From positions 62,001 to 126,000 of the forward strand of contig JAACJM010000060.1 in assembly GCA_013368315.1 (NCBI GenBank): a DNA stretch of 64,000 nt. The letters are read 5' to 3'. This document shows positions 1-64,000 of the stretch, piece by piece (the stretch's first letter is position 1; each line of letters starts with the position of its first letter). The translations under genes were made by a program, and so were the position numbers. Source of the stretch: Tetrapyrgos nigripes. Taxonomy: Eukaryota > Basidiomycota > Agaricomycetes > Agaricales > Campanellaceae. Below the pieces are notes generated by a model. The model searched no databases. It was not told where the DNA came from and saw only the letters and a list, made by a program, of their open reading frames with translations.

Positions 1-1309
1 TATACTCCAACTCGTCGGATGCCTTCAACCCTGCAATGATTCCCGCTGTCTCACCGAGAATCCCTGTCAGGTGCCGTTTCGCGTCCTCCAAAATACTTTC
101 CAGATCGTTCGTCTGCATCTCTTTCTCTTCCCGGTATTCCACAGCATCCACAACCTGAGCAGCAAACTGAAACACCTGGTCATTCAGCGAGTTGACCAGT
201 TTGAGCACATCCGCTCCCGAAGACTCGTCAGAAGCCGCTAGGAAAGCTTTAGCGCTGGCAAGCTCCTTGGCTCTAGTTTCCGAAAGAGCCATAGCCGCAT
301 CTAGGGCGCCTCGTAACCTTTCCGTCTCAGCAACGTATTGCTTGTTGAGATTGGATAACCCGGCTATCTGGCCATTTGCCTCGTGGATAGTCCTCTGCCT
401 CATCTCCTGCTCTTGGCGCAACTTGTGTTCCAGAACCGCTTTTTCCTGTTCATCCTGAGCTCGTTGCTGTATGGCCTCTTCCAAATCTGCCTTGACCTGC
501 TTGACCTGCTGCTTCCATTTCTGCTTCTCATTATCGTATGTCTGTTTCAACAACTCTAGTTCCTTCTCCTTCTCTCTCTCCCTCTGCTTCTCCTTCAGCA
601 GTCGCAGTTCAGCAGAGGCGTCGTAAGTATAGCTTTCGCCGACTGAGCTAGTGTGTCCGTGCCCTTTGCTCTGACTGCGACCCAAATGATTATACGCTCT
701 AGTAGTGCTGGAGGAGGCACGCGATTCGGCCTTAGTATGTGCATGAGCATATTCGGGTTGCCTGGACGACGACGAGTTGGATTTGACTTTAGATGGGGAA
801 CGGGGAACGAAACGAGAAGACTGGTGTGAAATCCCAACTGCATTACCGTTGGTAGGGGTAGAAGTTGGTTTGGTACCAGTGGGAAATTGGGATTCTGAGC
901 TGACGTCCACCAAATAGGTATGCGGAGCTGCTGGATTGACAGCGGCATATTGCTCGGTAGGAGTATGATGGTTGGAGACTGCATGAGATTGTAAAGCGGC
1001 GGTAACAGAGGCATATGAAGGGTGGCTTTGTGGTGGTGGTCTTTGTTGCTGCTCTACATCTGAGACACCAACGCGACTAACAGGCTCGGCGTACAAAGGG
1101 GAGAGTTGCCCTTCTTGGAGCCATTGCGTGCTAGAATAACGTTTTCCGGTCTCAGACCCACTGCCAAACCTGCCAAACCAAGAGGTCCTTCGAGTGGGTT
1201 CAGTTTCTGAGTGTCTTCTTCTTGTAGTCGCCGTTGGCATGTCGGGCTTCTCAGAGTCGGACTTGAAGAACGACGGAACAGCGTTGCCCAATTTTTTCGC
1301 AAAATCCAT
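1..1309 (-). CDS. Coiled-coil protein with a conserved SGADV-type C-terminal domain (3' end outside window)
   Basis: The frame is open from an ATG at 1309 to the window edge (436 codons), so the C-terminus is missing. Residues 1-30 are a short leader (starts MDFAKKLGNAV). About 30-230 is a low-complexity Ser/Pro/His-rich stretch. About 230-360 is a charged coiled coil rich in Glu, Lys and Gln. Then comes a conserved segment with SGADVLKLVNSLNDQV followed by FAAQVVDA. The same segment occurs in the two genes at 16366-17596 and 18071-19872, so the three are paralogues. I know no function for the family; a scaffold or cytoskeletal role would be a guess from the coiled coil. No intron is needed in the visible part. 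High confidence that it is a gene, none about its role. Confidence 0.85.
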   Translation of the reverse strand, partial: MDFAKKLGNAVPSFFKSDSEKPDMPTATTRRRHSETEPTRRTSWFGRFGSGSETGKRYSSTQWLQEGQLSPLYAEPVSRVGVSDVEQQQRPPPQSHPSYASVTAALQSHAVSNHHTPTEQYAAVNPAAPHTYLVDVSSESQFPTGTKPTSTPTNGNAVGISHQSSRFVPRSPSKVKSNSSSSRQPEYAHAHTKAESRASSSTTRAYNHLGRSQSKGHGHTSSVGESYTYDASAELRLLKEKQREREKEKELELLKQTYDNEKQKWKQQVKQVKADLEEAIQQRAQDEQEKAVLEHKLRQEQEMRQRTIHEANGQIAGLSNLNKQYVAETERLRGALDAAMALSETRAKELASAKAFLAASDESSGADVLKLVNSLNDQVFQFAAQVVDAVEYREEKEMQTNDLESILEDAKRHLTGILGETAGIIAGLKASDELEY

Positions 1310-2158
1310 GGACAAGGAAGAGCGGACAGAAGGGAAATGAGCGAGCCTAGTGAAGGCGCTGGGGTGGTTCGTGAAAAACGCGACGACCTCGTGTTCTACA
1401 GTCCTGCTGCACCCAAATCACTCAAATGTCCTAGATCGAGAACAATAATGAAACATACCTCGCCGCTTCATCACCCCATACCTTTCTTCTCCACGCTAAA
1501 GAGCCACTTCTCAGCAACACAGCAGCGTCAAACCCTGCCTTCAATACAGATCGACGCGGTACTTCATAACCATGGTGTTACAAATGTGAAAGGAGTTGAT
1601 CTGCTTCACTTGTCAGTGCCGTTCATGAAGATAGATGTATACATACTTCTTGCTGTGCATAGCTCCAAATCACGATCACATATCAAACCAATATCAAACT
1701 CTTCACGTCGACCCGTTCCACTGGGTTGTGGGTGACAATTTGTAGGCACTAAACGAATGAATGACAGAAAGCAACCAAGACAAGAATGAGAGATATACTG
1801 TCAACGTCAGATCAAAGGCCTTGAGGAAACACTGGCTTACCTCCACCACAACTTCACTCCCACCCGCTCCAGTTTTTCAGTTTCTTTTCTCTAGATGCAC
1901 GAGGTTTTCAGTAGGTGTCAGAAGAAGAGACGGAAGGCTTGGGCGTGCATGATCCATGGCCTAGTAGTAGCCTGTAGCATGCCAGTGAAGTGATCCGAGG
2001 GTGAGGTCACGGTCATATGAACGTGACGGGACGTGAAGATTGAGTTAAATAGTAAAAGCCGGTACACATGGGTAGTAACACGTAAACCGGCGTAGTATTG
2101 TATACATAGTATGTATACACATATGCCACACCGGGCTATGATATTATTGATATGGTGT
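1310..2158. other. Intergenic: 5' region of the coiled-coil gene and 3' region of the carrier
   Basis: No convincing coding frame. It would hold the promoter of the minus-strand gene starting at 1309 and the 3' end of the carrier gene ending at 2159. A small near-palindrome (tatacatagtatgtata) lies near 2100. No clear TATA box was seen. Confidence 0.5.
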
Positions 2159-3758
2159 CTATACACCAGTAATTCCTGCTAGATATTCTGCAAACACGCT
2201 ATGAGCACGAAACATGGCTCAAGCCGACCGACGGAAGGATATCGTACCTCGGGTTATCTCAAACGCAGCAAAAGTACTGGCAGCTGCAGGGATACTGTAC
2301 AAATGGCATTAGTGATCAGCCAGAGTGTCTTCGGAAGTATGGCTTTGAGCTCTACCTTCGGAGTACTGGAGAGCCAGCAATTTATTAGCATGATATGAAC
2401 TATGCTGAAGAAACTGACTCGGACTTACATGACGGTGAAAGACCGTTAAACAGCCCTTTCCTGAAAGACAGCCTCCGGATTCAGACATAAGACCGGTATG
2501 TAACGCCCTAAAGACTCACATTCCCGATTCAGCTAGGATAGCCTTGAATTCCGCTGCAATATACTGAACTGGTGTACCAGTTGGGGGTATGGGGCGCAGT
2601 TGTATCCTTGACTTGATAACATCTAGCAAAAACAGTCAGCAGTGTAGAATCCCTCGTATCCAAAAGATTAAGGTCGTACCTAGAGGGTAGCATGAAAGCC
2701 AGTATGCAATCTGCGAACGAGGTAGAACCGTCAGTGCTGTCCTTTACAGCAGGACAAGACTGCTCACTCCGCCGGTAGAACCGCTCGCTAAGAGTGCCCA
2801 GATGGGAAGCTGTGAACCATATATCGCAGTAAACTTCCGTTTAGAGAATTCGTACGCTGACACTGATGAGCTTTAGGACAGAATGGGCAAGTCCAAGTGG
2901 TACCTGTGTAGAAACTGGAAGGTGGATTAGCATAGTCCAGGTATGAAAAACTTGGGACTCACCCTGCATATGCTGGAATCTCTCGTGCTACGGTGACCTA
3001 TTGAAGACCATCAGCATTGGCTGAAGATAAATCAAAGCAACGACATCACGCACCCAATATCCCCGCATGATACCTTTCCTGAAGCCCCAGTCCTTCCACA
3101 TCTCGCTAGCAATCGCGCTCAGCCGTTTGTCAGATGCACCGCCATACTGCCCTTGCATCCGAACCTTAAACATTTCCACTGCGAAAAAATCAGCACACGA
3201 CCAACTGGTGCACGAAGATAATGCGACAAACCCGGACTGGCTAGTATGGCATTTGCAGCGCCTGCCATTGAACCTGCTAATGCAGTTTCGGGTAGCGATA
3301 GTTGAGGATAAGGTGAGATTATCCTCTTCGAGATTCCGTAGGAGGCGAAGAGTAGGGAATTGACTCCAGCGATACCGATCAGTGGACTTAGCATTCCTAC
3401 GAACGTTTATGAATAGTTACTGGGCATCTGAAGAGGCTACACACCTTTGTACAATGCGAAAAACCCCTCTTTGCGTATAGTTTGGGAGACGATGTCCATG
3501 GGCCCTTTCTATTTGCTGATGAGGTCTCAGGCTTCATTTCGGATTATCCAGTCACTCACAAACATTCCCTCTAGAAGATAAAATCAAAAGATGAGTATAT
3601 TCTCCACAGCATCGCTGTCCAAAAGACGTACTCGGAGCAATCTGAGCACGAGTCTTGACCGTATCCAATGGTTGGCCAACCAGGACTTGAGCAGCGCCTC
3701 CGACGCTTCCTGCAATGAGTTCATTGATAGTTGCAAGTGAGTTGTTCTTGCTCGTCAT
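2159..3758 (-). CDS. Mitochondrial carrier protein (SLC25 family), 292 aa, 14 exons
   Basis: An inner-membrane solute carrier. Exons, 5' to 3': 3758-3632, 3570-3560, 3508-3445, 3396-3232, 3178-3054, 2997-2963, 2914-2904, 2856-2768, 2710-2680, 2622-2520, 2460-2429, 2365-2356, 2294-2248, 2187-2159. All introns are GT-AG and every phase joins, giving 292 residues, the usual size. The three carrier signatures are visible, one per repeat: PLDTVKTRAQ, PVEMFKVRMQ and PLDVIKSRIQ. Glycine-rich helices (AGSVGGAAQ, AGSMAGAAN, ASGSTGG) and WVTVAREIPAYAGFY fit the family. The second and third signatures look like the carnitine/amino-acid branch (CRC1/YMC type), but the substrate cannot be settled. Exons 2, 7 and 12 are only 11, 11 and 10 nt. 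The ends match the fold: an N-terminal MTSKNN and a C-terminal FEITRE helix. Confidence 0.9.
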
Positions 3759-5760
3759 CGTGTGCGACGTTGAGGACGATCATTGCGCCAAGGGATTGGA
3801 TGAGGACATTCTGACGCGATGCTCGGCTAAGTACGAGACACGTGGTTGCCCTCTCACTCCGGCCGCAGGTTCTTCAAAAGTCAAGCTCACCGCGCGAAGC
3901 AGGCTCGAAGGGACTTATCAAGGACCTGCACTTGCGCAATATCATGAATGGGTTCGGGATCACAATGTATTACACGTGTTGATGCCTTTTCGAATAGGTC
4001 TTCATTCATGTAGTATACTGTCGGACCACTTAGGCTTGAATACAAATTCCTATGGGCGCACTGAAGCAACTGAGGACAGCGGGAAAGGCACCAACAATTA
4101 GAAATAGAAATGCCTCCCCGAATCTTTCTTGTTCGGGTTTTCTGCAGGCTTGGTGTTACGCAAAATTCACTGAGTATCTACTAGCTCAGTTCTTCGAGTT
4201 ACAGGTCAAGATTAATACGTGCATCACGATAGGCTTGAGCTCTACATGGCCTCGTCATTCAGGATTTTTTCAGCCGGAGCCGTTCTTAAGATGTAGGATT
4301 GCTCTTCGAACGCCTGGCTTGGGTGAGAGTTTACTAAATAAAGCTAGAGCCTTCAATTCCGACTTGACTCAGACACTTATACTCCAACTCCCATCATCCT
4401 TCGTTTCGTCGAGCACTCGCAATTACTGGTATCTCTCTTTGATTGTCTTTAGAACGAAATGATTCTCGAAGTCGTTGGATAACCCGACTGGATGCGAATG
4501 GGTCATTACATGGGGAAGTACGAACCTGGAAAGCATATGGCTGTTGGAGAGAGGACGATCGTCAACCGTGATTCAAGTTATCTTCTGAACAGCTTATCCA
4601 TGGCAAACCAAAGACTGTACCAGATCGGTCTTCTCCTTCTCTGTCGCAACATTTACTTTATAATTCACGAGGTATCCGACATACAAAAATGACGACTTCT
4701 TTATCTCAGTACCCCCACTTGCCAAGATTGATGAGGCCACCATGCTCCTGCGTATCGGCCGTCTGAAAATGTCTCATACTGAGTCGCACTAAAATACTTC
4801 ATTAGAGAAGTTTACTTCTGCCAAACGAGGAATCTGTCCCTGAAGAGATTACAAAACTCTTCCGAACTTTTGTGCCATTAATTATGGACGTACGTTGTCA
4901 TATTCCATTCAACGTCTGAGTCGCTCATCATTGGGAGAATCGACTCATTGAAGTAGTTCGCCATCATCCTTGCGAAAAAGTTCGTCTCATGTAGTTGTTA
5001 GCATCATCAGCGGATACGACTTGGATCTGCCACATGGACCAACATCGTTATCCCGCATCCTCACATCTCAATGTCTTTGCATCCCTGCCAGCCCTGTCTC
5101 TTCGATCTGGTTGCCCGCTCTTTTGGACCGTGGATTGATTGCTCAACTTGAATCTCTCTACGTTTCTCATCATGATAACGGACTTAACCTATCTTAACCT
5201 ATCTGAGAGGCCTCTTATAGCTGCATTTGACCCTTTCTGAGTCTCGTATTGGGCTCAAACGGTCCCAGCTCCGTGTTGCATCTCGACTTACAGAAGGTGT
5301 CAGGCTTGTTGGTTTGGATATTCAGTTACAAAATGGTAACTGGGAGGTTGCCTTGGTCAGATTCGAGTTCAACCATGATCGAGTCGTCGAGCAGCCATGG
5401 GTGTTGAATCAGAACCGGAAGATTGTCCCGTACGTTGTGGCCTGTTTGAGGAGAATGAGAACCGGTGGAGAGAATCGGACACAGTATTGCCGCCTGGACT
5501 GCGTACAATGTATCTCCGTTGTAGGCATTCTACTTAAGGGCGTTGGCCAGGTAAGTGGTGATCCTTCAAAGACAATTCGAATACATTGATCGTAGGGTGT
5601 CTGTCTACAGCCTACTACAGGTCCATCGTTTCGGAAGACAGCGCCAGTGCAGAGATTTCCCACCTTCTAGCCAGACCGTGCTTGGCTGTCCCAGTAGACG
5701 CGTTCTTCTGGATCCAACGGCGCCAATCTTTTTTGAATAATTATCCTGGTAAGGCATTTC

Positions 5761-5964
5761 TCGAAACTACGAGCCCTTAGTTATTGACAAATAATATCGG
5801 TGCGAGCCACTGTATACAGCGGCAGGTACGAGTCCTCATCCCATTGCACAAAATGCAATAGACTCTGAAGAGGTAGATGTGGGTCATGGACTGGGCACTG
5901 GGCACTGGTCACTGGTTCGTTGCTCGACGAATCGAAACTATGAGCCCTTAGTTATTGACAAATA
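5761..5964. repeat. Direct repeat of 33 bp, two copies
   Basis: Copies at 5761-5793 and 5932-5964 differ by one base (c/t in gaaactacgagccctt versus gaaactatgagccctt). A small run of gggcactg units lies between them at about 5890-5916. Origin unknown; it could be the footprint of a small duplication. Confidence 0.7.
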
Positions 5965-6131
5965 TAGTCAGGCTGTACATGTATACCATTAGTCAATTTT
6001 GGGTATCATTCACGATTATTTTGTGCTATGTATGTTCTTGATGAATTGAATTCGAAGCCTTTCGCGCTCAGCAACAATTCGGATCAGGCATGATACACGA
6101 GTCATACTTACGCTGATCATTATGATGGAGA

Positions 6132-6262
6132 CACGCCGAAAGGACAAAAATATCCGCTCGACGGATAGATGACATTATTGTACTGATATAAGATGTATTC
6201 TGTACAAAAATGTGTTTCTGTACGCCTTTCTGCCGAGCGGATATTTTTGTATTTTCGGCGTG
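6132..6262. repeat. 131 bp hairpin-forming inverted repeat (MITE-like)
   Basis: Arms 6132-6160 and 6234-6262 are 29 bp inverted repeats with two mismatches (cacgccgaaa...atatccgctcg on the left, its complement on the right). The spacer is 73 bp. The size fits a small non-autonomous DNA element, but I could not see a clear target-site duplication, so a simple hairpin is not excluded. Confidence 0.55.
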
Positions 6263-8601
6263 AGAAGCAGCGAGCGCTCGACGCTCACAATTGTTTTGTT
6301 TTCGATATAATACTAGTATCTCTACCTCTATATGCCTGGCTATAGGACGCCGAGGGTTGGTGGGTAAGTATACGTGTAATATGATGACGCAGGAAGACGC
6401 GTCGACACCTGTGGCGCCATCAGCACTACCTTCAAGTTCATTAATACTATTAGACCGAGTTACTGCCAATTATCCTAGTGTTCATCGCTTTTATGTGGGT
6501 AGCGTTAGATTTAGACTACATACCTACTAGTAGATTTCACAAGACGCCGCCGGTATCGCATCCCGTATGCAGCGGCATTGCGGTTGTATCGGTCCATAGA
6601 CTCCGAGTCGGTCCCGTTGCACCTTCAAGTTTACACAGCCACTCACTCTATGTAGGACATCTCTGAGCAGTAATATAGAATTTGGACCTCAGAAGGCGTC
6701 GAGCGAAAATGGCTTAAGATGCCTTCCCAAAGTGAAAGGCAGAAATTCGGATCCGTCGGAGCCTCCAGTATCAGGATGCTCTAGAAAATTATGATGATAA
6801 TCTACCTTCCACATGAACATGTACTCTCGACCCCCGCATGTGGCTTCATGCGGCTGAGGAAGTGAAGTGCCTAGTAGTGCCTAGTCGGATCCGAATGTGC
6901 TCGCAATTTGCAAACCCCAGGTTCTGCGAATGAATTCTCCACGAGACTCTAGATTACATGGCTCTCCATGACCATCATGGTGGCTTTCACCTTCCTTCCA
7001 AGGCGGGATCGAGTAACCGGTAAAGAATATAAAGGTGATTTGAGTGAATCTAGGCAGATCTAGGCAACCTCAGGGCTTCTCAGGGTGACTGCGCTGGAAA
7101 TTTGGAAATTGTGTAGCAAAATACCTCTGAAGACACAACCCTGGCTTGAGTAGGCTTGACTCAGGACGGTTCTCAAACGGCCCTGGTGCAATTTTCATTC
7201 AATTTTGACATCCCTTATTCTGAGATTACGACCCTGATCGACAGTGCCTGTAGGGAACTTCGATTGAGAAAGAAGGAGGGGTTAACGGAAGAGAGCGGAA
7301 GCCGGTAGACTGGGACATAGATGGCTTCGTGGGCATACATATGTAGGAAGACGAAATGGATTCACGGTTTATGGTACGATAGGCTTGATCCTGTATCAGA
7401 CTTCTGAGGCCCGGGGTGAGGTAAGTCTATTATCGGTGGTTTCTTTGCGATTCCGTGCTGGCGCGCCGCGTCTGAATATGTTCTCTGAAAACTAAATCTG
7501 GAGATCTGTATTCTGTCGGATATAATGACTGAAGGAGTTGTTGAGACTTAGATATTGGCCGAATAAATGAAGAGAAAAGATCTGAAGATCTAGTGTAGAA
7601 CGCGACGCGTTTGATTGATGATCAAAGTCAGTCATGATCAAACTAGTCGATCAGACTAAATTTCTGGTGAGCCGACTTGTCAGTTGCAGGTGTGGCTTGA
7701 TAACTTCAAGTAGACAGACGGATAGGGAACGTGCGGTGCAGAAAAGTATAGAGGAAGGACGGGGTGTGAGTAAAAACGACAAAGGATCTGCTCGTGCTGA
7801 CAGCACATGAGGCGAAGTAGACAAATATAGACAAGGAAGCGGGAGAGGTTGTTGCATCAGCGCAGTATGGTGGCTTGTGAGCTAGGTCAAGTGTTTTGGG
7901 GTGCTTTCTGAGCTATTCGGATCAGCTAGACGACGAGGCTGCAGTAGATGAGAGCATCATGTAGACCGTTTTAGAATCATTTGATTTAGATTATTTTAAT
8001 CACTATACTCGCCATAGAAGTGACAAAGAACCAAGACGATAAGCATGAAAGGCCAGCTCTTGTCTGCAAGACTTCACAGCAAAACAAAGACGAAAACAGC
8101 AGTGGCCCGGACGTAGCGGAATGACTTGCAACCAAAAGACGCCGGAATGTCGAGACAGGCAATTATGGGTATGTCACCTCTGCCGTCATGAACGTAACTG
8201 TAGTATTTCGGTCTTCAAGCACCGCGTCTGAGAGACTTGGAAGTATTTGACCAGAAAAGACATTGTTGATTAAAAGGTCCCGAATAGTAGTAAAGGAAGA
8301 GGAGCAACGCGATGGGAGAAGAGCAAGCGTTTGCCGATATCAGAATTTGCAAGGGACAAACAAATTTAATTCGCCAGCAGCCGACGCGTCTCTGCTTCTC
8401 ACCTCCATGTCCTCCTCCTTATCATAGCCATTTCTCCCTCTTTTTACCTCCAAAACCCACTTTTCGCACTGGTAAAATCGTATCCAGAGCATCTGTCATC
8501 GGTTCTGACCTCTTTGTGCAGAGTCACGATCGTACGAGACCTGTACAAACAACCGAAACAATTCCTCCCAGCAGTTCATCTTTCCTTTGACTGGTATCCA
8601 T

Positions 8602-11600
8602 ATGGCCCCAAGAAAAGGTCCTTCCCTGACCCCGCAAGACCTGCCACCGTCGCCTTCAAGTGGCCAGCCTTTTCCACGTTCCAACTCGCCTTCCGGAGGA
8701 ATTACTCAATTCCTGTCCAAACCTGCAAAATGGTTTGGTAGAAGTGCTTCAAACCCGAAAATAACCACCGTCACCACTGATCTACCAAGACCGAGCAGTT
8801 CGTCGACGAGGAAGGTCAAAATATCGCGTCCGACAGATCCTAGACCAATTTTGGATGCATATGCTGGAGCACATGGCGCCAGGTGAGCGATATATTTTTT
8901 CGCGGAAGAGAGTTATTTGCCTTCTTGGTGACACACGCGTTGGCAAAAACTACTCTTTTTCTCTTATCAAACGTTTACAAAGAGTATGGGGTTGATTTCC
9001 ATCTTAGATCGGTACTTGACCTCAACGGACGCAATCCTTCCTCCATTGATCTCGGCTCTGCCTTTGCTTATGACCAAAATGCATCGAGTCCTACAACATC
9101 CCAAAGTGCTGGCGGCCTTGGCGACCTTCGGAACATTTCACGTCGTGGATGGTCCAAGTCTGCCGATGACCTTGTGCGGTTATCACCCATGGCTGTTGAA
9201 CCCACTATCGAGGAGAAGATAGCCCAGTACCGTAACCGTAGCAACAGCAACGGAAGTCTTCTATCTCCTAGCTCACCGACCATGGCTTCTCCAACGACCC
9301 CTAAGTCCCACACTCCCGCTGGTCAAGCCGTTGCAGCTCAGCCATTCCCGTCCATGGAATCGCCAGTCCGTTCACGGTTTCCTCCTACTTCAACGGCTCC
9401 CATGGTTTCAATCTCGATTTCTGCGCCTACGGTTGACGAAGCTTCCACGTCACCTTCTTCTACACCGGAACGCGTCCATACCCGTTCACACTCCTTCACC
9501 CCGAAATTATCCTCCAAATTATCCGCACCCCGATTCATTCCTCCCAGTCCCAAGCGTAAAGGTTCTGCTGGTTCTGAAATCGAGAGCAACTCCCCATCAT
9601 CGTCATCTCGGGGAGTTTTTTCCCTTTTCTTCCAAATCCCAACCTCCGCCTCCTGTCCCGCCTATCCCAGATTCACAACATCAGAACAGACTTACCACAG
9701 CCTTCCTTCAGCCTCCAGCCCTCAGAGGTTCTGGTGATAACGATGATTCCACGTCTTCTTCCAACCGAGATCTCAGACGCGCTTCTCAGATCGTGTACAA
9801 CTCTGGCTTTATCAACAAATTCCTCGACACGACGAGTACGAATCTACATCACGTCAATCTTGCTCCTATCAAGGCTTGGAAACCTTTCAAGCTCGAGCTG
9901 AAGGGGTCAAAATTGTATTTTTATAAACCACCTAGCGATAGGGCTAATGGGATAAAGGAACTGTTTCCTCCCGAGTTGGTTCCTGCTTCTGAACAAGACG
10001 AGGATGAGACACCTGACGTTGAAGAGGATGATCCATTTTTGAGTGGTGGTGGGGGTGGTAGTGGAAGGGGTAGGGCTGGAGCAGGACGGAGAGATGATCA
10101 GTTTGCGGGACGTAAGAAGAGGGCGTTCTGGGGCAGAAGGACCCATCCTGATCTTGTTAGAGACGCAGAAGGAAATATCGAGAAGGGAACGTTTGAGGCG
10201 TTGACGCATGAAGCCGTGTTTGGCACTACTTTTCTCCTCGAGGAGCAGGTTCAGGGAACAGGAGAGGCAGAAGTGGAAGCGGAAGGGCAGGAAGAGCGTC
10301 CTGTTGCAGATAACGAGAAGAAACAAAGTTGTCAAGAGGAACGTTGGAAAGACTTTGCCGCGTCTATCCTGCTTTGTATGCCCTACCTTGTCAATACTGC
10401 CAAGTTTGAGGGAGAGTTCGCTCGCTGTGGCGAATATCTTCTGTCTGGAGCAGATGACGAGACGAAAGAACGCGAACGAAGTCGACTTCGGTGGTTAGTT
10501 CGAGAATACCAGCGTTTTCACGGGAAACGGGTCAGCATCGCTGATTTGGGAGAGTCAGATGCCGACGTCGCAACTCAAGATGCACTTGCACCTCGTAAAT
10601 CCGCACTACCTGCCTCTTCGTCCACACAAGCCATTTTCAACCCAACACCGACTACCTCACCTAATCTGGGCATGTTCTCGCCGAGACCTGGTGGACCATC
10701 AGACAACTCAATATCATTAATGGACTCTTTCGGCAACGGTGCTACTCCCACTCTTTCGCCTACCAAAGGTCATTTCGACGCCGATCCTGGACGTAAACTC
10801 AATGGTGCCTTGATATCCCCAAAAACTGCTTCAACGGCATCGTTACCCTCATGGGCCGGTGCTCTGGACAGGGAAGGTCTGTCTCGAGATGTGTTCCTCC
10901 TCATCGAACACAAAGTTCTCGCCAAAAGTCTGGGGATGTTTCATTCTAGCGTCTTGCAACAGTTTCCCGAAAACCTTACCGCCGACTTTGTCTTCAGCGA
11001 GGCTGACTCTGCTGAGACTGGCCCGTCGTCATCATCGTCCACTTCGCATTCCTCAGCATATTCTGCCTTGTTCGGTTCCGATGACCAACCTCATTGGCTT
11101 ACAAAGCTGCTTTTACTGCAGATTCTAGGCGCAGATACGTCAACTGGTCTCACCAGCGTCACTTCCAACTCCAACATCAACCTCACCTCTCCTGGTCGTA
11201 ACAGAGGAGACGCGACGGCAACGTCTTCTTCGGCACAACCTCAATCCCGACAACACCCACTCCAACACTCCCGGTCGGAACTTATTGCTTCATGGATCCG
11301 AGTGGGCGAGATATGTCGAGTGAGTGGGGATGGATGTTCATGGCAAGCTATAATGCAAGCTATATGCTCAGCACCTATAGCGAGGCTAGAGAAAATTTGG
11401 AAAAAGGTGGACCCTGCCGCAATTGCTACTGTGGAGTCTTGGGTGCAGGTTGGTGCGGAGGGCGAGTCGGTCGGGGTCAAGGAACCGAGGATAACGCCTT
11501 GGGGTGGGGATATCCGGAATTTGGTAAGAGATGAGATGGCGAAGGTTGTCTCAGGAGAGATGTTGAGTCTTGCACCGATTGAGAAGGCGAAGAACTTGTT

Positions 11601-14600
11601 TGAAACGTTCCGGACGTCTTTCTCGTTATGTCCCAGGAAGAGTGTTGCTGATGAAGGAGAATCAGGGGAGGACATCAAGAAGCTGGTGTCGTACTGGTGG
11701 GATGTACTGATTGATGGCAATGTGGGTGGAATTGCGGCAAAATTCCAGAGGTGATTTTCAGATTGATATATGCGTTACAGTAACTGACTGGTACTGTTTT
11801 GTAGGATTGAGCAATTCATGTCACTTTCCTTGGCTGCAGAGCCGAGACGAAGAGGACTCTACGAGCCGCATCATTCTGCCAAATCTCCAAATAACCCACC
11901 CGTATATACGTCCCTCATTCCACTTCTTTTCCCGGAACCGCTCCCTACCATTTGTATCATTGACCGAAATTCGATATTACGAGGTCGTTTGGACAGTGAT
12001 ACTACCGACATACAACATCTTCGCGCTGTTGACGGTCATCTGCGTCCCGAGGCACAACAATCGTCCTCTTCTAATCCCTTAGGGAATGGAGCAACGTTCA
12101 TCCCAGTATATAATGGTGATCTGTTACTTGCCGCTCAGAATCCGGTAATGGATTCTGTACCCAATTCACGACCTTCCTCGCTAGTACGCTCGAGGCCTCC
12201 AAGCTCTGTGATTGATGATCCTCTCGAGGGCAAGAGCGAAAAACCTGTAGGCAGGACACCATCAATTCGTGTCAAGCCTGGTACTTCGGCAGGGTTGGAT
12301 CGCAAGTCTAGTTTGGCGAAGAGGAACTCTTTACCGTCATTATCGAGACGTCAGCCCGTTATCGTATCCGAAACGTCTTCAGAGCCTCCTCTTCGTGTGA
12401 TCATCCAAGCAGGGACTGCTGAGAAGCTGGTTGAGGTACTCGTGCACGGCCTTCCCAGTATGGTAGTCTCGGTTTCTGACGATAATGGAGAGATGTCTTT
12501 GAAGGAAGGGAGGAATAGGGAACTTTTGCTTGACCACAAAGAGTTTTCCAAAATATGGTGGAATGTGTACCGTAGCTTCTTAACGCCCATAATCTTCTTC
12601 GAGGTGAGCCTGACATCCTGCTAGCGACGTAATGTACTGACTGTCTTTTTGCGACAGCTGCTCAGAAAAGTATATCTCAGAGTTCAGACACCCTCGACTG
12701 CGATATCCGTTGAAGATTATCTCAAATGCATCTCTTCTCGGACAGCAGTTCTCGAAACACTGAAGACCTGGCTATCTAAAGGCGGCGGTGCCCAAGATAT
12801 GTTGGATGACGTCCAACTTCTTCAAGCGCTACGGACTTTCCTGGACAGTTCTTCCGACCACTTCATCCCCGTTACTCACAATCTCAACGAATCAAGCGTC
12901 AAACAAGCTTGGGACGCATTGAATGACGCCCGGAAACTGCTCAAGAGGAACGTTCACAGCTACGCCATGCGACCTCCCATATCGAGGACTGCTCCGTTTA
13001 CCAGGCAGGCTCTGACTGCTTCAGACTCTCGAGTGCGCAATCTGAGTAGTAGAGAGCCTCCAGATATGGATAGGCTGAGTGTAGAAGAGTTCGTTGACAA
13101 CCTTGACGGGATGGCATTTGCGGCGTTTAACAACGTCAACGAAGAGGTAAGTTTTCTAGCGATTCAATATGACTCTGTTCTGACTATATTGTTTTTTCAA
13201 GGATCTATATGCTACTTGCGATTACCTGGAAGTCCAAAGCGCGGACCGCACCGGATGGTTCCCAACTCGAGATCCTCCCTCAGTGGAAGAAATGATCGAG
13301 ATACAAACGATCTACTCGCATCTCTTGGAGGTTGAGCCCTCGCCTTTGATCTCCGAACTATCACCAGAATCCCTTTATCGTGTCTTACCCCCTGGCGTCC
13401 GCAGTTGTCTCAGAGCCCACATCATTGTCCGAAAATGGCTCATTTCCAAAATCGTAGCTCTCAGAATAGGTCTACGAGCGCGTCAGAACCGTATGGAATA
13501 TCTTCTTCGGGTTATCGAGGTGTCTCGCCTGCGGAATAACGAGATAGCTTCTTCAGGTGAATTGGCAACCACGCACTGTGTCAGGTCATTTGTCGAGTCT
13601 GTCATAACTTCGGCGGTTCTGAGTCCTGAAAGTCGGTTATATCAGCGGGCATGGCACAATGTTGCTGTGACCAGGGGCTGTCAGATGGACTCACTTGCTG
13701 CTCTCCTTGAGCGTCCTGCGAAGAAGTCAGCGTCGTCTAAAGAGCCTTTGACGATTGATCTGGGCTGGCTCTTTGAAAGGCTGTTGGATGTGATCTCTAT
13801 GCCTGACATGGTGGAATCTACTACCCAAGAAGGACAGAATCTCGTCAACTTTGACAAGCGGCGGTAAGTCACTCTTTGGTCGACACATGGTCTCATTAAC
13901 TAATCAGTCTGCTCAGGAACCTCTGCAACTTTATTTCCAATGCTCCTTCACTTCTATCCCGGCGACTTGCACGACAAGAAGACATCAACCGATGCGGGTT
14001 TGAACGACTGTACAACATTGATAGAGAAGTTCACGCCTTTCCCTTTGATTTCCGTTCCATCAAGGATGAAGCGTCCCGAGAGGCTATGGCTAGCAGTGCA
14101 GGTGCACCTCCTCCACCAAAGAAGATGGTACGTCCCTTCCAGAAGCTTGTCACCGCGCAAATGGACAAGAATCGCCGGGACAAAAACATGCGTTCTCGTC
14201 TTCAGAAGGAAAAGCACAACGAGCAGGCGAGGAACGAGAAGCGAGAGGAAATGCTGAACAGGGCTATGCGAGGAGGTAGGAGACCCTCGTCAACTACCGC
14301 CAAACACCGTAACAAGAAGAGTGTTTCTGCCTTGTTCCATTTCATGCGACCTCTTTCTACAGCTTTCGGTGCTGAGACTACACCGGCTTTGAAGAGGACG
14401 GCCTCTGAGCTCGACTTCGTTGCTTCTGGCAAACCTTCATTGGTTCTGAACTTGACCGACTCGCGAGTTTCTCAATTCATCAATAACGACCGGTCGTATA
14501 CATTCCAACTCGACACCGAGGACGGAGGACATTATCTGCTGCAAGCTCTCTCCAAGCGCGAGATGACTAAATGGATAGAAACTCTTACCAAGGTGTCCAA

Positions 14601-15767
14601 CACAGCAGCCAAGCGACGGTTGACGTACATGGGTTCACCCAAACCTCAAGTGGCCGATCACATTCAAGCACAACCAGCCACGGCTACTCGAGATCCTACT
14701 GCCGGTTTGTGTTCATCTTTTTGAATTGTTTAATGATTTTAACTCTTCTTCACCAGTGTTTGGGGTTGAGCTAGAGTTCCTGCTGGAACGCGAGTACGGA
14801 GACCCTCCACCACCTGGGTCTATTCCCTCAGCACTTCGATGTTGCATCGCTGAAGTCGAAACTCGTGGTTTGACAGAACAAGGAATCTGTGAGTATCTCT
14901 CGTGCAATGTGCTGATATCGTATCTAACTTCCTTATCAGACCGAATGGCAGGTGCAGCCTCTGACATCAACTCGCTGAAGGATGCTTTCAACCAGGGTAA
15001 GTGCTATGGTCTCGTTGTGTCTCTGGGCAATATTGACATTCATCTTTTACTCTTCAGGTCGTAATCCTATCTCTGAGGCTACATATATTCACGCTGTTTG
15101 CGACCTTATCAAGAGCTGGTTCCGTGTTCTTCCCGAGCCAATCTTCCCTCCCTTCATGTATCATGAGTTCATCGACTCAACCAGTACGTCTCATCCCTTC
15201 AGTGACGAGGTCTGTCCAATACTTATACCCCATTGTAGAATCGGAGAACCTCGATGACCGCATCAGCAATCTGCGAAAACTCGTTCATCGTCTTCCCCAG
15301 GCAAACTTTGATGTTCTAAAACGCATAATGGAACATCTTGACACGTTAGTCGTATCAATTGCCCTACTTTTTTACCGCTGCTCACCCTTGACCCTCATTC
15401 AGAGTGACAGACTTTGAGGAACACAACCAAATGACAGCAGAGGGCTTATCGATTGTATGGAGTCCAAACCTTTTGCGAGCGCCTCAGAATGACTTCTTCA
15501 TGGCACTGTCCAACATGCCTCATTCTCACAAGCTAGTGAAGACAATGATAACTCATGTAAGAGCGGTTTCATGATCCTCACAAGTGCTTTTTCCTAATTT
15601 GTTACCCGTGTTTCCAGTTCCATGTTATCTTTGACGAGTCAGACCCCGAGGCAGAAGCTGACCCAGAGGAAGACCTGGATACACCGATAGAGGAAGAAGA
15701 AGGCGAAGATGACGACTCGTTACCTTTTGTTCCCGATCCCGAAGCTATTGACTCTGACCGAACATGA
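8602..15767 (+). CDS. BEM2: BEM2-like protein: PH, RasGEF-type and RhoGAP domains, about 2123 aa, 13 exons
   Basis: A large cortical signalling protein that should stimulate GTP hydrolysis by a Rho-type GTPase and act in bud/hyphal polarity, as yeast Bem2 does. Exons: 8602-8882, 9008-9555, 9671-11750, 11805-12603, 12658-13146, 13202-13863, 13917-14704, 14757-14888, 14940-14996, 15058-15183, 15239-15344, 15403-15556, 15618-15767; all phases join. Order: Ser/Pro-rich N-terminus; PH-like segment near residue 320 (KAWKPFKLELKGSKLYFY); RasGEF-like region about 675-1000 (SWIRVGEICRVSGDGCSW); a RasGEF_N-like region about 1155-1290; a second RasGEF-type region about 1375-1620; PH about 1700-1840; RhoGAP about 1883-2080 with the arginine finger in GIYRMAG. 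Bem2 of yeast has similar length and order. One joint is uncertain: the frame changes near 9610, solved here by an intron 9556-9670; a one-base error in the T run at about 9612 would also do it. Confidence 0.88.
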
Positions 15768-16365
15768 AGACGTACTTAATGCATTGATACCCTTGACGTA
15801 TTTTACCCGTACCCTCTGGTGATCCAGATTCCTTCTTTGTTACCAGGCTTAGTTTATGTAGACCACTTTGCTGCGTGCTCTCCTGATTTTGATCCCGACT
15901 CTTCACTGCCATCACTCCCCACTCAAGTCACGATTTTGCTATAGGTGTATACTAGATTTTGACTCATTCACTGACAGTCTTTCCTTCCTCACTTTCTCTC
16001 ACTCCTTCCTTCCCTTCCTTCTTTTTCTTCTTTCTTTTCAGGGACTTCTTGTGGCTTCGTCGTCAGACTCATAGCATTATTAGTAGCAATGGACCTTACC
16101 TAGTCTTTTAGATATTACTATCACCTCAACTACTTACTTTGCGTCTTCTCCATCATGGTGTTTTATTAGCTCACTTTATGTTGCAATAAATGCTTTGCAC
16201 CGTAATTGTATCTTCCTGTCTCGTCGTACCGGTTTCAGATAGTACTTGGACCAAGTTGCGCATTGACAGTGTTTTCAAAAATGGAAATGCCACTGGGCCA
16301 CTAGCGCTTTGACTTGGGTTTAATAACCCGGCTCATTGCAACAATGGACCGCACTCATTGGCGCT
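15768..16365. other. Intergenic 600 bp, pyrimidine-rich
   Basis: The 3' region of the BEM2-like gene and the promoter of the next gene. It has a long C/T-rich tract at about 15975-16040, common near transcription starts in fungi. An open stretch at 15868-16074 is low complexity and is not supported as coding. Confidence 0.5.
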
Positions 16366-17596
16366 ATGCCTTCACTCTCCAAGTCCCTCAATGCTCTATA
16401 CTCTCCCAGAAATCCCCGTAAAGACACTCTACCACGCAGAAGACGGTCGAGTTGTGCACGACGGAGACCATACGACAAAAGGAACTCGGACGATAGCTGT
16501 TGGTACTTGGTCCCTTTATTCCTACGGGAAGAAGCACCACGAAGTCGTTATCGATCGCGAAAGACGAAGGAAACCTCTCGGACATTGGAACAGGAAACCT
16601 ACAATTCTACACTAGTCCCAACCCCGAGCTCGTCAGGCTCTCAGATCCCAGAAACCTTTTCAGGAGACGATGTCAAGCGTCTACTCACATTGCTCAATTC
16701 CCACATCTCCTTTTTCGCATCACAGGTCGTCTTGGCCGAGGCCCAAGAGTCTGAAGTTACCGAAACTGAAGAATTACAACTGGACATTAGGAAGGCATGC
16801 CAGGACATGGAAGAGATTTTAGGAAGTGTCTCGTTGTATATTTGCTTGGGTAAAGGGAAGACCAGTGCAGAGGAGTACCAGTTTGTGATACAACATGCGT
16901 TACAGGCTCTTCTGTCGGGGTGGTGTGCTAGGATTATTGAGACGTGGTCTTGGTCGAGCAAGCTTGATGGGAATTTGAAGGATATGTACGACGGGTTGAA
17001 GGCGACGAGTGAGCGCATCTTCCATCCCTCTCATTTTCTCATGGTGCCAGATCATTTACTGTCTACTAGGGTCCCAAGCAACGCTCTCAAAATGGCGATC
17101 TGTCACACGAACTCAGTGCAATTCAGACCGGGACAGCGAAGCATATTCCAAGCTTGTCAAGCGCGCAAGCAACTCGGTGGTGGCTTTTGTTACCCTGATT
17201 CGTCCAGAGCGGCCAGTGTATTCTGGTTGGCAAGACTGGATAGCTGAAAGGGTCTCTTCCATTCTGCAAAAGGCGTCTCAGATCCGTGAAATCATTGGGG
17301 AGAAGATTACTTCGACGGACTACGAGGTTATCCATCCGTGCTACGGAGAAGTCTGGGATGACAAATTGATGTTGGGTGTTTCGGTCTCTGAAAACAGCGC
17401 TGGAGAACGGCAGAAACATACCGAGGGAACGACAGGCGACATGAAAGCTGCTTCGCCCAAGCCGGTATTCTGCGGATCTCAGTTGGGTCTTCGACAGATT
17501 GACCAAATCATCTCAGACTCCGACATTTTCAGGCAATCCAACGTCGTCATGAAGGCCAATGTTCTCCTCATAGCCGACGTCACTCATATCGAGTAG
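16366..17596 (+). CDS. Paralogue 2 of the SGADV-domain family, 389 aa, two exons
   Basis: Exons 16366-17008 and 17070-17596, with a 61 nt intron; the joint gives LKAT-RSQATLSKWR, which lines up with LRQT-EHQIISGKWR of the next gene. The conserved part starts with FSGDDVKRLLTLLNSHISF at about residue 105. An alpha-helical region follows (LQALLSGWCARIIETWSW; the next gene has LQALLLDFCVKLISSWSL), and a C-terminal part contains GWQDWIAERVSSILQKASQI. Unlike paralogues 1 and 3 it has no coiled coil; the first 100 residues are basic and of uncertain frame, as a second frame there (16388-16615) also looks coding. The N-terminus and start are therefore weak. Function unknown. It stands head-to-tail with paralogue 3, which suggests tandem duplication. 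Confidence 0.75.
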
Positions 17597-17950
17597 TTTA
17601 CTGTCGGTCATTCGTCTTGATGTTGGATGTTTTGAACCCTGTATCTATGTAATGGGATATCTATATATTACATCTATTGCGCCGTACAAATATGGATGTC
17701 TCTAACTTCAAGCCTAAAACAGTGGACATGTCCGTTTGATGGGTTTTATAGGATGTTCGCCTGATAACAATCGTTTTGAAAACACGTGTAGAGATGGCAC
17801 CAAAGAATTCGCACGCCGCTCCCTTGTATTCACCGTTCCCCAAGAATGGCTATTTGTTCGTTGACCTTGACCCTTGAACCCAAGAAGGTAAGAAACACCA
17901 AGGACCCAAATGCAAAAAAAGCAGTCTACGCTTTGACATACCGCGACCTG

Positions 17951-17958
17951 TATATAAG
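17951..17958 (+). promoter_or_regulatory. TATA box of paralogue 3
   Basis: TATATAAG lies 113 nt before the ATG at 18071. An earlier ATG at 17976 is too close to be in most transcripts and leads only to a short frame, which supports 18071 as the start. The rest of 17597-18070 shows no other feature. Confidence 0.55.
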
Positions 17959-18070
17959 TTGACCTCGTTAGAGCAATGTCCTACCATTACCAACCTCCCA
18001 ATCACTTTTTTACTCACCTTGCCTGCCGCTCTACACCGACTCCAACCCAACCACACCACGTTACCATCCC

Positions 18071-19872
18071 ATGTTGTGCACTATCAGATTAAACCCAGTC
18101 AGGTGGCTTCCTGCTCAAGGTCGCTTCGGTTTGACCAGGTTTAGTAACACCAAGACAGAAGACTTACTACTAGGCCTAGCTGCTGGTCGAAACAATGAAG
18201 ACTCCGACAGCTGGAGTTCAAGTTGGTGCAGCTGCGAGGATCATGACGTTCGCATATGCGACCCAGTCTTTTCCGGGTTCACTATTCGTGGAGATGATTC
18301 TTCTATGCATGACCTGGACATGCATATGAACCTCGATGCTACTCCTAGCGAGCCCTCGTCTCGTCTTCCTCTTCGCCCTCGCAATCTCCCCGAAGACTCT
18401 GCTCAAGTGGACACCGGGGATCCCGTCAGTGACGTCCATTGCGCTGGCGCTACGGCCACTTCAGAAGATCCTCGTTCTCGTCCCGGCAAACACGACCAAA
18501 AGTCCAGCACTAGACAAAGCCGCCAAAACAGGCCCCAGCGTTCCTCACGAACCGAAACCGACATCTCTGAAGCGCAGAAACAGCAGGTCGAGGACTTGCA
18601 ACGCCGTCTAGATTCTGACCGTTGTCTTCACGAGAGGATAGAACAAGAGCTGCGGGTCCAGATAGAAGAGTATTTGATACATATCCACGCGCTTGAGCAG
18701 GAAGGGCAGAAACTGTCCTTGCAACTCGAGAAATCTGAAGAAGTTCAGGCCAGACTTCAGAATGAAAAGCGTCAACTTACCGGAGAGTCGGCACACTATC
18801 AAGGCCTCAAAGAACGTCTTCAGAAACAGGTGGAGCAATTAAACCGGGAAAACAGTCATAGTCATTCCTTCAAGACGCAGTTGGCGAGCAGCGAAAAGGA
18901 TAGGAAGAACTTGGAAGAGATTCTCGCTATGAAATCGGCGGAATTGCAGAGCGCACAGGCTTTTCTCCGCATGAACGACAATATTTCAGGAGCCGATGTT
19001 ATAAGGATTGTCAAGAGGTTGAACCAAGAGATTGGGGCTCTTGCGGCGCAGATTGTTGCCTCTGAGGAGATGTTTGAAGAGACGGCTGAAGGAGATGTCA
19101 GAGGACGGGACAGGAATGAGGAGCTCGGTTACATTACCGGAGTGCTGGGAAAAGAGGCTCTCAAGTATCTTGACTCGACGAAGGGAGAGGAGATAAACGA
19201 GTTGGCCGCGCAGTGTACTTTGCAAGCCTTGCTCCTAGACTTCTGCGTTAAACTCATCTCAAGCTGGTCGTTGCAGACAGACATTGATGTGGTGTTGAAG
19301 AGTATGTATGCTAAGTTGCGGCAGACTGGTGAGTTCTCCATTTACCGAGCAGATGACGCACATTTACTCACTTCGTTTTTTGTCCCTTTCCAGAACACCA
19401 AATCATATCAGGAAAATGGAGAGCTCTGACCTATGCTCTCTGCAGAACCGACGTCTTCGGCGGACAAGCCGACAACGATGTGGTTATCGCACGCCTCACT
19501 GACCTCGTCACTGTGTTCCTAGAACGCTTGATTGCTCCCGAGCCCGAAAAGAAATACAAGGTCAATGACAAGCAACGATCCTGGATGACTACAAAGGTGT
19601 CTTTCATCCTCGAGCTGGCCTCACAAATCAGCAAGGTCATCAACGAAGACGTTATTTCCACCAACTTTGAAGTCTTCTGCGCGCGTCCGTGCGAAAAGCT
19701 CGATGCTGAGATGATGAAGAATGACGTCGGCAGGCAGTCCGATTTACGAGGCAAGGATGGTCAGGTCTTTTGCACGACTGAGATGGGACTTCGAGAGGTC
19801 ACGGTCTGCGAACAACCGGCCATGGTTCTCTTGAAGGTAAAGATCATGCCTGATTTCGAGTTGAGGGTCTGA
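18071..19872 (+). CDS. Paralogue 3 of the SGADV-domain family: coiled-coil protein, 578 aa, two exons
   Basis: Exons 18071-19328 and 19394-19872; the 65 nt intron joins in phase (QT-E-HQIISGKWR). Residues about 1-155 are acidic and low complexity. About 155-300 form a long coiled coil (QQQVEDLQRRLDS onward, then LQLEKSEEVQARLQNEK). At about 300 the conserved segment starts: FLRMNDNISGADVIRIVKRL followed by LNQEIGALAAQIVAS, matching paralogue 1. The C-terminal half, with LTDLVTVFLERLIAP, matches paralogue 2 in order and spacing. Paralogue 1 probably has this C-terminal part outside the window. No known domain name can be given. The first 40 residues (before SNTKTEDLL) are less certain. Confidence 0.82.
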
Positions 19873-20436
19873 TTACTAGAGTAGAATTTACAACGTACCA
19901 TGAGCCCAAATTACGAACACCTGTAGCATAGTGCTTAGTCTAGATTCTTGTATTTGAAGAGTTCTGCCATTGGTAGCAAATCGTTTGCAAAAAATGTATG
20001 CCTCTTTGCGTGTAAAATGTTGTTCTATGAAAGCCTCTCAGAGAAGGAAGAGTGTTTGTCCATGGTCGCGGTAGGGCAATCCAGATGGGGGACTACTGCA
20101 GCTGGCAGTGGTAGGTGTGGACGAAGTTACTATTACTTCCCGGGCCGGAAATTTTAGAAATTTTAGAAAACTCCGCTCACGAGCCTAGAATCAGAGTTTC
20201 TTCCTTTCTTCTCTTCAGTTTCTTACTTTTGGGCTACCTATAGCCAAGATGCTCATAAACTCAAAGTGAGTCTATATCTAAATCTCGATAAATAGACTGT
20301 CCGAATCAATGTATGCTACAGTCTGGGTCTTTTAATTCACCACTCTCCAAGTTCCCTACGGTTTTCAGAACCGGATCCTTTCATACGTTTTCTTTGGTGG
20401 AAAAAACTGATGATTCGCCCGGGCATTACTTGACTC
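19873..20436. other. Intergenic 560 bp
   Basis: Convergent 3' ends of paralogue 3 (plus) and the split small-protein gene (minus). A short repeat aaattttag occurs twice at about 20149-20168. Nothing else supported. Confidence 0.5.
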
Positions 20437-23400
20437 TCAATTGCGACAGACTGGGCCAGGACCGAACTTGTGGTTCAACGGCACCATGCAACTACGAAAA
20501 CATTTAAAATTGGGTAATTATGCTCACAGGTCATGAAGAGCTCACCCATTTGACCCTTTGGGTGCAAGGTTCACGCAGCAAATTTCACCTTGTGGACACT
20601 GTGAAGATGATATCCAGTGAGCATGATTTTAGTAGTATGCCTTCAACTAGGGTTCCAAAAGTCCGGTTCAGTCCGGTTCAGCAACAAATTTTTTGAACGC
20701 CGGACTGAACTTGGCGTCCGGTTCTCAAATTTTCCGAACTTTGGACTGGACTTCAAGTTCAGTGAACTTCGGTCCAGTTCAAGTTCAAGCAAAGTTCGGA
20801 CGCGTCCGAACCCCTTTCTCGCCCGATATGGCCGAAAACTCTTGTAAACGGCAGCTACGATAGATACATGAAATAATAGATACTTACTGTAAAATAGTGG
20901 CAATATTATCAACTAGATTCCTCTCCCTCAGATCCACTGTCCTCGTCCTCTTCAAAATAATATTCTTCCAAAGCTTTTTGAAGGTCCTTTACATGCTCAG
21001 AAGCTTGTTGATGAGCGGAAATATGTCCGTTGCAGTAAGCAGCTTTGAGAGTCTGAATGGCTGCAAACATTTCCGGTTTCAACCTATTGCGGCACTTGTG
21101 ATCAGTGAGGCCTGCGCTTGAGAATGCTCTCTCTGACGGTGCTGCAGAGCCCTGGATGGCCAGATAATCACGCGCCATGCGTGAAAGTGTCGGATAAGTA
21201 TCTTGATGATGCTTTGATTGACTCAAAATTAGAACCTCGTTGTGAACAGATTGATTGGAAAACTTACACCCCACCACCAAATGACATCAAATTCATTTAC
21301 TTTACCGTCTTCCCGTTGTGGCTGAGGCTCGAGTGGGCTTTCTAGATAAAGTCGTAGTTCTGTTCGAGGATCAGAACTTATAGCTGCATCGGCACGCAGC
21401 CTGTCTTGAATAGCGGCCATCATCCAGCTATGGCCAAATCCACTACCAGTATTAGCTGTAGGGTATGCATATTAGTGTTTGATTACAGATATTCTGATAA
21501 CAGACATACTTTGAGCACTTGAGGATGAGGGATTAGAAGGAGTGCCTTGTTGCGGCTGAATGTAATACTTGTCGAACTAATGATCAGAAGTTAACTATAG
21601 ATCACTCATGTAAAAATAAATTTCACTTGCCTCATGCTCCAATGCGGCCATTCCGACCTGAACCCAATCCCTATGCCATTTTCCTGAGACATATGCAAGT
21701 TTGATTGTTGGATTCAGAACTGAAATATCATGAGCATCCATAAAGATTATAATGAGATGCCAAATTAAACAGACCAAGAGTAATAAAATATGCAGGGCTA
21801 TCGTCAACTTTATTGTACCACTTATCAATATTTTCAATCCCTCTGAGCAGTGCTGACTTGACAGGCAAGAATCGAGTGTTCTCAGACATTGCAACCCACA
21901 TTGAACGCATATACTCCAAAGTGGGTATAGTTTTTGAGAGTGTAGGATGGCGAGAGCTGGAGAATGACTGAGTTGCTTGAGCAGGGAGCTATACCAACGA
22001 CATTTCATGAGATATAATTATATTTCACATCTCTACCTACGTACCGACAACACCTCATGAACTATTTTGAGGTGATCCCAATCAACACAACTCATGCGGT
22101 AGTCAAGATAGGACTTGTTCTTCAATTTCGGAACACTTTCATTGTCATCGGCAGTTTGCGTAAAAAGAATAATTGCCTAAGTTGAACAAGTGAATACCTT
22201 CTCTCTGAAGAAACGGAGAGATTGCATACCTTTTCAAGAACAATTACTCTATCCAACGCATCATGCAGAGAAGCCCATCGGGTACGAATCCAGAGTCTCA
22301 ATTCAAGAGGCCAATTATTCGTTGAGATACAGCATTTTCTGAAATATGCACGAGCCTGAGGAGAAGCACGTATCTGTACCCAAACGTCAATGCAAAGCAA
22401 ATACGATGCAAAGAAAACATACCTGTCTGATTAGGGCCAAAACCTTTCCAACTACATCACCTGGCGCAAACTCATTGATTTCATCCAGATCTTCGTTTTC
22501 GTTATCCTCAGGTTGCTCTGGATCTGGGACAGCGATATTACTAGTAGATGTTGGGGTAATTCCCTTGGTGAAAGCCCCAGCAGCTAGATGAACGCAGTGC
22601 TCCATACACCTAAGATCATGTCAATATACATCCATAAATGAAATCTGAAAAGCAAGTCACCGAATGCGGCGCTCAGAAGCGTTCCAGAATTCAATGTCAT
22701 CGGAATCCAGTATGCCACCTTCATCAGCCTGGTTGAGAGTGGTGGCAATGCTTCTCACAGTGGTATCATTGTTCGATGCGTTGTCTGCAGTTTGCCAGCC
22801 CAGCTGGTATATAAATACAAGTGAGAATGAATGATACAAACACAGGATCAACAGAAACTCACCTTGTTACGATCAATTCCAAACTTCTCAAAGGCTTTCA
22901 TCAAGACAGCTGCCTGATTGGCACCAGAATGATGTCCAAAGAATGGAGCAAATTCTAGTTGCTCGCATTCAAGTGTCCAATCATTAGGATGATCCTCTGG
23001 TGCCCAAATATAATGCGCCGTAATAGACATATATGGATCGCAAGGATCAGATGTCCACAAGTCAAAGGTGGTTGAAACCTTACCCGGAACACTCTATAGT
23101 TCGTTGTAGGGTCTGTGAATAGCCCGTAAAAAATAAACATAAAATTCCTTACAGCTATCTTTGCCTTGATTATCTTGATGACAGATTCTGCGCGTTGCAG
23201 AATCTCGTTTCGGAGAGTCATGTCGCAGATGAAATCCTTATCTCTTATGGCTGGCCGACAAAACTGTAAGAGATGCCGAAATGCTGGGCGAGTAACAAAA
23301 CGCAACACCTGTTTGTTATCAAATTTAAGAAGTCAGCTTCAAATTATTGGTAAGATAGTTAGCATACCTTATCCTCGAGAACTACAAGCTCCACAATGTA

Positions 23401-26400
23401 GTCACACAGTCCTGCAATACTGAATTCAACAGTAGGTTGTTTAACAACAACACTGTCCAGCATAGTTTGCCTGAAAAATTGATCAGTACTGATCAGTAAG
23501 CACTATTTCAGATGCCCACCTTGAAAGATCATTAGACGAAGCTGGTATTGCTGAAGCATTCATTGTAACACTCTTTTTCTCACAAAGGTCTTTATAAACA
23601 GTGAAATGGTCCTTATTGCTGAAATTTGTGCCATTAGAATACTGGTAGGCAAAAAATCAATATGTCACACACCGTGCAATGTGCTTGCGAAGGCTGGTCA
23701 CACTCCCAGTCAGAAAGCAAGTTTTCGTTGGTAGCTGTTTCCTCCTGTGACAAAAATATTAGAGAATTTCTTAGGGCATATACTGCGAAGAGAAGATTAC
23801 CTGCAAATGCCACATATGTGGCCTGACTGTTACGTTGGTGTCTGGGTTGGTGCGTTCTGCCTTCTCAAAGATCAGATAAATGTCTTGAGTACGGGATGCT
23901 TTTGAGAGAGCCGCAACAAGGACCTGTGAAGACCAGGTCAGTATGAACAAATCAGTAAATAAAATCAGTGATGTACCTCGCCAGCGTTGAATGATTTCAT
24001 GGTATCATAGTCCAACAGCTGAACCTCTGACTCATCATCGGTTTCTGACTCTGCATCATCCAAAGCATCCATATCAACATCGGAGGTATCAAGATCCATT
24101 GCATCATCTGGGCGCTTATTCCGACTTGGATTTTTTGCTACTTTGCAAGCGGCAGGACGGCGTTCTGAACTTGATGAGGCCTTGCGCTTGCCATTGATGC
24201 TAGGAGTGTTGTTTTCAAGCATCTTTTGGGTAGGACGACGGGTTCGGGTTGATTTACGCTGACCAGCAACAGTTTGAGCTTGAACATGTCCACGTGAGGT
24301 AAGAACATCAAATGTGTTCCGAACAGTCTGAGATGTAGAAGGAGGTGAAGACGAGGTCTGAGCACCAGGAGGGACAACGGTAGGATCAGGATCATAGTCC
24401 CACACAATCTGAGAGGCATCAAGAAGCTCGCTGTCTGGGCCAAGAGCACAGTTGTTGCTGCTAGTGACTGCTGCCATGGATCTTGCAAAAACTTGAAGCT
24501 CACCCTGGGGTATTTATACCTTTGGAGCTGCGCCAGCAGGCAGATGAATGTTCCACAGGGTAGAGAGGGTGGAATGTTGCCTGTAGCTCATCGAACGACA
24601 CTGTTCAGCAGGGTGGTGAGGGTTTGTGAAAGAAAAAAAAGTTTCAAAGAAATTAGTGAATTGGAAGCTGACCTGAAACTTTGCTTGTAACTCAGCGAAC
24701 AATGCTAGTGCTGCTATCATTTGGCTAACGGCGTTGTTTGCATTGAAAAGCTGACGAAAAACACGCAGATAATAGGCACAAAATGATATATTTGGCCTAG
24801 TAAAGGAACAGAAACCCTATATGCCAGCGCTGTACAATAACAACCTACCCAGAGACTTGGCGCAAAACAGACAGGCGCGGTGGGCATTGAGGAGGAGTGC
24901 ACATGGTAGTTGAAGACAGAGACACATTTCGGGTGCCTTAAAATTCTGCTTACCAAATGGGTTTCTTTACCGGTTCGAACGCGTTCGGACGCGTTCGGAT
25001 GCGTCCACCAATTCCGATGGCTGGTTGAACCGTGGACTGAACCTGCAGTCCAGTTCTCAAAATTTCTGAACTTTGAGTCGAACTTCCGGTTCAGTCCAGT
25101 GAAGTTCGGTCCGGACCAAGGTTCAGGACCGAACTTTTTGAACCCTACCTTCAACAACTCGGAGTAGTGATGTGCCGGCTAGGGCTCTGAGCCCTGAGCC
25201 AGCTGGAGCCGGGCCCTAGTAGGCCGGGCCAAGCCTGAGCCCTTGAACCAGCCTACGGCTCAGGCTTTGAGTTTTGAAAGCCCTTTGGCCCCGGCCTGAG
25301 CCATCCAATATCATGCAGGCTCAAGCCGAATATATGCTGCCTAAAACACAGTTATGTAATTTCTTGCATACCAAATGTCATCTTTAGGGAGGTTTCGCAA
25401 TTTTGGAGTTTGAGGCTGAGTATGCGCATCGTGTCCTATCGCATCGCAAACTGGCATGTTTGTACATATTTGTGCGCCACAGTGGCTGGGAAGGACCCCT
25501 GTGCTTGACTCTCAACGTCCTCCACAACTGAAATATCCCTAAAATTTTGGCCTCAACATGTCAATGTAGCCAGTGCTTGACACCATCTTGCCTTCAAACT
25601 AGTGATGTAAACGGTCGGCTATGGTCCGCTCCGGCTCAGCTCTTTGTCAGAGCCGGTAAAATCGACTCGACTCCGACTCTAGCCGTTTAGAGTCGGTGAA
25701 ATCCAATCGTCTACGGAAAAAAGCAAACTATTGCTACCTACAAAGCTGAAAGGCTATCTCAAGTCTGTAAATAGTATATATGAGTAATTTAAAGTAGTTT
25801 TACCTGTGTATTTTACGAATCACAAGAATGTTTGCAAAATGAGGTGTAAGCGAGGTCGTGGGAACATGCCAAGGATGACATGACGAGGTTCGACAACTTC
25901 AATTTCCAACAAGGCTGACAGGCTCCAGCCATCTTCATAAGGGAAGTGAGGAAGCCAATGCTTGTTGGCATCTCTGAAATGGAACTCTGACTGCTCCACA
26001 CAGACAAAATTTTTGACCTACCCTAGATGACTCGAGCCGCGAGCCAGTCAGAGCCGAGCCGCGGCTCTAATACCGGCTCGGCTCGTCGGCTAGCCGCTGT
26101 CGAGTCGGACCGTTTACAACACTACTTCAAACCATTCCATAGACCTATAAACCACTCTCACAAGTCTCTTTTTTTTTTCTACCAAAAGCCGGGGCTAAGC
26201 CTGAGCCGGGCCTGGGCCCTACTGTAGGGCCCGGCTCATGAGTCAGACCTGGTCAAGCCGGGCCCTAGCCGGGGCATTTGAGCCGGGCCGGAGCCGTCAC
26301 ATCACTAACTCGGAGGGAACTGACATTAGCATTAGTCTTGCCTATACAATGACGTTGATAAGTAGACGAAGCCACGTATAAGGTTTGACGTACATGTTTT

Positions 26401-26466
26401 GCTAGCAGGACTGCTGCTGACGAGGGCAAGCAGGGAAAGAAACGAAATAACTTTGAATGCGTACAT
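20437..26466 (-). CDS. Small six-cysteine secreted protein A, 65 aa; second intron inflated to 5.7 kb by hAT elements
   Basis: Exons 26466-26394, 26341-26325, 20598-20546 and 20491-20437 (73, 17, 53 and 55 nt) make 66 codons with every phase intact and GT-AG at all introns. The product has a signal peptide (MYAFKVISFLSLLALVSSSP) and a mature part with cysteines spaced C-x5-C-x5-CC-x10-C-x13-C, identical in spacing to copies B and C downstream. The second intron, 26324-20599, is 5726 nt. Removing the two insertions and their duplicated 8 bp targets leaves 67 nt, like the sister genes (65 and 77 nt). The role is unknown; size and cysteines fit fungal secreted effector-like or defence peptides, and the CC motif slightly recalls WAP/knottin folds. 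Whether so long an intron is still spliced is the open question. Confidence 0.8.
20648..25147 (-). mobile_element. hAT transposon, 4500 bp, probably autonomous
   Basis: The ends are inverted: TAGGGTTCCAAAAGT on the left and the complement of TAGGGTTCAAAAAGT on the right. Both are followed by sub-terminal repeats built from GTTCGG/CCGAAC words. An exact 8 bp target duplication, CCTTCAAC, flanks it at 20640-20647 and 25148-25155, the hallmark of hAT elements. It carries one multi-exon transposase gene on minus (20909-24477) and nothing else. It sits in intron 2 of the small secreted protein gene A, in the same orientation as that gene. Confidence 0.93.
20909..24477 (-). CDS. hAT family transposase, multi-exon, apparently intact
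   Basis: Catalyses excision and insertion of the element around it. Read from the ATG at 24477 through roughly a dozen short introns to a stop at 20909. Parts in order: acidic Ser/Thr-rich N-terminus (24477-23975); a BED-type zinc finger with TCFLTGSVTSLRKHIAR near 23700; the RNase H-like core, first Asp in TFDLWTSDPCDPY near 23045, second in GWQTADNASNND near 22790; a CMEHCVHLAAG motif near 22610; a WWG with the dimerisation domain at the end (YPTLSRMARDYLAIQG, then SAAPSERAFSSAG, 21190-21110). No stop or frameshift was forced on me, but I did not fix each intron edge. The acidic tail ends SGSEGEESS. Confidence 0.88.
25165..26307. mobile_element. Non-autonomous hAT element, 1143 bp, long G/C-rich inverted ends
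   Basis: The ends TAGTGATGTG...CACATCACTA are flanked by an exact 8 bp duplication ACTCGGAG (25157-25164 and 26308-26315). Behind the tips both ends are rich in gccgggccc words in opposite orientation. No coding capacity. Its left target duplication lies one base from that of the 4500 bp hAT element, so two hAT elements chose nearly the same spot in a 67 nt intron. It carries a further element inside (25600-26124). Confidence 0.92.
25600..26124. mobile_element. Nested non-autonomous hAT element, 525 bp
   Basis: The ends TAGTGATGTAAACGG and CCGTTTACAACACTA are inverted; an exact 8 bp duplication CTTCAAAC flanks it (25592-25599, 26125-26132). It lies wholly inside the 1143 bp element and is therefore younger. 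The ends contain gccgactc/gagtcgg words. No coding frame of note. Confidence 0.92.
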
Positions 26467-26520
26467 GACCGAAGAGCGTTCAGTTGAAGGACTGATGGTA
26501 ATGAGCCTCGACTTCCCTGC

Positions 26521-26527
26521 CTTTATA
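26521..26527 (-). promoter_or_regulatory. TATA box of small secreted protein A
   Basis: TATAAAG on minus, 55 nt upstream of the ATG at 26466. The upstream region to about 27300 has no other supported feature; it separates gene A from the 3' end of gene B. Confidence 0.55.
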
Positions 26528-27305
26528 CTGCAAATTAAGGGAGAACAGATTATATTTAGAGCCTCGTACGTCCGCTGCAAATCATTAATCGTTTAACAAC
26601 CTCCTGACTCTCCAGGGTCTCCCGAAGGACTCCGCCTGCCAGTATTCAGTGCTATATCGAACGTCGGTATGTCAGCGTCGCTGCGTTATGACATTTTTTG
26701 CTCCTGGGCGTACGCTCCCGAGCCTCGAGTCTCCAAGCTGGCAGGCACTGTCAGCCAGCTGGATAACCGCAGAAGGATGATTCTAAGCAACGCTGTCGTC
26801 ATACTTCATTCTCTGCAGCGGTCTTTCCTATTCACGAGGTAGAACTTGGGTAGATTGACTCTGCGATCGTCGGCGTAATAGCCTCATGACCCTGAGCTTC
26901 AACTGAGCTTCAAAGCGTAATTAAGCCAAAATTGAAAAGTGGGTCGTTATCCGTTTCCGATTGGTTACCAGACCCTTTGATCGACTGGAAGCATTCTGGA
27001 ATCCGTTACACAGTATCTTGCTCTGTCCCTCTACCTTGCTTCAAGTTGAAATGCATGACAACGTACAATTCAGGAAGGACAGAATGCTTCGACAATCAAA
27101 TCAATAGTGACATGCAAAAGGTTCAACGGTGAGTTGTAGTATCACGGCCGAGAGTCAGAATTTGGTCCCTAATACACCCTCCTCCTGCTTCTGATGTCTT
27201 ACACCACCTATGTCATTCAATTAGAGGTCTAAGAAAAACTATTGCTGATGAAGTTAACGGTCGCTTCCGGACCGTTACGATACTCCAATTTGACATACTC
27301 TCCGA

Positions 27306-27721
27306 TTATCCCTGAAGACAGACTGGGGCAATACCGAATCCAGGGGGAAACGGCTTGATGCAGCTGCAAGAAATTGAATCTTGAGAAACAGCTGTTCGTT
27401 TTCAAATGCCTGGCAATGCAGGGGACTTACCCATCAGAATCCTGAGCCGCGAGGTTTATGCAGCAAATTTGATCTTCTGGACACTATCGAAAATTCCGAC
27501 CAAATTACGGGTGAGTATAATTTTCCTTGAGTTAGACTATACCAACGATCAACTACTAACGTCGCAATTGCTCTTGCCTGCAAAGGATCATCAATGATAT
27601 ACGAAAACGAAGAACGGTTAGGCGGTATATTATACTCACATTTCTCTGTCGTATTCTGAGCATCCTGAGCGCAGGTACTGCCAATGATGGCAAGGAGGAA
27701 GAGGAACGAAAAGGTGTACAT
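27306..27721 (-). CDS. Small secreted cysteine-rich protein B, 69 aa, four exons
   Basis: Exons 27721-27640, 27577-27561, 27483-27431 and 27363-27306 (82, 17, 53 and 58 nt; 70 codons). The signal peptide starts MYTFSFLFLLAIIGST and ends near CAQD. The mature part keeps the C-x5-C-x5-CC-x10-C-x13-C spacing of copies A and C, with one extra Cys in the first loop (KSNCD). An in-frame ATG 21 nt upstream is rejected as start because the TATA box (27755-27762) is too near it and the paralogues begin at the inner Met. An alternative reading with introns retained gives the 110-residue frame 27434-27766, which loses the cysteines. Role unknown. Confidence 0.82.
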
Positions 27722-27754
27722 GATTTTAAATTTGCCAGGCATGTTCGTCCGATT

Positions 27755-27762
27755 CTTATATA
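27755..27762 (-). promoter_or_regulatory. TATA box of small secreted protein B
   Basis: TATATAAG on minus, 34 nt from the chosen start. The same box and surrounding sequence recur before copy C. Confidence 0.6.
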
Positions 27763-28205
27763 CCACGGACTACTAATTTCGAAAGAACTAAGGACTTCCG
27801 CTCAGCGCCTCCGTGGAAATGGACATATCTAATTATTTCGCAAGTACGTATCTCTATTTTTTCAGTCAGTCACGAAATAAAATCAAGTACTGTAAACCCG
27901 TCTCAGGCCTGTGGCTTCGTTTCAAGTTGTAAGTTCTCGAGGTATGCCCCAAGCTAATGGAATGCTTTTGCTCACCTTCCCATTTCCAGTGCCGATTACT
28001 CAACCTGATTTACAACTCATACTCATCTGACCACGCAAACTTAGGGCTCTGGGCCGGTCCACGCCCTTTCAAAAAACACTGCCGTCGGTGATGTTCAAAT
28101 GTCTCTGTTTCCTTTCCCACTGTAGCCTGTGAAATTGATCGATTGAACATTTCAACCACAATGCAACGGGGTTCAATTGCAAGAGACTCCGTGTTGTGAC
28201 ACTAG

Positions 28206-28381
28206 TACAGTCGGATATCTCATAATGCATTATCTCATACTGCATAAATGTCATAATGCATAAGGTTTTGGCAGAACAAAATGGCCTTTCCCCCCCAAAT
28301 CATATCTCATAATGCATAAATGTCAAAATGCATAAGGATTTTCTGGAACGAACCCTATGCATTATGAGATATCCGACTGTA
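28206..28381. mobile_element. Tc1/mariner-type MITE, 176 bp including TA
   Basis: Perfect 25 bp inverted ends, TACAGTCGGATATCTCATAA on the left and its complement on the right, with TA at the tips, as expected of the Tc1/mariner group. Internal repeats of cataatgcataa extend the hairpin. It lies between genes B and C. No coding capacity. Confidence 0.88.
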
Positions 28382-28716
28382 GTGCGCAAGGTTGATAGGT
28401 TTCAAGCAAGTTTCAAGTTGAATTTCTGCTGCAATCTCCTTTAAGAGCAATTGAAGAATCTGAGGAAAGCGTTGGGTCTTGCGTTGGTCTTGTACACCTC
28501 CCGAGGAAGTCCAAAACTTCCCGATGATCTTTGCTCATGGTTCTCTGGAAGTCTTCGAGCACATCCCGACGAAAAGTAGCATAACACCTATGTCATTAGA
28601 TGAGAAGCCTACTAGGGTAAGAAGCTAGTGCCGATGAAGTTATAACTTATAGTAATGTACAGTCTTCCGGCCTCCAAGTCTAATCCCTTCACAATACTCC
28701 AATTTGACATATCCAA

Positions 28717-29123
28717 TTATCCGTGAAGACAGACCGGGCCGATACCGAACTTGGGGTTCAAGGGCACGATGCAGCTGCAAGAAGTTCAAGAATTAGCTTT
28801 TTGTTTTTCGTTTCAAGTGCCTGACGATGCAGAGGACTTACCCATTAGAATCTGCAGGGGCAAGGTTTACGCAGCAGATTTGACCTTCTGGACACTGTAT
28901 AGAGCGTTCCGAGTGAGTATAATTTTTCTTGAGCTAGACTACACCAATCATCAACTAACATCGTCATTGCTCTTGCCTGTAAAGGATCAACGATCATCAG
29001 TGAACAAACAAAGAAAGATTTGCAAATGGTATATAACGCACATATCTCTGTCGTATCCTGAGCATAGGTACTGCCAATGACGGCAAGGAGGGAGAGGAAC
29101 GAAAAGAGCTTGAAGGCGTACAT
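28717..29123 (-). CDS. Small secreted cysteine-rich protein C, 69 aa, four exons
   Basis: Exons 29123-29042, 28976-28960, 28894-28842 and 28774-28717 (82, 17, 53 and 58 nt), the same structure as B. The signal peptide is MYAFKLFSFLSLLAVIGSTY. The mature part has C-KSNDD-C-PEGQI-CC, ten residues, C, thirteen residues, C. The final exon contains NPKFGIGPVC, close to A (NHKFGPGPVC) and B (PPGFGIAPVC). All GT-AG introns are 58-66 nt. Exon 2 is only 17 nt, so no single frame reveals the protein. Function unknown; secretion is a firm inference, a host- or microbe-directed role is a guess. Confidence 0.85.
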
Positions 29124-29194
29124 GATGATTCCGCAGAGAAAAGATGTCGACGGCCTGAGGCTTGTCAATGACACTTTTACTGGCTTGACATGTT

Positions 29195-29202
29195 CTTATA
29201 TA
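29195..29202 (-). promoter_or_regulatory. TATA box of small secreted protein C
   Basis: TATATAAG on minus, 72 nt upstream of the ATG at 29123. From 29203 to 30417 I see only the partial array repeat noted above and no gene. Confidence 0.55.
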
Positions 29203-30915
29203 CCCCAAACCTCCGGTCTTGCCAGTCCCAGCCCGGCCTCACAATAAATTCAAAATTCAAAAGGACCAGGAACCCGCCTCAGCGCCTCCGTGGGAGTGAC
29301 ATATTTTTAGCTCACAGGTAATCCCCAATGTCGACTTTCCGGGTAGTCCTGTACAGTAACATACTATGAACCCGTTTCAGGTGTGGTCTCGTTTGTACGG
29401 TTCTCGAAGCTTGCCCCTATCTGGCGCAATTCACTCACTTCCCGTGCTTCTTCAACAACTTATGGCGGATTACTCAACGAGATTCACGACTCATCCAACC
29501 AACATCCAACCTCGTTCTAGCCGTGCAAACTGAAAGCTCTCGACCAGCCTACATACACTCTCTGCATAAACACAAACACTGCCCTCGGTGTAAGTTTCTT
29601 TCCCGCTGTCGCCAACTCTGGCAGACGTTATAGAATCACTCAACAGTAATATCCCGTACAACCACGCCGTGGCTCGACGTTGCTTTGACCGCTTGATTTG
29701 TACCACGGCCTCAAGTATGTAGGACGGGTGGACAGAATGGGATAAAGGAAGATGAAACAGGATGAAACCAAAGGTGACTTGACTTTCATTACAATGGATT
29801 GAAATATTGATCATTCGTCTTTCAATGACTCCACTTTCACCAATGCAACGGCACATCCTGTCGTACATTTTCAATTCATGGCGAGCATTCTCCTACATAT
29901 ACACGTAAAGCCGCATTTTGACACTACATAGTAGGGCACAAGGTAGACAGGTTTCAAGTTGAATTTCTACCACTGGCATCCTCCTTAAAGTCTAGGACCC
30001 CTTAGGGGCTTTGTTGTCTCGCACACCTCCCGGGGAATCCGACACCGTCCTGGTAATCTTGCTGTTCAGTATTCTCCGGAACGAATAAATACATAAATGT
30101 CGGTACTGCAGGGCTCCTGCTGTTCCTCTGATTCGACGACGCCAGTGTGCTAAATGTGACAATCCCCATCTGAGTCCAGTTGAAAGCGAATGGACGGTCA
30201 TTATCAGAAGACGGTCCAACTTCAATGAATGAATGACTGTAGTAGCCGAGTTTAAATTTCGGTAGTCTCTTAGGCTCTTAACAGCTGGGGAAGAAGATAA
30301 TCTTATTCTGATCTAACAATACCCAAAGACATGAATATCTTAAAACATTTCAGACTAATATAGCGAGCCTATTACCCTAGCCCACTTTCACCGTTCAAGT
30401 TTCCCCGAAGTTGCCACTCAAGACTGGCAGGGACCACCAAGATCCATAGACCCCGCAGCAATCTTCGCTAAATAAACCACAGTCTCAGCAAGAATAACGA
30501 GACGACCGTCTCCTGCAAAACCCATATTGGCGGATGTGGAGCCAATAAAGAATTTTCCGAGGAGGGTTCCGGTTGGGGACCAGACCTGTGATGTATACAT
30601 ATGTGCATAAGTAATTGAGTGATTGAAGAAGGTGGATTAGCGAGGTGTTGAGAATTTAGAGGCGGAGGGAAGAAAGAAAGAAAGAAAGAAAATGTACGAG
30701 CAAGAAAAGGAAGAAAGGAAGAAAAGTATAAGAGTACAAAGAAAAATTAAGCTTAAAACTCACCTCGACCCCATCCCCCGTTCCCGCATACACATTCCCT
30801 TCCTTATCAACCTGAATCCCATCCGGAGCTCCAGCGTCGACGTAAGCATAAACGCGGCGGTTCGTGAGCGCATGTGTTTCTGGATCGACAGAAAAAGCGT
30901 AGATGGTAGCTGGTT

Positions 30916-31765
30916 TAGTGTTGCCGGAAGCCAAGGTCAAGTTGACCTGAAGTTCCCGAACGGACCGCGCTTGAGGTGCCTTGAGGCGGCTCTTCCTTAA
31001 GGCTTCTCAAGGTGCCAACCGGAAAAAGTAATAGGCTCTGTCACGCTATTAGACACAGGTAGCCAGGTAGATAGTGTACTCTTTTCTACATTACATTGAA
31101 ACCTCCATGGCTGACTCTGCGACCGAGATCGAGACCAGTCCCATTTGGCCAAGATGGTGCCGAATATGTCGCACCACCGTTGACCGCTCTCATCGTACTC
31201 AACACCCAGGTATCATTGATGCCCTCGCCGATCCAAGCTCTGATTCGGAAGTTGATTATGGCAATACTCCCACCAAAAAAAAGAACGGGCTCAAGCGCGC
31301 AGCTAGTGATTCGGAGATGGATGATACATACAAGAAAACAAAAATAAGTGTAGTTTTGAGGATTGGAAGGCAGTTGGGACGACATGGGGACCAGAGGACT
31401 GTCAAGGACGGGCCAAAGGGACATCTGCAAGCCTCTTAAAGGCGAGGGATAACGATGAAGAGATTTGATTTTGTATATGACATAGATACAGGCTAAAGGT
31501 ATAGCAAGCGGATAAAGGAAAAAGTGGGAGGGATAAGAGACGAACGGGTTGAGCACAACGCTCACATTGTCGAGGACGACGTAGAGAGACGACACGCTGG
31601 CTGACAGTCACTCGTCACTGACATGGACAGGTGATGAAGTGACGAGTGACTGTCTGGAATGGGAATCAGTCCCATCAAGGCCTTGGTTAGTGCCGATCGT
31701 CGGCATCCAAATCGGGACCTTAAGGCGCTCCAAGGTGCAAGCTACCTTGGCTTCCGGCAACACTA
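30916..31765 (+). mobile_element. Non-autonomous hAT element, 850 bp
   Basis: The ends TAGTGTTGCCGG...CCGGCAACACTA are inverted for over 20 bp; the exact 8 bp duplication AGCTGGTT is at 30908-30915 and 31766-31773. It keeps a remnant of a transposase N-terminus (31107-31439). A 17 bp perfect hairpin, 31603-31619 with 31638-31654, may be a smaller element or an internal fold. Confidence 0.92.
31107..31439 (+). pseudogene. Fragment of a hAT transposase N-terminus inside the 850 bp element
   Basis: The frame starts MADSATEIETSPIWPRW and has a zinc-finger-like WCRICRTTVDRSHRTQH, then an acidic Ser-rich stretch and KKKNGLKRA. This looks like the DNA-binding end of a hAT transposase with the catalytic part deleted. 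It could bind element ends but not move them. Identification rests on the context and the Cys/His pattern. Confidence 0.5.
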
Positions 31766-33037
31766 AGCTGGTTCGGTTTGATTGTTGCCGAATTGGGCGC
31801 CGAGGGCGCCGGTGTCGGTTCTGCATTAGTAGAGAAAGGAGAAGGGAAAGGGAGAAGAAGGTTAGGTTAGGTTAGTTAAGGTAGCAAGAAAGAAAAGAAG
31901 GAAAGGAAGGGACGTACATATAAGCTGTCTTCCCATCTGGGGAGAACGCAATACCATTAGGTTTATCAAACCCATCTGCGACGACGCGTACTGCACGCGT
32001 TTCGGGGTCGAGCATGTATACGTGAGAAGGAAGCAAAGGTTCGCCTCGGAAGGTGTTTGGGTTGAGCCAGCCGTATCTATATACGCGATCCTATCAGTCC
32101 CCAGTTCCATCAGGTTGAAAAGAAAACTAAACAGACCTAACATCAGTAAAATACAACTTCCCACTCGTCGGATGTACTTTCACGTCGTTTAGAGAATTGA
32201 ATTGACGCCCGAAGAAGTTGTCTAAGAGGACGGTTGCATTGTAGGGTTCGGCGGGGTTGACGAGCACGAGGGAGGGAGGAAGCGAGCCTCGGCCTTGCGT
32301 GGTGAAGATGAGGGAGGAATTGTAGGGACCGGTTCCGCCGTTTGTCATCTGGTAAGTAATGGTGGTGAGTTCATTAAGCAGTCGGAAAGTTTTGAAGGAG
32401 ACTTACTTGAAGGGAGTCGGGAAGGTCTAGCTGTGATACGAAAAAAAAAAAAATAATGAGGGCTTGAGCATTTGGGGAATAAATATTAATAAATGCTTAC
32501 AGTGGTATAAGGAACATGCACAACACTCCCATTGCCATTGTTCTCAGCCAACGCCTTCTCCACCTCCTTCAAGCTAATCTTATTAACCACATTATTATGA
32601 TCAATATCGCTTAACCCCAGCGTTCCGCCCCCATTACTACAGAAAAAGATTTCATCTGTGGCGGGGTTGTACACGGGAGCTTCGTGAGCGAAAGCAAAGG
32701 TGTCGTTTCGGGAGACTTCGTGTACAGACGCATTGGGACCGAGAATGGAGAGGAAGGCAGGGTCAAAGATTTGGAAGAAGGGAGGGGAGGTGGAGGTCGG
32801 GTTGAAGAACGTAGAGGTATTAAAGGCGTTGGTGCGGAAGGTTGCGTTGGGTCCTAGGACGGCGAAGGAGCTTGGCGAGACGAACTAGATGGTAACACTT
32901 AGACCTCTAGTACAGTCCAGGAAGGGAAGCCTGAGCAAACTCACCACAGCTTGATCGATAATCTCTGAGATGGACGAGAGATCTTCCGCTGATGCAACGA
33001 AGGCGAGAGCAAGGAGCACTCCGACCTTGTCCAGCAT

Positions 33038-34083
33038 GGGAAATATGAAGAATGTGTCGGAGCAAGGCAAGTGAGCATGGCTGCTTCTTATACTGGACCA
33101 GGACGACAACAATATTTTTTCCGGTTTATAGTGCCACCGACTGCGTCAGCGACGGCGAAAGGATATGGAAATTGAAATTGCGAATGATGGTAAATTGTAG
33201 AGTAGAAGTCAAGTGCAAGTAACTGAGGATGATAGAGCTGAATATCTCGCGTGCCAAATGTCTTCCTCCGTGAAGGAAACAAGCGTTGAAAGCCATCAGC
33301 CTGGAGAGCAAAAGACAACCATATCTTGAAGAAAGACTAGGAGAGCCAAGCCTTCGCCGGGTAGGAGGAGAGTAACCCCACGAGGTTTTCTGCGGCGCAA
33401 CCGAGGCGGAACCGTGACGGACCGCCGGATCGCCACCGGCTGGTGGCGCTTTGTCCAAGCCAGCATCATCAATTGCAAGCCAGCATCTTTTCGTTGTCCA
33501 TTCAGCTTTCGTCCTTGCTGATGAGTTCTTGCTGATGAGAACCGTTGATCAGTGCGTTTGCCTCAAATTTAGCCTGGTAACTCATGGAGTGTCAAAAGCT
33601 AGTCTTGTCAGACATCAAGAAAACCAGCTCACTGTCTACTCTGCAAACGACCGAGTCGCTGCAAGTATGTATCTATACATCCTCGTGTTCTAGCTTCTTC
33701 ATTGGTTTACTTCAGCCTGGAAATAAATTACCCAGTTACCATCTTTCTGATTCTTTCCTTCAGATCCTACCGTCAAGTTATGACCCTCCACTTAGAATGA
33801 GGTTCCTCCGATAATTCTGCTTGGGTTATTCTGTGATCAAAAATAGAGGGCAGCTTATACAGATAGGAAATGTATCCGACGGAAGGAGAGCAGTAGAGAC
33901 CAGTACGTGATGAAGGAAGTCGTTTATTTTGGGGCCGCTCTCGATTTCTCCATGACATTGATATCGAAGTGAGTGTTGGTTCCTCGTTCAAGGTTCAGAA
34001 GCTTATGCATTTTGGTGTACAGTATAAAAGAACGTGCCATTACGATGTCTTGCTGCAGACACACCCAATGCTCTCTTTTCAGC
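33038..34083. other. Intergenic 1 kb between divergent genes, with TATA box
   Basis: A shared promoter region of the lactonase-like gene (minus) and the peroxygenase-like gene (plus). A TATA box, TATAAAAG at 34023-34030, lies about 55 nt before the plus-strand ATG at 34084. ORFs within are not supported. Confidence 0.55.
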
Positions 34084-35360
34084 ATGGTGAAGCTCATACC
34101 CCTCTTCACCTTTTGCGTTACGCGTATTTTCGTTCAAACTGTCGCTGCGAGTAGTCTTGCTGAAAGGGACTCGGCACTGGCGACTATTGACTTGAGTCAA
34201 CATCAATGGATCGCTCCTGGGCCAAATGATCTTCGCGGTCCTTGTCCCGGGCTAAACACGTATGTTCTTTCACTTTGCAATCTCTGTCCTCATATTTATT
34301 TTCGAACCTAGTTTGGCTAACCATGGATTCTTACCACGAGATGGAAGAAACCTCAACATGTCTGTCATCTTGGATGCAGGTTTCAGTGCGTGTACATCTC
34401 TTGACCTGCTTCTTTGACTTGCTAAGTGTCCTTCTCTGCGCATCGCAATGTAGACGGATACCACATGCAATCTGAAGCTCTGGCTCTTGCTGTCAAGTTG
34501 GCGTCATGCACCACGGATGATCCCTTCAGTTTTACTCTGGACGACATTAAACTGTATGTCAGGCCTGTCTCTTGTCTCTCGCTTTCCACTTTCACCGTTT
34601 CCTTCACATTTTTCTGACACATTCTCTATCCATCACAGACACGGTAACATCGAACACGACGCCTCCCTCTCCCGAAACGACTTTGCCCTGGGCGACAATG
34701 TCCATTTCAACGAAACCATCTTTCAAACCCTCGGGCCTCGTCGACTCCAACCCTGGATCAGACGTTTATAACACCACTTCGGCAGGACGAGTACAGCAAC
34801 AGCGTTCAGCTGATGATGAGAAGGCGAATCCGAATATAACGAATACGTCCAAGGAGTTTTTCATCCGTAGTGCAGAGTCGGCTTTCTATTTGAGTGTGAT
34901 GGGGAATCCATTGACGGGTGTTGCTTCGAAAAAGTGAGTATCCTACCTAACCACTTCTTATACTTACTCTAGTACTGACCAAATCCTTGTCCTTGTGTAT
35001 TGTAAATACACTGCCAACAGCTTCGTCCAAATATTCTTTAGAGAAGAACGTCTCCCCATCGAAGAAGGTTGGAAACGCTCAGAAACGCCTATTAACAAGA
35101 CAACGTTGGCTCCTCTGGTGTTTGTCATCCAGAATGAGTCCAATTGGACGTCTAGTGGTGGATGTTTTAATGTGAAGCTGAGTCCTGGACCGGTTTTGCC
35201 TAGACCGGGAATGGGTTTGGCGATGGATGTGTCTGGCACTGGGAAGGAGGAAATGTTGATGGGTGGGCGATCGACGTTATTGGGTTTGTGGACGGGGACT
35301 TGGACGGGGACTATGTATATGGATTATCTTTGTTTTTCAAATTGGAATGCTGAAGTATAA
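34084..35360 (+). pseudogene. Heme-thiolate peroxygenase (UPO/chloroperoxidase family) with a one-base frameshift
   Basis: A secreted heme enzyme family that oxidises organic substrates with H2O2. Exons 34084-34259, 34312-34385, 34454-34553, 34639-34933 and 35021-35360, about 327 residues. Signal peptide MVKLIPLFTFCVTRIFVQTV. The proximal motif RGPCPGLNTLANHGFLPRDG holds the Cys that ligates heme. HGNIEHDASLSR holds the EHD motif typical of short UPOs. Several N-glycosylation sites. The C-terminal part, FFREERLPIEEGWKR onward, is normal. In exon 4 the frame slips after FNETIFQT at 34728-34730 (ccc): one base must be skipped to reach SNPGSDVYNTTSAG. Either a true lesion or a sequence error. 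Start chosen by signal peptide and TATA position. Confidence 0.85.
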
Positions 35361-35514
35361 GACATGAAACTAAACTCTATTTAAACCAGTTTCTTCTGCG
35401 TGCTTGAATACCAATCAATGGCTTTGAGGGCCTACTACACTACTCCTCCCTATACTCTTTTACGTGCCAATGCTGCACGCCGCCTGTGGTCAGACGGTCA
35501 GACAGTCGTCTGTC

Positions 35515-36543
35515 TCAGCGTAGAGAAATAGGCACAGAATTGTGATGGTTTTCGTTATAGGAGCGAGGGCTTAGAGGTGACTTCTCGTACTCACGAATGG
35601 ACCTGGGGCTGTCGAACACCGGATCCTCAGCATAACCTGGCACTTGCGTCCCCGCTATCCAGGCTGCTATGGACTGGTTGTCCATATAACCATCGGCGCA
35701 GTCGTATGCAGGCGTACTCTTTGCTCCTTGCGGTGGTGTTAGAGGACAAGGCTCAGAGTTCGACGAAGCTTCTTCCGACTCGTAACCCAGCAGCTCCGGC
35801 GCTGGCTCTATCGACCAGTCCGGAACCAAATCCATCAACCCCTGTATCACCAAAGCACCCCAATCATATAGCGCTTCTAGTCTTTTATGGTCGATAAGAA
35901 TGCAAAGAGAGCTATGATATGCAGCATGAAAGGGGTGGACGGAAGATGTAAAAGTTGGTAATCCATCATAAGGGTACTCAAAGCATTGCTCCTTCTTGGT
36001 TACTGGATTACGGACATACAGCGGACCTTTGAAGGAGCCGGTTGCGAGAATGTATTCGTAAGGGTGAACGGGAAACGACTGCAGAATGGTCAGTTTATCA
36101 AGTATAAGAGAATAAGCTTGAGGACGCACTTCAGTATACGGCTGGTGAGATCGTGCATCTGATTTACGTATCCTGACCATTTCCTGCAAGGTCTGTGGGG
36201 TGGGCACAAAGCAGAGCTTTTCTTTACCCAGTAAAGCAGCGATGTCCTTTCGCACTAACAATCTCGTCAAAGACTATTCCGGAGAGAGTCATTAGTTCAT
36301 GCGCACCTGAGAGTTTGTTATGAGAAGCATTGAAGTCTATTCCACCTCTTGGCACTCCCCAATTATACTCGAGAGTAGCCAACTAGTGCAGAGTAAGTTA
36401 CTGAGATACAGACGAAGGATCTGACTTACCTCGCGTGGAGATAACAGGTGCTTGCCTGGTCGAAGGAGTCGATAAGAGCGGGGTTCTGACGCGAATGAGC
36501 TCGCCTTGGTAACCAGAGAGTCGCAAGGATAGACGTTGGACAT
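35515..36543 (-). CDS. Repeated-family gene, copy 1 (resembles the C-terminal part of basidiomycete HNH-type proteins), 309 aa
   Basis: Exons 36543-36430, 36382-36307 and 36254-35515; phases join and the last acceptor is the TTAG at 36258-36255, giving NKLSVRKDIAALLGKEKLC. Recognisable words: LATLEYNWGVPRGG, SHNKLSVRKDIAAL, KLCFVPTPQTLQEM. This block resembles the region after the HNH nuclease in many agaricomycete proteins; the nuclease residues themselves are not seen, so no activity is claimed. The C-terminal 100 residues are acidic and Pro/Ser-rich and end NHHNSVPISLR. Four copies exist in the window. Confidence 0.65.
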
Positions 36544-37069
36544 TGCAAGTGGACAGTATGATGACGGAGAGAGTCAAGAAAGGGTCAGGGTCGCGGTTCG
36601 ATAGGTTTTTTATTCCTGTTTTGGGGAACAATAGGTCAGATTACGAAACCTACCGAACCGAAGCCTTTGTCCAGTGGTATGAAAGGCACCAGAGACATTG
36701 TTCAGACAGGGCTGATTACAGCCTAATCAACGAAAGTCGCCATAGCAAAATCCTTTGTACAAGTTGAGAAAATAGCACAAATCCAGGAAAAGGTATTTGC
36801 AGATGAAAGAATTTGGTGAAGGCGTCATCGAGCAGGACGAAGATGCATATTTATTATTAAGGTAGACTTCGGCTGTTGAGATGCCGTTTTTGGTAATTTC
36901 TTGTTCTTTTCTACCACGACTACCGCAAGCTCAACGTCTTCAAAAGTGATACTTTCTACTGGTATGTCATTGTATATACCTCAAAATTAGTTACTTTCAA
37001 AGTAATTCTACAGTCACTTCAAATCCCTACCGAGCACTCCTCCCTATTCAGATACGGTGATATCCTTCA

Positions 37070-38660
37070 GAGGCATCGTGCTGGGAGGGTCGTTTCCTCC
37101 TCAGAAGCTTCCCAGCTCCAAGTCACCTACGAAAAATCGACCAAGAGCTACCTGGACACGCTCACTGAGATAGAGGGTCGCGAAAAGGAGCTCGAAGACC
37201 TGCGGGCGAAATCAGCTCGCCTCAGAAAGCTTATAACAGCCCTTTCAGCTCCCATACGAAAACTTCCTTCTGAGGTCCTCTCTCGTATTCTGGAGTATTC
37301 CATGGAGTCTCGTTTGTTTACGTTACAGTTTCCCCACCGTCTGTTCCTATTGCCGCGATGTCACGCTGTCTTCACCAGAAATTTGGTCGGAGTTCAGGCT
37401 GCATATGCAAAAGATCTATGGCACGAAAGCAATAGTCAACTTTGGCGCTCTGCAATTGCACCTCCAACGGTCCAAATCATGTAGTTTGTCCGTCAGTATG
37501 ACATTTGCGATCGAGAGTGTTTCTCAAATAGACGCTCAGGCTGCGTCTCAAATGATCGACGTTGTTGTGCCGCACGCAGCGAGATGGAAGATGCTGATTA
37601 TTCAAGGCTTCAGGGATTGGGATCCTTTGACACCTTCATTGACGCCCATTACATCCTTTCCTCTCCTCGAGTCGTTCGTGTATTCCTCCTACAGTATATC
37701 TGATTCTACCTTTTCCACCATCCTTGCACGTTCACCAGGCCTTTGCACGCTCGTTACCTCCGTCTCTCCGGTGGATTTGCACATGGCTCCAACATTCAAC
37801 ACTATCACGACGTTACAACTCCTGATTCGGAAGGACTTAACTGTCTTCAAGCTGCTGGAGAAATGCCCAATGTCGTCTCCTTGTCTTATGACTTCCAGCT
37901 TGATGACGACGTCCCTCAGACTCCTATAATCCCGCAGATTTCGAACTCCGTTGATCATTTATGCCTCAGGCTTAAACCAGGAGTTTTAACTTTTTACCTC
38001 GTCTCCTCGCTTCCTTCACTTTTTCCAACGTGAAGTCGCTGTACATGCAACCTGGATCTAGAGAACGGTCAAGGGACTTTTCTTGGCCTCGAGAGGAGTT
38101 TCCCGCGTTCTTAAAGAGGTCGGACCGCGCGCAAGATTACAAGGCTAGTTTTGCAGCAACTCCCTCTTTCTGATGATGTCATTTTCGTCCTGGAATCACT
38201 TCCCTCAGTCGTTGATCTTGCTATCCACGATAACAGTGGATATTCTCAACCTCTTCTCATCTCGCCAAAGCTCCTCCGGCGTCTTGACCTTACCGATTAT
38301 CATCTTTCTAGACTTGATAATGCCAACAATGTTTCCAAATCCGCATCGGAAATTTTACTTGAACCATCGTCGTCTGTGTCTGTGCCCCAAATTCTTCCCT
38401 TATTGCCCAAGCTCACTAGGATCTCATTTACATATACCTATCCTCGCCAATTGGACGAGCATGCATTCGGAGACATGATTATCTCGTGTCCTACAGTCCC
38501 AGCTTACCTAGAAGGCACCGCGACTTGGCGGGACGTGGGCGATGTGGAATGTCTCCGCTTCGTGTATATTTCGGTACAGAGAAGTGGTATAAGTGGCATG
38601 TTACGCGAAAGGGTTGAAAATACTTTGGGCAGTGCAGTTGGAGTATTCTGGACGGCGTAA
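37070..38660 (+). pseudogene. F-box-like protein gene, copy 1, broken by several frameshifts
   Basis: It starts with a coiled coil (YLDTLTEIEGREKELEDLRA) and the F-box IRKLPSEVLSRILEYSMES, the usual layout of agaricomycete F-box proteins thought to recruit targets to SCF ubiquitin ligases. The frame then changes at about 37330 (resuming SSPEIWSEFRLHMQKIYG), again at 37867-37870, where a ccc replaces the cccc of copy 2, and at about 38125. The C-terminal part is 38151-38660 (PLSDDVIFVLESLPSVVDL onward). Copy 2 keeps the frame at the first three breaks, so these are lesions and not introns. The 5' end (36890-37070) is unresolved. Confidence 0.75.
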
Positions 38661-39150
38661 ATGGGGAGGCTGTAGTGCTGATAATTATCTTGCGAGTTTT
38701 TCTCTGATTTTTAGTTTTCTTGAGCTTGAGCGCTAAGATTCTGTGTTCGCCAACACAGTATTGCTTTTTATGATGAATGTAGACGTGTATTCTCCGGGTC
38801 GAATATCAGGCTGTCAGTACACATCCGAGTATTTTTACGCTTGTGAACTTGTATACTTCTGTCCCAAAGGAGGCTCGCATTCTTCTGTCCTTTGAGAACT
38901 TAGGAATACCATAGCGGTTCAGGTGCGGGTAGTAAGCTCGCACAGCTCGACGTTTGCCTTGTCGTTCTTGTCGGCACAGGATTAGAGGGCCAGAGGATTC
39001 CTCTTTTGGAGCGCAAAGGAACTCGGAGTCTGGAGGTGGATCTCGAAACCATTTTCTTATCACTTAAGCTTGATAGTAGTACAAGGGCTGTAAATCTGCC
39101 CACCAGGTTGCCATCACCAGAACGCGTTACAGTTTTTTCAACAAAAGCTG
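38661..39150. repeat. 3' flank of F-box copy 1, repeated at 48500-48830 and in part at 59345-59440
   Basis: Sequence after the F-box gene (with tctgtgttcg, gtagacgtgtatt, ctggaggtggatctcgaaacc) recurs at 48500-48760 in a shortened form. The part around gtagtaagctcgcacagctcg recurs at about 59350. It shows that the duplicated block is longer than its genes. No gene assigned. Confidence 0.7.
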
Positions 39151-39155
39151 TCCTA

Positions 39156-39615
39156 AGGTAGTGGACATCATTCTTCTTTAGACATCATGTGATGCCTGTC
39201 ACACTGCCATTTTAAGCGGCTCCCACTTTCGAAAATCGCTAGAAAATCATCCAGGTTGATAATGCACTATCGCCGCCATGAAAATGTTCGTATATACAAT
39301 AAATCTCATTTCCCGAAGTTTGGTGGGATTAGCTCAAGAATTGATGACGAAGTAAGTGTTATACTAGAAATATCTCGTACGCGATGAGTCTAGCCAGAGT
39401 ACTGCGTGTTTTGCCTACTACTTTTGTAAATTTTACTTCCTCTCAATTTTTGCCATATCAGGCTGATCCGTAGGTCAGATAGGACAACTTCATGGCAGGA
39501 ATAGTCTACTCGTGTATTCTTAAATATTTAAGACCTTTTTCTACTGAAAACGCGCCAAATTAGGACTATCACACTGTAGCACGTGACGTCCAAAGAAGAA
39601 TGATGTCCGCTACCT
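39156..39615. mobile_element. TA-flanked MITE, 460 bp, with the empty site preserved elsewhere in the window
   Basis: Inverted ends of about 30 bp (AGGTAGTGGACATCATTCTT and its complement, few mismatches) between TA dinucleotides at 39154-39155 and 39616-39617. The duplicated block near 59474-59500 has the joined sequence gctgtcctactatttggg without the element, which fixes both ends exactly. Probably moved by a Tc1/mariner-type transposase. No coding frame. Confidence 0.9.
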
Positions 39616-39826
39616 TACTATTTGGCTCGTATTTAGATAATCTACATGGAGAAAATGTATTCTAAAAGTACAAATCCATTAAGGTAAAGATACAGCGAGG
39701 AAATAGATATGAAGGGAGAGCCTTGTCCTCTAAACCCCGTTCCATCTCGCGGAATAGCCCAGAGTCCCGCGCTACGTGCCAATGCTGCACGCCGCCTGTG
39801 GTCAGACGGTCAGACAGTGGTCTGGC

Positions 39827-40858
39827 TCAGCGTAGAGAAATAGGCACAGAATTGTGATGGTTTTCGTTATAGGAGCGAGGGCTTAAAGGTGACTCCTCGT
39901 ACTCACGAATGCACCTGGGACTGTCGAAAACCGGATCCTCCGCATAGCCTGGTACTTGCACGCCCGCTATCCAAGCCGTTATGGACTGGTTGTCCATATA
40001 ACCATCGGCGCAGTCGTATGCAGGCGTACTCTTTGCTCCTCGCGGCGGTGTTAGAGGACAAGGCTTAGGGTCCGACGAAGCATCTTCTTCCGACTCGTAA
40101 CCCAGCAACTCTGGCGCTGGCTCTATCGACCAGTCCGGAACCAAATCCATCACCGCCTGTAGCACGAAAGCACCCCAATCATATAGCGCCTCTAGTCTTT
40201 TATGGTAGATAAGAACGCAAAAAGAGCTATGATATGCAACATGGAAGGGGTGGGCAGAAGATGTAAAAGTTGGTAATCCGTCATAAGGGTGCTCGAAACA
40301 TTGCTCCTTCTTGGTTATTGGATCGCGGACATACAGAGGACCTTTGAAGGAGCCGGTTGCGAGAATGTATTCGTAAGGGCGGACTGAAAATGACTGCAGA
40401 ATGATCAGTTTATCAAGTATGAAAGAATAAGCTTGAGGACGCACTTCAGTATATGGCCGGGGAGGCCGTGCATCCGATTTGTGTATCCTGACCATTTCTT
40501 GCAAAGTCTGTGGAGTAGGCACAAAGCAGAGCTTGTCTTTATCCAGTAAAGCAGCGATGTCCTTTCGTACTAACAATCTCGTCAAAGGCTATTCCGGAGA
40601 AAGTCATTAGCTCATGCATACCTGAAAGTTTGTTATGAGAAGCATTGAAGTCCATTCCACCTCTTGATACTCCCCAATTATACTCGAGAGTGGCCACCTA
40701 GCGCAGAGTAAGTTACTGAGATACAGACGAAGGATCAGACTCACCACGCCCGGGGACAAGCTGTGCTTGCCTGGCCGAAGGAGTCGGTAAGAGCGGGGTT
40801 CTGACGCGAATGAGCTCGCCTTGGTAGCCAGAGAGTCGCAAGGATAGACATTGGACAT
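39827..40858 (-). CDS. Repeated-family gene, copy 2, 310 aa
   Basis: Exons 40858-40745, 40697-40622 and 40569-39827, the same splice sites as copy 1. The product is very close to copy 1: MSNVYPCDSLATKASSF, VATLEYNWGVSRGGMDFNAS, SVRKDIAALLDKDKLCFVP. One extra residue in the acidic tail. No lesion seen. Its upstream flank is cut at 40994 by a Tc1/mariner element. Confidence 0.62.
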
Positions 40859-40994
40859 TGCAAGTGGACAGTATGATGACGGAGAGAGTCAAGAAAGGGT
40901 CAGGGTCGCGGTTCGATAGGTTTTTTATTCCTGTTTTGGGGAACAATAGGTCAGATTACGAAACCTACCGAACCGAAGCCTTTGTCCAGTGGTA

Positions 40995-43950
40995 CAGTCG
41001 TGGACAACCAAAGTCGACAAACTTTTTTTTCATCGAGTTTTTCCCAGGCCAAGCGACCTCATAGACCAAAGAAAAGTGTATTTCTGACGTAGTTACGAAC
41101 CTAGAAAGCAGTTTTAACGAGCCGATTTCCCTCAAAGTGAGGTTCGGGTTTTTGACCCCCAAAATTTGAGACAACCGCCAAAAAAATCGCTAAAAATCTC
41201 CAAAACAGCGGAAAACACTCCATTCGCAAAGGCGCAAGGGGGTCCGAAAAATTTATTTTATTACACAACCTCGAAAAACTTTTTAAGGACCTTGAGCAGA
41301 CCAACCGACCGACCGACCTTCCATAAAAGGTAGCTTATGTAATATACGCGCCATCAATTTCGCCTTCCTCGTTTCTGAGACCGACCTCTCTCTGCCTCGC
41401 AAACCTCGCACAGCCAGCCAGACAGCACAAACTCATCCAGCTGCACACATATACAATGGTACTATGATTTGGGAACGCAAAGGTGAGTTTCCTGACGCAA
41501 AAATGGCAGTAATAGTACTCACCCATTTTGCTCGGTTGCTGCAACCAGCTGCAACGTCGGTCGACTTCTCTCTATCTTGGACAACCACCCCGCACACACA
41601 CACGAAGATATCGCTACCTTCCATCACTCTGGGCCTTTTGGTACACTGGGATTTCTCATCTGAGTCAATCATTACTGTTTTTTTTTCTGAGTACACTGAT
41701 GGAGTGGATGGCCAGGCAATGAGGATATTTGATTTTCCGTCTTACATGACCTATCCTCGCTGCCGCTGCCTATGATAGCTTACTTTACTTCATCTTTGTT
41801 GCTCAAACTGTCAGAAAAGGATGTAAAATTATTTTATACACACTATCCTGCTCTTCTCAACGTCTACGAAGCCCAAAAATATTACGCATCAAAAAATTTT
41901 TAGTGGCCTGCGGACCTCCAACTGACCGACCCCGGAGTGTACCGGTCCACAGTATCCGAACCCCCTTGCAAAGGCGAGTATGATCCACCAAAAAAATAAG
42001 CTATCAGGTAAGGTAGGCGACATCAGGAACACACAAGTTTATGTAAGTGTTCCCGCCCCCGACAATGACCACGTATCTACATCACCACGAGGTCTTATAT
42101 GTTGATTCTGACTTATGGGAGATGTGCGGAATGGATGTAGGAAGGGTTCTCAGAAGGCCAAACTGGAATAAATGTTCAAGTTTTTGAGTAGATACAATTT
42201 TTTCCTTTTCAATGTAAAATCATATTTCCGATCCTTTGCACACAAAATATTTTTTTGGAAGGTCGGGCATGGTGGCTTAGTAATCATAGATAAGATATAA
42301 GATATACCTAAAAAGGAAATAATAACATATAGAAATACCCAAAATGAGGGCAATCAGTGATCCTCAAAGTAGGCAACGAAAAAAGGCTAAGAAATGGTTT
42401 GCGTCGTTGCACTATGCCTCCACCCAACAAAGCACAGAAGGCTCGCATTGAGGCCTTGTGGATTGCCAGAGCATGCAGTCCCCAACAGCAACCGGTCCAA
42501 GAAAATGAAAACTCAGACATCATTGACCTGTCAACTGCTTCAGAAACCGCCGACTCGCCAGACACAGAAATCTGCTCTTCAGGAGTATATTGAGTCTCAG
42601 GGACATCTTTGTGACTACTATCCAAAATATCACTGTGAAATGAACTATATTGAACTGTACTGGGGTAGGGGCAAGCACACTTATCGCAGATATCCATGCA
42701 GTTCCACCATGGAGGAAATGTGTGAGAATGTGAAGTCATCTTTGGATGTACCCTTGCCCCTTATTTGCAGGTATGCTCCCAGACTCCGATATACATCACT
42801 ATTCTTTATCTGACATTTCCTGGAGATTTGCAAATTGTGCGGCATGCTACATACATGCATATTCCGAAGGTTTGACTGGTGCTCAAGCTGCTTGGGCTAA
42901 CTGGCGCTATCATGGGCACTGTACTTTACCACCGGAAATGATTCGTGCCACACGTGAGGCTGTGGAATCAATGTAATGTATTGCCTACCTACCGACTAGA
43001 TACTTTTTGTCCCTCCCTGATCTGTTTCTGGCTGTGCTGCACAGCCATGCTTATATAAACCTGTGTGTTCCTAGTGTCGCCTACCTTACAAAAGTTTCTA
43101 GTCCAAATATAGTAATTTGCTGTGCTCCACTTCCAAGAACAATCCAACCATGCCTGGTGAGGCTTGAGCAACCTCTCAAGCGCAAAAGGGTCACGACAGG
43201 ACTCTGGCATCAAGGGCCCAAGCCTAAAGTACCTCAAGAGTCCAAAGAAACATCTACAGAAGCTGTACTGTCAGCTGAGGATTTGGGCATTGGTCAGACA
43301 GAAATGTCTTACTTGTCTCACAACGAAATTTTGGACAAGTAACCCTGATCCTTGACAGCCACAAGTATATCTTTTTGGTGAAATTTCATTGTGAACTTAA
43401 TCCCATTGAGATGGTGCATTTTTGAGTCTTATTGGTCATTTAACTCAGCTTAACATTTTCTTGCAGTATTGCGGCTGGTGCAAATACAGATACTGATCAA
43501 GAGGAACCCAAGCCAACATTCCAAGATGCAAAGGATGCCATGTTCAAATGGCTCAATGCATGTCCAGCCAGAGCTCATACACTGGAAAGAGCTATTACAT
43601 AATAAACTTGTGTATGACACATACCGTTGTGAGTTGACTGGAAAGGCTTTGGAATGGGCGGTACAGAAGCAACGCAGTCACAGATCAGTCTTAGAGTCCG
43701 CGATGATGAGTATTGAGGTGGTCGTCAATCCTACTTCACAACAATCATAGGTAGACTAGGTAATATGTACTCAAAATTTTCGTTGAAATGACCCCAAAAA
43801 TTGAGACTCCAAAACAGGTCATGGGAAAAACTTCAGAAGACCATTTTTCGATGTATTTCACCATTCTGAGTCCAAATCTGCAAAAAGTTTGGCTCAGAAA
43901 ACTCGAAATCTGGCCCTGGGCACTTTGTCGACTTTGGTTGTCTATGACTG
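40995..43950 (+). mobile_element. Tc1/mariner-like element, 2956 bp, degenerate
   Basis: Inverted ends CAGTCGTGGACAACCAAAGT and the complement of CAGTCATAGACAACCAAAGT, flanked by TA (40993-40994, 43951-43952). Between them are remnants of transposase C-termini but no full catalytic core. The left flank is the promoter side of the repeated-family gene and the right flank is the inside of the F-box gene. These points lie 450 bp apart in the copy 1 block, so a deletion accompanied or followed insertion. Confidence 0.85.
42588..43750 (+). pseudogene. Remnants of a Tc1/mariner-like DDE transposase
   Basis: The segment 42588-42770 reads GHLCDYYPKYHCEMNYIELY then WGRGKHTYR, matching the third catalytic region (HCELNPIEMYWG type) of fungal Tc1/mariner enzymes. 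After an intron or break, 42815-42976 reads WRFANCAACYIHAYSEGLTG then AQAAWANWRYHGH. Another C-terminal-like piece, ELTGKALEWAVQKQRSHR, lies at 43630-43690. The first two catalytic Asp regions are absent, so the element cannot move itself. Confidence 0.7.
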
Positions 43951-43952
43951 TA

Positions 43953-44982
43953 CAAAAAATCGACCAAGAACTACCTGGACATGTTCACTGAGATAGAGGG
44001 TCGCGAAAAGGAGCTCGAAGACCTGTGAGTGAAATCAACTCGCCTCAGAAAGCTCAAGAAACTTATAACAGCCCTCTTAGCTCCCATATGAAAACTTCCT
44101 TCTGAGGTCCTCTCTCATATTCTAGGGTATTCCATGGAGTCTCGTTTGTTGTCTTGGTCCAGATCTCCTAACTTCCTCACCATCTGTTCCTATTGGTGTG
44201 ATGTTGCGCTGTCTTCACCAGAAATTTCAGGTTGCATATGCAAAAGATCTATGGCAGGAATGCAATAGTCAACTTTGAATTGCACCTCCAGCAGTCCAAA
44301 TCATGTAGTTTGTCTGTCAGTATGACATTTGCAATCAAGAGTGTTTCTCCAATAGATGCTCAACAGGCTGCGTCTCAAATGATTGACGTTGTGCTGCATG
44401 CAGTGAGGTGGAAGATGCTGATTATTCAAGGCTTCAGGGATTGGGATCCTTTGACACCTTCATTAATGTCCATTACATCCTTCCCTCTCCTCAAGTTGTT
44501 CGTGTATTCCTCCTGCAGTATATCTGATTCTACCTTTTCCACCATCCTTGCATGTTCACCAGGCCTTTGTGCACTCGTTACCTCCGTCTCTCCAGTGAAT
44601 TTGCACATGGCTCCAACATTCAACACTATCACAACATTAGTATGCCTCCTGATTTGGAAGGACTTAACCATCTTCAAGCTGCTGGAGAAATGCCCCAATG
44701 TCATCTCCTTGTCTTATGACTTCCAGCTTGATGACGACCTCCCTCAGACTCCCATAATCCCACAGATTTTGAACTCTGTTGATCATAAATGCCTCAGGCT
44801 TAAACCAGGAGTTTTAGCTTTTTACCTCATCTCCTCGCTTCCTTCACTTTTCCAACGTGAAGTCACTGTACATGCAACCTGGATCTAGAGAACAGTCAAG
44901 AGACTTTTCTTGGCCTCGAGAGGAGTTTTCTGTGTTCTTAAAGAGGTCAGACTGTGAGATTACAAGGCTAGTTTTGCAGCAA
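43953..44982 (+). pseudogene. F-box-like gene copy 2, 5' part, decayed
   Basis: Homologous to 37130-38150. The coiled coil ends in a stop where ctgcgggcg of copy 1 has become ctgtgagtg. A gap removes WSEFR, and the long frame 44232-44888 then follows copy 1. Most differences from copy 1 are CG to TG or CA. The gene stops at 44982 in gcagcaact, where a 3 kb insertion begins; the rest is at 47985-48495. Confidence 0.75.
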
Positions 44983-45146
44983 CTTGCCTTAAGTGGGCCA
45001 GCAAAGCTCTTGCTGGCATGTACAAATCCAATGGGCATTATTTTTTCATTCCTCATTAGAAAAAAGTAAAAGTACAGAACTTAACACACTCGTCATCCAG
45101 CCTGTGACCGACTCTTCATATGTTAGTAGTCACTAGTAAGAGGATA

Positions 45147-47555
45147 TACATCGGTGAAATCGACGCTATGTTCCACCGTCGTTGCAACCCTGGAACCACC
45201 CAGAACGTCGGGAACCATTCCAGTAATATGTATCAGTGGTGGAACAGCGGCAGAACTGACCACTATCGATGCAACACCGTTGGAACTATGTTCCAAGCAC
45301 CGGAACGGTTCCCACTGTTACATCGACCGGAACAGTTCTGGCCGTTCCATCCTATTCCAACAGCACTGGAACGAGGATGCATCAGCGTTAAAGTAGTGGT
45401 ACAATATAGAGGGATACCTGTCAACCTACACCAGAATATGATTAGCAGTCCATCGCGATCAATGCTGTCAAGCGACTAGTTGTAGAATCATCTAATCATA
45501 TTCATTGTCTACACTATTACAGTAGCATACAGTATCTATAACTACTGAAAAAGCGACCAACCCTACCACGAGGAGCAAACTGTCCTCACCACAACAGAAC
45601 CGTAGTGAGAAAGCGAAGGAGGATTGAGAGCTGAAGGAGGAGACGGAGGAGACGGAGAAGACGGAGAAGCCATATCCCCATACTTATTCATGGTTGATAA
45701 CTGGATAGGTACACGCAGTTAGTACAAGACTGGCAGTGACATGAGACGTTCGACGCACCAACAGAGTTTCTCCTCTACGCAAGGAAGACCAGACCCATAC
45801 ACTACCATCATCGAGGACATCAACTCATCGGACTCACGCAGCCCGTTGTATGTGGCATATAAAGTCCTTTAGGAATCACACGCAAGTTGAGTAACGACTA
45901 ATGACAATAGACTAAGAGACTTACAAATGATAATGCTGACCATGGGTCTTTGTCTGGTGGATGATACGACAATTTTTGGTAGGAAAGAAACCTAAAAACA
46001 CTTACTTGGTGTCTTTGGACTATCCTCGGCATCCTCGTCATTGCTGGAAACAAACTGGGTCAAAAGGGGTAAAACCGGTGAAGCAAACGAGAGAAACTCA
46101 CCATAAGCCTACCATGCGATCGGAATGAAGGGTGGGCACTGGGCGAGTTGTTGAGTATGCAGAAACATGAGGTTGGAGAACCAGGTCTGGAGTAATGAGG
46201 TGATGAGATGGTGGTACGAGTTCAAGAAGGAAAACGACGCGTCACCCAGTTTTGGGCGCAGTTCTTAGCGGAGTTTAAATTGAAACTACGTCATGCAGAC
46301 GTCCAAAAAGGCCAGGACCAAAGCTCCATGGTTCAGAAGGCCAAGCACCAACCATACCCTTCATCGTCATTGACACCACTTCAACTTCCAGCTCGTGTAC
46401 TACCCAATTCCACAAAAAAAAAACCCTGGAGCAAATTCCTTGTGCACACTGTAAGCACGCCGTTAACCAAGAGAGTTGAGGTATTGGATCCGTTATGCAC
46501 ATTTCTACGCATACAATCTCGTCAAAACACCAGATAACCCAGGACCTGATGGAAAAGGACAGTTTCGAGACGGAGGAAGAGGGTGTTTGTTGGTGCATTA
46601 GTATACCTGAGGAACCTGTATACGCATCAGCTTCTTACAGCTCCCTCCCTCCTTTGCCAACATCTGCTCATCCGGCCAGCCATCTCGTTACAAATCCTAG
46701 GATTATGTGTGTTATCTTGCCCTTTTTCTTTTCCACAAGTTGCTGATTCACCTAAAGCAGCTGCAGACCAAGGCTCCTCACTATTCTGGTCACCCTTATC
46801 AACAAAATTACCATGAGTTCCCGTCGCAATCCCAGGCCACGCATATATCTACCTCACTACAAGACAGTGTACACCAGTTCATCTGACTCATCACTCTTCA
46901 TCAGTCCACCACCCAGTCTTGTTCTCGTGGTATGCCCACTTGGAATTCCTCTTACCAACACTCCTGTGCTTCCTGGTCATTCGCCGTCATCTCCGTTACT
47001 GGAGCCTCCACATCATTCAGGTTATTCCCTACCTCCATCAAATCAGGTTAATGGACATGGACTAATGGAGGCAGATATCACTTGGACCTTTTTCGTCTGC
47101 TCCTTCCGCTTTTGTTTAGTTATGTTCTTTGCCATTTCGCCCTTTCGACATCTATTACTTGTCTGTATTACTATTAATACGATATGTATGAGTACATAGT
47201 CTCAATATTTAAGTATGTAATTTGTCTACGACATCATGCATTAATAGCCTAGGTAATGCTATTGATAATATGAGGCCTTGACTGATCCATAGCCGCTGTT
47301 GCCCCGATCTCGCTTTGTTCTAGCTTTGTTCTACTCTACTTGCATCTGCGAGAATAGTTCTAATTTATTCTAGCAGTGTTCTATCAACAAGAACTGTTCT
47401 GAGTGGTTCCAACGGCGTTCTCTGTGCCAGAACGGTTCCATTTGTTGCAACAGTGACGCAAACGAGTTCTAACGACGGTGTATCATACCAGAACAGTTCC
47501 TGTGGATGGAACGTCTGGAACGCTGTTAGAACATCGCGTCATTTTCACTGATGTA
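45147..47555. mobile_element. TIR element of 2409 bp with GTTC/GAAC-rich sub-terminal repeats
   Basis: The ends TACATCGGTGAAA and TTTTCACTGATGTA are inverted and the similarity continues inwards (gacgctatgttcc against ggaacatcgcgtc type words). Dense gttcc/ggaac words fill both ends (45170-45380 and 47380-47530), as in hAT or related elements. No transposase recognised; frames at 46208-46537 and 46813-47199 match nothing I know. An exact target duplication was not found. Confidence 0.65.
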
Positions 47556-47984
47556 GTAAAAGTATGTGTCATCATATTCTTCTGAGGGAACTTTGCTGAA
47601 ATATTTGAAAGAAAAAACAAGAGAGAAAAAAGAGATGAAGGAGGCAGAGAGTCCAAAATTAGATTAATGATGTCATAGTTCAACGGGATGATACAGACCT
47701 TGTTGAACTGTTAGATAAGCTAGAGGACCACAAGACAATTGATTTAATGCAGCAAAGTAAATACAAGTACAAGACTTGGAGGCTACAGAGATTACAGAGA
47801 TTAGTTCTAAACTGAGGAGTCTGAGTCCTGACTCAACGCCAGAGCCAAAGAGGGTAGTTTCAAACAAAGCCAAACCACCGCTGAATGGGCCTGTAGATGC
47901 AGAGGTGCCAAACAAAGCCAAACCACTGCTTAAATGGCAAAAAAGGTCCAATAAAGTACGAACCTCATTACATTTGGATTTGTA

Positions 47985-48495
47985 ACTCCCTTTTTCTGAA
48001 GACGATGTCATTTTCATCCTGGAATCACTTCCTTCAGTCATTGATCTTGCTATCCACGATAGCAGTCAAAATTATCACCCTCTTCTCATCTCGCCAAAGC
48101 TCCTCCAACATCTTGATGTTACCAATTATCATCTTTCTAGGTTTGACAATGCCAACAATGTTTCCAAATCCACTTTGGAACTGTTACCTGAACCATTGTC
48201 GTCTGTGTCTGTGCCCCAAATTCTTCCCTTATTGCCCAAGCTCACTATGATCTCATTTACATATATCTATCCTCACCAATTGGACGAGGATGCATTTGAA
48301 GACATGACTATCTCCTGGATGTGTCCTACAGTCCCAGCTTATCTAGAAGGCACCACAACTTGGCGGGACATGGGCAACGTGGAATGTCTCCGCTTCGTGT
48401 ATATTTCAGAACAGAGACGTGGGATAAGTGACATGTTACGTGAAAAGCTTGAAAATACATTGGGCAGTGTAGGTGGAGTATTCTGGACAGCATAA
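47985..48495 (+). pseudogene. F-box-like gene copy 2, 3' part
   Basis: Continues copy 2 from aactccctttttctg, matching copy 1 at 38157. It reads through to the same C-terminus (ending VGGVFWTA) with an added Met-Cys-type insertion (SWMCPTVPAYLEG). Together with 43953-44982 it is one gene split by about 3 kb (44983-47984). That insert contains the 2409 bp TIR element plus 160 and 430 bp of other sequence, including a repeated accnnagccaaacca unit at 47860-47935. Confidence 0.75.
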
Positions 48496-49052
48496 ATGGG
48501 GAAGCTGAAGTGCTGATAAATTTGTTGCGAGTTTTTCTCTGATTTTTGGTTTGAGCACTACAATTCTGTGTTCGTGAGCACAGTGTTGCTTTTTATGTAT
48601 GTGTATGATGAATGTAGACGTGTATTGTCCAGGTTGAATCTCAGACTGTCAGTATACATTCCTCCCCTGGAGCGCAAAGGAACTTGGAGTCTGGAGGTGG
48701 ATCTCGAAACCATTTTCTTATCATGTGATAATAGTTCAAGCTCAAGGTCTGCGATAAGTCTGAGGTACGAGGGCTTATCTGAGGATAAGCCAGCAGAGTG
48801 TTGTGACTGTCAACTCGTTGATTAACAATCACGTTACTCAACGTGTCTTCTTCCTCTCTGACAGTCAACAATGCTGAAAGATCTTTGGGAAGTTTTTTTG
48901 CGTCTCCCATACTTCATAAACTCTATTTCTCTCAACTCTTCATTGTACACCTGTGCCCAAATTTGCTTTGGCACTATTGCAGATTGAATTTGTTTTGACC
49001 CGCCCATTGATCAACTTCACTTCCACTCGCTGATCACCATCCACCCACAAAC

Positions 49053-50240
49053 ATGTTCACGACTTCAGGACTGTTCACTATCCCACAGAACACATCACTC
49101 AGGCCACCCAGCTTTCCAGCAGACAAGCACAAGACGCATAAATTGGCAGAAGCATGCGCGATTGTTGCTAAGCTACCTATCAAAAAATTCTTGAAGCTGA
49201 ACAAGAAGATTGACGAGAAGAATGTGGAAAGGAGAGAGAAGAAGCTAGCAGTGGCCATAGGCGAGGTTATTCTCAGAGAGGGCGAGGTTTTGTTGGATAC
49301 AGCTTCGCTATGGTCTATTCCTGAGGAAGAATTCCTCAAGATCAAGAATAACCCAGAGATTTTTGAGTGCGTCAAGAACGATCTCCCAGGCAGATGGCAT
49401 AGTTGCATTGTGGAGGCGAGAGCAGCGGAGAAGGCAGAGAGGACAGAGAAGAGTGATGGGACAGTCAATAGTGACTGGATGGTAGCTAGAGATGTGGAGG
49501 AAGTTCCTAGGGCTCCCGATTCCTTCCTGGACATCAAGTTCCCAAAGGAATTGCTCATCAGCGCTAATTTTGACTATATTCCTTTAGGAATCTTTAAGTC
49601 AAAGCACCTTTGCATCCTGCAAGCCACCACGGCCTCTATTTCTCCCAAGACAGTGTATACTAATGAGGGGAAGTCAACGGAGAAAATCAAGATCTGGGAT
49701 ATGGCAGTCATTTTGAAGATGTTGGGTATCAAGTCCAACAATTTCAAGGGCTGCAACATGTACATGGAGTTCCATGAAGCCATGGAGAACTACATCAAGT
49801 TTGTTGTCAGTTGGGCTTCAGAGAAGGACACCAGCAAGCATACCCATTTCATCTTTCACCATTCCGGGTTCTTCAAGAACCCCGACTACTACAAATACTA
49901 CCAGTTCTGGAAGGGGACAGAGAAGAAGCTGCAAGAGGAGAGGAGGACCCAACACTTTGAGTATGATTTGGCGACATACTGGGAGAAGATGCAGGAGTGC
50001 CGTAGCAACTGGAAGCTAGTGCAGACTCTGTCCAGCCTCAATGGTAACACCTCTGGATGTGCAGGTACTAGCTCCCATCCGTATGGTGGTGCTGAGAGGT
50101 CCAACAGCTATTTGGTAGGTCCCTCTTCGACAGACAGTCGCTACCATCCCTTTCCGAAAAGCAACAAGAAGACCTTCGCTTCTTGTTGCCTCGGATGTTC
50201 AGAAGAAGGTCACAAACTCAATACACACCCTTGTGACTGA
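49053..50240 (+). CDS. Gag-like protein of the DIRS-like element, 395 aa
   Basis: One long intact frame. The N-terminal half is Lys/Glu-rich; the middle has WASEKDTSKHTHFIFHHSGF and PDYYKYYQFW. The C-terminus has a zinc-knuckle-like CLGCSEEGHKLNTHPC. A second Cys/His cluster, CKGCDKDHTCSFCGKSNHHA, follows at about 50360-50430 in another frame, so Gag has probably lost its true C-terminus to a frameshift near 50230-50300. Confidence 0.7.
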   Translation: MFTTSGLFTIPQNTSLRPPSFPADKHKTHKLAEACAIVAKLPIKKFLKLNKKIDEKNVERREKKLAVAIGEVILREGEVLLDTASLWSIPEEEFLKIKNNPEIFECVKNDLPGRWHSCIVEARAAEKAERTEKSDGTVNSDWMVARDVEEVPRAPDSFLDIKFPKELLISANFDYIPLGIFKSKHLCILQATTASISPKTVYTNEGKSTEKIKIWDMAVILKMLGIKSNNFKGCNMYMEFHEAMENYIKFVVSWASEKDTSKHTHFIFHHSGFFKNPDYYKYYQFWKGTEKKLQEERRTQHFEYDLATYWEKMQECRSNWKLVQTLSSLNGNTSGCAGTSSHPYGGAERSNSYLVGPSSTDSRYHPFPKSNKKTFASCCLGCSEEGHKLNTHPCD

Positions 50241-51835
50241 CCTACTCTCTGGGGTAGACTCGTTGGTCAAGAGCTCCAAAACCCGAAGAAATCAAAGATC
50301 ATTTGCATTCGTTGGAACCTCTTTGGTACTCAAGGTGGGAGGGATAAAAACGAAAAAGGTTGTAAAGGATGTGATAAGGACCACACCTGCTCTTTCTGTG
50401 GGAAGTCCAACCACCATGCCTTCTCTTGGTTCTGCCATAGCAGATCCAACAACTCTACCAACTGATTTTTTCCCTATTCCTGTTCCCGACATAACTGAGA
50501 ACACACCTTTGGTGGAGGGTTCGGACGACTTCTTGGCTCTTTCCTTTTCCCCAGACCCTCTCCCTTATGCTGATCTATATTCTTCTATCCATCCCCACCT
50601 TTGCCCACCTATTGCAGATCCTGACCACATTGCACTCTATAACAAAATCCTTACACCTTATAACGCCAACACATTTGAACAAGAACTTGCATCTCATTCC
50701 CTCACCAACAAATTTCCTTTCTTGGTACGCAACCTTCGTGAAGGTTTCCTGATTGGTCAGCTGCCACCTATCTCAAAGATGGTCATTATGCCTAACGACT
50801 CCACATGTAGGACTGGAGAAGGCGCTAGAGTGGTTGAGGAATACATTCAGGGCGAGTTAGATGCGGGACGCTTCTCTGGCCCTTTCACCTGGGAAGAGAC
50901 AGAAACGAGAATGCGGGGTCCTTTCATCTCCTCACCTCTCATTGTGGCATCTTCAGTTCAGGGCCTAGATCTCCTGCCCAAGTACCATTTCTGCTGCAAC
51001 CTCTCTAAAACAGTCCCCGAGCATGCCTCTATCAACTCCTTCATTGAGAAGGCAGATTTCCCTACAAAGTTTGACACGGCTGCCATTGTTGCTGATATGG
51101 TGAGTTTTACATTTCCCATTTCTTTTTCTATTTATCCTTTCATTACTTTTCATTACTTCTACCATTTTTCTTTGTTACTTCTTTCCATCTTGCGAGGGAC
51201 AGTTATGTCTCTCGCATTCTATTTCTCCTCCTCTAGTGGATGGTGACTCCGGGTCTCATCTTACTATGGTATGTTGGTTATGTACCACATATCTTTGCCT
51301 CCAGTGATGAGGTTTTTCCTCATGGGCCACCTCTGCAAATGCTGAATAATATTCACATTCCTCTACCTCTCGTGCGTTGGTGTCATACCACATACCCTGT
51401 CCTCCAGTGATGATGTTATACTCACATCAGCCTCCTCTAATGTTGATTATTTCACATTGCCTCTCCTTTCACATTGTGATGTTTCTCATTCCATGACTTA
51501 TGCCTTAGTAAATGTCTATAGATTGCCTCTGCACCTGAGGGTACTCAGGCTTGCACACTCGACATCAAAAAGTTTCACTGGACTGTTCCGGCCCTCCCTC
51601 ATCACAAACCTTACCTCATTGTCCAAGACCTCCAGGGCCGATTCTACATTGACCATTGCATTCCCTTTAGCTGTGCATCGGCTAGCAGTAATGTGGGTAT
51701 GATCGCCAATGCTGTCATTTCAATATGGGCAGAAAAGGGTGTCAGACCAGTCAAGCAATGTGAGGACGACTTCAAACCCCTTCACATACCAACTGGTACC
51801 CAGATCGTTTCACCTACAACTATGACAAGGCCTCT
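50233..51835 (+). pseudogene. Reverse transcriptase of the DIRS-like element, broken
   Basis: The N-terminal part runs 50400-51105 (SKMVIMPNDSTCRTGEGARV ... KADFPTKFDTAAIVADM). It is followed by 450 bp without homology and then by the polymerase core at 51541-51790: ACTLDIKKFHWTVPALPHHK, FYIDHCIPFSCASASSN, and the catalytic CEDD in place of the usual YEDD/WVDD. Frameshifts and a stop follow near 51835. Not functional. Confidence 0.7.
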
Positions 51836-52057
51836 ATGCTCTCTCTCATAGAACACTTGGGCATCCCTTGGCACTCTGCTGAGGATAAAGGCAATGCCGA
51901 GTTTGTTTTTGAGACAACATTTATTGGCTTCGTCTGGAACCTTCCCCTCAAGCTGGTCTCTCTACCAGTTGAAAAATGAACCAAGTACATCTTCCGTGTT
52001 TGTTGTTTCCTGGACGCTTTCAAAGAGAAGCTTTGTGAGCTGAAGCCAGTAGAGAAG

Positions 52058-52663
52058 GTGCATGGTACACTATGCCATTGTGCTTTTGTCTATATTGAAG
52101 GTTGTTCTTGCCTCCCCTCCCTCTCCAACTTTGCTGCTACCTTCAAGAGTGACTACTTCATCAGACATATCCCCCCTATCCGTCTTATTAAAGATTTGGA
52201 ATGGTGGCTCGAAGTACTTTCACAACCCTCTTTCTCTAGACAACTGCTGCCAAAGATGACTCCAAAGGATCTATGTCTTTATGTGGATGCCTCTATGTCT
52301 TGGGGTATTAGCATAGTCATCAACAAGCAGTGGGCAGCCTTCCATCTAAGTGGGGACTGGAAAGCCAGATGCCCAGGACATGACATTTGCTACCTAGAGA
52401 CAGTGGCAGTAGAACTTCTCGTCTATTTTCTTGAACATTTTGGCTTCCAAGAAGTCAACCTCTTGATCCACTCAGATAACCAGGGTACTATTGGGGCACT
52501 CAGTAAAGGGCATAGCCCCAACCCTTGGATTAATTACTCTGTTTGTCACATCTATGAAGTCCTCAATCCCCTTCATATTACCCCTACCTTGCAGTACGTC
52601 GCCTCTGCTGATAATCTGGCTGACCCAATTTCGTGTGGAATTTGGGACAATGTATCTTTTTGA
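52058..52663 (+). CDS. RNase H domain of the DIRS-like element (fragment)
   Basis: A 201-codon frame with RNase H motifs: DLCLYVDASMSWGISIVI (first Asp), ETVAVELLVYF (Glu) and IHSDNQGTIGALSKG (Asp). It ends ADNLADPISCG, a usual end of the RNase H/bridge region before the recombinase. It would be part of the pol reading frame and not a separate gene. Confidence 0.7.
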   Translation: MHGTLCHCAFVYIEGCSCLPSLSNFAATFKSDYFIRHIPPIRLIKDLEWWLEVLSQPSFSRQLLPKMTPKDLCLYVDASMSWGISIVINKQWAAFHLSGDWKARCPGHDICYLETVAVELLVYFLEHFGFQEVNLLIHSDNQGTIGALSKGHSPNPWINYSVCHIYEVLNPLHITPTLQYVASADNLADPISCGIWDNVSF

Positions 52664-53209
52664 GACAAGCTCCTGCTGTCCTTTGACATGCCTGAGGAGT
52701 TGAAGTCTATACTTTATTATGCATAGCAATTCTTCATGCATTGGGTCAGCACCAAATTGCACCATCCTGAGGGATGAGGAACTGTGCACTGCATTTCCTC
52801 GAAACCCTTTTCCTCTTCTTGGTCTCCATTTTAATAGAATGGATAATACTTCGGTAGTGGCCTCATCTTCTACCCAACATACTGTGTATGTCTCATTTAC
52901 CTATTCCTTTTCACATCTGACAGTTTTATTAGATCCTCATCTAATAAGATATCCAATTCTTTAACCTATCCTTTGCCACCTCCTGCAAAAATCCGTAGAC
53001 TGGAGGTCTCCCTAGATACCTCAAATGCAATGCCCAAGTTTCCCTGTGACCCATTCTTATGACTCCGTCCCCCTGTCCCATCTAAACCAGTCACCGCTGC
53101 CTCACCTCAGATTGTACCAACTTCCCAGACTTCGAGTATAGCTCCTACTGCATCTACACAGGTCTCATCAACCTCCGAAGTTTTTGAACATTCATCCATT
53201 AATCATATC

Positions 53210-53932
53210 ATGCGTCCTCCTGTTGATCCTTCCCATCTTGCTCAACGACGTCCTCGTACAGAAAATCAAATTGCCCCATCTGACCTATGCCCTACCATCC
53301 TAGCAAAGCACCGGATAGTAGACTGGGAAACACCCTGGTCTCTATGCCAAAAGGCAACCTCACAGGAGTTGAAAGACAAGTTGATTTCAAAGTCAATAGT
53401 TGAGGATACTAAGGAGACTTACGGTGCAGGTCTAGCCTGTTTCATTCAATTCTGTGATAAACATGGTGTGGACGAAGAATTGCAGATGCTGGCAGATCCG
53501 ACTTTGGTCACAGCTTTTCTAGGAGAGCATATGGGTTCTGTATCAGGGTCTACAGCCTCTAATTGGTTGTCGGGTTTGAAAGCCCGGCATGACACCAAAG
53601 GAGCCCCATGGTGTGGCAATGAACGTTGGATCCAGTTGGGTCGTAGAGCAATGCACAAGGAAGGTGCCCATCAGAAACGTGATCCTCATTCCCCAATCAC
53701 CATCAGACACCGGATAGTGTTGCGGAAAGCTCTTGATTTTAGCATCCCTTTCCACGTCGCCATATGGGCTGTCACTGTCATCACATTCTGGGCTTGCCGA
53801 CATCTTGGTGAAACCACTGTCCCTTCAATACCTCGCCTCACTCTGTTTGGGGTTCCAGTCACTTCATCATCTCAGCACCTGTCAGTTGGAGCTTTGCTTG
53901 GTTTGGGTGTTCCAGGTATTGAGACTCCTTAG
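53210..53932 (+). pseudogene. Tyrosine recombinase of the DIRS-like element, truncated
   Basis: The core-binding half is intact (KETYGAGLACFIQFCDKHG, VTAFLGEHMGSVSGSTASNW). The catalytic half starts with the first Arg in ACRHLGETTVPS. After LTLFGVPVTSS the frame runs into unrelated sequence, so the HxxR and the catalytic Tyr are missing. The element cannot integrate by itself. Confidence 0.7.
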
Positions 53933-54817
53933 TCTTCTGGACCCTAGAAGCTCAGGTCTTGGCCTTGAGAACTTTTGGCTTTCTTTAGCCGCAGGTTTCC
54001 ATTCCGAATTGGGACGCATTTCTCGATGCATTGTTTTGGCCATCATGTGACCCGCTGGCTGTGCCAATCCTCTCAGACAAAACTCAACGACTAGCATAAC
54101 GCATAGTCGTTGTTTTATTTTTCCCTCATTTCTCTTGTACGTACTCAGCTATATCTGAGTATATTACCTTCCCTTCTTATAAGACTTTTACATAGCGGCT
54201 AGCTAGCTTATACCGTAGATCTACCCACCAGTACGCGAGCTGTCTTACCATTTGGCTGGTATTTGGGTAATCTACATCGAGAAAATCTCTGAAAATGTAT
54301 TCTAAAAGTACAAATCCATTAAGGTAAAGATACAGTGAGGAAATAGATATGAAGTGAGTCTTGTCCTCTAAACCCTGTTCCATCAATTACAAGCCTGTGC
54401 GAAGGTCCCACCGTGGAACAGCCAGAGTCCCACGCTACGTGCCAATGCTGCACGCCACCTGTGGTCAGACAGTCAGACAGTCGTCTGTCTCAGCATAGAG
54501 AAATAGGCACAGAATTGTGATGGTTTTCATTATAGGAGCGAGGGCTTAGAGGTGACTCCTCGTACTCACGAATGCACCTGGGACTGTCAAAACCCAGATC
54601 CTCCGCATAGCCTGGTACTTGCGTGCCCGCTATCCAAGCCGCTATGGACTGGTTGTCCATATAACCATCAGCGCAGTTGTATGCAGGCGCACTTTTTGCT
54701 CCTCGCAGCAGTGTTAGAGGACAAGGCTCAGAGTTGGACGAAGCATCTTCTAGCTCGTAACCCAGCAATTCCGGTGCTAGCTTTATCAACCAGTCCGGAA
54801 TCAGATCCATCAACCCC

Positions 54818-57573
54818 CAGTCCATAGCGTAGATATTCTGTACTGTATATACAGTAATTACTGGTGTGCCTGTTCTGCAGAACCTGCAGTAATCACTTGT
54901 GAGGCAAGCACTCCTGAATGCTGGATATCACTGGGACGTTTCTGGATCTACATCCATCAGGATGCCTTCCAGCTACATCCAGTAAGATATCCAGCATTGT
55001 TTGGTAAGCATTCTCTCCATCCAAAATTAGCTCACTAGCGCCCCATGTTGATACGGTGTGCCCATCATTAGTCGGTGTTTCTAAATATGCGGAATGTCGG
55101 TCAGGATCTTGCAATCCAGGATTTCTCCAGTGAGATCTACTGTGGAATCATTTTGCCAAATGGGAATTTCCTTTGATCCACTTGGCAGCTATGCTGCAGC
55201 CACACGCCGCACTGCTTCCTATGTTGGCTTCCTCATACGGCCATATGTTACGCTTTTATTAAAACCAGGCCTCCATACTATGTAGTACGATAGCATGAGA
55301 GTAGCATATTCCTCATGGACCGTGACCTGTCATCTCCGCTTTGGAGTAGCTTGTGTCAGTCTTCGGAAAATGCCATTGGGAACTGTCGGTTCACACGGAA
55401 TTTGGGGCCGAGAACAGCTGTTTTGGGCGCGCGATTCATTGTTCGCTTTTGTGGAAATGGATGTAGATGCACATTATGCCATGATCTCTTTATTGTCACC
55501 AATCTATCTATCTATCTATCTACAGGAATGGTTATATCTGCAAACCGATTGAGTAGCCACTGGCCCGGGGTTGGGCTTGCTGCGCTGTTCTCCTTGGCTC
55601 ATACCGTACACCTATACACGAGCACAAATGAAGTATCCAGTCATCAAGAGCATTCTTTAAAGAATAAAAAGATTATCTATCTCCCCTTTCTAATAAATTT
55701 TACGCACCAAATGTCAATTCGCAGTGAAGCACAGCAATTGTGGCTGAAGTGGTCATTATGCTTTATAAATTCTGGAGCGTGTATGATCCATTAGTTGTAT
55801 TCACCATGTGTAGAGCTGCTTTCTTATTAGCTTCCAAATCTTCTGGATGAAGATAAATGGCACCAACGGGCTGCATCTATAGTGTTCTTTGTTAATTCAA
55901 CATTCACACGCTGTTCTCAATACTATCTGGCTTGAACTACTAAAATCACTAACAGAGCCCAAAGATAGGAACTGTATAAGCATATGGACTCAATTTTCCA
56001 TCTTTTTGCGAAGTGTCAAAATATTCCGGGGAGTGTAGCAAGTGATGTATATGTTTGAGTATTCGGATGAAGCACTTTTTGAAGTTTTTGCATCACAAGT
56101 GCTTTTGTGAGCCTACGACTTCTGGCTAGTAATAGAATCACTGGAACACCTTATATCATTATTCAATACATTACCGTGGACATTTCTTCATTTTTTCACG
56201 AATTTCAAAGTACCAAATGGTACCTCTAATCCAAGACGAACATCCCGGATTGACCATTTTCTGAGAGTTTTGTGTCAACGTGCAAATATCTCTCGAAAAA
56301 TAAAGTATAACAGCCCAAAAAATATTCAGAGAATACTAATACATATGTAAAGACTTTACCGAACTTCTCCGAGGTCAAAGGTGCTCTGTTGATACAACAC
56401 AAGTCGAAGCAAAGACCGAGATGGCGCGCTAAGCGCCCACATAATGCGTGGAAATTGTAAGATCAAAAGTCTGTAAGATCAAAAGTCGTAAGATCAAAAG
56501 TCGTAAGATCAAAAGTCGTAAGATCAAAAGTCGTAAGATCAAAAGTCGTAAGATCAAAAGTCGTAAGATCAAAAGTTAAAGATCAAAAGCCTGTAAGATC
56601 GAAAGTATGTAAGACCAAAACAACCGTAACTAGACTGATATCCTTACTGGATACCATGCTGGACTGTTCTCATGCGTGCTGTATCTTGTGCTGTATCTGC
56701 CTTCTTTTTTTGTGTTACGAGTGGCGCATTCCAGGCATTGTCTGGGGTTGGGAAAAAAGCTCTCGAGTGTTCACTGAAGATACATGGTAAAATTTTGCAG
56801 GTATTCCGAGCAAATACAGATACTGATATCTGTACCCGCAGGTGTCAGTTTCCAATATGGAAACCAGGACGAAATCCAGCAGAGTATAAATCCTTGCTGG
56901 ATACCAAGCTGGATTGTTCCCATGCGTGCTGGATCTTTTGCTGTATCTGCTGATTGCAGGAACAGGGCTGGGAGATCTAAGAGATCTTCATTGTTTTTTC
57001 TGTCTTATGCGAAAGTGCTCTTTTCCAGGCATTGTCTGGCTCCGGGAATAAAGATGCGCCATAATGCAGTGGTTTTAACAGTACTAGTAGTGATACATGT
57101 GGTATCCCCAGTTTACATTGAATAAATCTCTCCTTATTTATGTTTCATGTTTGGACACATGTTTGAGGTTTGAAAAATGTGGATCTGGAAGTATATGATG
57201 GGTTGAAGAAATAACGGACGCCAGAAGATTAGGATTGATTCGGAACCAACCCTTCCTGGGAAAATCTCCTATATCCAAAAAAAATGGACTAATCCTAGGA
57301 TTCTCGTTAGATTTTCAAGTTGGGTAGGAAATCCCCTGGGACGGCGATCAAGGCCTGTGCTCGTTGTGTGCAATGAGGAGTGTGTCATTGTGCTCGGCGT
57401 GGAGCACAAGTATTAACATCACATGCAGCCTCATGCCTGATACAGCATGATATTCAGCATGCCATACAGGAATCAATGTATGCCTTTATAAGCCCTTGTA
57501 ACTACTGTATTTTCTGCAGACAGGCACGGCCAGTAGTACTGCAAATTCTGCAGAACTTCTACACCATGTTGTG
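54818..57573. mobile_element. TIR element of 2756 bp inside repeated-family copy 3
   Basis: Flanked by CAACCCC (54811-54817 and 57574-57580). The end regions are imperfect inverted repeats of about 80 bp: CAGTCCATAGCGTAGATATT against CACAACATGGTGTAGAAGTT, both continuing to ...TGCCTGT.CTGCAGA. Inside are a tandem array (56457-56620) and two related pieces with ctggataccatgctgga (about 56645 and 56897). No transposase recognised, so non-autonomous or of a superfamily I cannot name. Confidence 0.75.
56457..56620. repeat. Tandem array of a 15 bp unit, about 11 copies
   Basis: Unit gtaagatcaaaagtc, head to tail, with clean central copies and diverged outer ones (ctgtaagatcaaaagc, atgtaagaccaaaa). 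Minisatellite inside the 2756 bp element. Copies are directly adjacent with no spacers, so it is not a CRISPR array. Confidence 0.92.
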
Positions 57574-58707
57574 CAACCCCTGTATCACCAAAGCACCCCA
57601 ATCATATAGCACTTCTAGTCTTTTATGGTCGATAAGAATGCAAAGAGAACTATGATATGCAGCATGAAAGGGGTGGACGGAAGATGTAAAAGTTGGTAAT
57701 CCATCATAAGGGTACTCAAAGCATTGCTCCTTCTTGGTTACTGGATCACTGACATACAGAGGACCTTCGAAGCAGCTGATTGCAAGAATGTATTCGTAAG
57801 GGCGGACGGGAAACGACTGCAGAACGATCAGTTTATCAAGTATGAGAGAATAAGCTTGAGCACGCACTTCAGTATACGGCCGGTGAGGTCGTGCATCCGA
57901 TTTATGTATCCTAACCATTTCTTGCAAAGTCTGTGGAGTGGGCACAAAGCAGAGCTTTTCTTCACCCAGTAAAGCAGCGATGTCCTTTCGCACTAACAAT
58001 TTCGTCAAAGACTATTCCGGAGAGATAGTTCATACGCACCTGAGAGTTCGTTATGAGAAGCATTGAAGTCTATTCCACCCCTTGGTACTCCCCAATTATA
58101 CTCGAGAGTAGCCATCTAGTGCAGAGTAAGTTACTGAGATACAGACGAAGGATCTGACTTACCTTGCGTGGAGATAACAGGTGCTTGCCTGGCCGAAGGA
58201 GTCGATAAGAGCGGGGTTCTGACGCGAATGAGCTCGTCTTGGTAGCCAGAGAGTCGCAAAGATAGACGTTGGACATTGCGAGTGGACAGTATGCTACAGT
58301 ATGATGACGGAGAGAATCAAGAAACGGTCAGGGTCGCGGTTCGATAGGTTTTTTATTCCTGTTTTGGGGAACAATAGGTCAGATTACGAAGCCTTTGTCC
58401 AGTGGTATGAAAGGCACCAGAGACATTGTTCAGACAGGGCTGATTACAGCCTAATCAACGAAAGTCGCCATAGCAAAATCCTTTGTACAAGTTGAGAAAA
58501 TAGCACAAATCCAGGAAAAGGTATTTGCAGATGAAAGAATTTGGTGAAGGCGTCGTCGAGCAGGACGAAGATGGTTGAGGGTGTTGTTCCAATGTGTGAA
58601 ACCAATATTACTCCGAAAAGTGAGTACCTAACCTTGACCTAACCGCTTCTTATACTCTAGTACTGACAAAAACCTTGACCTTGTGTATTGTAAATACGCT
58701 GCAACAG

Positions 58708-59040
58708 CTTCGTCCAAATATTCTTCAGAGAAGAACGTCTCCCCATCGAAGAAGGTTGGAAACGCTCAGAGACGCCTATTAACAAGACAACGTTGGCTCC
58801 TCTGGTGTTTGTCGTCCAGAATGAGTCCAATTGGACGTCTAGTGGTGGATGTTCTAATGTAAAGCTGAGTCCTGGATCGGTTTTGCCTAGACCGGGAATG
58901 GGTTTGACGATGGATGTGTCTGGCACTGGGAAGGAGGAACTGTTGATGGATGGGCAATCGACGTTATTGGGTTTGTAGACGGGGACTTGGACGGGGACTA
59001 TATGCATTATCTTTGTTTTTCAAATTGGAATGGTGAAGTA
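58708..59040 (+). pseudogene. Last exon of the peroxygenase-like gene, duplicated fragment
   Basis: Nearly identical to the final exon at 35021-35360 (FVQIFFREERLPIEEGWKR onward), including the preceding intron from 58620. A tag stop at 58976 replaces the tgg codon of the first copy. Exons 1-4 are missing; upstream it joins the flank of repeated-family copy 3. Confidence 0.85.
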
Positions 59041-59689
59041 TAAGACATGAAGCTAAACTCTATTTAAACCAGTTTCTTCTGCGTGCTTGAATACCAATCA
59101 ATGGCTTTGAGGGCCTACTACGCTACTCCTCCCTATACTTTTTTACGCCAGGGACTGGACAGACCAGGGCATTCCACCGTAACCATCTACTTCTGTTATG
59201 ATTCCTTTTCCCCATCGTCATTTCCTTTCACGGGTAATCGAACCATCCTTCGCCTAGTGCGTTTCGTTCTATAAAGCTTCAAGATCATGTCCGAACTGGG
59301 ATGATGAACCCGGGCCATCTCTCCATCGTTTTATTGACTTGCGGTCCAGAGGTAGTAAGCTCGCACAGCTCGACGTTTGTCTAGTCATTCTCGTCGGCGC
59401 AGGATTAGAGGGCCAGAGGATTCCTTTGGAGCGCAATATTTATCACTTGATGTACGCGTTACAGTTTTTTCAACACAAGCTGTCCTACTATTTGGGTAAT
59501 CTACATGGAGAAAATGTATTCTAAAAGTACAAATCCTAAGGTAAAGATACAGTGAGGAAATAGATATGAAGCGAGAGTCTTGTCCTCTACTAGTAAACCC
59601 CGTTCCATCTCGCGGAACAGCCCAGAGTCCCGCGCTACGTGCCAATGCTGCACGCCGCCTGTGGTCAGACAGTCAGACAGTCGTCTGTC

Positions 59690-60706
59690 TCAGCGTAGAG
59701 AAATAGGCACGGAATTGTGATGGTTTTCGTTATAGGAGCGAGGGCTTAGAGGTGACTCCTCGTACTCACGAATGCGCCTGGGACTGTCGAACACCGGATC
59801 CTCAGCATAGCCTGGCACTTGCGTCCCCGCTATCCAAGCCGCTATGGACTGGTCGTCCATATAACCATCGGCGCAATCGTATGCAGGCGCGCTTTTTACT
59901 CCTCGCGGCGGTGTTAGAGGACAAGGCTCAGAGCTCGACGAAGCTTCTTCCGACTCGTCACCTAGCAATTCCGGCGATATCCAGTCCGGAATAAGATCCA
60001 TCAACCCTTGTATCACGAAAGCACCCCAGTCATATAGCTCCTGTAGTCTTTTATGGTAGAGAAGAATGCAACCAGAGCTATGATATGCAGCATGGAAAGG
60101 GTGGACGGAGGATGTGAAAGTTGGTAATCCGTCATAAGGGTACTCGAAGCATTGCTCCTTCTTGGTTACTGGATCACGGACATACAGCGGACCTTTGAAG
60201 GAGCCGGTTGCGAGAATGTATTCGTAAGGGCGAACGGGAAACGACTGCAGAATGGTCAGTTTATCAAGTATAAGAGAATAAGCTTGAGCACGCACTTCAG
60301 TATACGGCTGGTGAGGTCGTGCATCCGATTTATGTATTCTGACCATTTCCTGCAAGGTCTGTGGGGTGGGCACAAAGCAGAGCTTTTCTTTACCCAGTAA
60401 AGCAGCGATGTCCTTTCGCACTAACAATCTCGTCAAAGACTATTCCGGAGAAAGTTGTTAGTTCATGCGCACCTGAGAGTTTGTTATGAGAAGCATTGAA
60501 GTCTATTCCACCTCTTGGTACTCCCCAATTATACTCGAGAGTGGCCACCTAGCGCAAAGTAAGTTACTGAGATACAGACGAAGGATCAGACTCACCACGC
60601 GTGGGGACAAGCTGTTCTTGCCGGGCCAAAGGAGTCGATAAGAGCGGGGTTCTGACGCGAATGCGCTCGGCTGGGTAGCCAGAGAGTCGCAAGGGAAGGA
60701 GACCAT
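59690..60706 (-). CDS. Repeated-family gene, copy 4, 305 aa
   Basis: Exons 60706-60596, 60548-60473 and 60420-59690. Same architecture as copies 1 and 2, with a different N-terminus (MVSFPCDSLATQPSAF), because the block is joined to unrelated sequence upstream of about 60695. No lesion seen. C-terminus as in the other copies. If any copy is expressed from a new promoter it is this one. Confidence 0.62.
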
Positions 60707-60968
60707 GATGTTGGTTGAAACTGAGGAGTACGCGTCTCTTTTGTTGACGTTTTCGCTCACGTGCTTACCATTGTTTACAATGTTTACAAAATGATATTCA
60801 TCTCCGCCTAAAAAATAGACTAGGTATGTATGTCGACCTGCACTTCACACGGCAGTGGCTGATTGAGATGATTGGTGCGCGTCAATTGGACTTTAATCTT
60901 TTGTTCTCAATTTGTTCTTTTTGCCGTTTGTGGGCGTAAGTGCTGTAGAGCGATCGTTCTGAAGAACA

Positions 60969-60976
60969 TATATAAA
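60969..60976 (+). promoter_or_regulatory. TATA box of the gene at 61026
   Basis: TATATAAA, 50 nt before the ATG. The region 60707-60968 shows no other feature. Confidence 0.6.
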
Positions 60977-61025
60977 CTACAGAGCAGACACCGCACTTCT
61001 CACCTATTTCTTCCCCACTCCTATC

Positions 61026-62865
61026 ATGCAGCCACCACGAGCCAGTAGACCCGAGCTTGGTGCGATGACCGAATCACCAGACGACTCCCCCACGAAAGCT
61101 CCTTCTAGAATCAGTAAGGACGCACACGATGACGCGGAACATCAGCCAGAGAACAACCCACACGAGTCTACCCCAGGCAAGATAGTCGGCGAATACATCA
61201 GAGACCTCGACGGTCCCTCGAAGAAGCGCCACGCCAAGGTCGTGCGCATCCCCGACAGATGTAATATCACCCAAGAAAAAGGGAAGAGTCCGGGAAACGA
61301 TGTCGACTGGTCTCATATCATTCCAAAGTCTCTTCAGAAAAAGGACGAGGTGAGTCGTTCTATGCGCCTTGACTGCCAGTATAATGACATACTTATTCAC
61401 ACTCTCTCAAAAGATGCGCACTATCTCGAGGCTACTTGGTGTTCCGGACTTGCACATTAATACCCGCGGCAACGTGATGAGATGTACGAGCCATCTTTCT
61501 TCCATTCGCAAGTTATCAATATGCTGACTGCTCTGAACAGTATCCACAGATAAACATCGAACACATGACGGTGGGCAATGGATTATCGCCCTTGAAGATC
61601 TCGACCTGTTAGAGGAGATCGTCGGTTTGATCAAAAAGAACCTCAAAGTCGACCAAGACACCGATTCTAAGGAAGAGGACCAGGGCGAGAACGAGAAAGA
61701 AGGCGAGGAAGAGGATGCAGCTCAAAGGGGTCCCATCGACTTGGTTAAAGTAAGTGGTGTTTTAAAATCTCATTTTGGAAGATGAAGACTGACTGCAGTA
61801 ATCACAGATGTACAATCCGGTTCCCGGAGAAAGGAAATGGACAGAGTACACGATCGTTCCTCTCGACGACAACCTTAAGCCTAGACGCATTCTTCAACAA
61901 GTCCTTGATGAGAATCCGGACGGTACCTTTTCCCCGCGAGAGCCTGACGGTCTCCATGTCATTAAACCCTTTGCCGATTTCAAGTTTAAGTCGCACCTCA
62001 ACCTTGCGATAGTGATCGTCCATGCTGCCCTGCGCATACGAGACCGCAAGATTTACCCAAAGGTCCAAGGAAATCCCAGCCTTCTGTGGCTCTATAGACG
62101 AAGCGAGGACTGGTTCAATCAGAAGGTTCCTAAATCTTTTCTTGCGCGCCGCAAGAAAGCGTTGGAAGGGTACGACAGGGTCGGCGGTCCGAGAACGGTC
62201 GATGGGGAATATACGAGCGGAAGCATCCACAGAACGAGCAGACACCCGAGAATGCACCTCCCAAAGACCCTTCAGTCGCAGACACGGATGATCGTATCAT
62301 TGTTGATCAAAACCTGAACGTCCTTCCCCCTGGCCCAGATGGCCAACCTTTTCCAGAGGACATCGAGGCCATCGAGGATATTGTGGCCGCGTTTAATAAC
62401 AGCCCTTCGGCCGGACCAGCAGAACGCCGCCAAATCCAAGCAGGTAAAGCCCCCAGCGTCATCACAGCTGAGAGCTTGGAAGAAAACATGTTCACTACCC
62501 GAATGAGAACTCAGCCGGTACTACCGACGAGCTATTACGCCAGTTTCCAGTTTACCAGCGAGCATGGGCCAGAGGTGTTGGAGGAATTCCAAGAATTGAT
62601 GAGAAAGTTTCGTGACTTGAAGATCACCTCCTCCAACCATCCGGGACTGCAGGCATCCGTGAAACTCGGAGCACCACCTGTACTGTGGTCAAGGGCACAC
62701 TCCGTGAAGAGTGCACCTGGAGGGAGCGAATCTGCGAGGAGTGGAGCAGGTGATAGAGAGGAAGGTGCTTCGAGGAAAAGGGTCAGAATCGAAGATGATA
62801 TACAAGAGAAGGGCAAAGAGAAGGAGGAGCAAGATCCAGATGTACAGTTTTTTCAGACGGGATGA
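61026..62865 (+). CDS. Protein of unknown function, 520 aa, five exons
   Basis: Exons 61026-61349, 61414-61438, 61541-61749, 61808-62179 and 62233-62865; all phases join. I do not recognise the family. Residues 1-70 are polar (Asp/Pro/Ser/His-rich). WSHIIPKSLQKKDE and GGQWIIALEDLDLLEEIVGL follow, then an acidic Glu-rich run at about 160-185 and a compact part with MYNPVPGERKWTEYTIVPLD and KSHLNLAIVIVHAALRIRD. After that comes a Pro/Asp-rich linker, a helical part (EVLEEFQELMRKFRDLK) and a basic KRVRIEDD near the end that could be a nuclear signal. Two joints are weak: the 25 nt exon 2 and the intron 62180-62232 with donor GTCGGC. A one-base change in the gggg at 62213 would replace the latter. 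Confidence 0.65.
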
Positions 62866-63610
62866 TTAATGGTAATTCTGATTGTCTGACGGTCTAGGCA
62901 TTTACGATTTATGACCTTGTAGCGATCTATCTCATTTGTACTCACTACATGTTTTCTTTTTCTTTGGCTATACGAAACGAGCCGCTCAAGCGATGACGAG
63001 TGAAGAGCTCTCTTTAAAGCAAGATTCCTGAGCTAAGATGAGTCCCTTCAGACGACTGCGTTTGTCGCCAGTACTGTGAACCACTCACCATATCTGAGGT
63101 GCAGCTGCCTCTAGCTTCTATCTCGCATCGATGAGCCCATTCCTATCATTACTGATCCTCAGTCCTTCCTCTCCGCCTCTTCGTTTCTCGTCATATGCCC
63201 ATTACCAGTTGACGAGTCAGACACCTTGAAAAAGGTGAGTTGAGATTCTTTGAGGCGTTAGCTGCTTCTCCGACTTCGACATTTTCCAGAACGCAACCAA
63301 GATAAGAGTATTCGTGAGGAAGTATGGAGTGGTATCAATGTGGTCCACCGTCGCAGTAAGACTCAGAGAGAGGATTCGCACGCGGGATGTCGTCAATCGT
63401 TAACCGATATGTAGCAACGCCAGACAGAAAACAACCGCAAGGTTTTATTATTATGAGTTACGACGAGTGGTACAGGGCGAATATATAAAACACTCGAGAT
63501 ATGCACATTGTTACAATTCCGTGAAAGAACGGATATCCTTTGCAAGTGGCGAACACTTGTAGCATACGCCGTATGCAGAGGAGTACTCATCCTCACCCTG
63601 AGAGTCACTG
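62866..63610. other. Intergenic 745 bp
   Basis: The 3' region of the previous gene. Coding-like but broken frames; nothing I can name. Confidence 0.4.
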
Positions 63611-63619
63611 TCAAACATG

Positions 63620-63850
63620 CACTATAGACCACACATACTATGTACAGCGGAACCTTCCCTGGACCAGAACCACTCGCTGCCAGGACTCAAAGTCGGATAC
63701 CCACTCGGTCCCAAGGTCGCCGTTTGTATGTCGGACCACGGACACCACGGAAGTACCCATTTGCTGTGTTGCTGATAGGTGGTCCTGAGCGTTTCCGGCC
63801 TTCTTCGTCTTGGACTTCCTTCTGTGAAAAACATTTGGACAATGCTAGAT
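63620..63850 (-). pseudogene. Peroxygenase-like last-exon remnant at the right edge
   Basis: On minus, the DNA gtccaaatgtttttcacag and cgaagaaggccggaaacgctc aligns with the last exon of the peroxygenase-like gene (gtccaaatattctttagag, cgaagaaggttggaaacgctc). The frame slips between MFFTEGS and QDEEGRKRSGPPIS. More diverged than the 58708 fragment, so an older relative. Upstream exons, if any, are beyond the window. Confidence 0.5.
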
Positions 63851-64000
63851 ATCTAGTATGAAAGTGAAGGTTTTTCCATAACACTCCCATCCAAAACAAA
63901 CAGTTCAACTCTCCGAGTGAAAAAAGTCCTTCCTTGAATGAGTAGTCTTCGGATTGATGGTCTCATCTTCTGCGGGTCGTTTTTGCTGTCCTCTTCCTGC

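Follow-up and report, generated by a model that had tools for sequence, protein, structure and literature searches.

In the agaric Tetrapyrgos nigripes, a gene with just 198 nt of coding sequence, here termed gene A, has probably been silenced or truncated by the recent insertion of three hAT elements (E1, E2 and E3) into its second intron, and would still look intact for lack of time to decay. The locus was analyzed within a window of 64,000 nt (positions 62,001 to 126,000 of contig JAACJM010000060.1), to which all coordinates given here refer, and genome searches were run against the 98.46-Mb assembly of 587 contigs. T. nigripes is a litter decomposer with a genome of about 99 Mb, and its genome paper also mentions an extraction of total RNA (PMC7368018). 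Transposons residing in an intron are a known kind of arrangement, of which the gene A locus is a young example; no description of this locus was found in the published work on transposons in fungal introns that was consulted. The locus provides a young natural experiment, with normal introns of 65 and 77 nt next door in the same family, and a single RNA data set would reveal how a fungal spliceosome responds to a short intron that has grown to 5.7 kb.

Gene A belongs to a small family of predicted secreted proteins

Gene A lies on the minus strand and comprises four exons: exon 1 (26394-26466, 73 nt), which carries the start codon and, as judged by eye, a predicted signal peptide; exon 2 (26325-26341), whose 17 nt equal the length seen in its two sister genes; exon 3 (20546-20598, 53 nt), which encodes CPQGEICC; and exon 4 (20437-20491, 55 nt), which carries the stop codon. 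These exons are separated by intron 1 (26342-26393, 52 nt), intron 2 (20599-26324, 5726 nt) and intron 3 (20492-20545, 54 nt), all on the same strand. A preliminary description of this DNA had proposed a four-exon gene split by transposons, with its splice signals and reading frame intact, and both proposals were borne out: the coordinates and the length of intron 2 agree, all three introns are of the GT..AG type, and the 198 nt remain in frame, encoding a 65-aa product with six cysteine codons. Intron 2 has the donor GTCAGT, the acceptor TTCACAG and a branch-like CTCAC motif at -23, as in sister gene C, and a TATA-like box identified by eye (TATAAA, 26522-26527, minus strand) is located 61 nt 5' of the start codon. 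A genome search with exon 1 returned only exon 1 itself.

Two sister genes, B (27306-27721) and C (28717-29123), line up next to gene A, share its minus-strand orientation and have a common four-exon plan, their exons measuring 82, 17, 53 and 58 nt in both cases, compared to 73, 17, 53 and 55 nt in gene A. The introns of gene B span 62, 77 and 67 nt and those of gene C 65, 65 and 67 nt, so that intron 2 has 77 nt in B and 65 nt in C versus 5726 nt in gene A, and the remaining eight introns across the three genes range from 52 to 77 nt. Over 69 aa, the product of gene C matches a hypothetical T. nigripes protein at NCBI (D9758_010731) without a single difference. When gene C, the only one of the three to be scanned, was compared with the Pfam WAP and DX models, it fell below both cut-offs (WAP 17.4 bits, cut-off 20.8; DX 20.8 bits, cut-off 25). 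Besides C itself, the protein relatives found were an 87-aa protein from Stygiomarasmius scandens, 63% identical, a fragment of 47 aa that begins almost identically and a weak match to a metagenome sequence of 62 aa, with no others. The dN/dS of gene A is 0.26 to C and 0.32 to B (dS 0.86 and 1.11, respectively), which shows a long constrained past, nearly all of it predating the insertions. Taken on their sequences, these comparisons show that gene A has long belonged to a small family of putatively secreted six-cysteine proteins.

Searching the genome with gene C identified A, B and C together with four places on another contig (C81); a further match on contig C341 (E 0.575) was dropped as chance. 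In all four paralogues on C81 (L081, L082, L083 and L084) exon 2 has 17 nt, exons 3 and 4 are fused and intron 3 is absent. All four also appear to contain a one-nucleotide exon, TAG/T/GTAAGT..ACAG/GTCC (GCCC in L082), in which the lone T flanked by ..TAG and GTAAGT.. would, together with the GT or GC that follows the further intron, make up the codon of the next cysteine. With this T included, the four paralogues share the C-x5-C-x5-CC spacing of A, B and C. An exon of one nucleotide has been described in Arabidopsis (PMC4674806).

Three hAT elements occupy intron 2

The first of the insertions met on the minus-strand intron, counting from exon 2, is E2 (25165-26307), a non-autonomous hAT element of 1143 bp that amounts to 610 bp once E3 and one 8-bp copy are subtracted. 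Its exact 8-bp target copies, ACTCGGAG, lie at 25157-25164 and 26308-26315. E3 (25600-26124, 525 bp), also a non-autonomous hAT element, resides inside E2 between exact 8-bp copies of CTTCAAAC (25592-25599 and 26125-26132). E1 (20648-25147, minus strand, 4500 bp), a hAT element with short terminal inverted repeats (TAGGGTTC..GAACCCTA), adjoins E2, with a single base separating their target copies, and is flanked by exact 8-bp copies of CCTTCAAC at 20640-20647 and 25148-25155. The proposed exact 8-bp target duplication was thus found for each of the three insertions. Removing them restores, by arithmetic, the expected intron of 67 nt (5726-4508-1151), a length previously equated with that of the sister genes; it is only near the 77 nt of B and the 65 nt of C.

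When the entire window was scanned for hAT-like ends combined with an exact 8-bp duplication, four hAT-like elements were identified, namely E1, E2, E3 and a fourth, E4, compared to a mean of 0.02 and a maximum of 1 in 100 shuffles of the window in 3-base blocks. The E1 relatives L024 and L026 have exact 8-bp duplications of their own, and among 12 other copies of E3 that were fetched, the duplication is exact in 11 and off by one base in the twelfth. Of the E2 copies, the four whose alignment reaches the junction from either side (L054-L057) are devoid of E3, with an overlap of exactly 8 bases between their two aligned pieces, indicating that E2 inserted before E3. At least 151 matches to the hAT dimerisation domain were detected across the genome. 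The elements thus resemble DNA transposons of the hAT superfamily and their MITE-like relatives in their 8-bp duplications, short inverted ends beginning with TAG and the presence of PF05699; they are otherwise ordinary, except that this copy of E1 has a frame-shifting deletion of 2 nt. Two of the E3 copies, L070 (contig C208) and L076 (contig C273), have identical flanking ten bases on both sides and probably represent either alleles or a single insertion duplicated together with the DNA around it. Several pieces of the E1 family, in both orientations and with 95-99% identity, also lie within 9 kb of contig C170 (151316-159864).

The transposase gene region of E1 runs from ATG to stop over about 3.6 kb (20909-24477, minus strand), with many short introns and in the direction of gene A. 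The hAT dimerisation domain (PF05699) is found in ORF 20909-21286 with an E-value of 1.1e-13 and a score of 51.2 bits, the cut-off being 21.4. The deletion, located between 23829 and 23830 on the minus strand, falls in a transposase exon and shifts the frame. Both deleted bases are present in all five other copies compared (L024, L025, L026, L027 and L028); the deletion could possibly be an assembly (long-read) indel error. A first splice model of the transposase, discarded, offered no open path; a wider model yielded 849 codons in L024 and also in E1, where this required switching frames around the deletion. With regard to a BED-type zinc finger, the L024 model shows by eye a C..C / H...H-like stretch, and PF05699 was the only Pfam match to it at E-values up to 1. 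The nested transposase gene had been described as complete; its direction and approximate length of 3.6 kb hold, and its completeness does not, given the 2-nt deletion absent from five relatives.

Age of the insertions and CpG changes

The nearest full copy of E1 (L024) is 99.42% identical to it, with 23 differences in about 4500 bases. Over the 4162 sites that are uniform among the other copies, E1 carries 13 private substitutions. Ten of these are C-to-T changes at CpG, compared to 0.69 expected (P 4e-11), CpG bases accounting for 221 of the sites, and the other three are distributed over the 3941 comparable non-CpG sites. When L026 is dropped as a reference, the private changes of E1 become 15, of which 12 are C-to-T at CpG and 3 are of other kinds. 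Private changes number 3 among the 573 sites of E2, with 2 falling at CpG, and E3 has none in 525 sites with respect to the 12 fetched copies; at least 21 other full-length copies of E3 show 97% identity or more among the 40 of 78 candidates that were scored. Since private changes may predate the arrival of an element, all these counts set a maximum for the time that has passed since insertion.

The CpG changes of E1 point to a family-wide methylation scar, and may predate its arrival in the intron of gene A. Private changes fall at CpG in 4 of 4 cases in L024 and in 5 of 8 in L025, and L027 has no private changes. E3, with a CpG ratio of 1.04, bears no such scar. The 5' half of gene A contains 22 CpG at a ratio of 1.13, and therefore gives no sign of spread there, the short time involved affording this comparison little power. 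Matches to the methyltransferase domain PF00145 are found at two places in the genome, and CG methylation in Basidiomycota is described as occurring chiefly in transposons (PMC7862722). The scar provides a handle on whether transposon methylation enters host transcription units in mushrooms.

The fate of gene A

The open frame of gene A is readily compatible with loss of function. Had the gene been dead since the insertion of E1, 0.15-0.72 substitutions would be expected in its 198 nt, and it would be lesion-free with a probability of 0.83-0.96 using four reference copies, 0.81-0.96 using three, or 0.845-0.96 with a looser denominator, where a lesion is defined as the loss of a cysteine, start, stop or splice dinucleotide and the indel rate is assumed to be one tenth of the substitution rate. 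With a dead gene lesion-free at a probability of 0.81-0.96, the open frame cannot separate a living from a dead gene A, and its intactness was rejected as support for function. That the protein collection lacks the product of gene A was likewise rejected as a sign of silencing: the product of sister B is missing too, in a search whose query alignment included the B sequence itself.

Very recently, E2, followed by the E3 nested within it, and in a separate event E1 entered an intron 2 of about 67 nt, leaving the donor of exon 2 some 5.7 kb away from the acceptor of exon 3. In the most plausible course of events, these sites would rarely be paired, because fungal introns are recognized by donor-acceptor pairing over a short intron; splicing in fungi is reported to proceed mainly by such intron definition (PMC2397502). 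Transcripts of gene A may then retain the intron, be spliced to nearer sites in E2 or end in E1, which lies on the same strand. Retention would lead to an in-frame stop in E2 (26265-26267, minus strand), 19 codons past exon 2 (ORF 26265-26522), and hence to a truncated product. A consensus scan places candidate acceptors inside E2 at 103-124 nt from the exon 2 donor, the nearest of which would define a cryptic short intron of 103 nt (26222-26324, minus strand). CpG methylation of the E1 family, as suggested by the scar, may add silencing at the chromatin level. Gene A would in this manner become silent or truncated, with sisters B and C remaining, and would appear intact because decay has lacked time. 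Counting against silencing, the exons, splice dinucleotides, branch-like motif and TATA-like box are all still present, E3 is free of the CpG scar, and gene A diverged from its sisters under constraint, though mostly before the insertions.

Parts of this scheme have parallels elsewhere. In plants, IBM2 is described as necessary for transcription through intronic heterochromatin, which triggers premature polyadenylation when IBM2 is lost (PMC7145194). The IBM2 targets of Arabidopsis and rice resemble gene A in having an intronic transposon, probably methylated, from which premature ending is expected (PMC7145194), but here the host is a fungus with introns of 52-77 nt and methylation is deduced from a mutation scar. 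In fungi with cytosine methylation, transposon-adjacent genes are reported to be repressed (PMC4905642). Among these, the basidiomycete Pleurotus ostreatus and other methylating species likewise have a transposon by or in the gene, with methylation proposed as the cause (PMC4905642); unlike the repression of transposon-near genes in P. ostreatus, the elements are here inside the transcription unit.

It is unlikely that the insertions represent one allele only, with a second nucleus keeping a short-intron gene A, so that the organism would still have a functional gene. The published T. nigripes protein set had been cleared of potential alleles by its authors (PMC7368018), which suggests that more than one haplotype was assembled; against this, flanks of 2639, 2885, 6001 and 1601 bases (13,126 in total) show no second copy of the locus, in a search that could not reveal a collapsed second allele, and match elsewhere only two 193-bp stretches at 71-72% on one other contig and a small repeat. 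Continued expression of gene A, with the 5.7-kb intron tolerated and removed whole or stepwise (e.g. with the short introns of the transposase going first), is unlikely too. It would agree with the intact frame and splice dinucleotides and with the untouched 3' end of the intron, including its CTCAC motif, and in rice, transcription is possible for genes whose long introns are heterochromatic (PMC7145194). However, the intact frame is weightless, all eight other introns of A, B and C are of 52-77 nt, intron definition predominates in fungi (PMC2397502) and the candidate acceptors in E2 are just 103-124 nt from the donor. Were it true, an intron about 80 times the usual family length and full of CpG-scarred transposons would be removed with the 65-aa secreted protein still made, implying a long-intron splicing route, perhaps stepwise, in a group thought to rely on intron definition. 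That gene A was dead before the insertions, or never expressed, is highly improbable: B and C may suffice, and the protein collection searched has C and neither A nor B, but gene A is lesion-free and its dN/dS to its sisters is 0.26-0.32.

Recent silencing by the insertions had been put forward in the preliminary description side by side with tolerance of the long intron. The dating makes silencing fully sufficient as an explanation, and the open frame, on which that choice had been framed, does not discriminate between the two. For a gene this tiny an open reading frame is a weak sign of life, since 198 nt are too few to record so recent a loss.

Other features of the window

E4 (30916-31765) measures 850 bp, is flanked by the exact duplication AGCTGGTT and has its nearest full-length copy at 95% identity. 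It interrupts an exon of a gene resembling SMP-30/gluconolactonase (PF08450, 34.3 bits with a cut-off of 26.3, matched by the part of the gene that lies downstream of E4). Between genes B and C lies an inverted-repeat element of 172 bp (28208-28379), at which nearly all of the 48 matches listed for the surrounding 2885 bases in the genome, pieces included, are found. For the ORF at 17975-19426, a homology search returned none of 7991 candidates at E-values up to 0.001. A large part of the window's right half is built of repeats several hundred bases long, mostly 79-100% similar to one another (35461-36651, 39773-40966, 54436-54817, 57499-58573 and 59636-60726), and a tandem array with a 15-bp unit, GTAAGATCAAAAGTC, spans 56458-56607.
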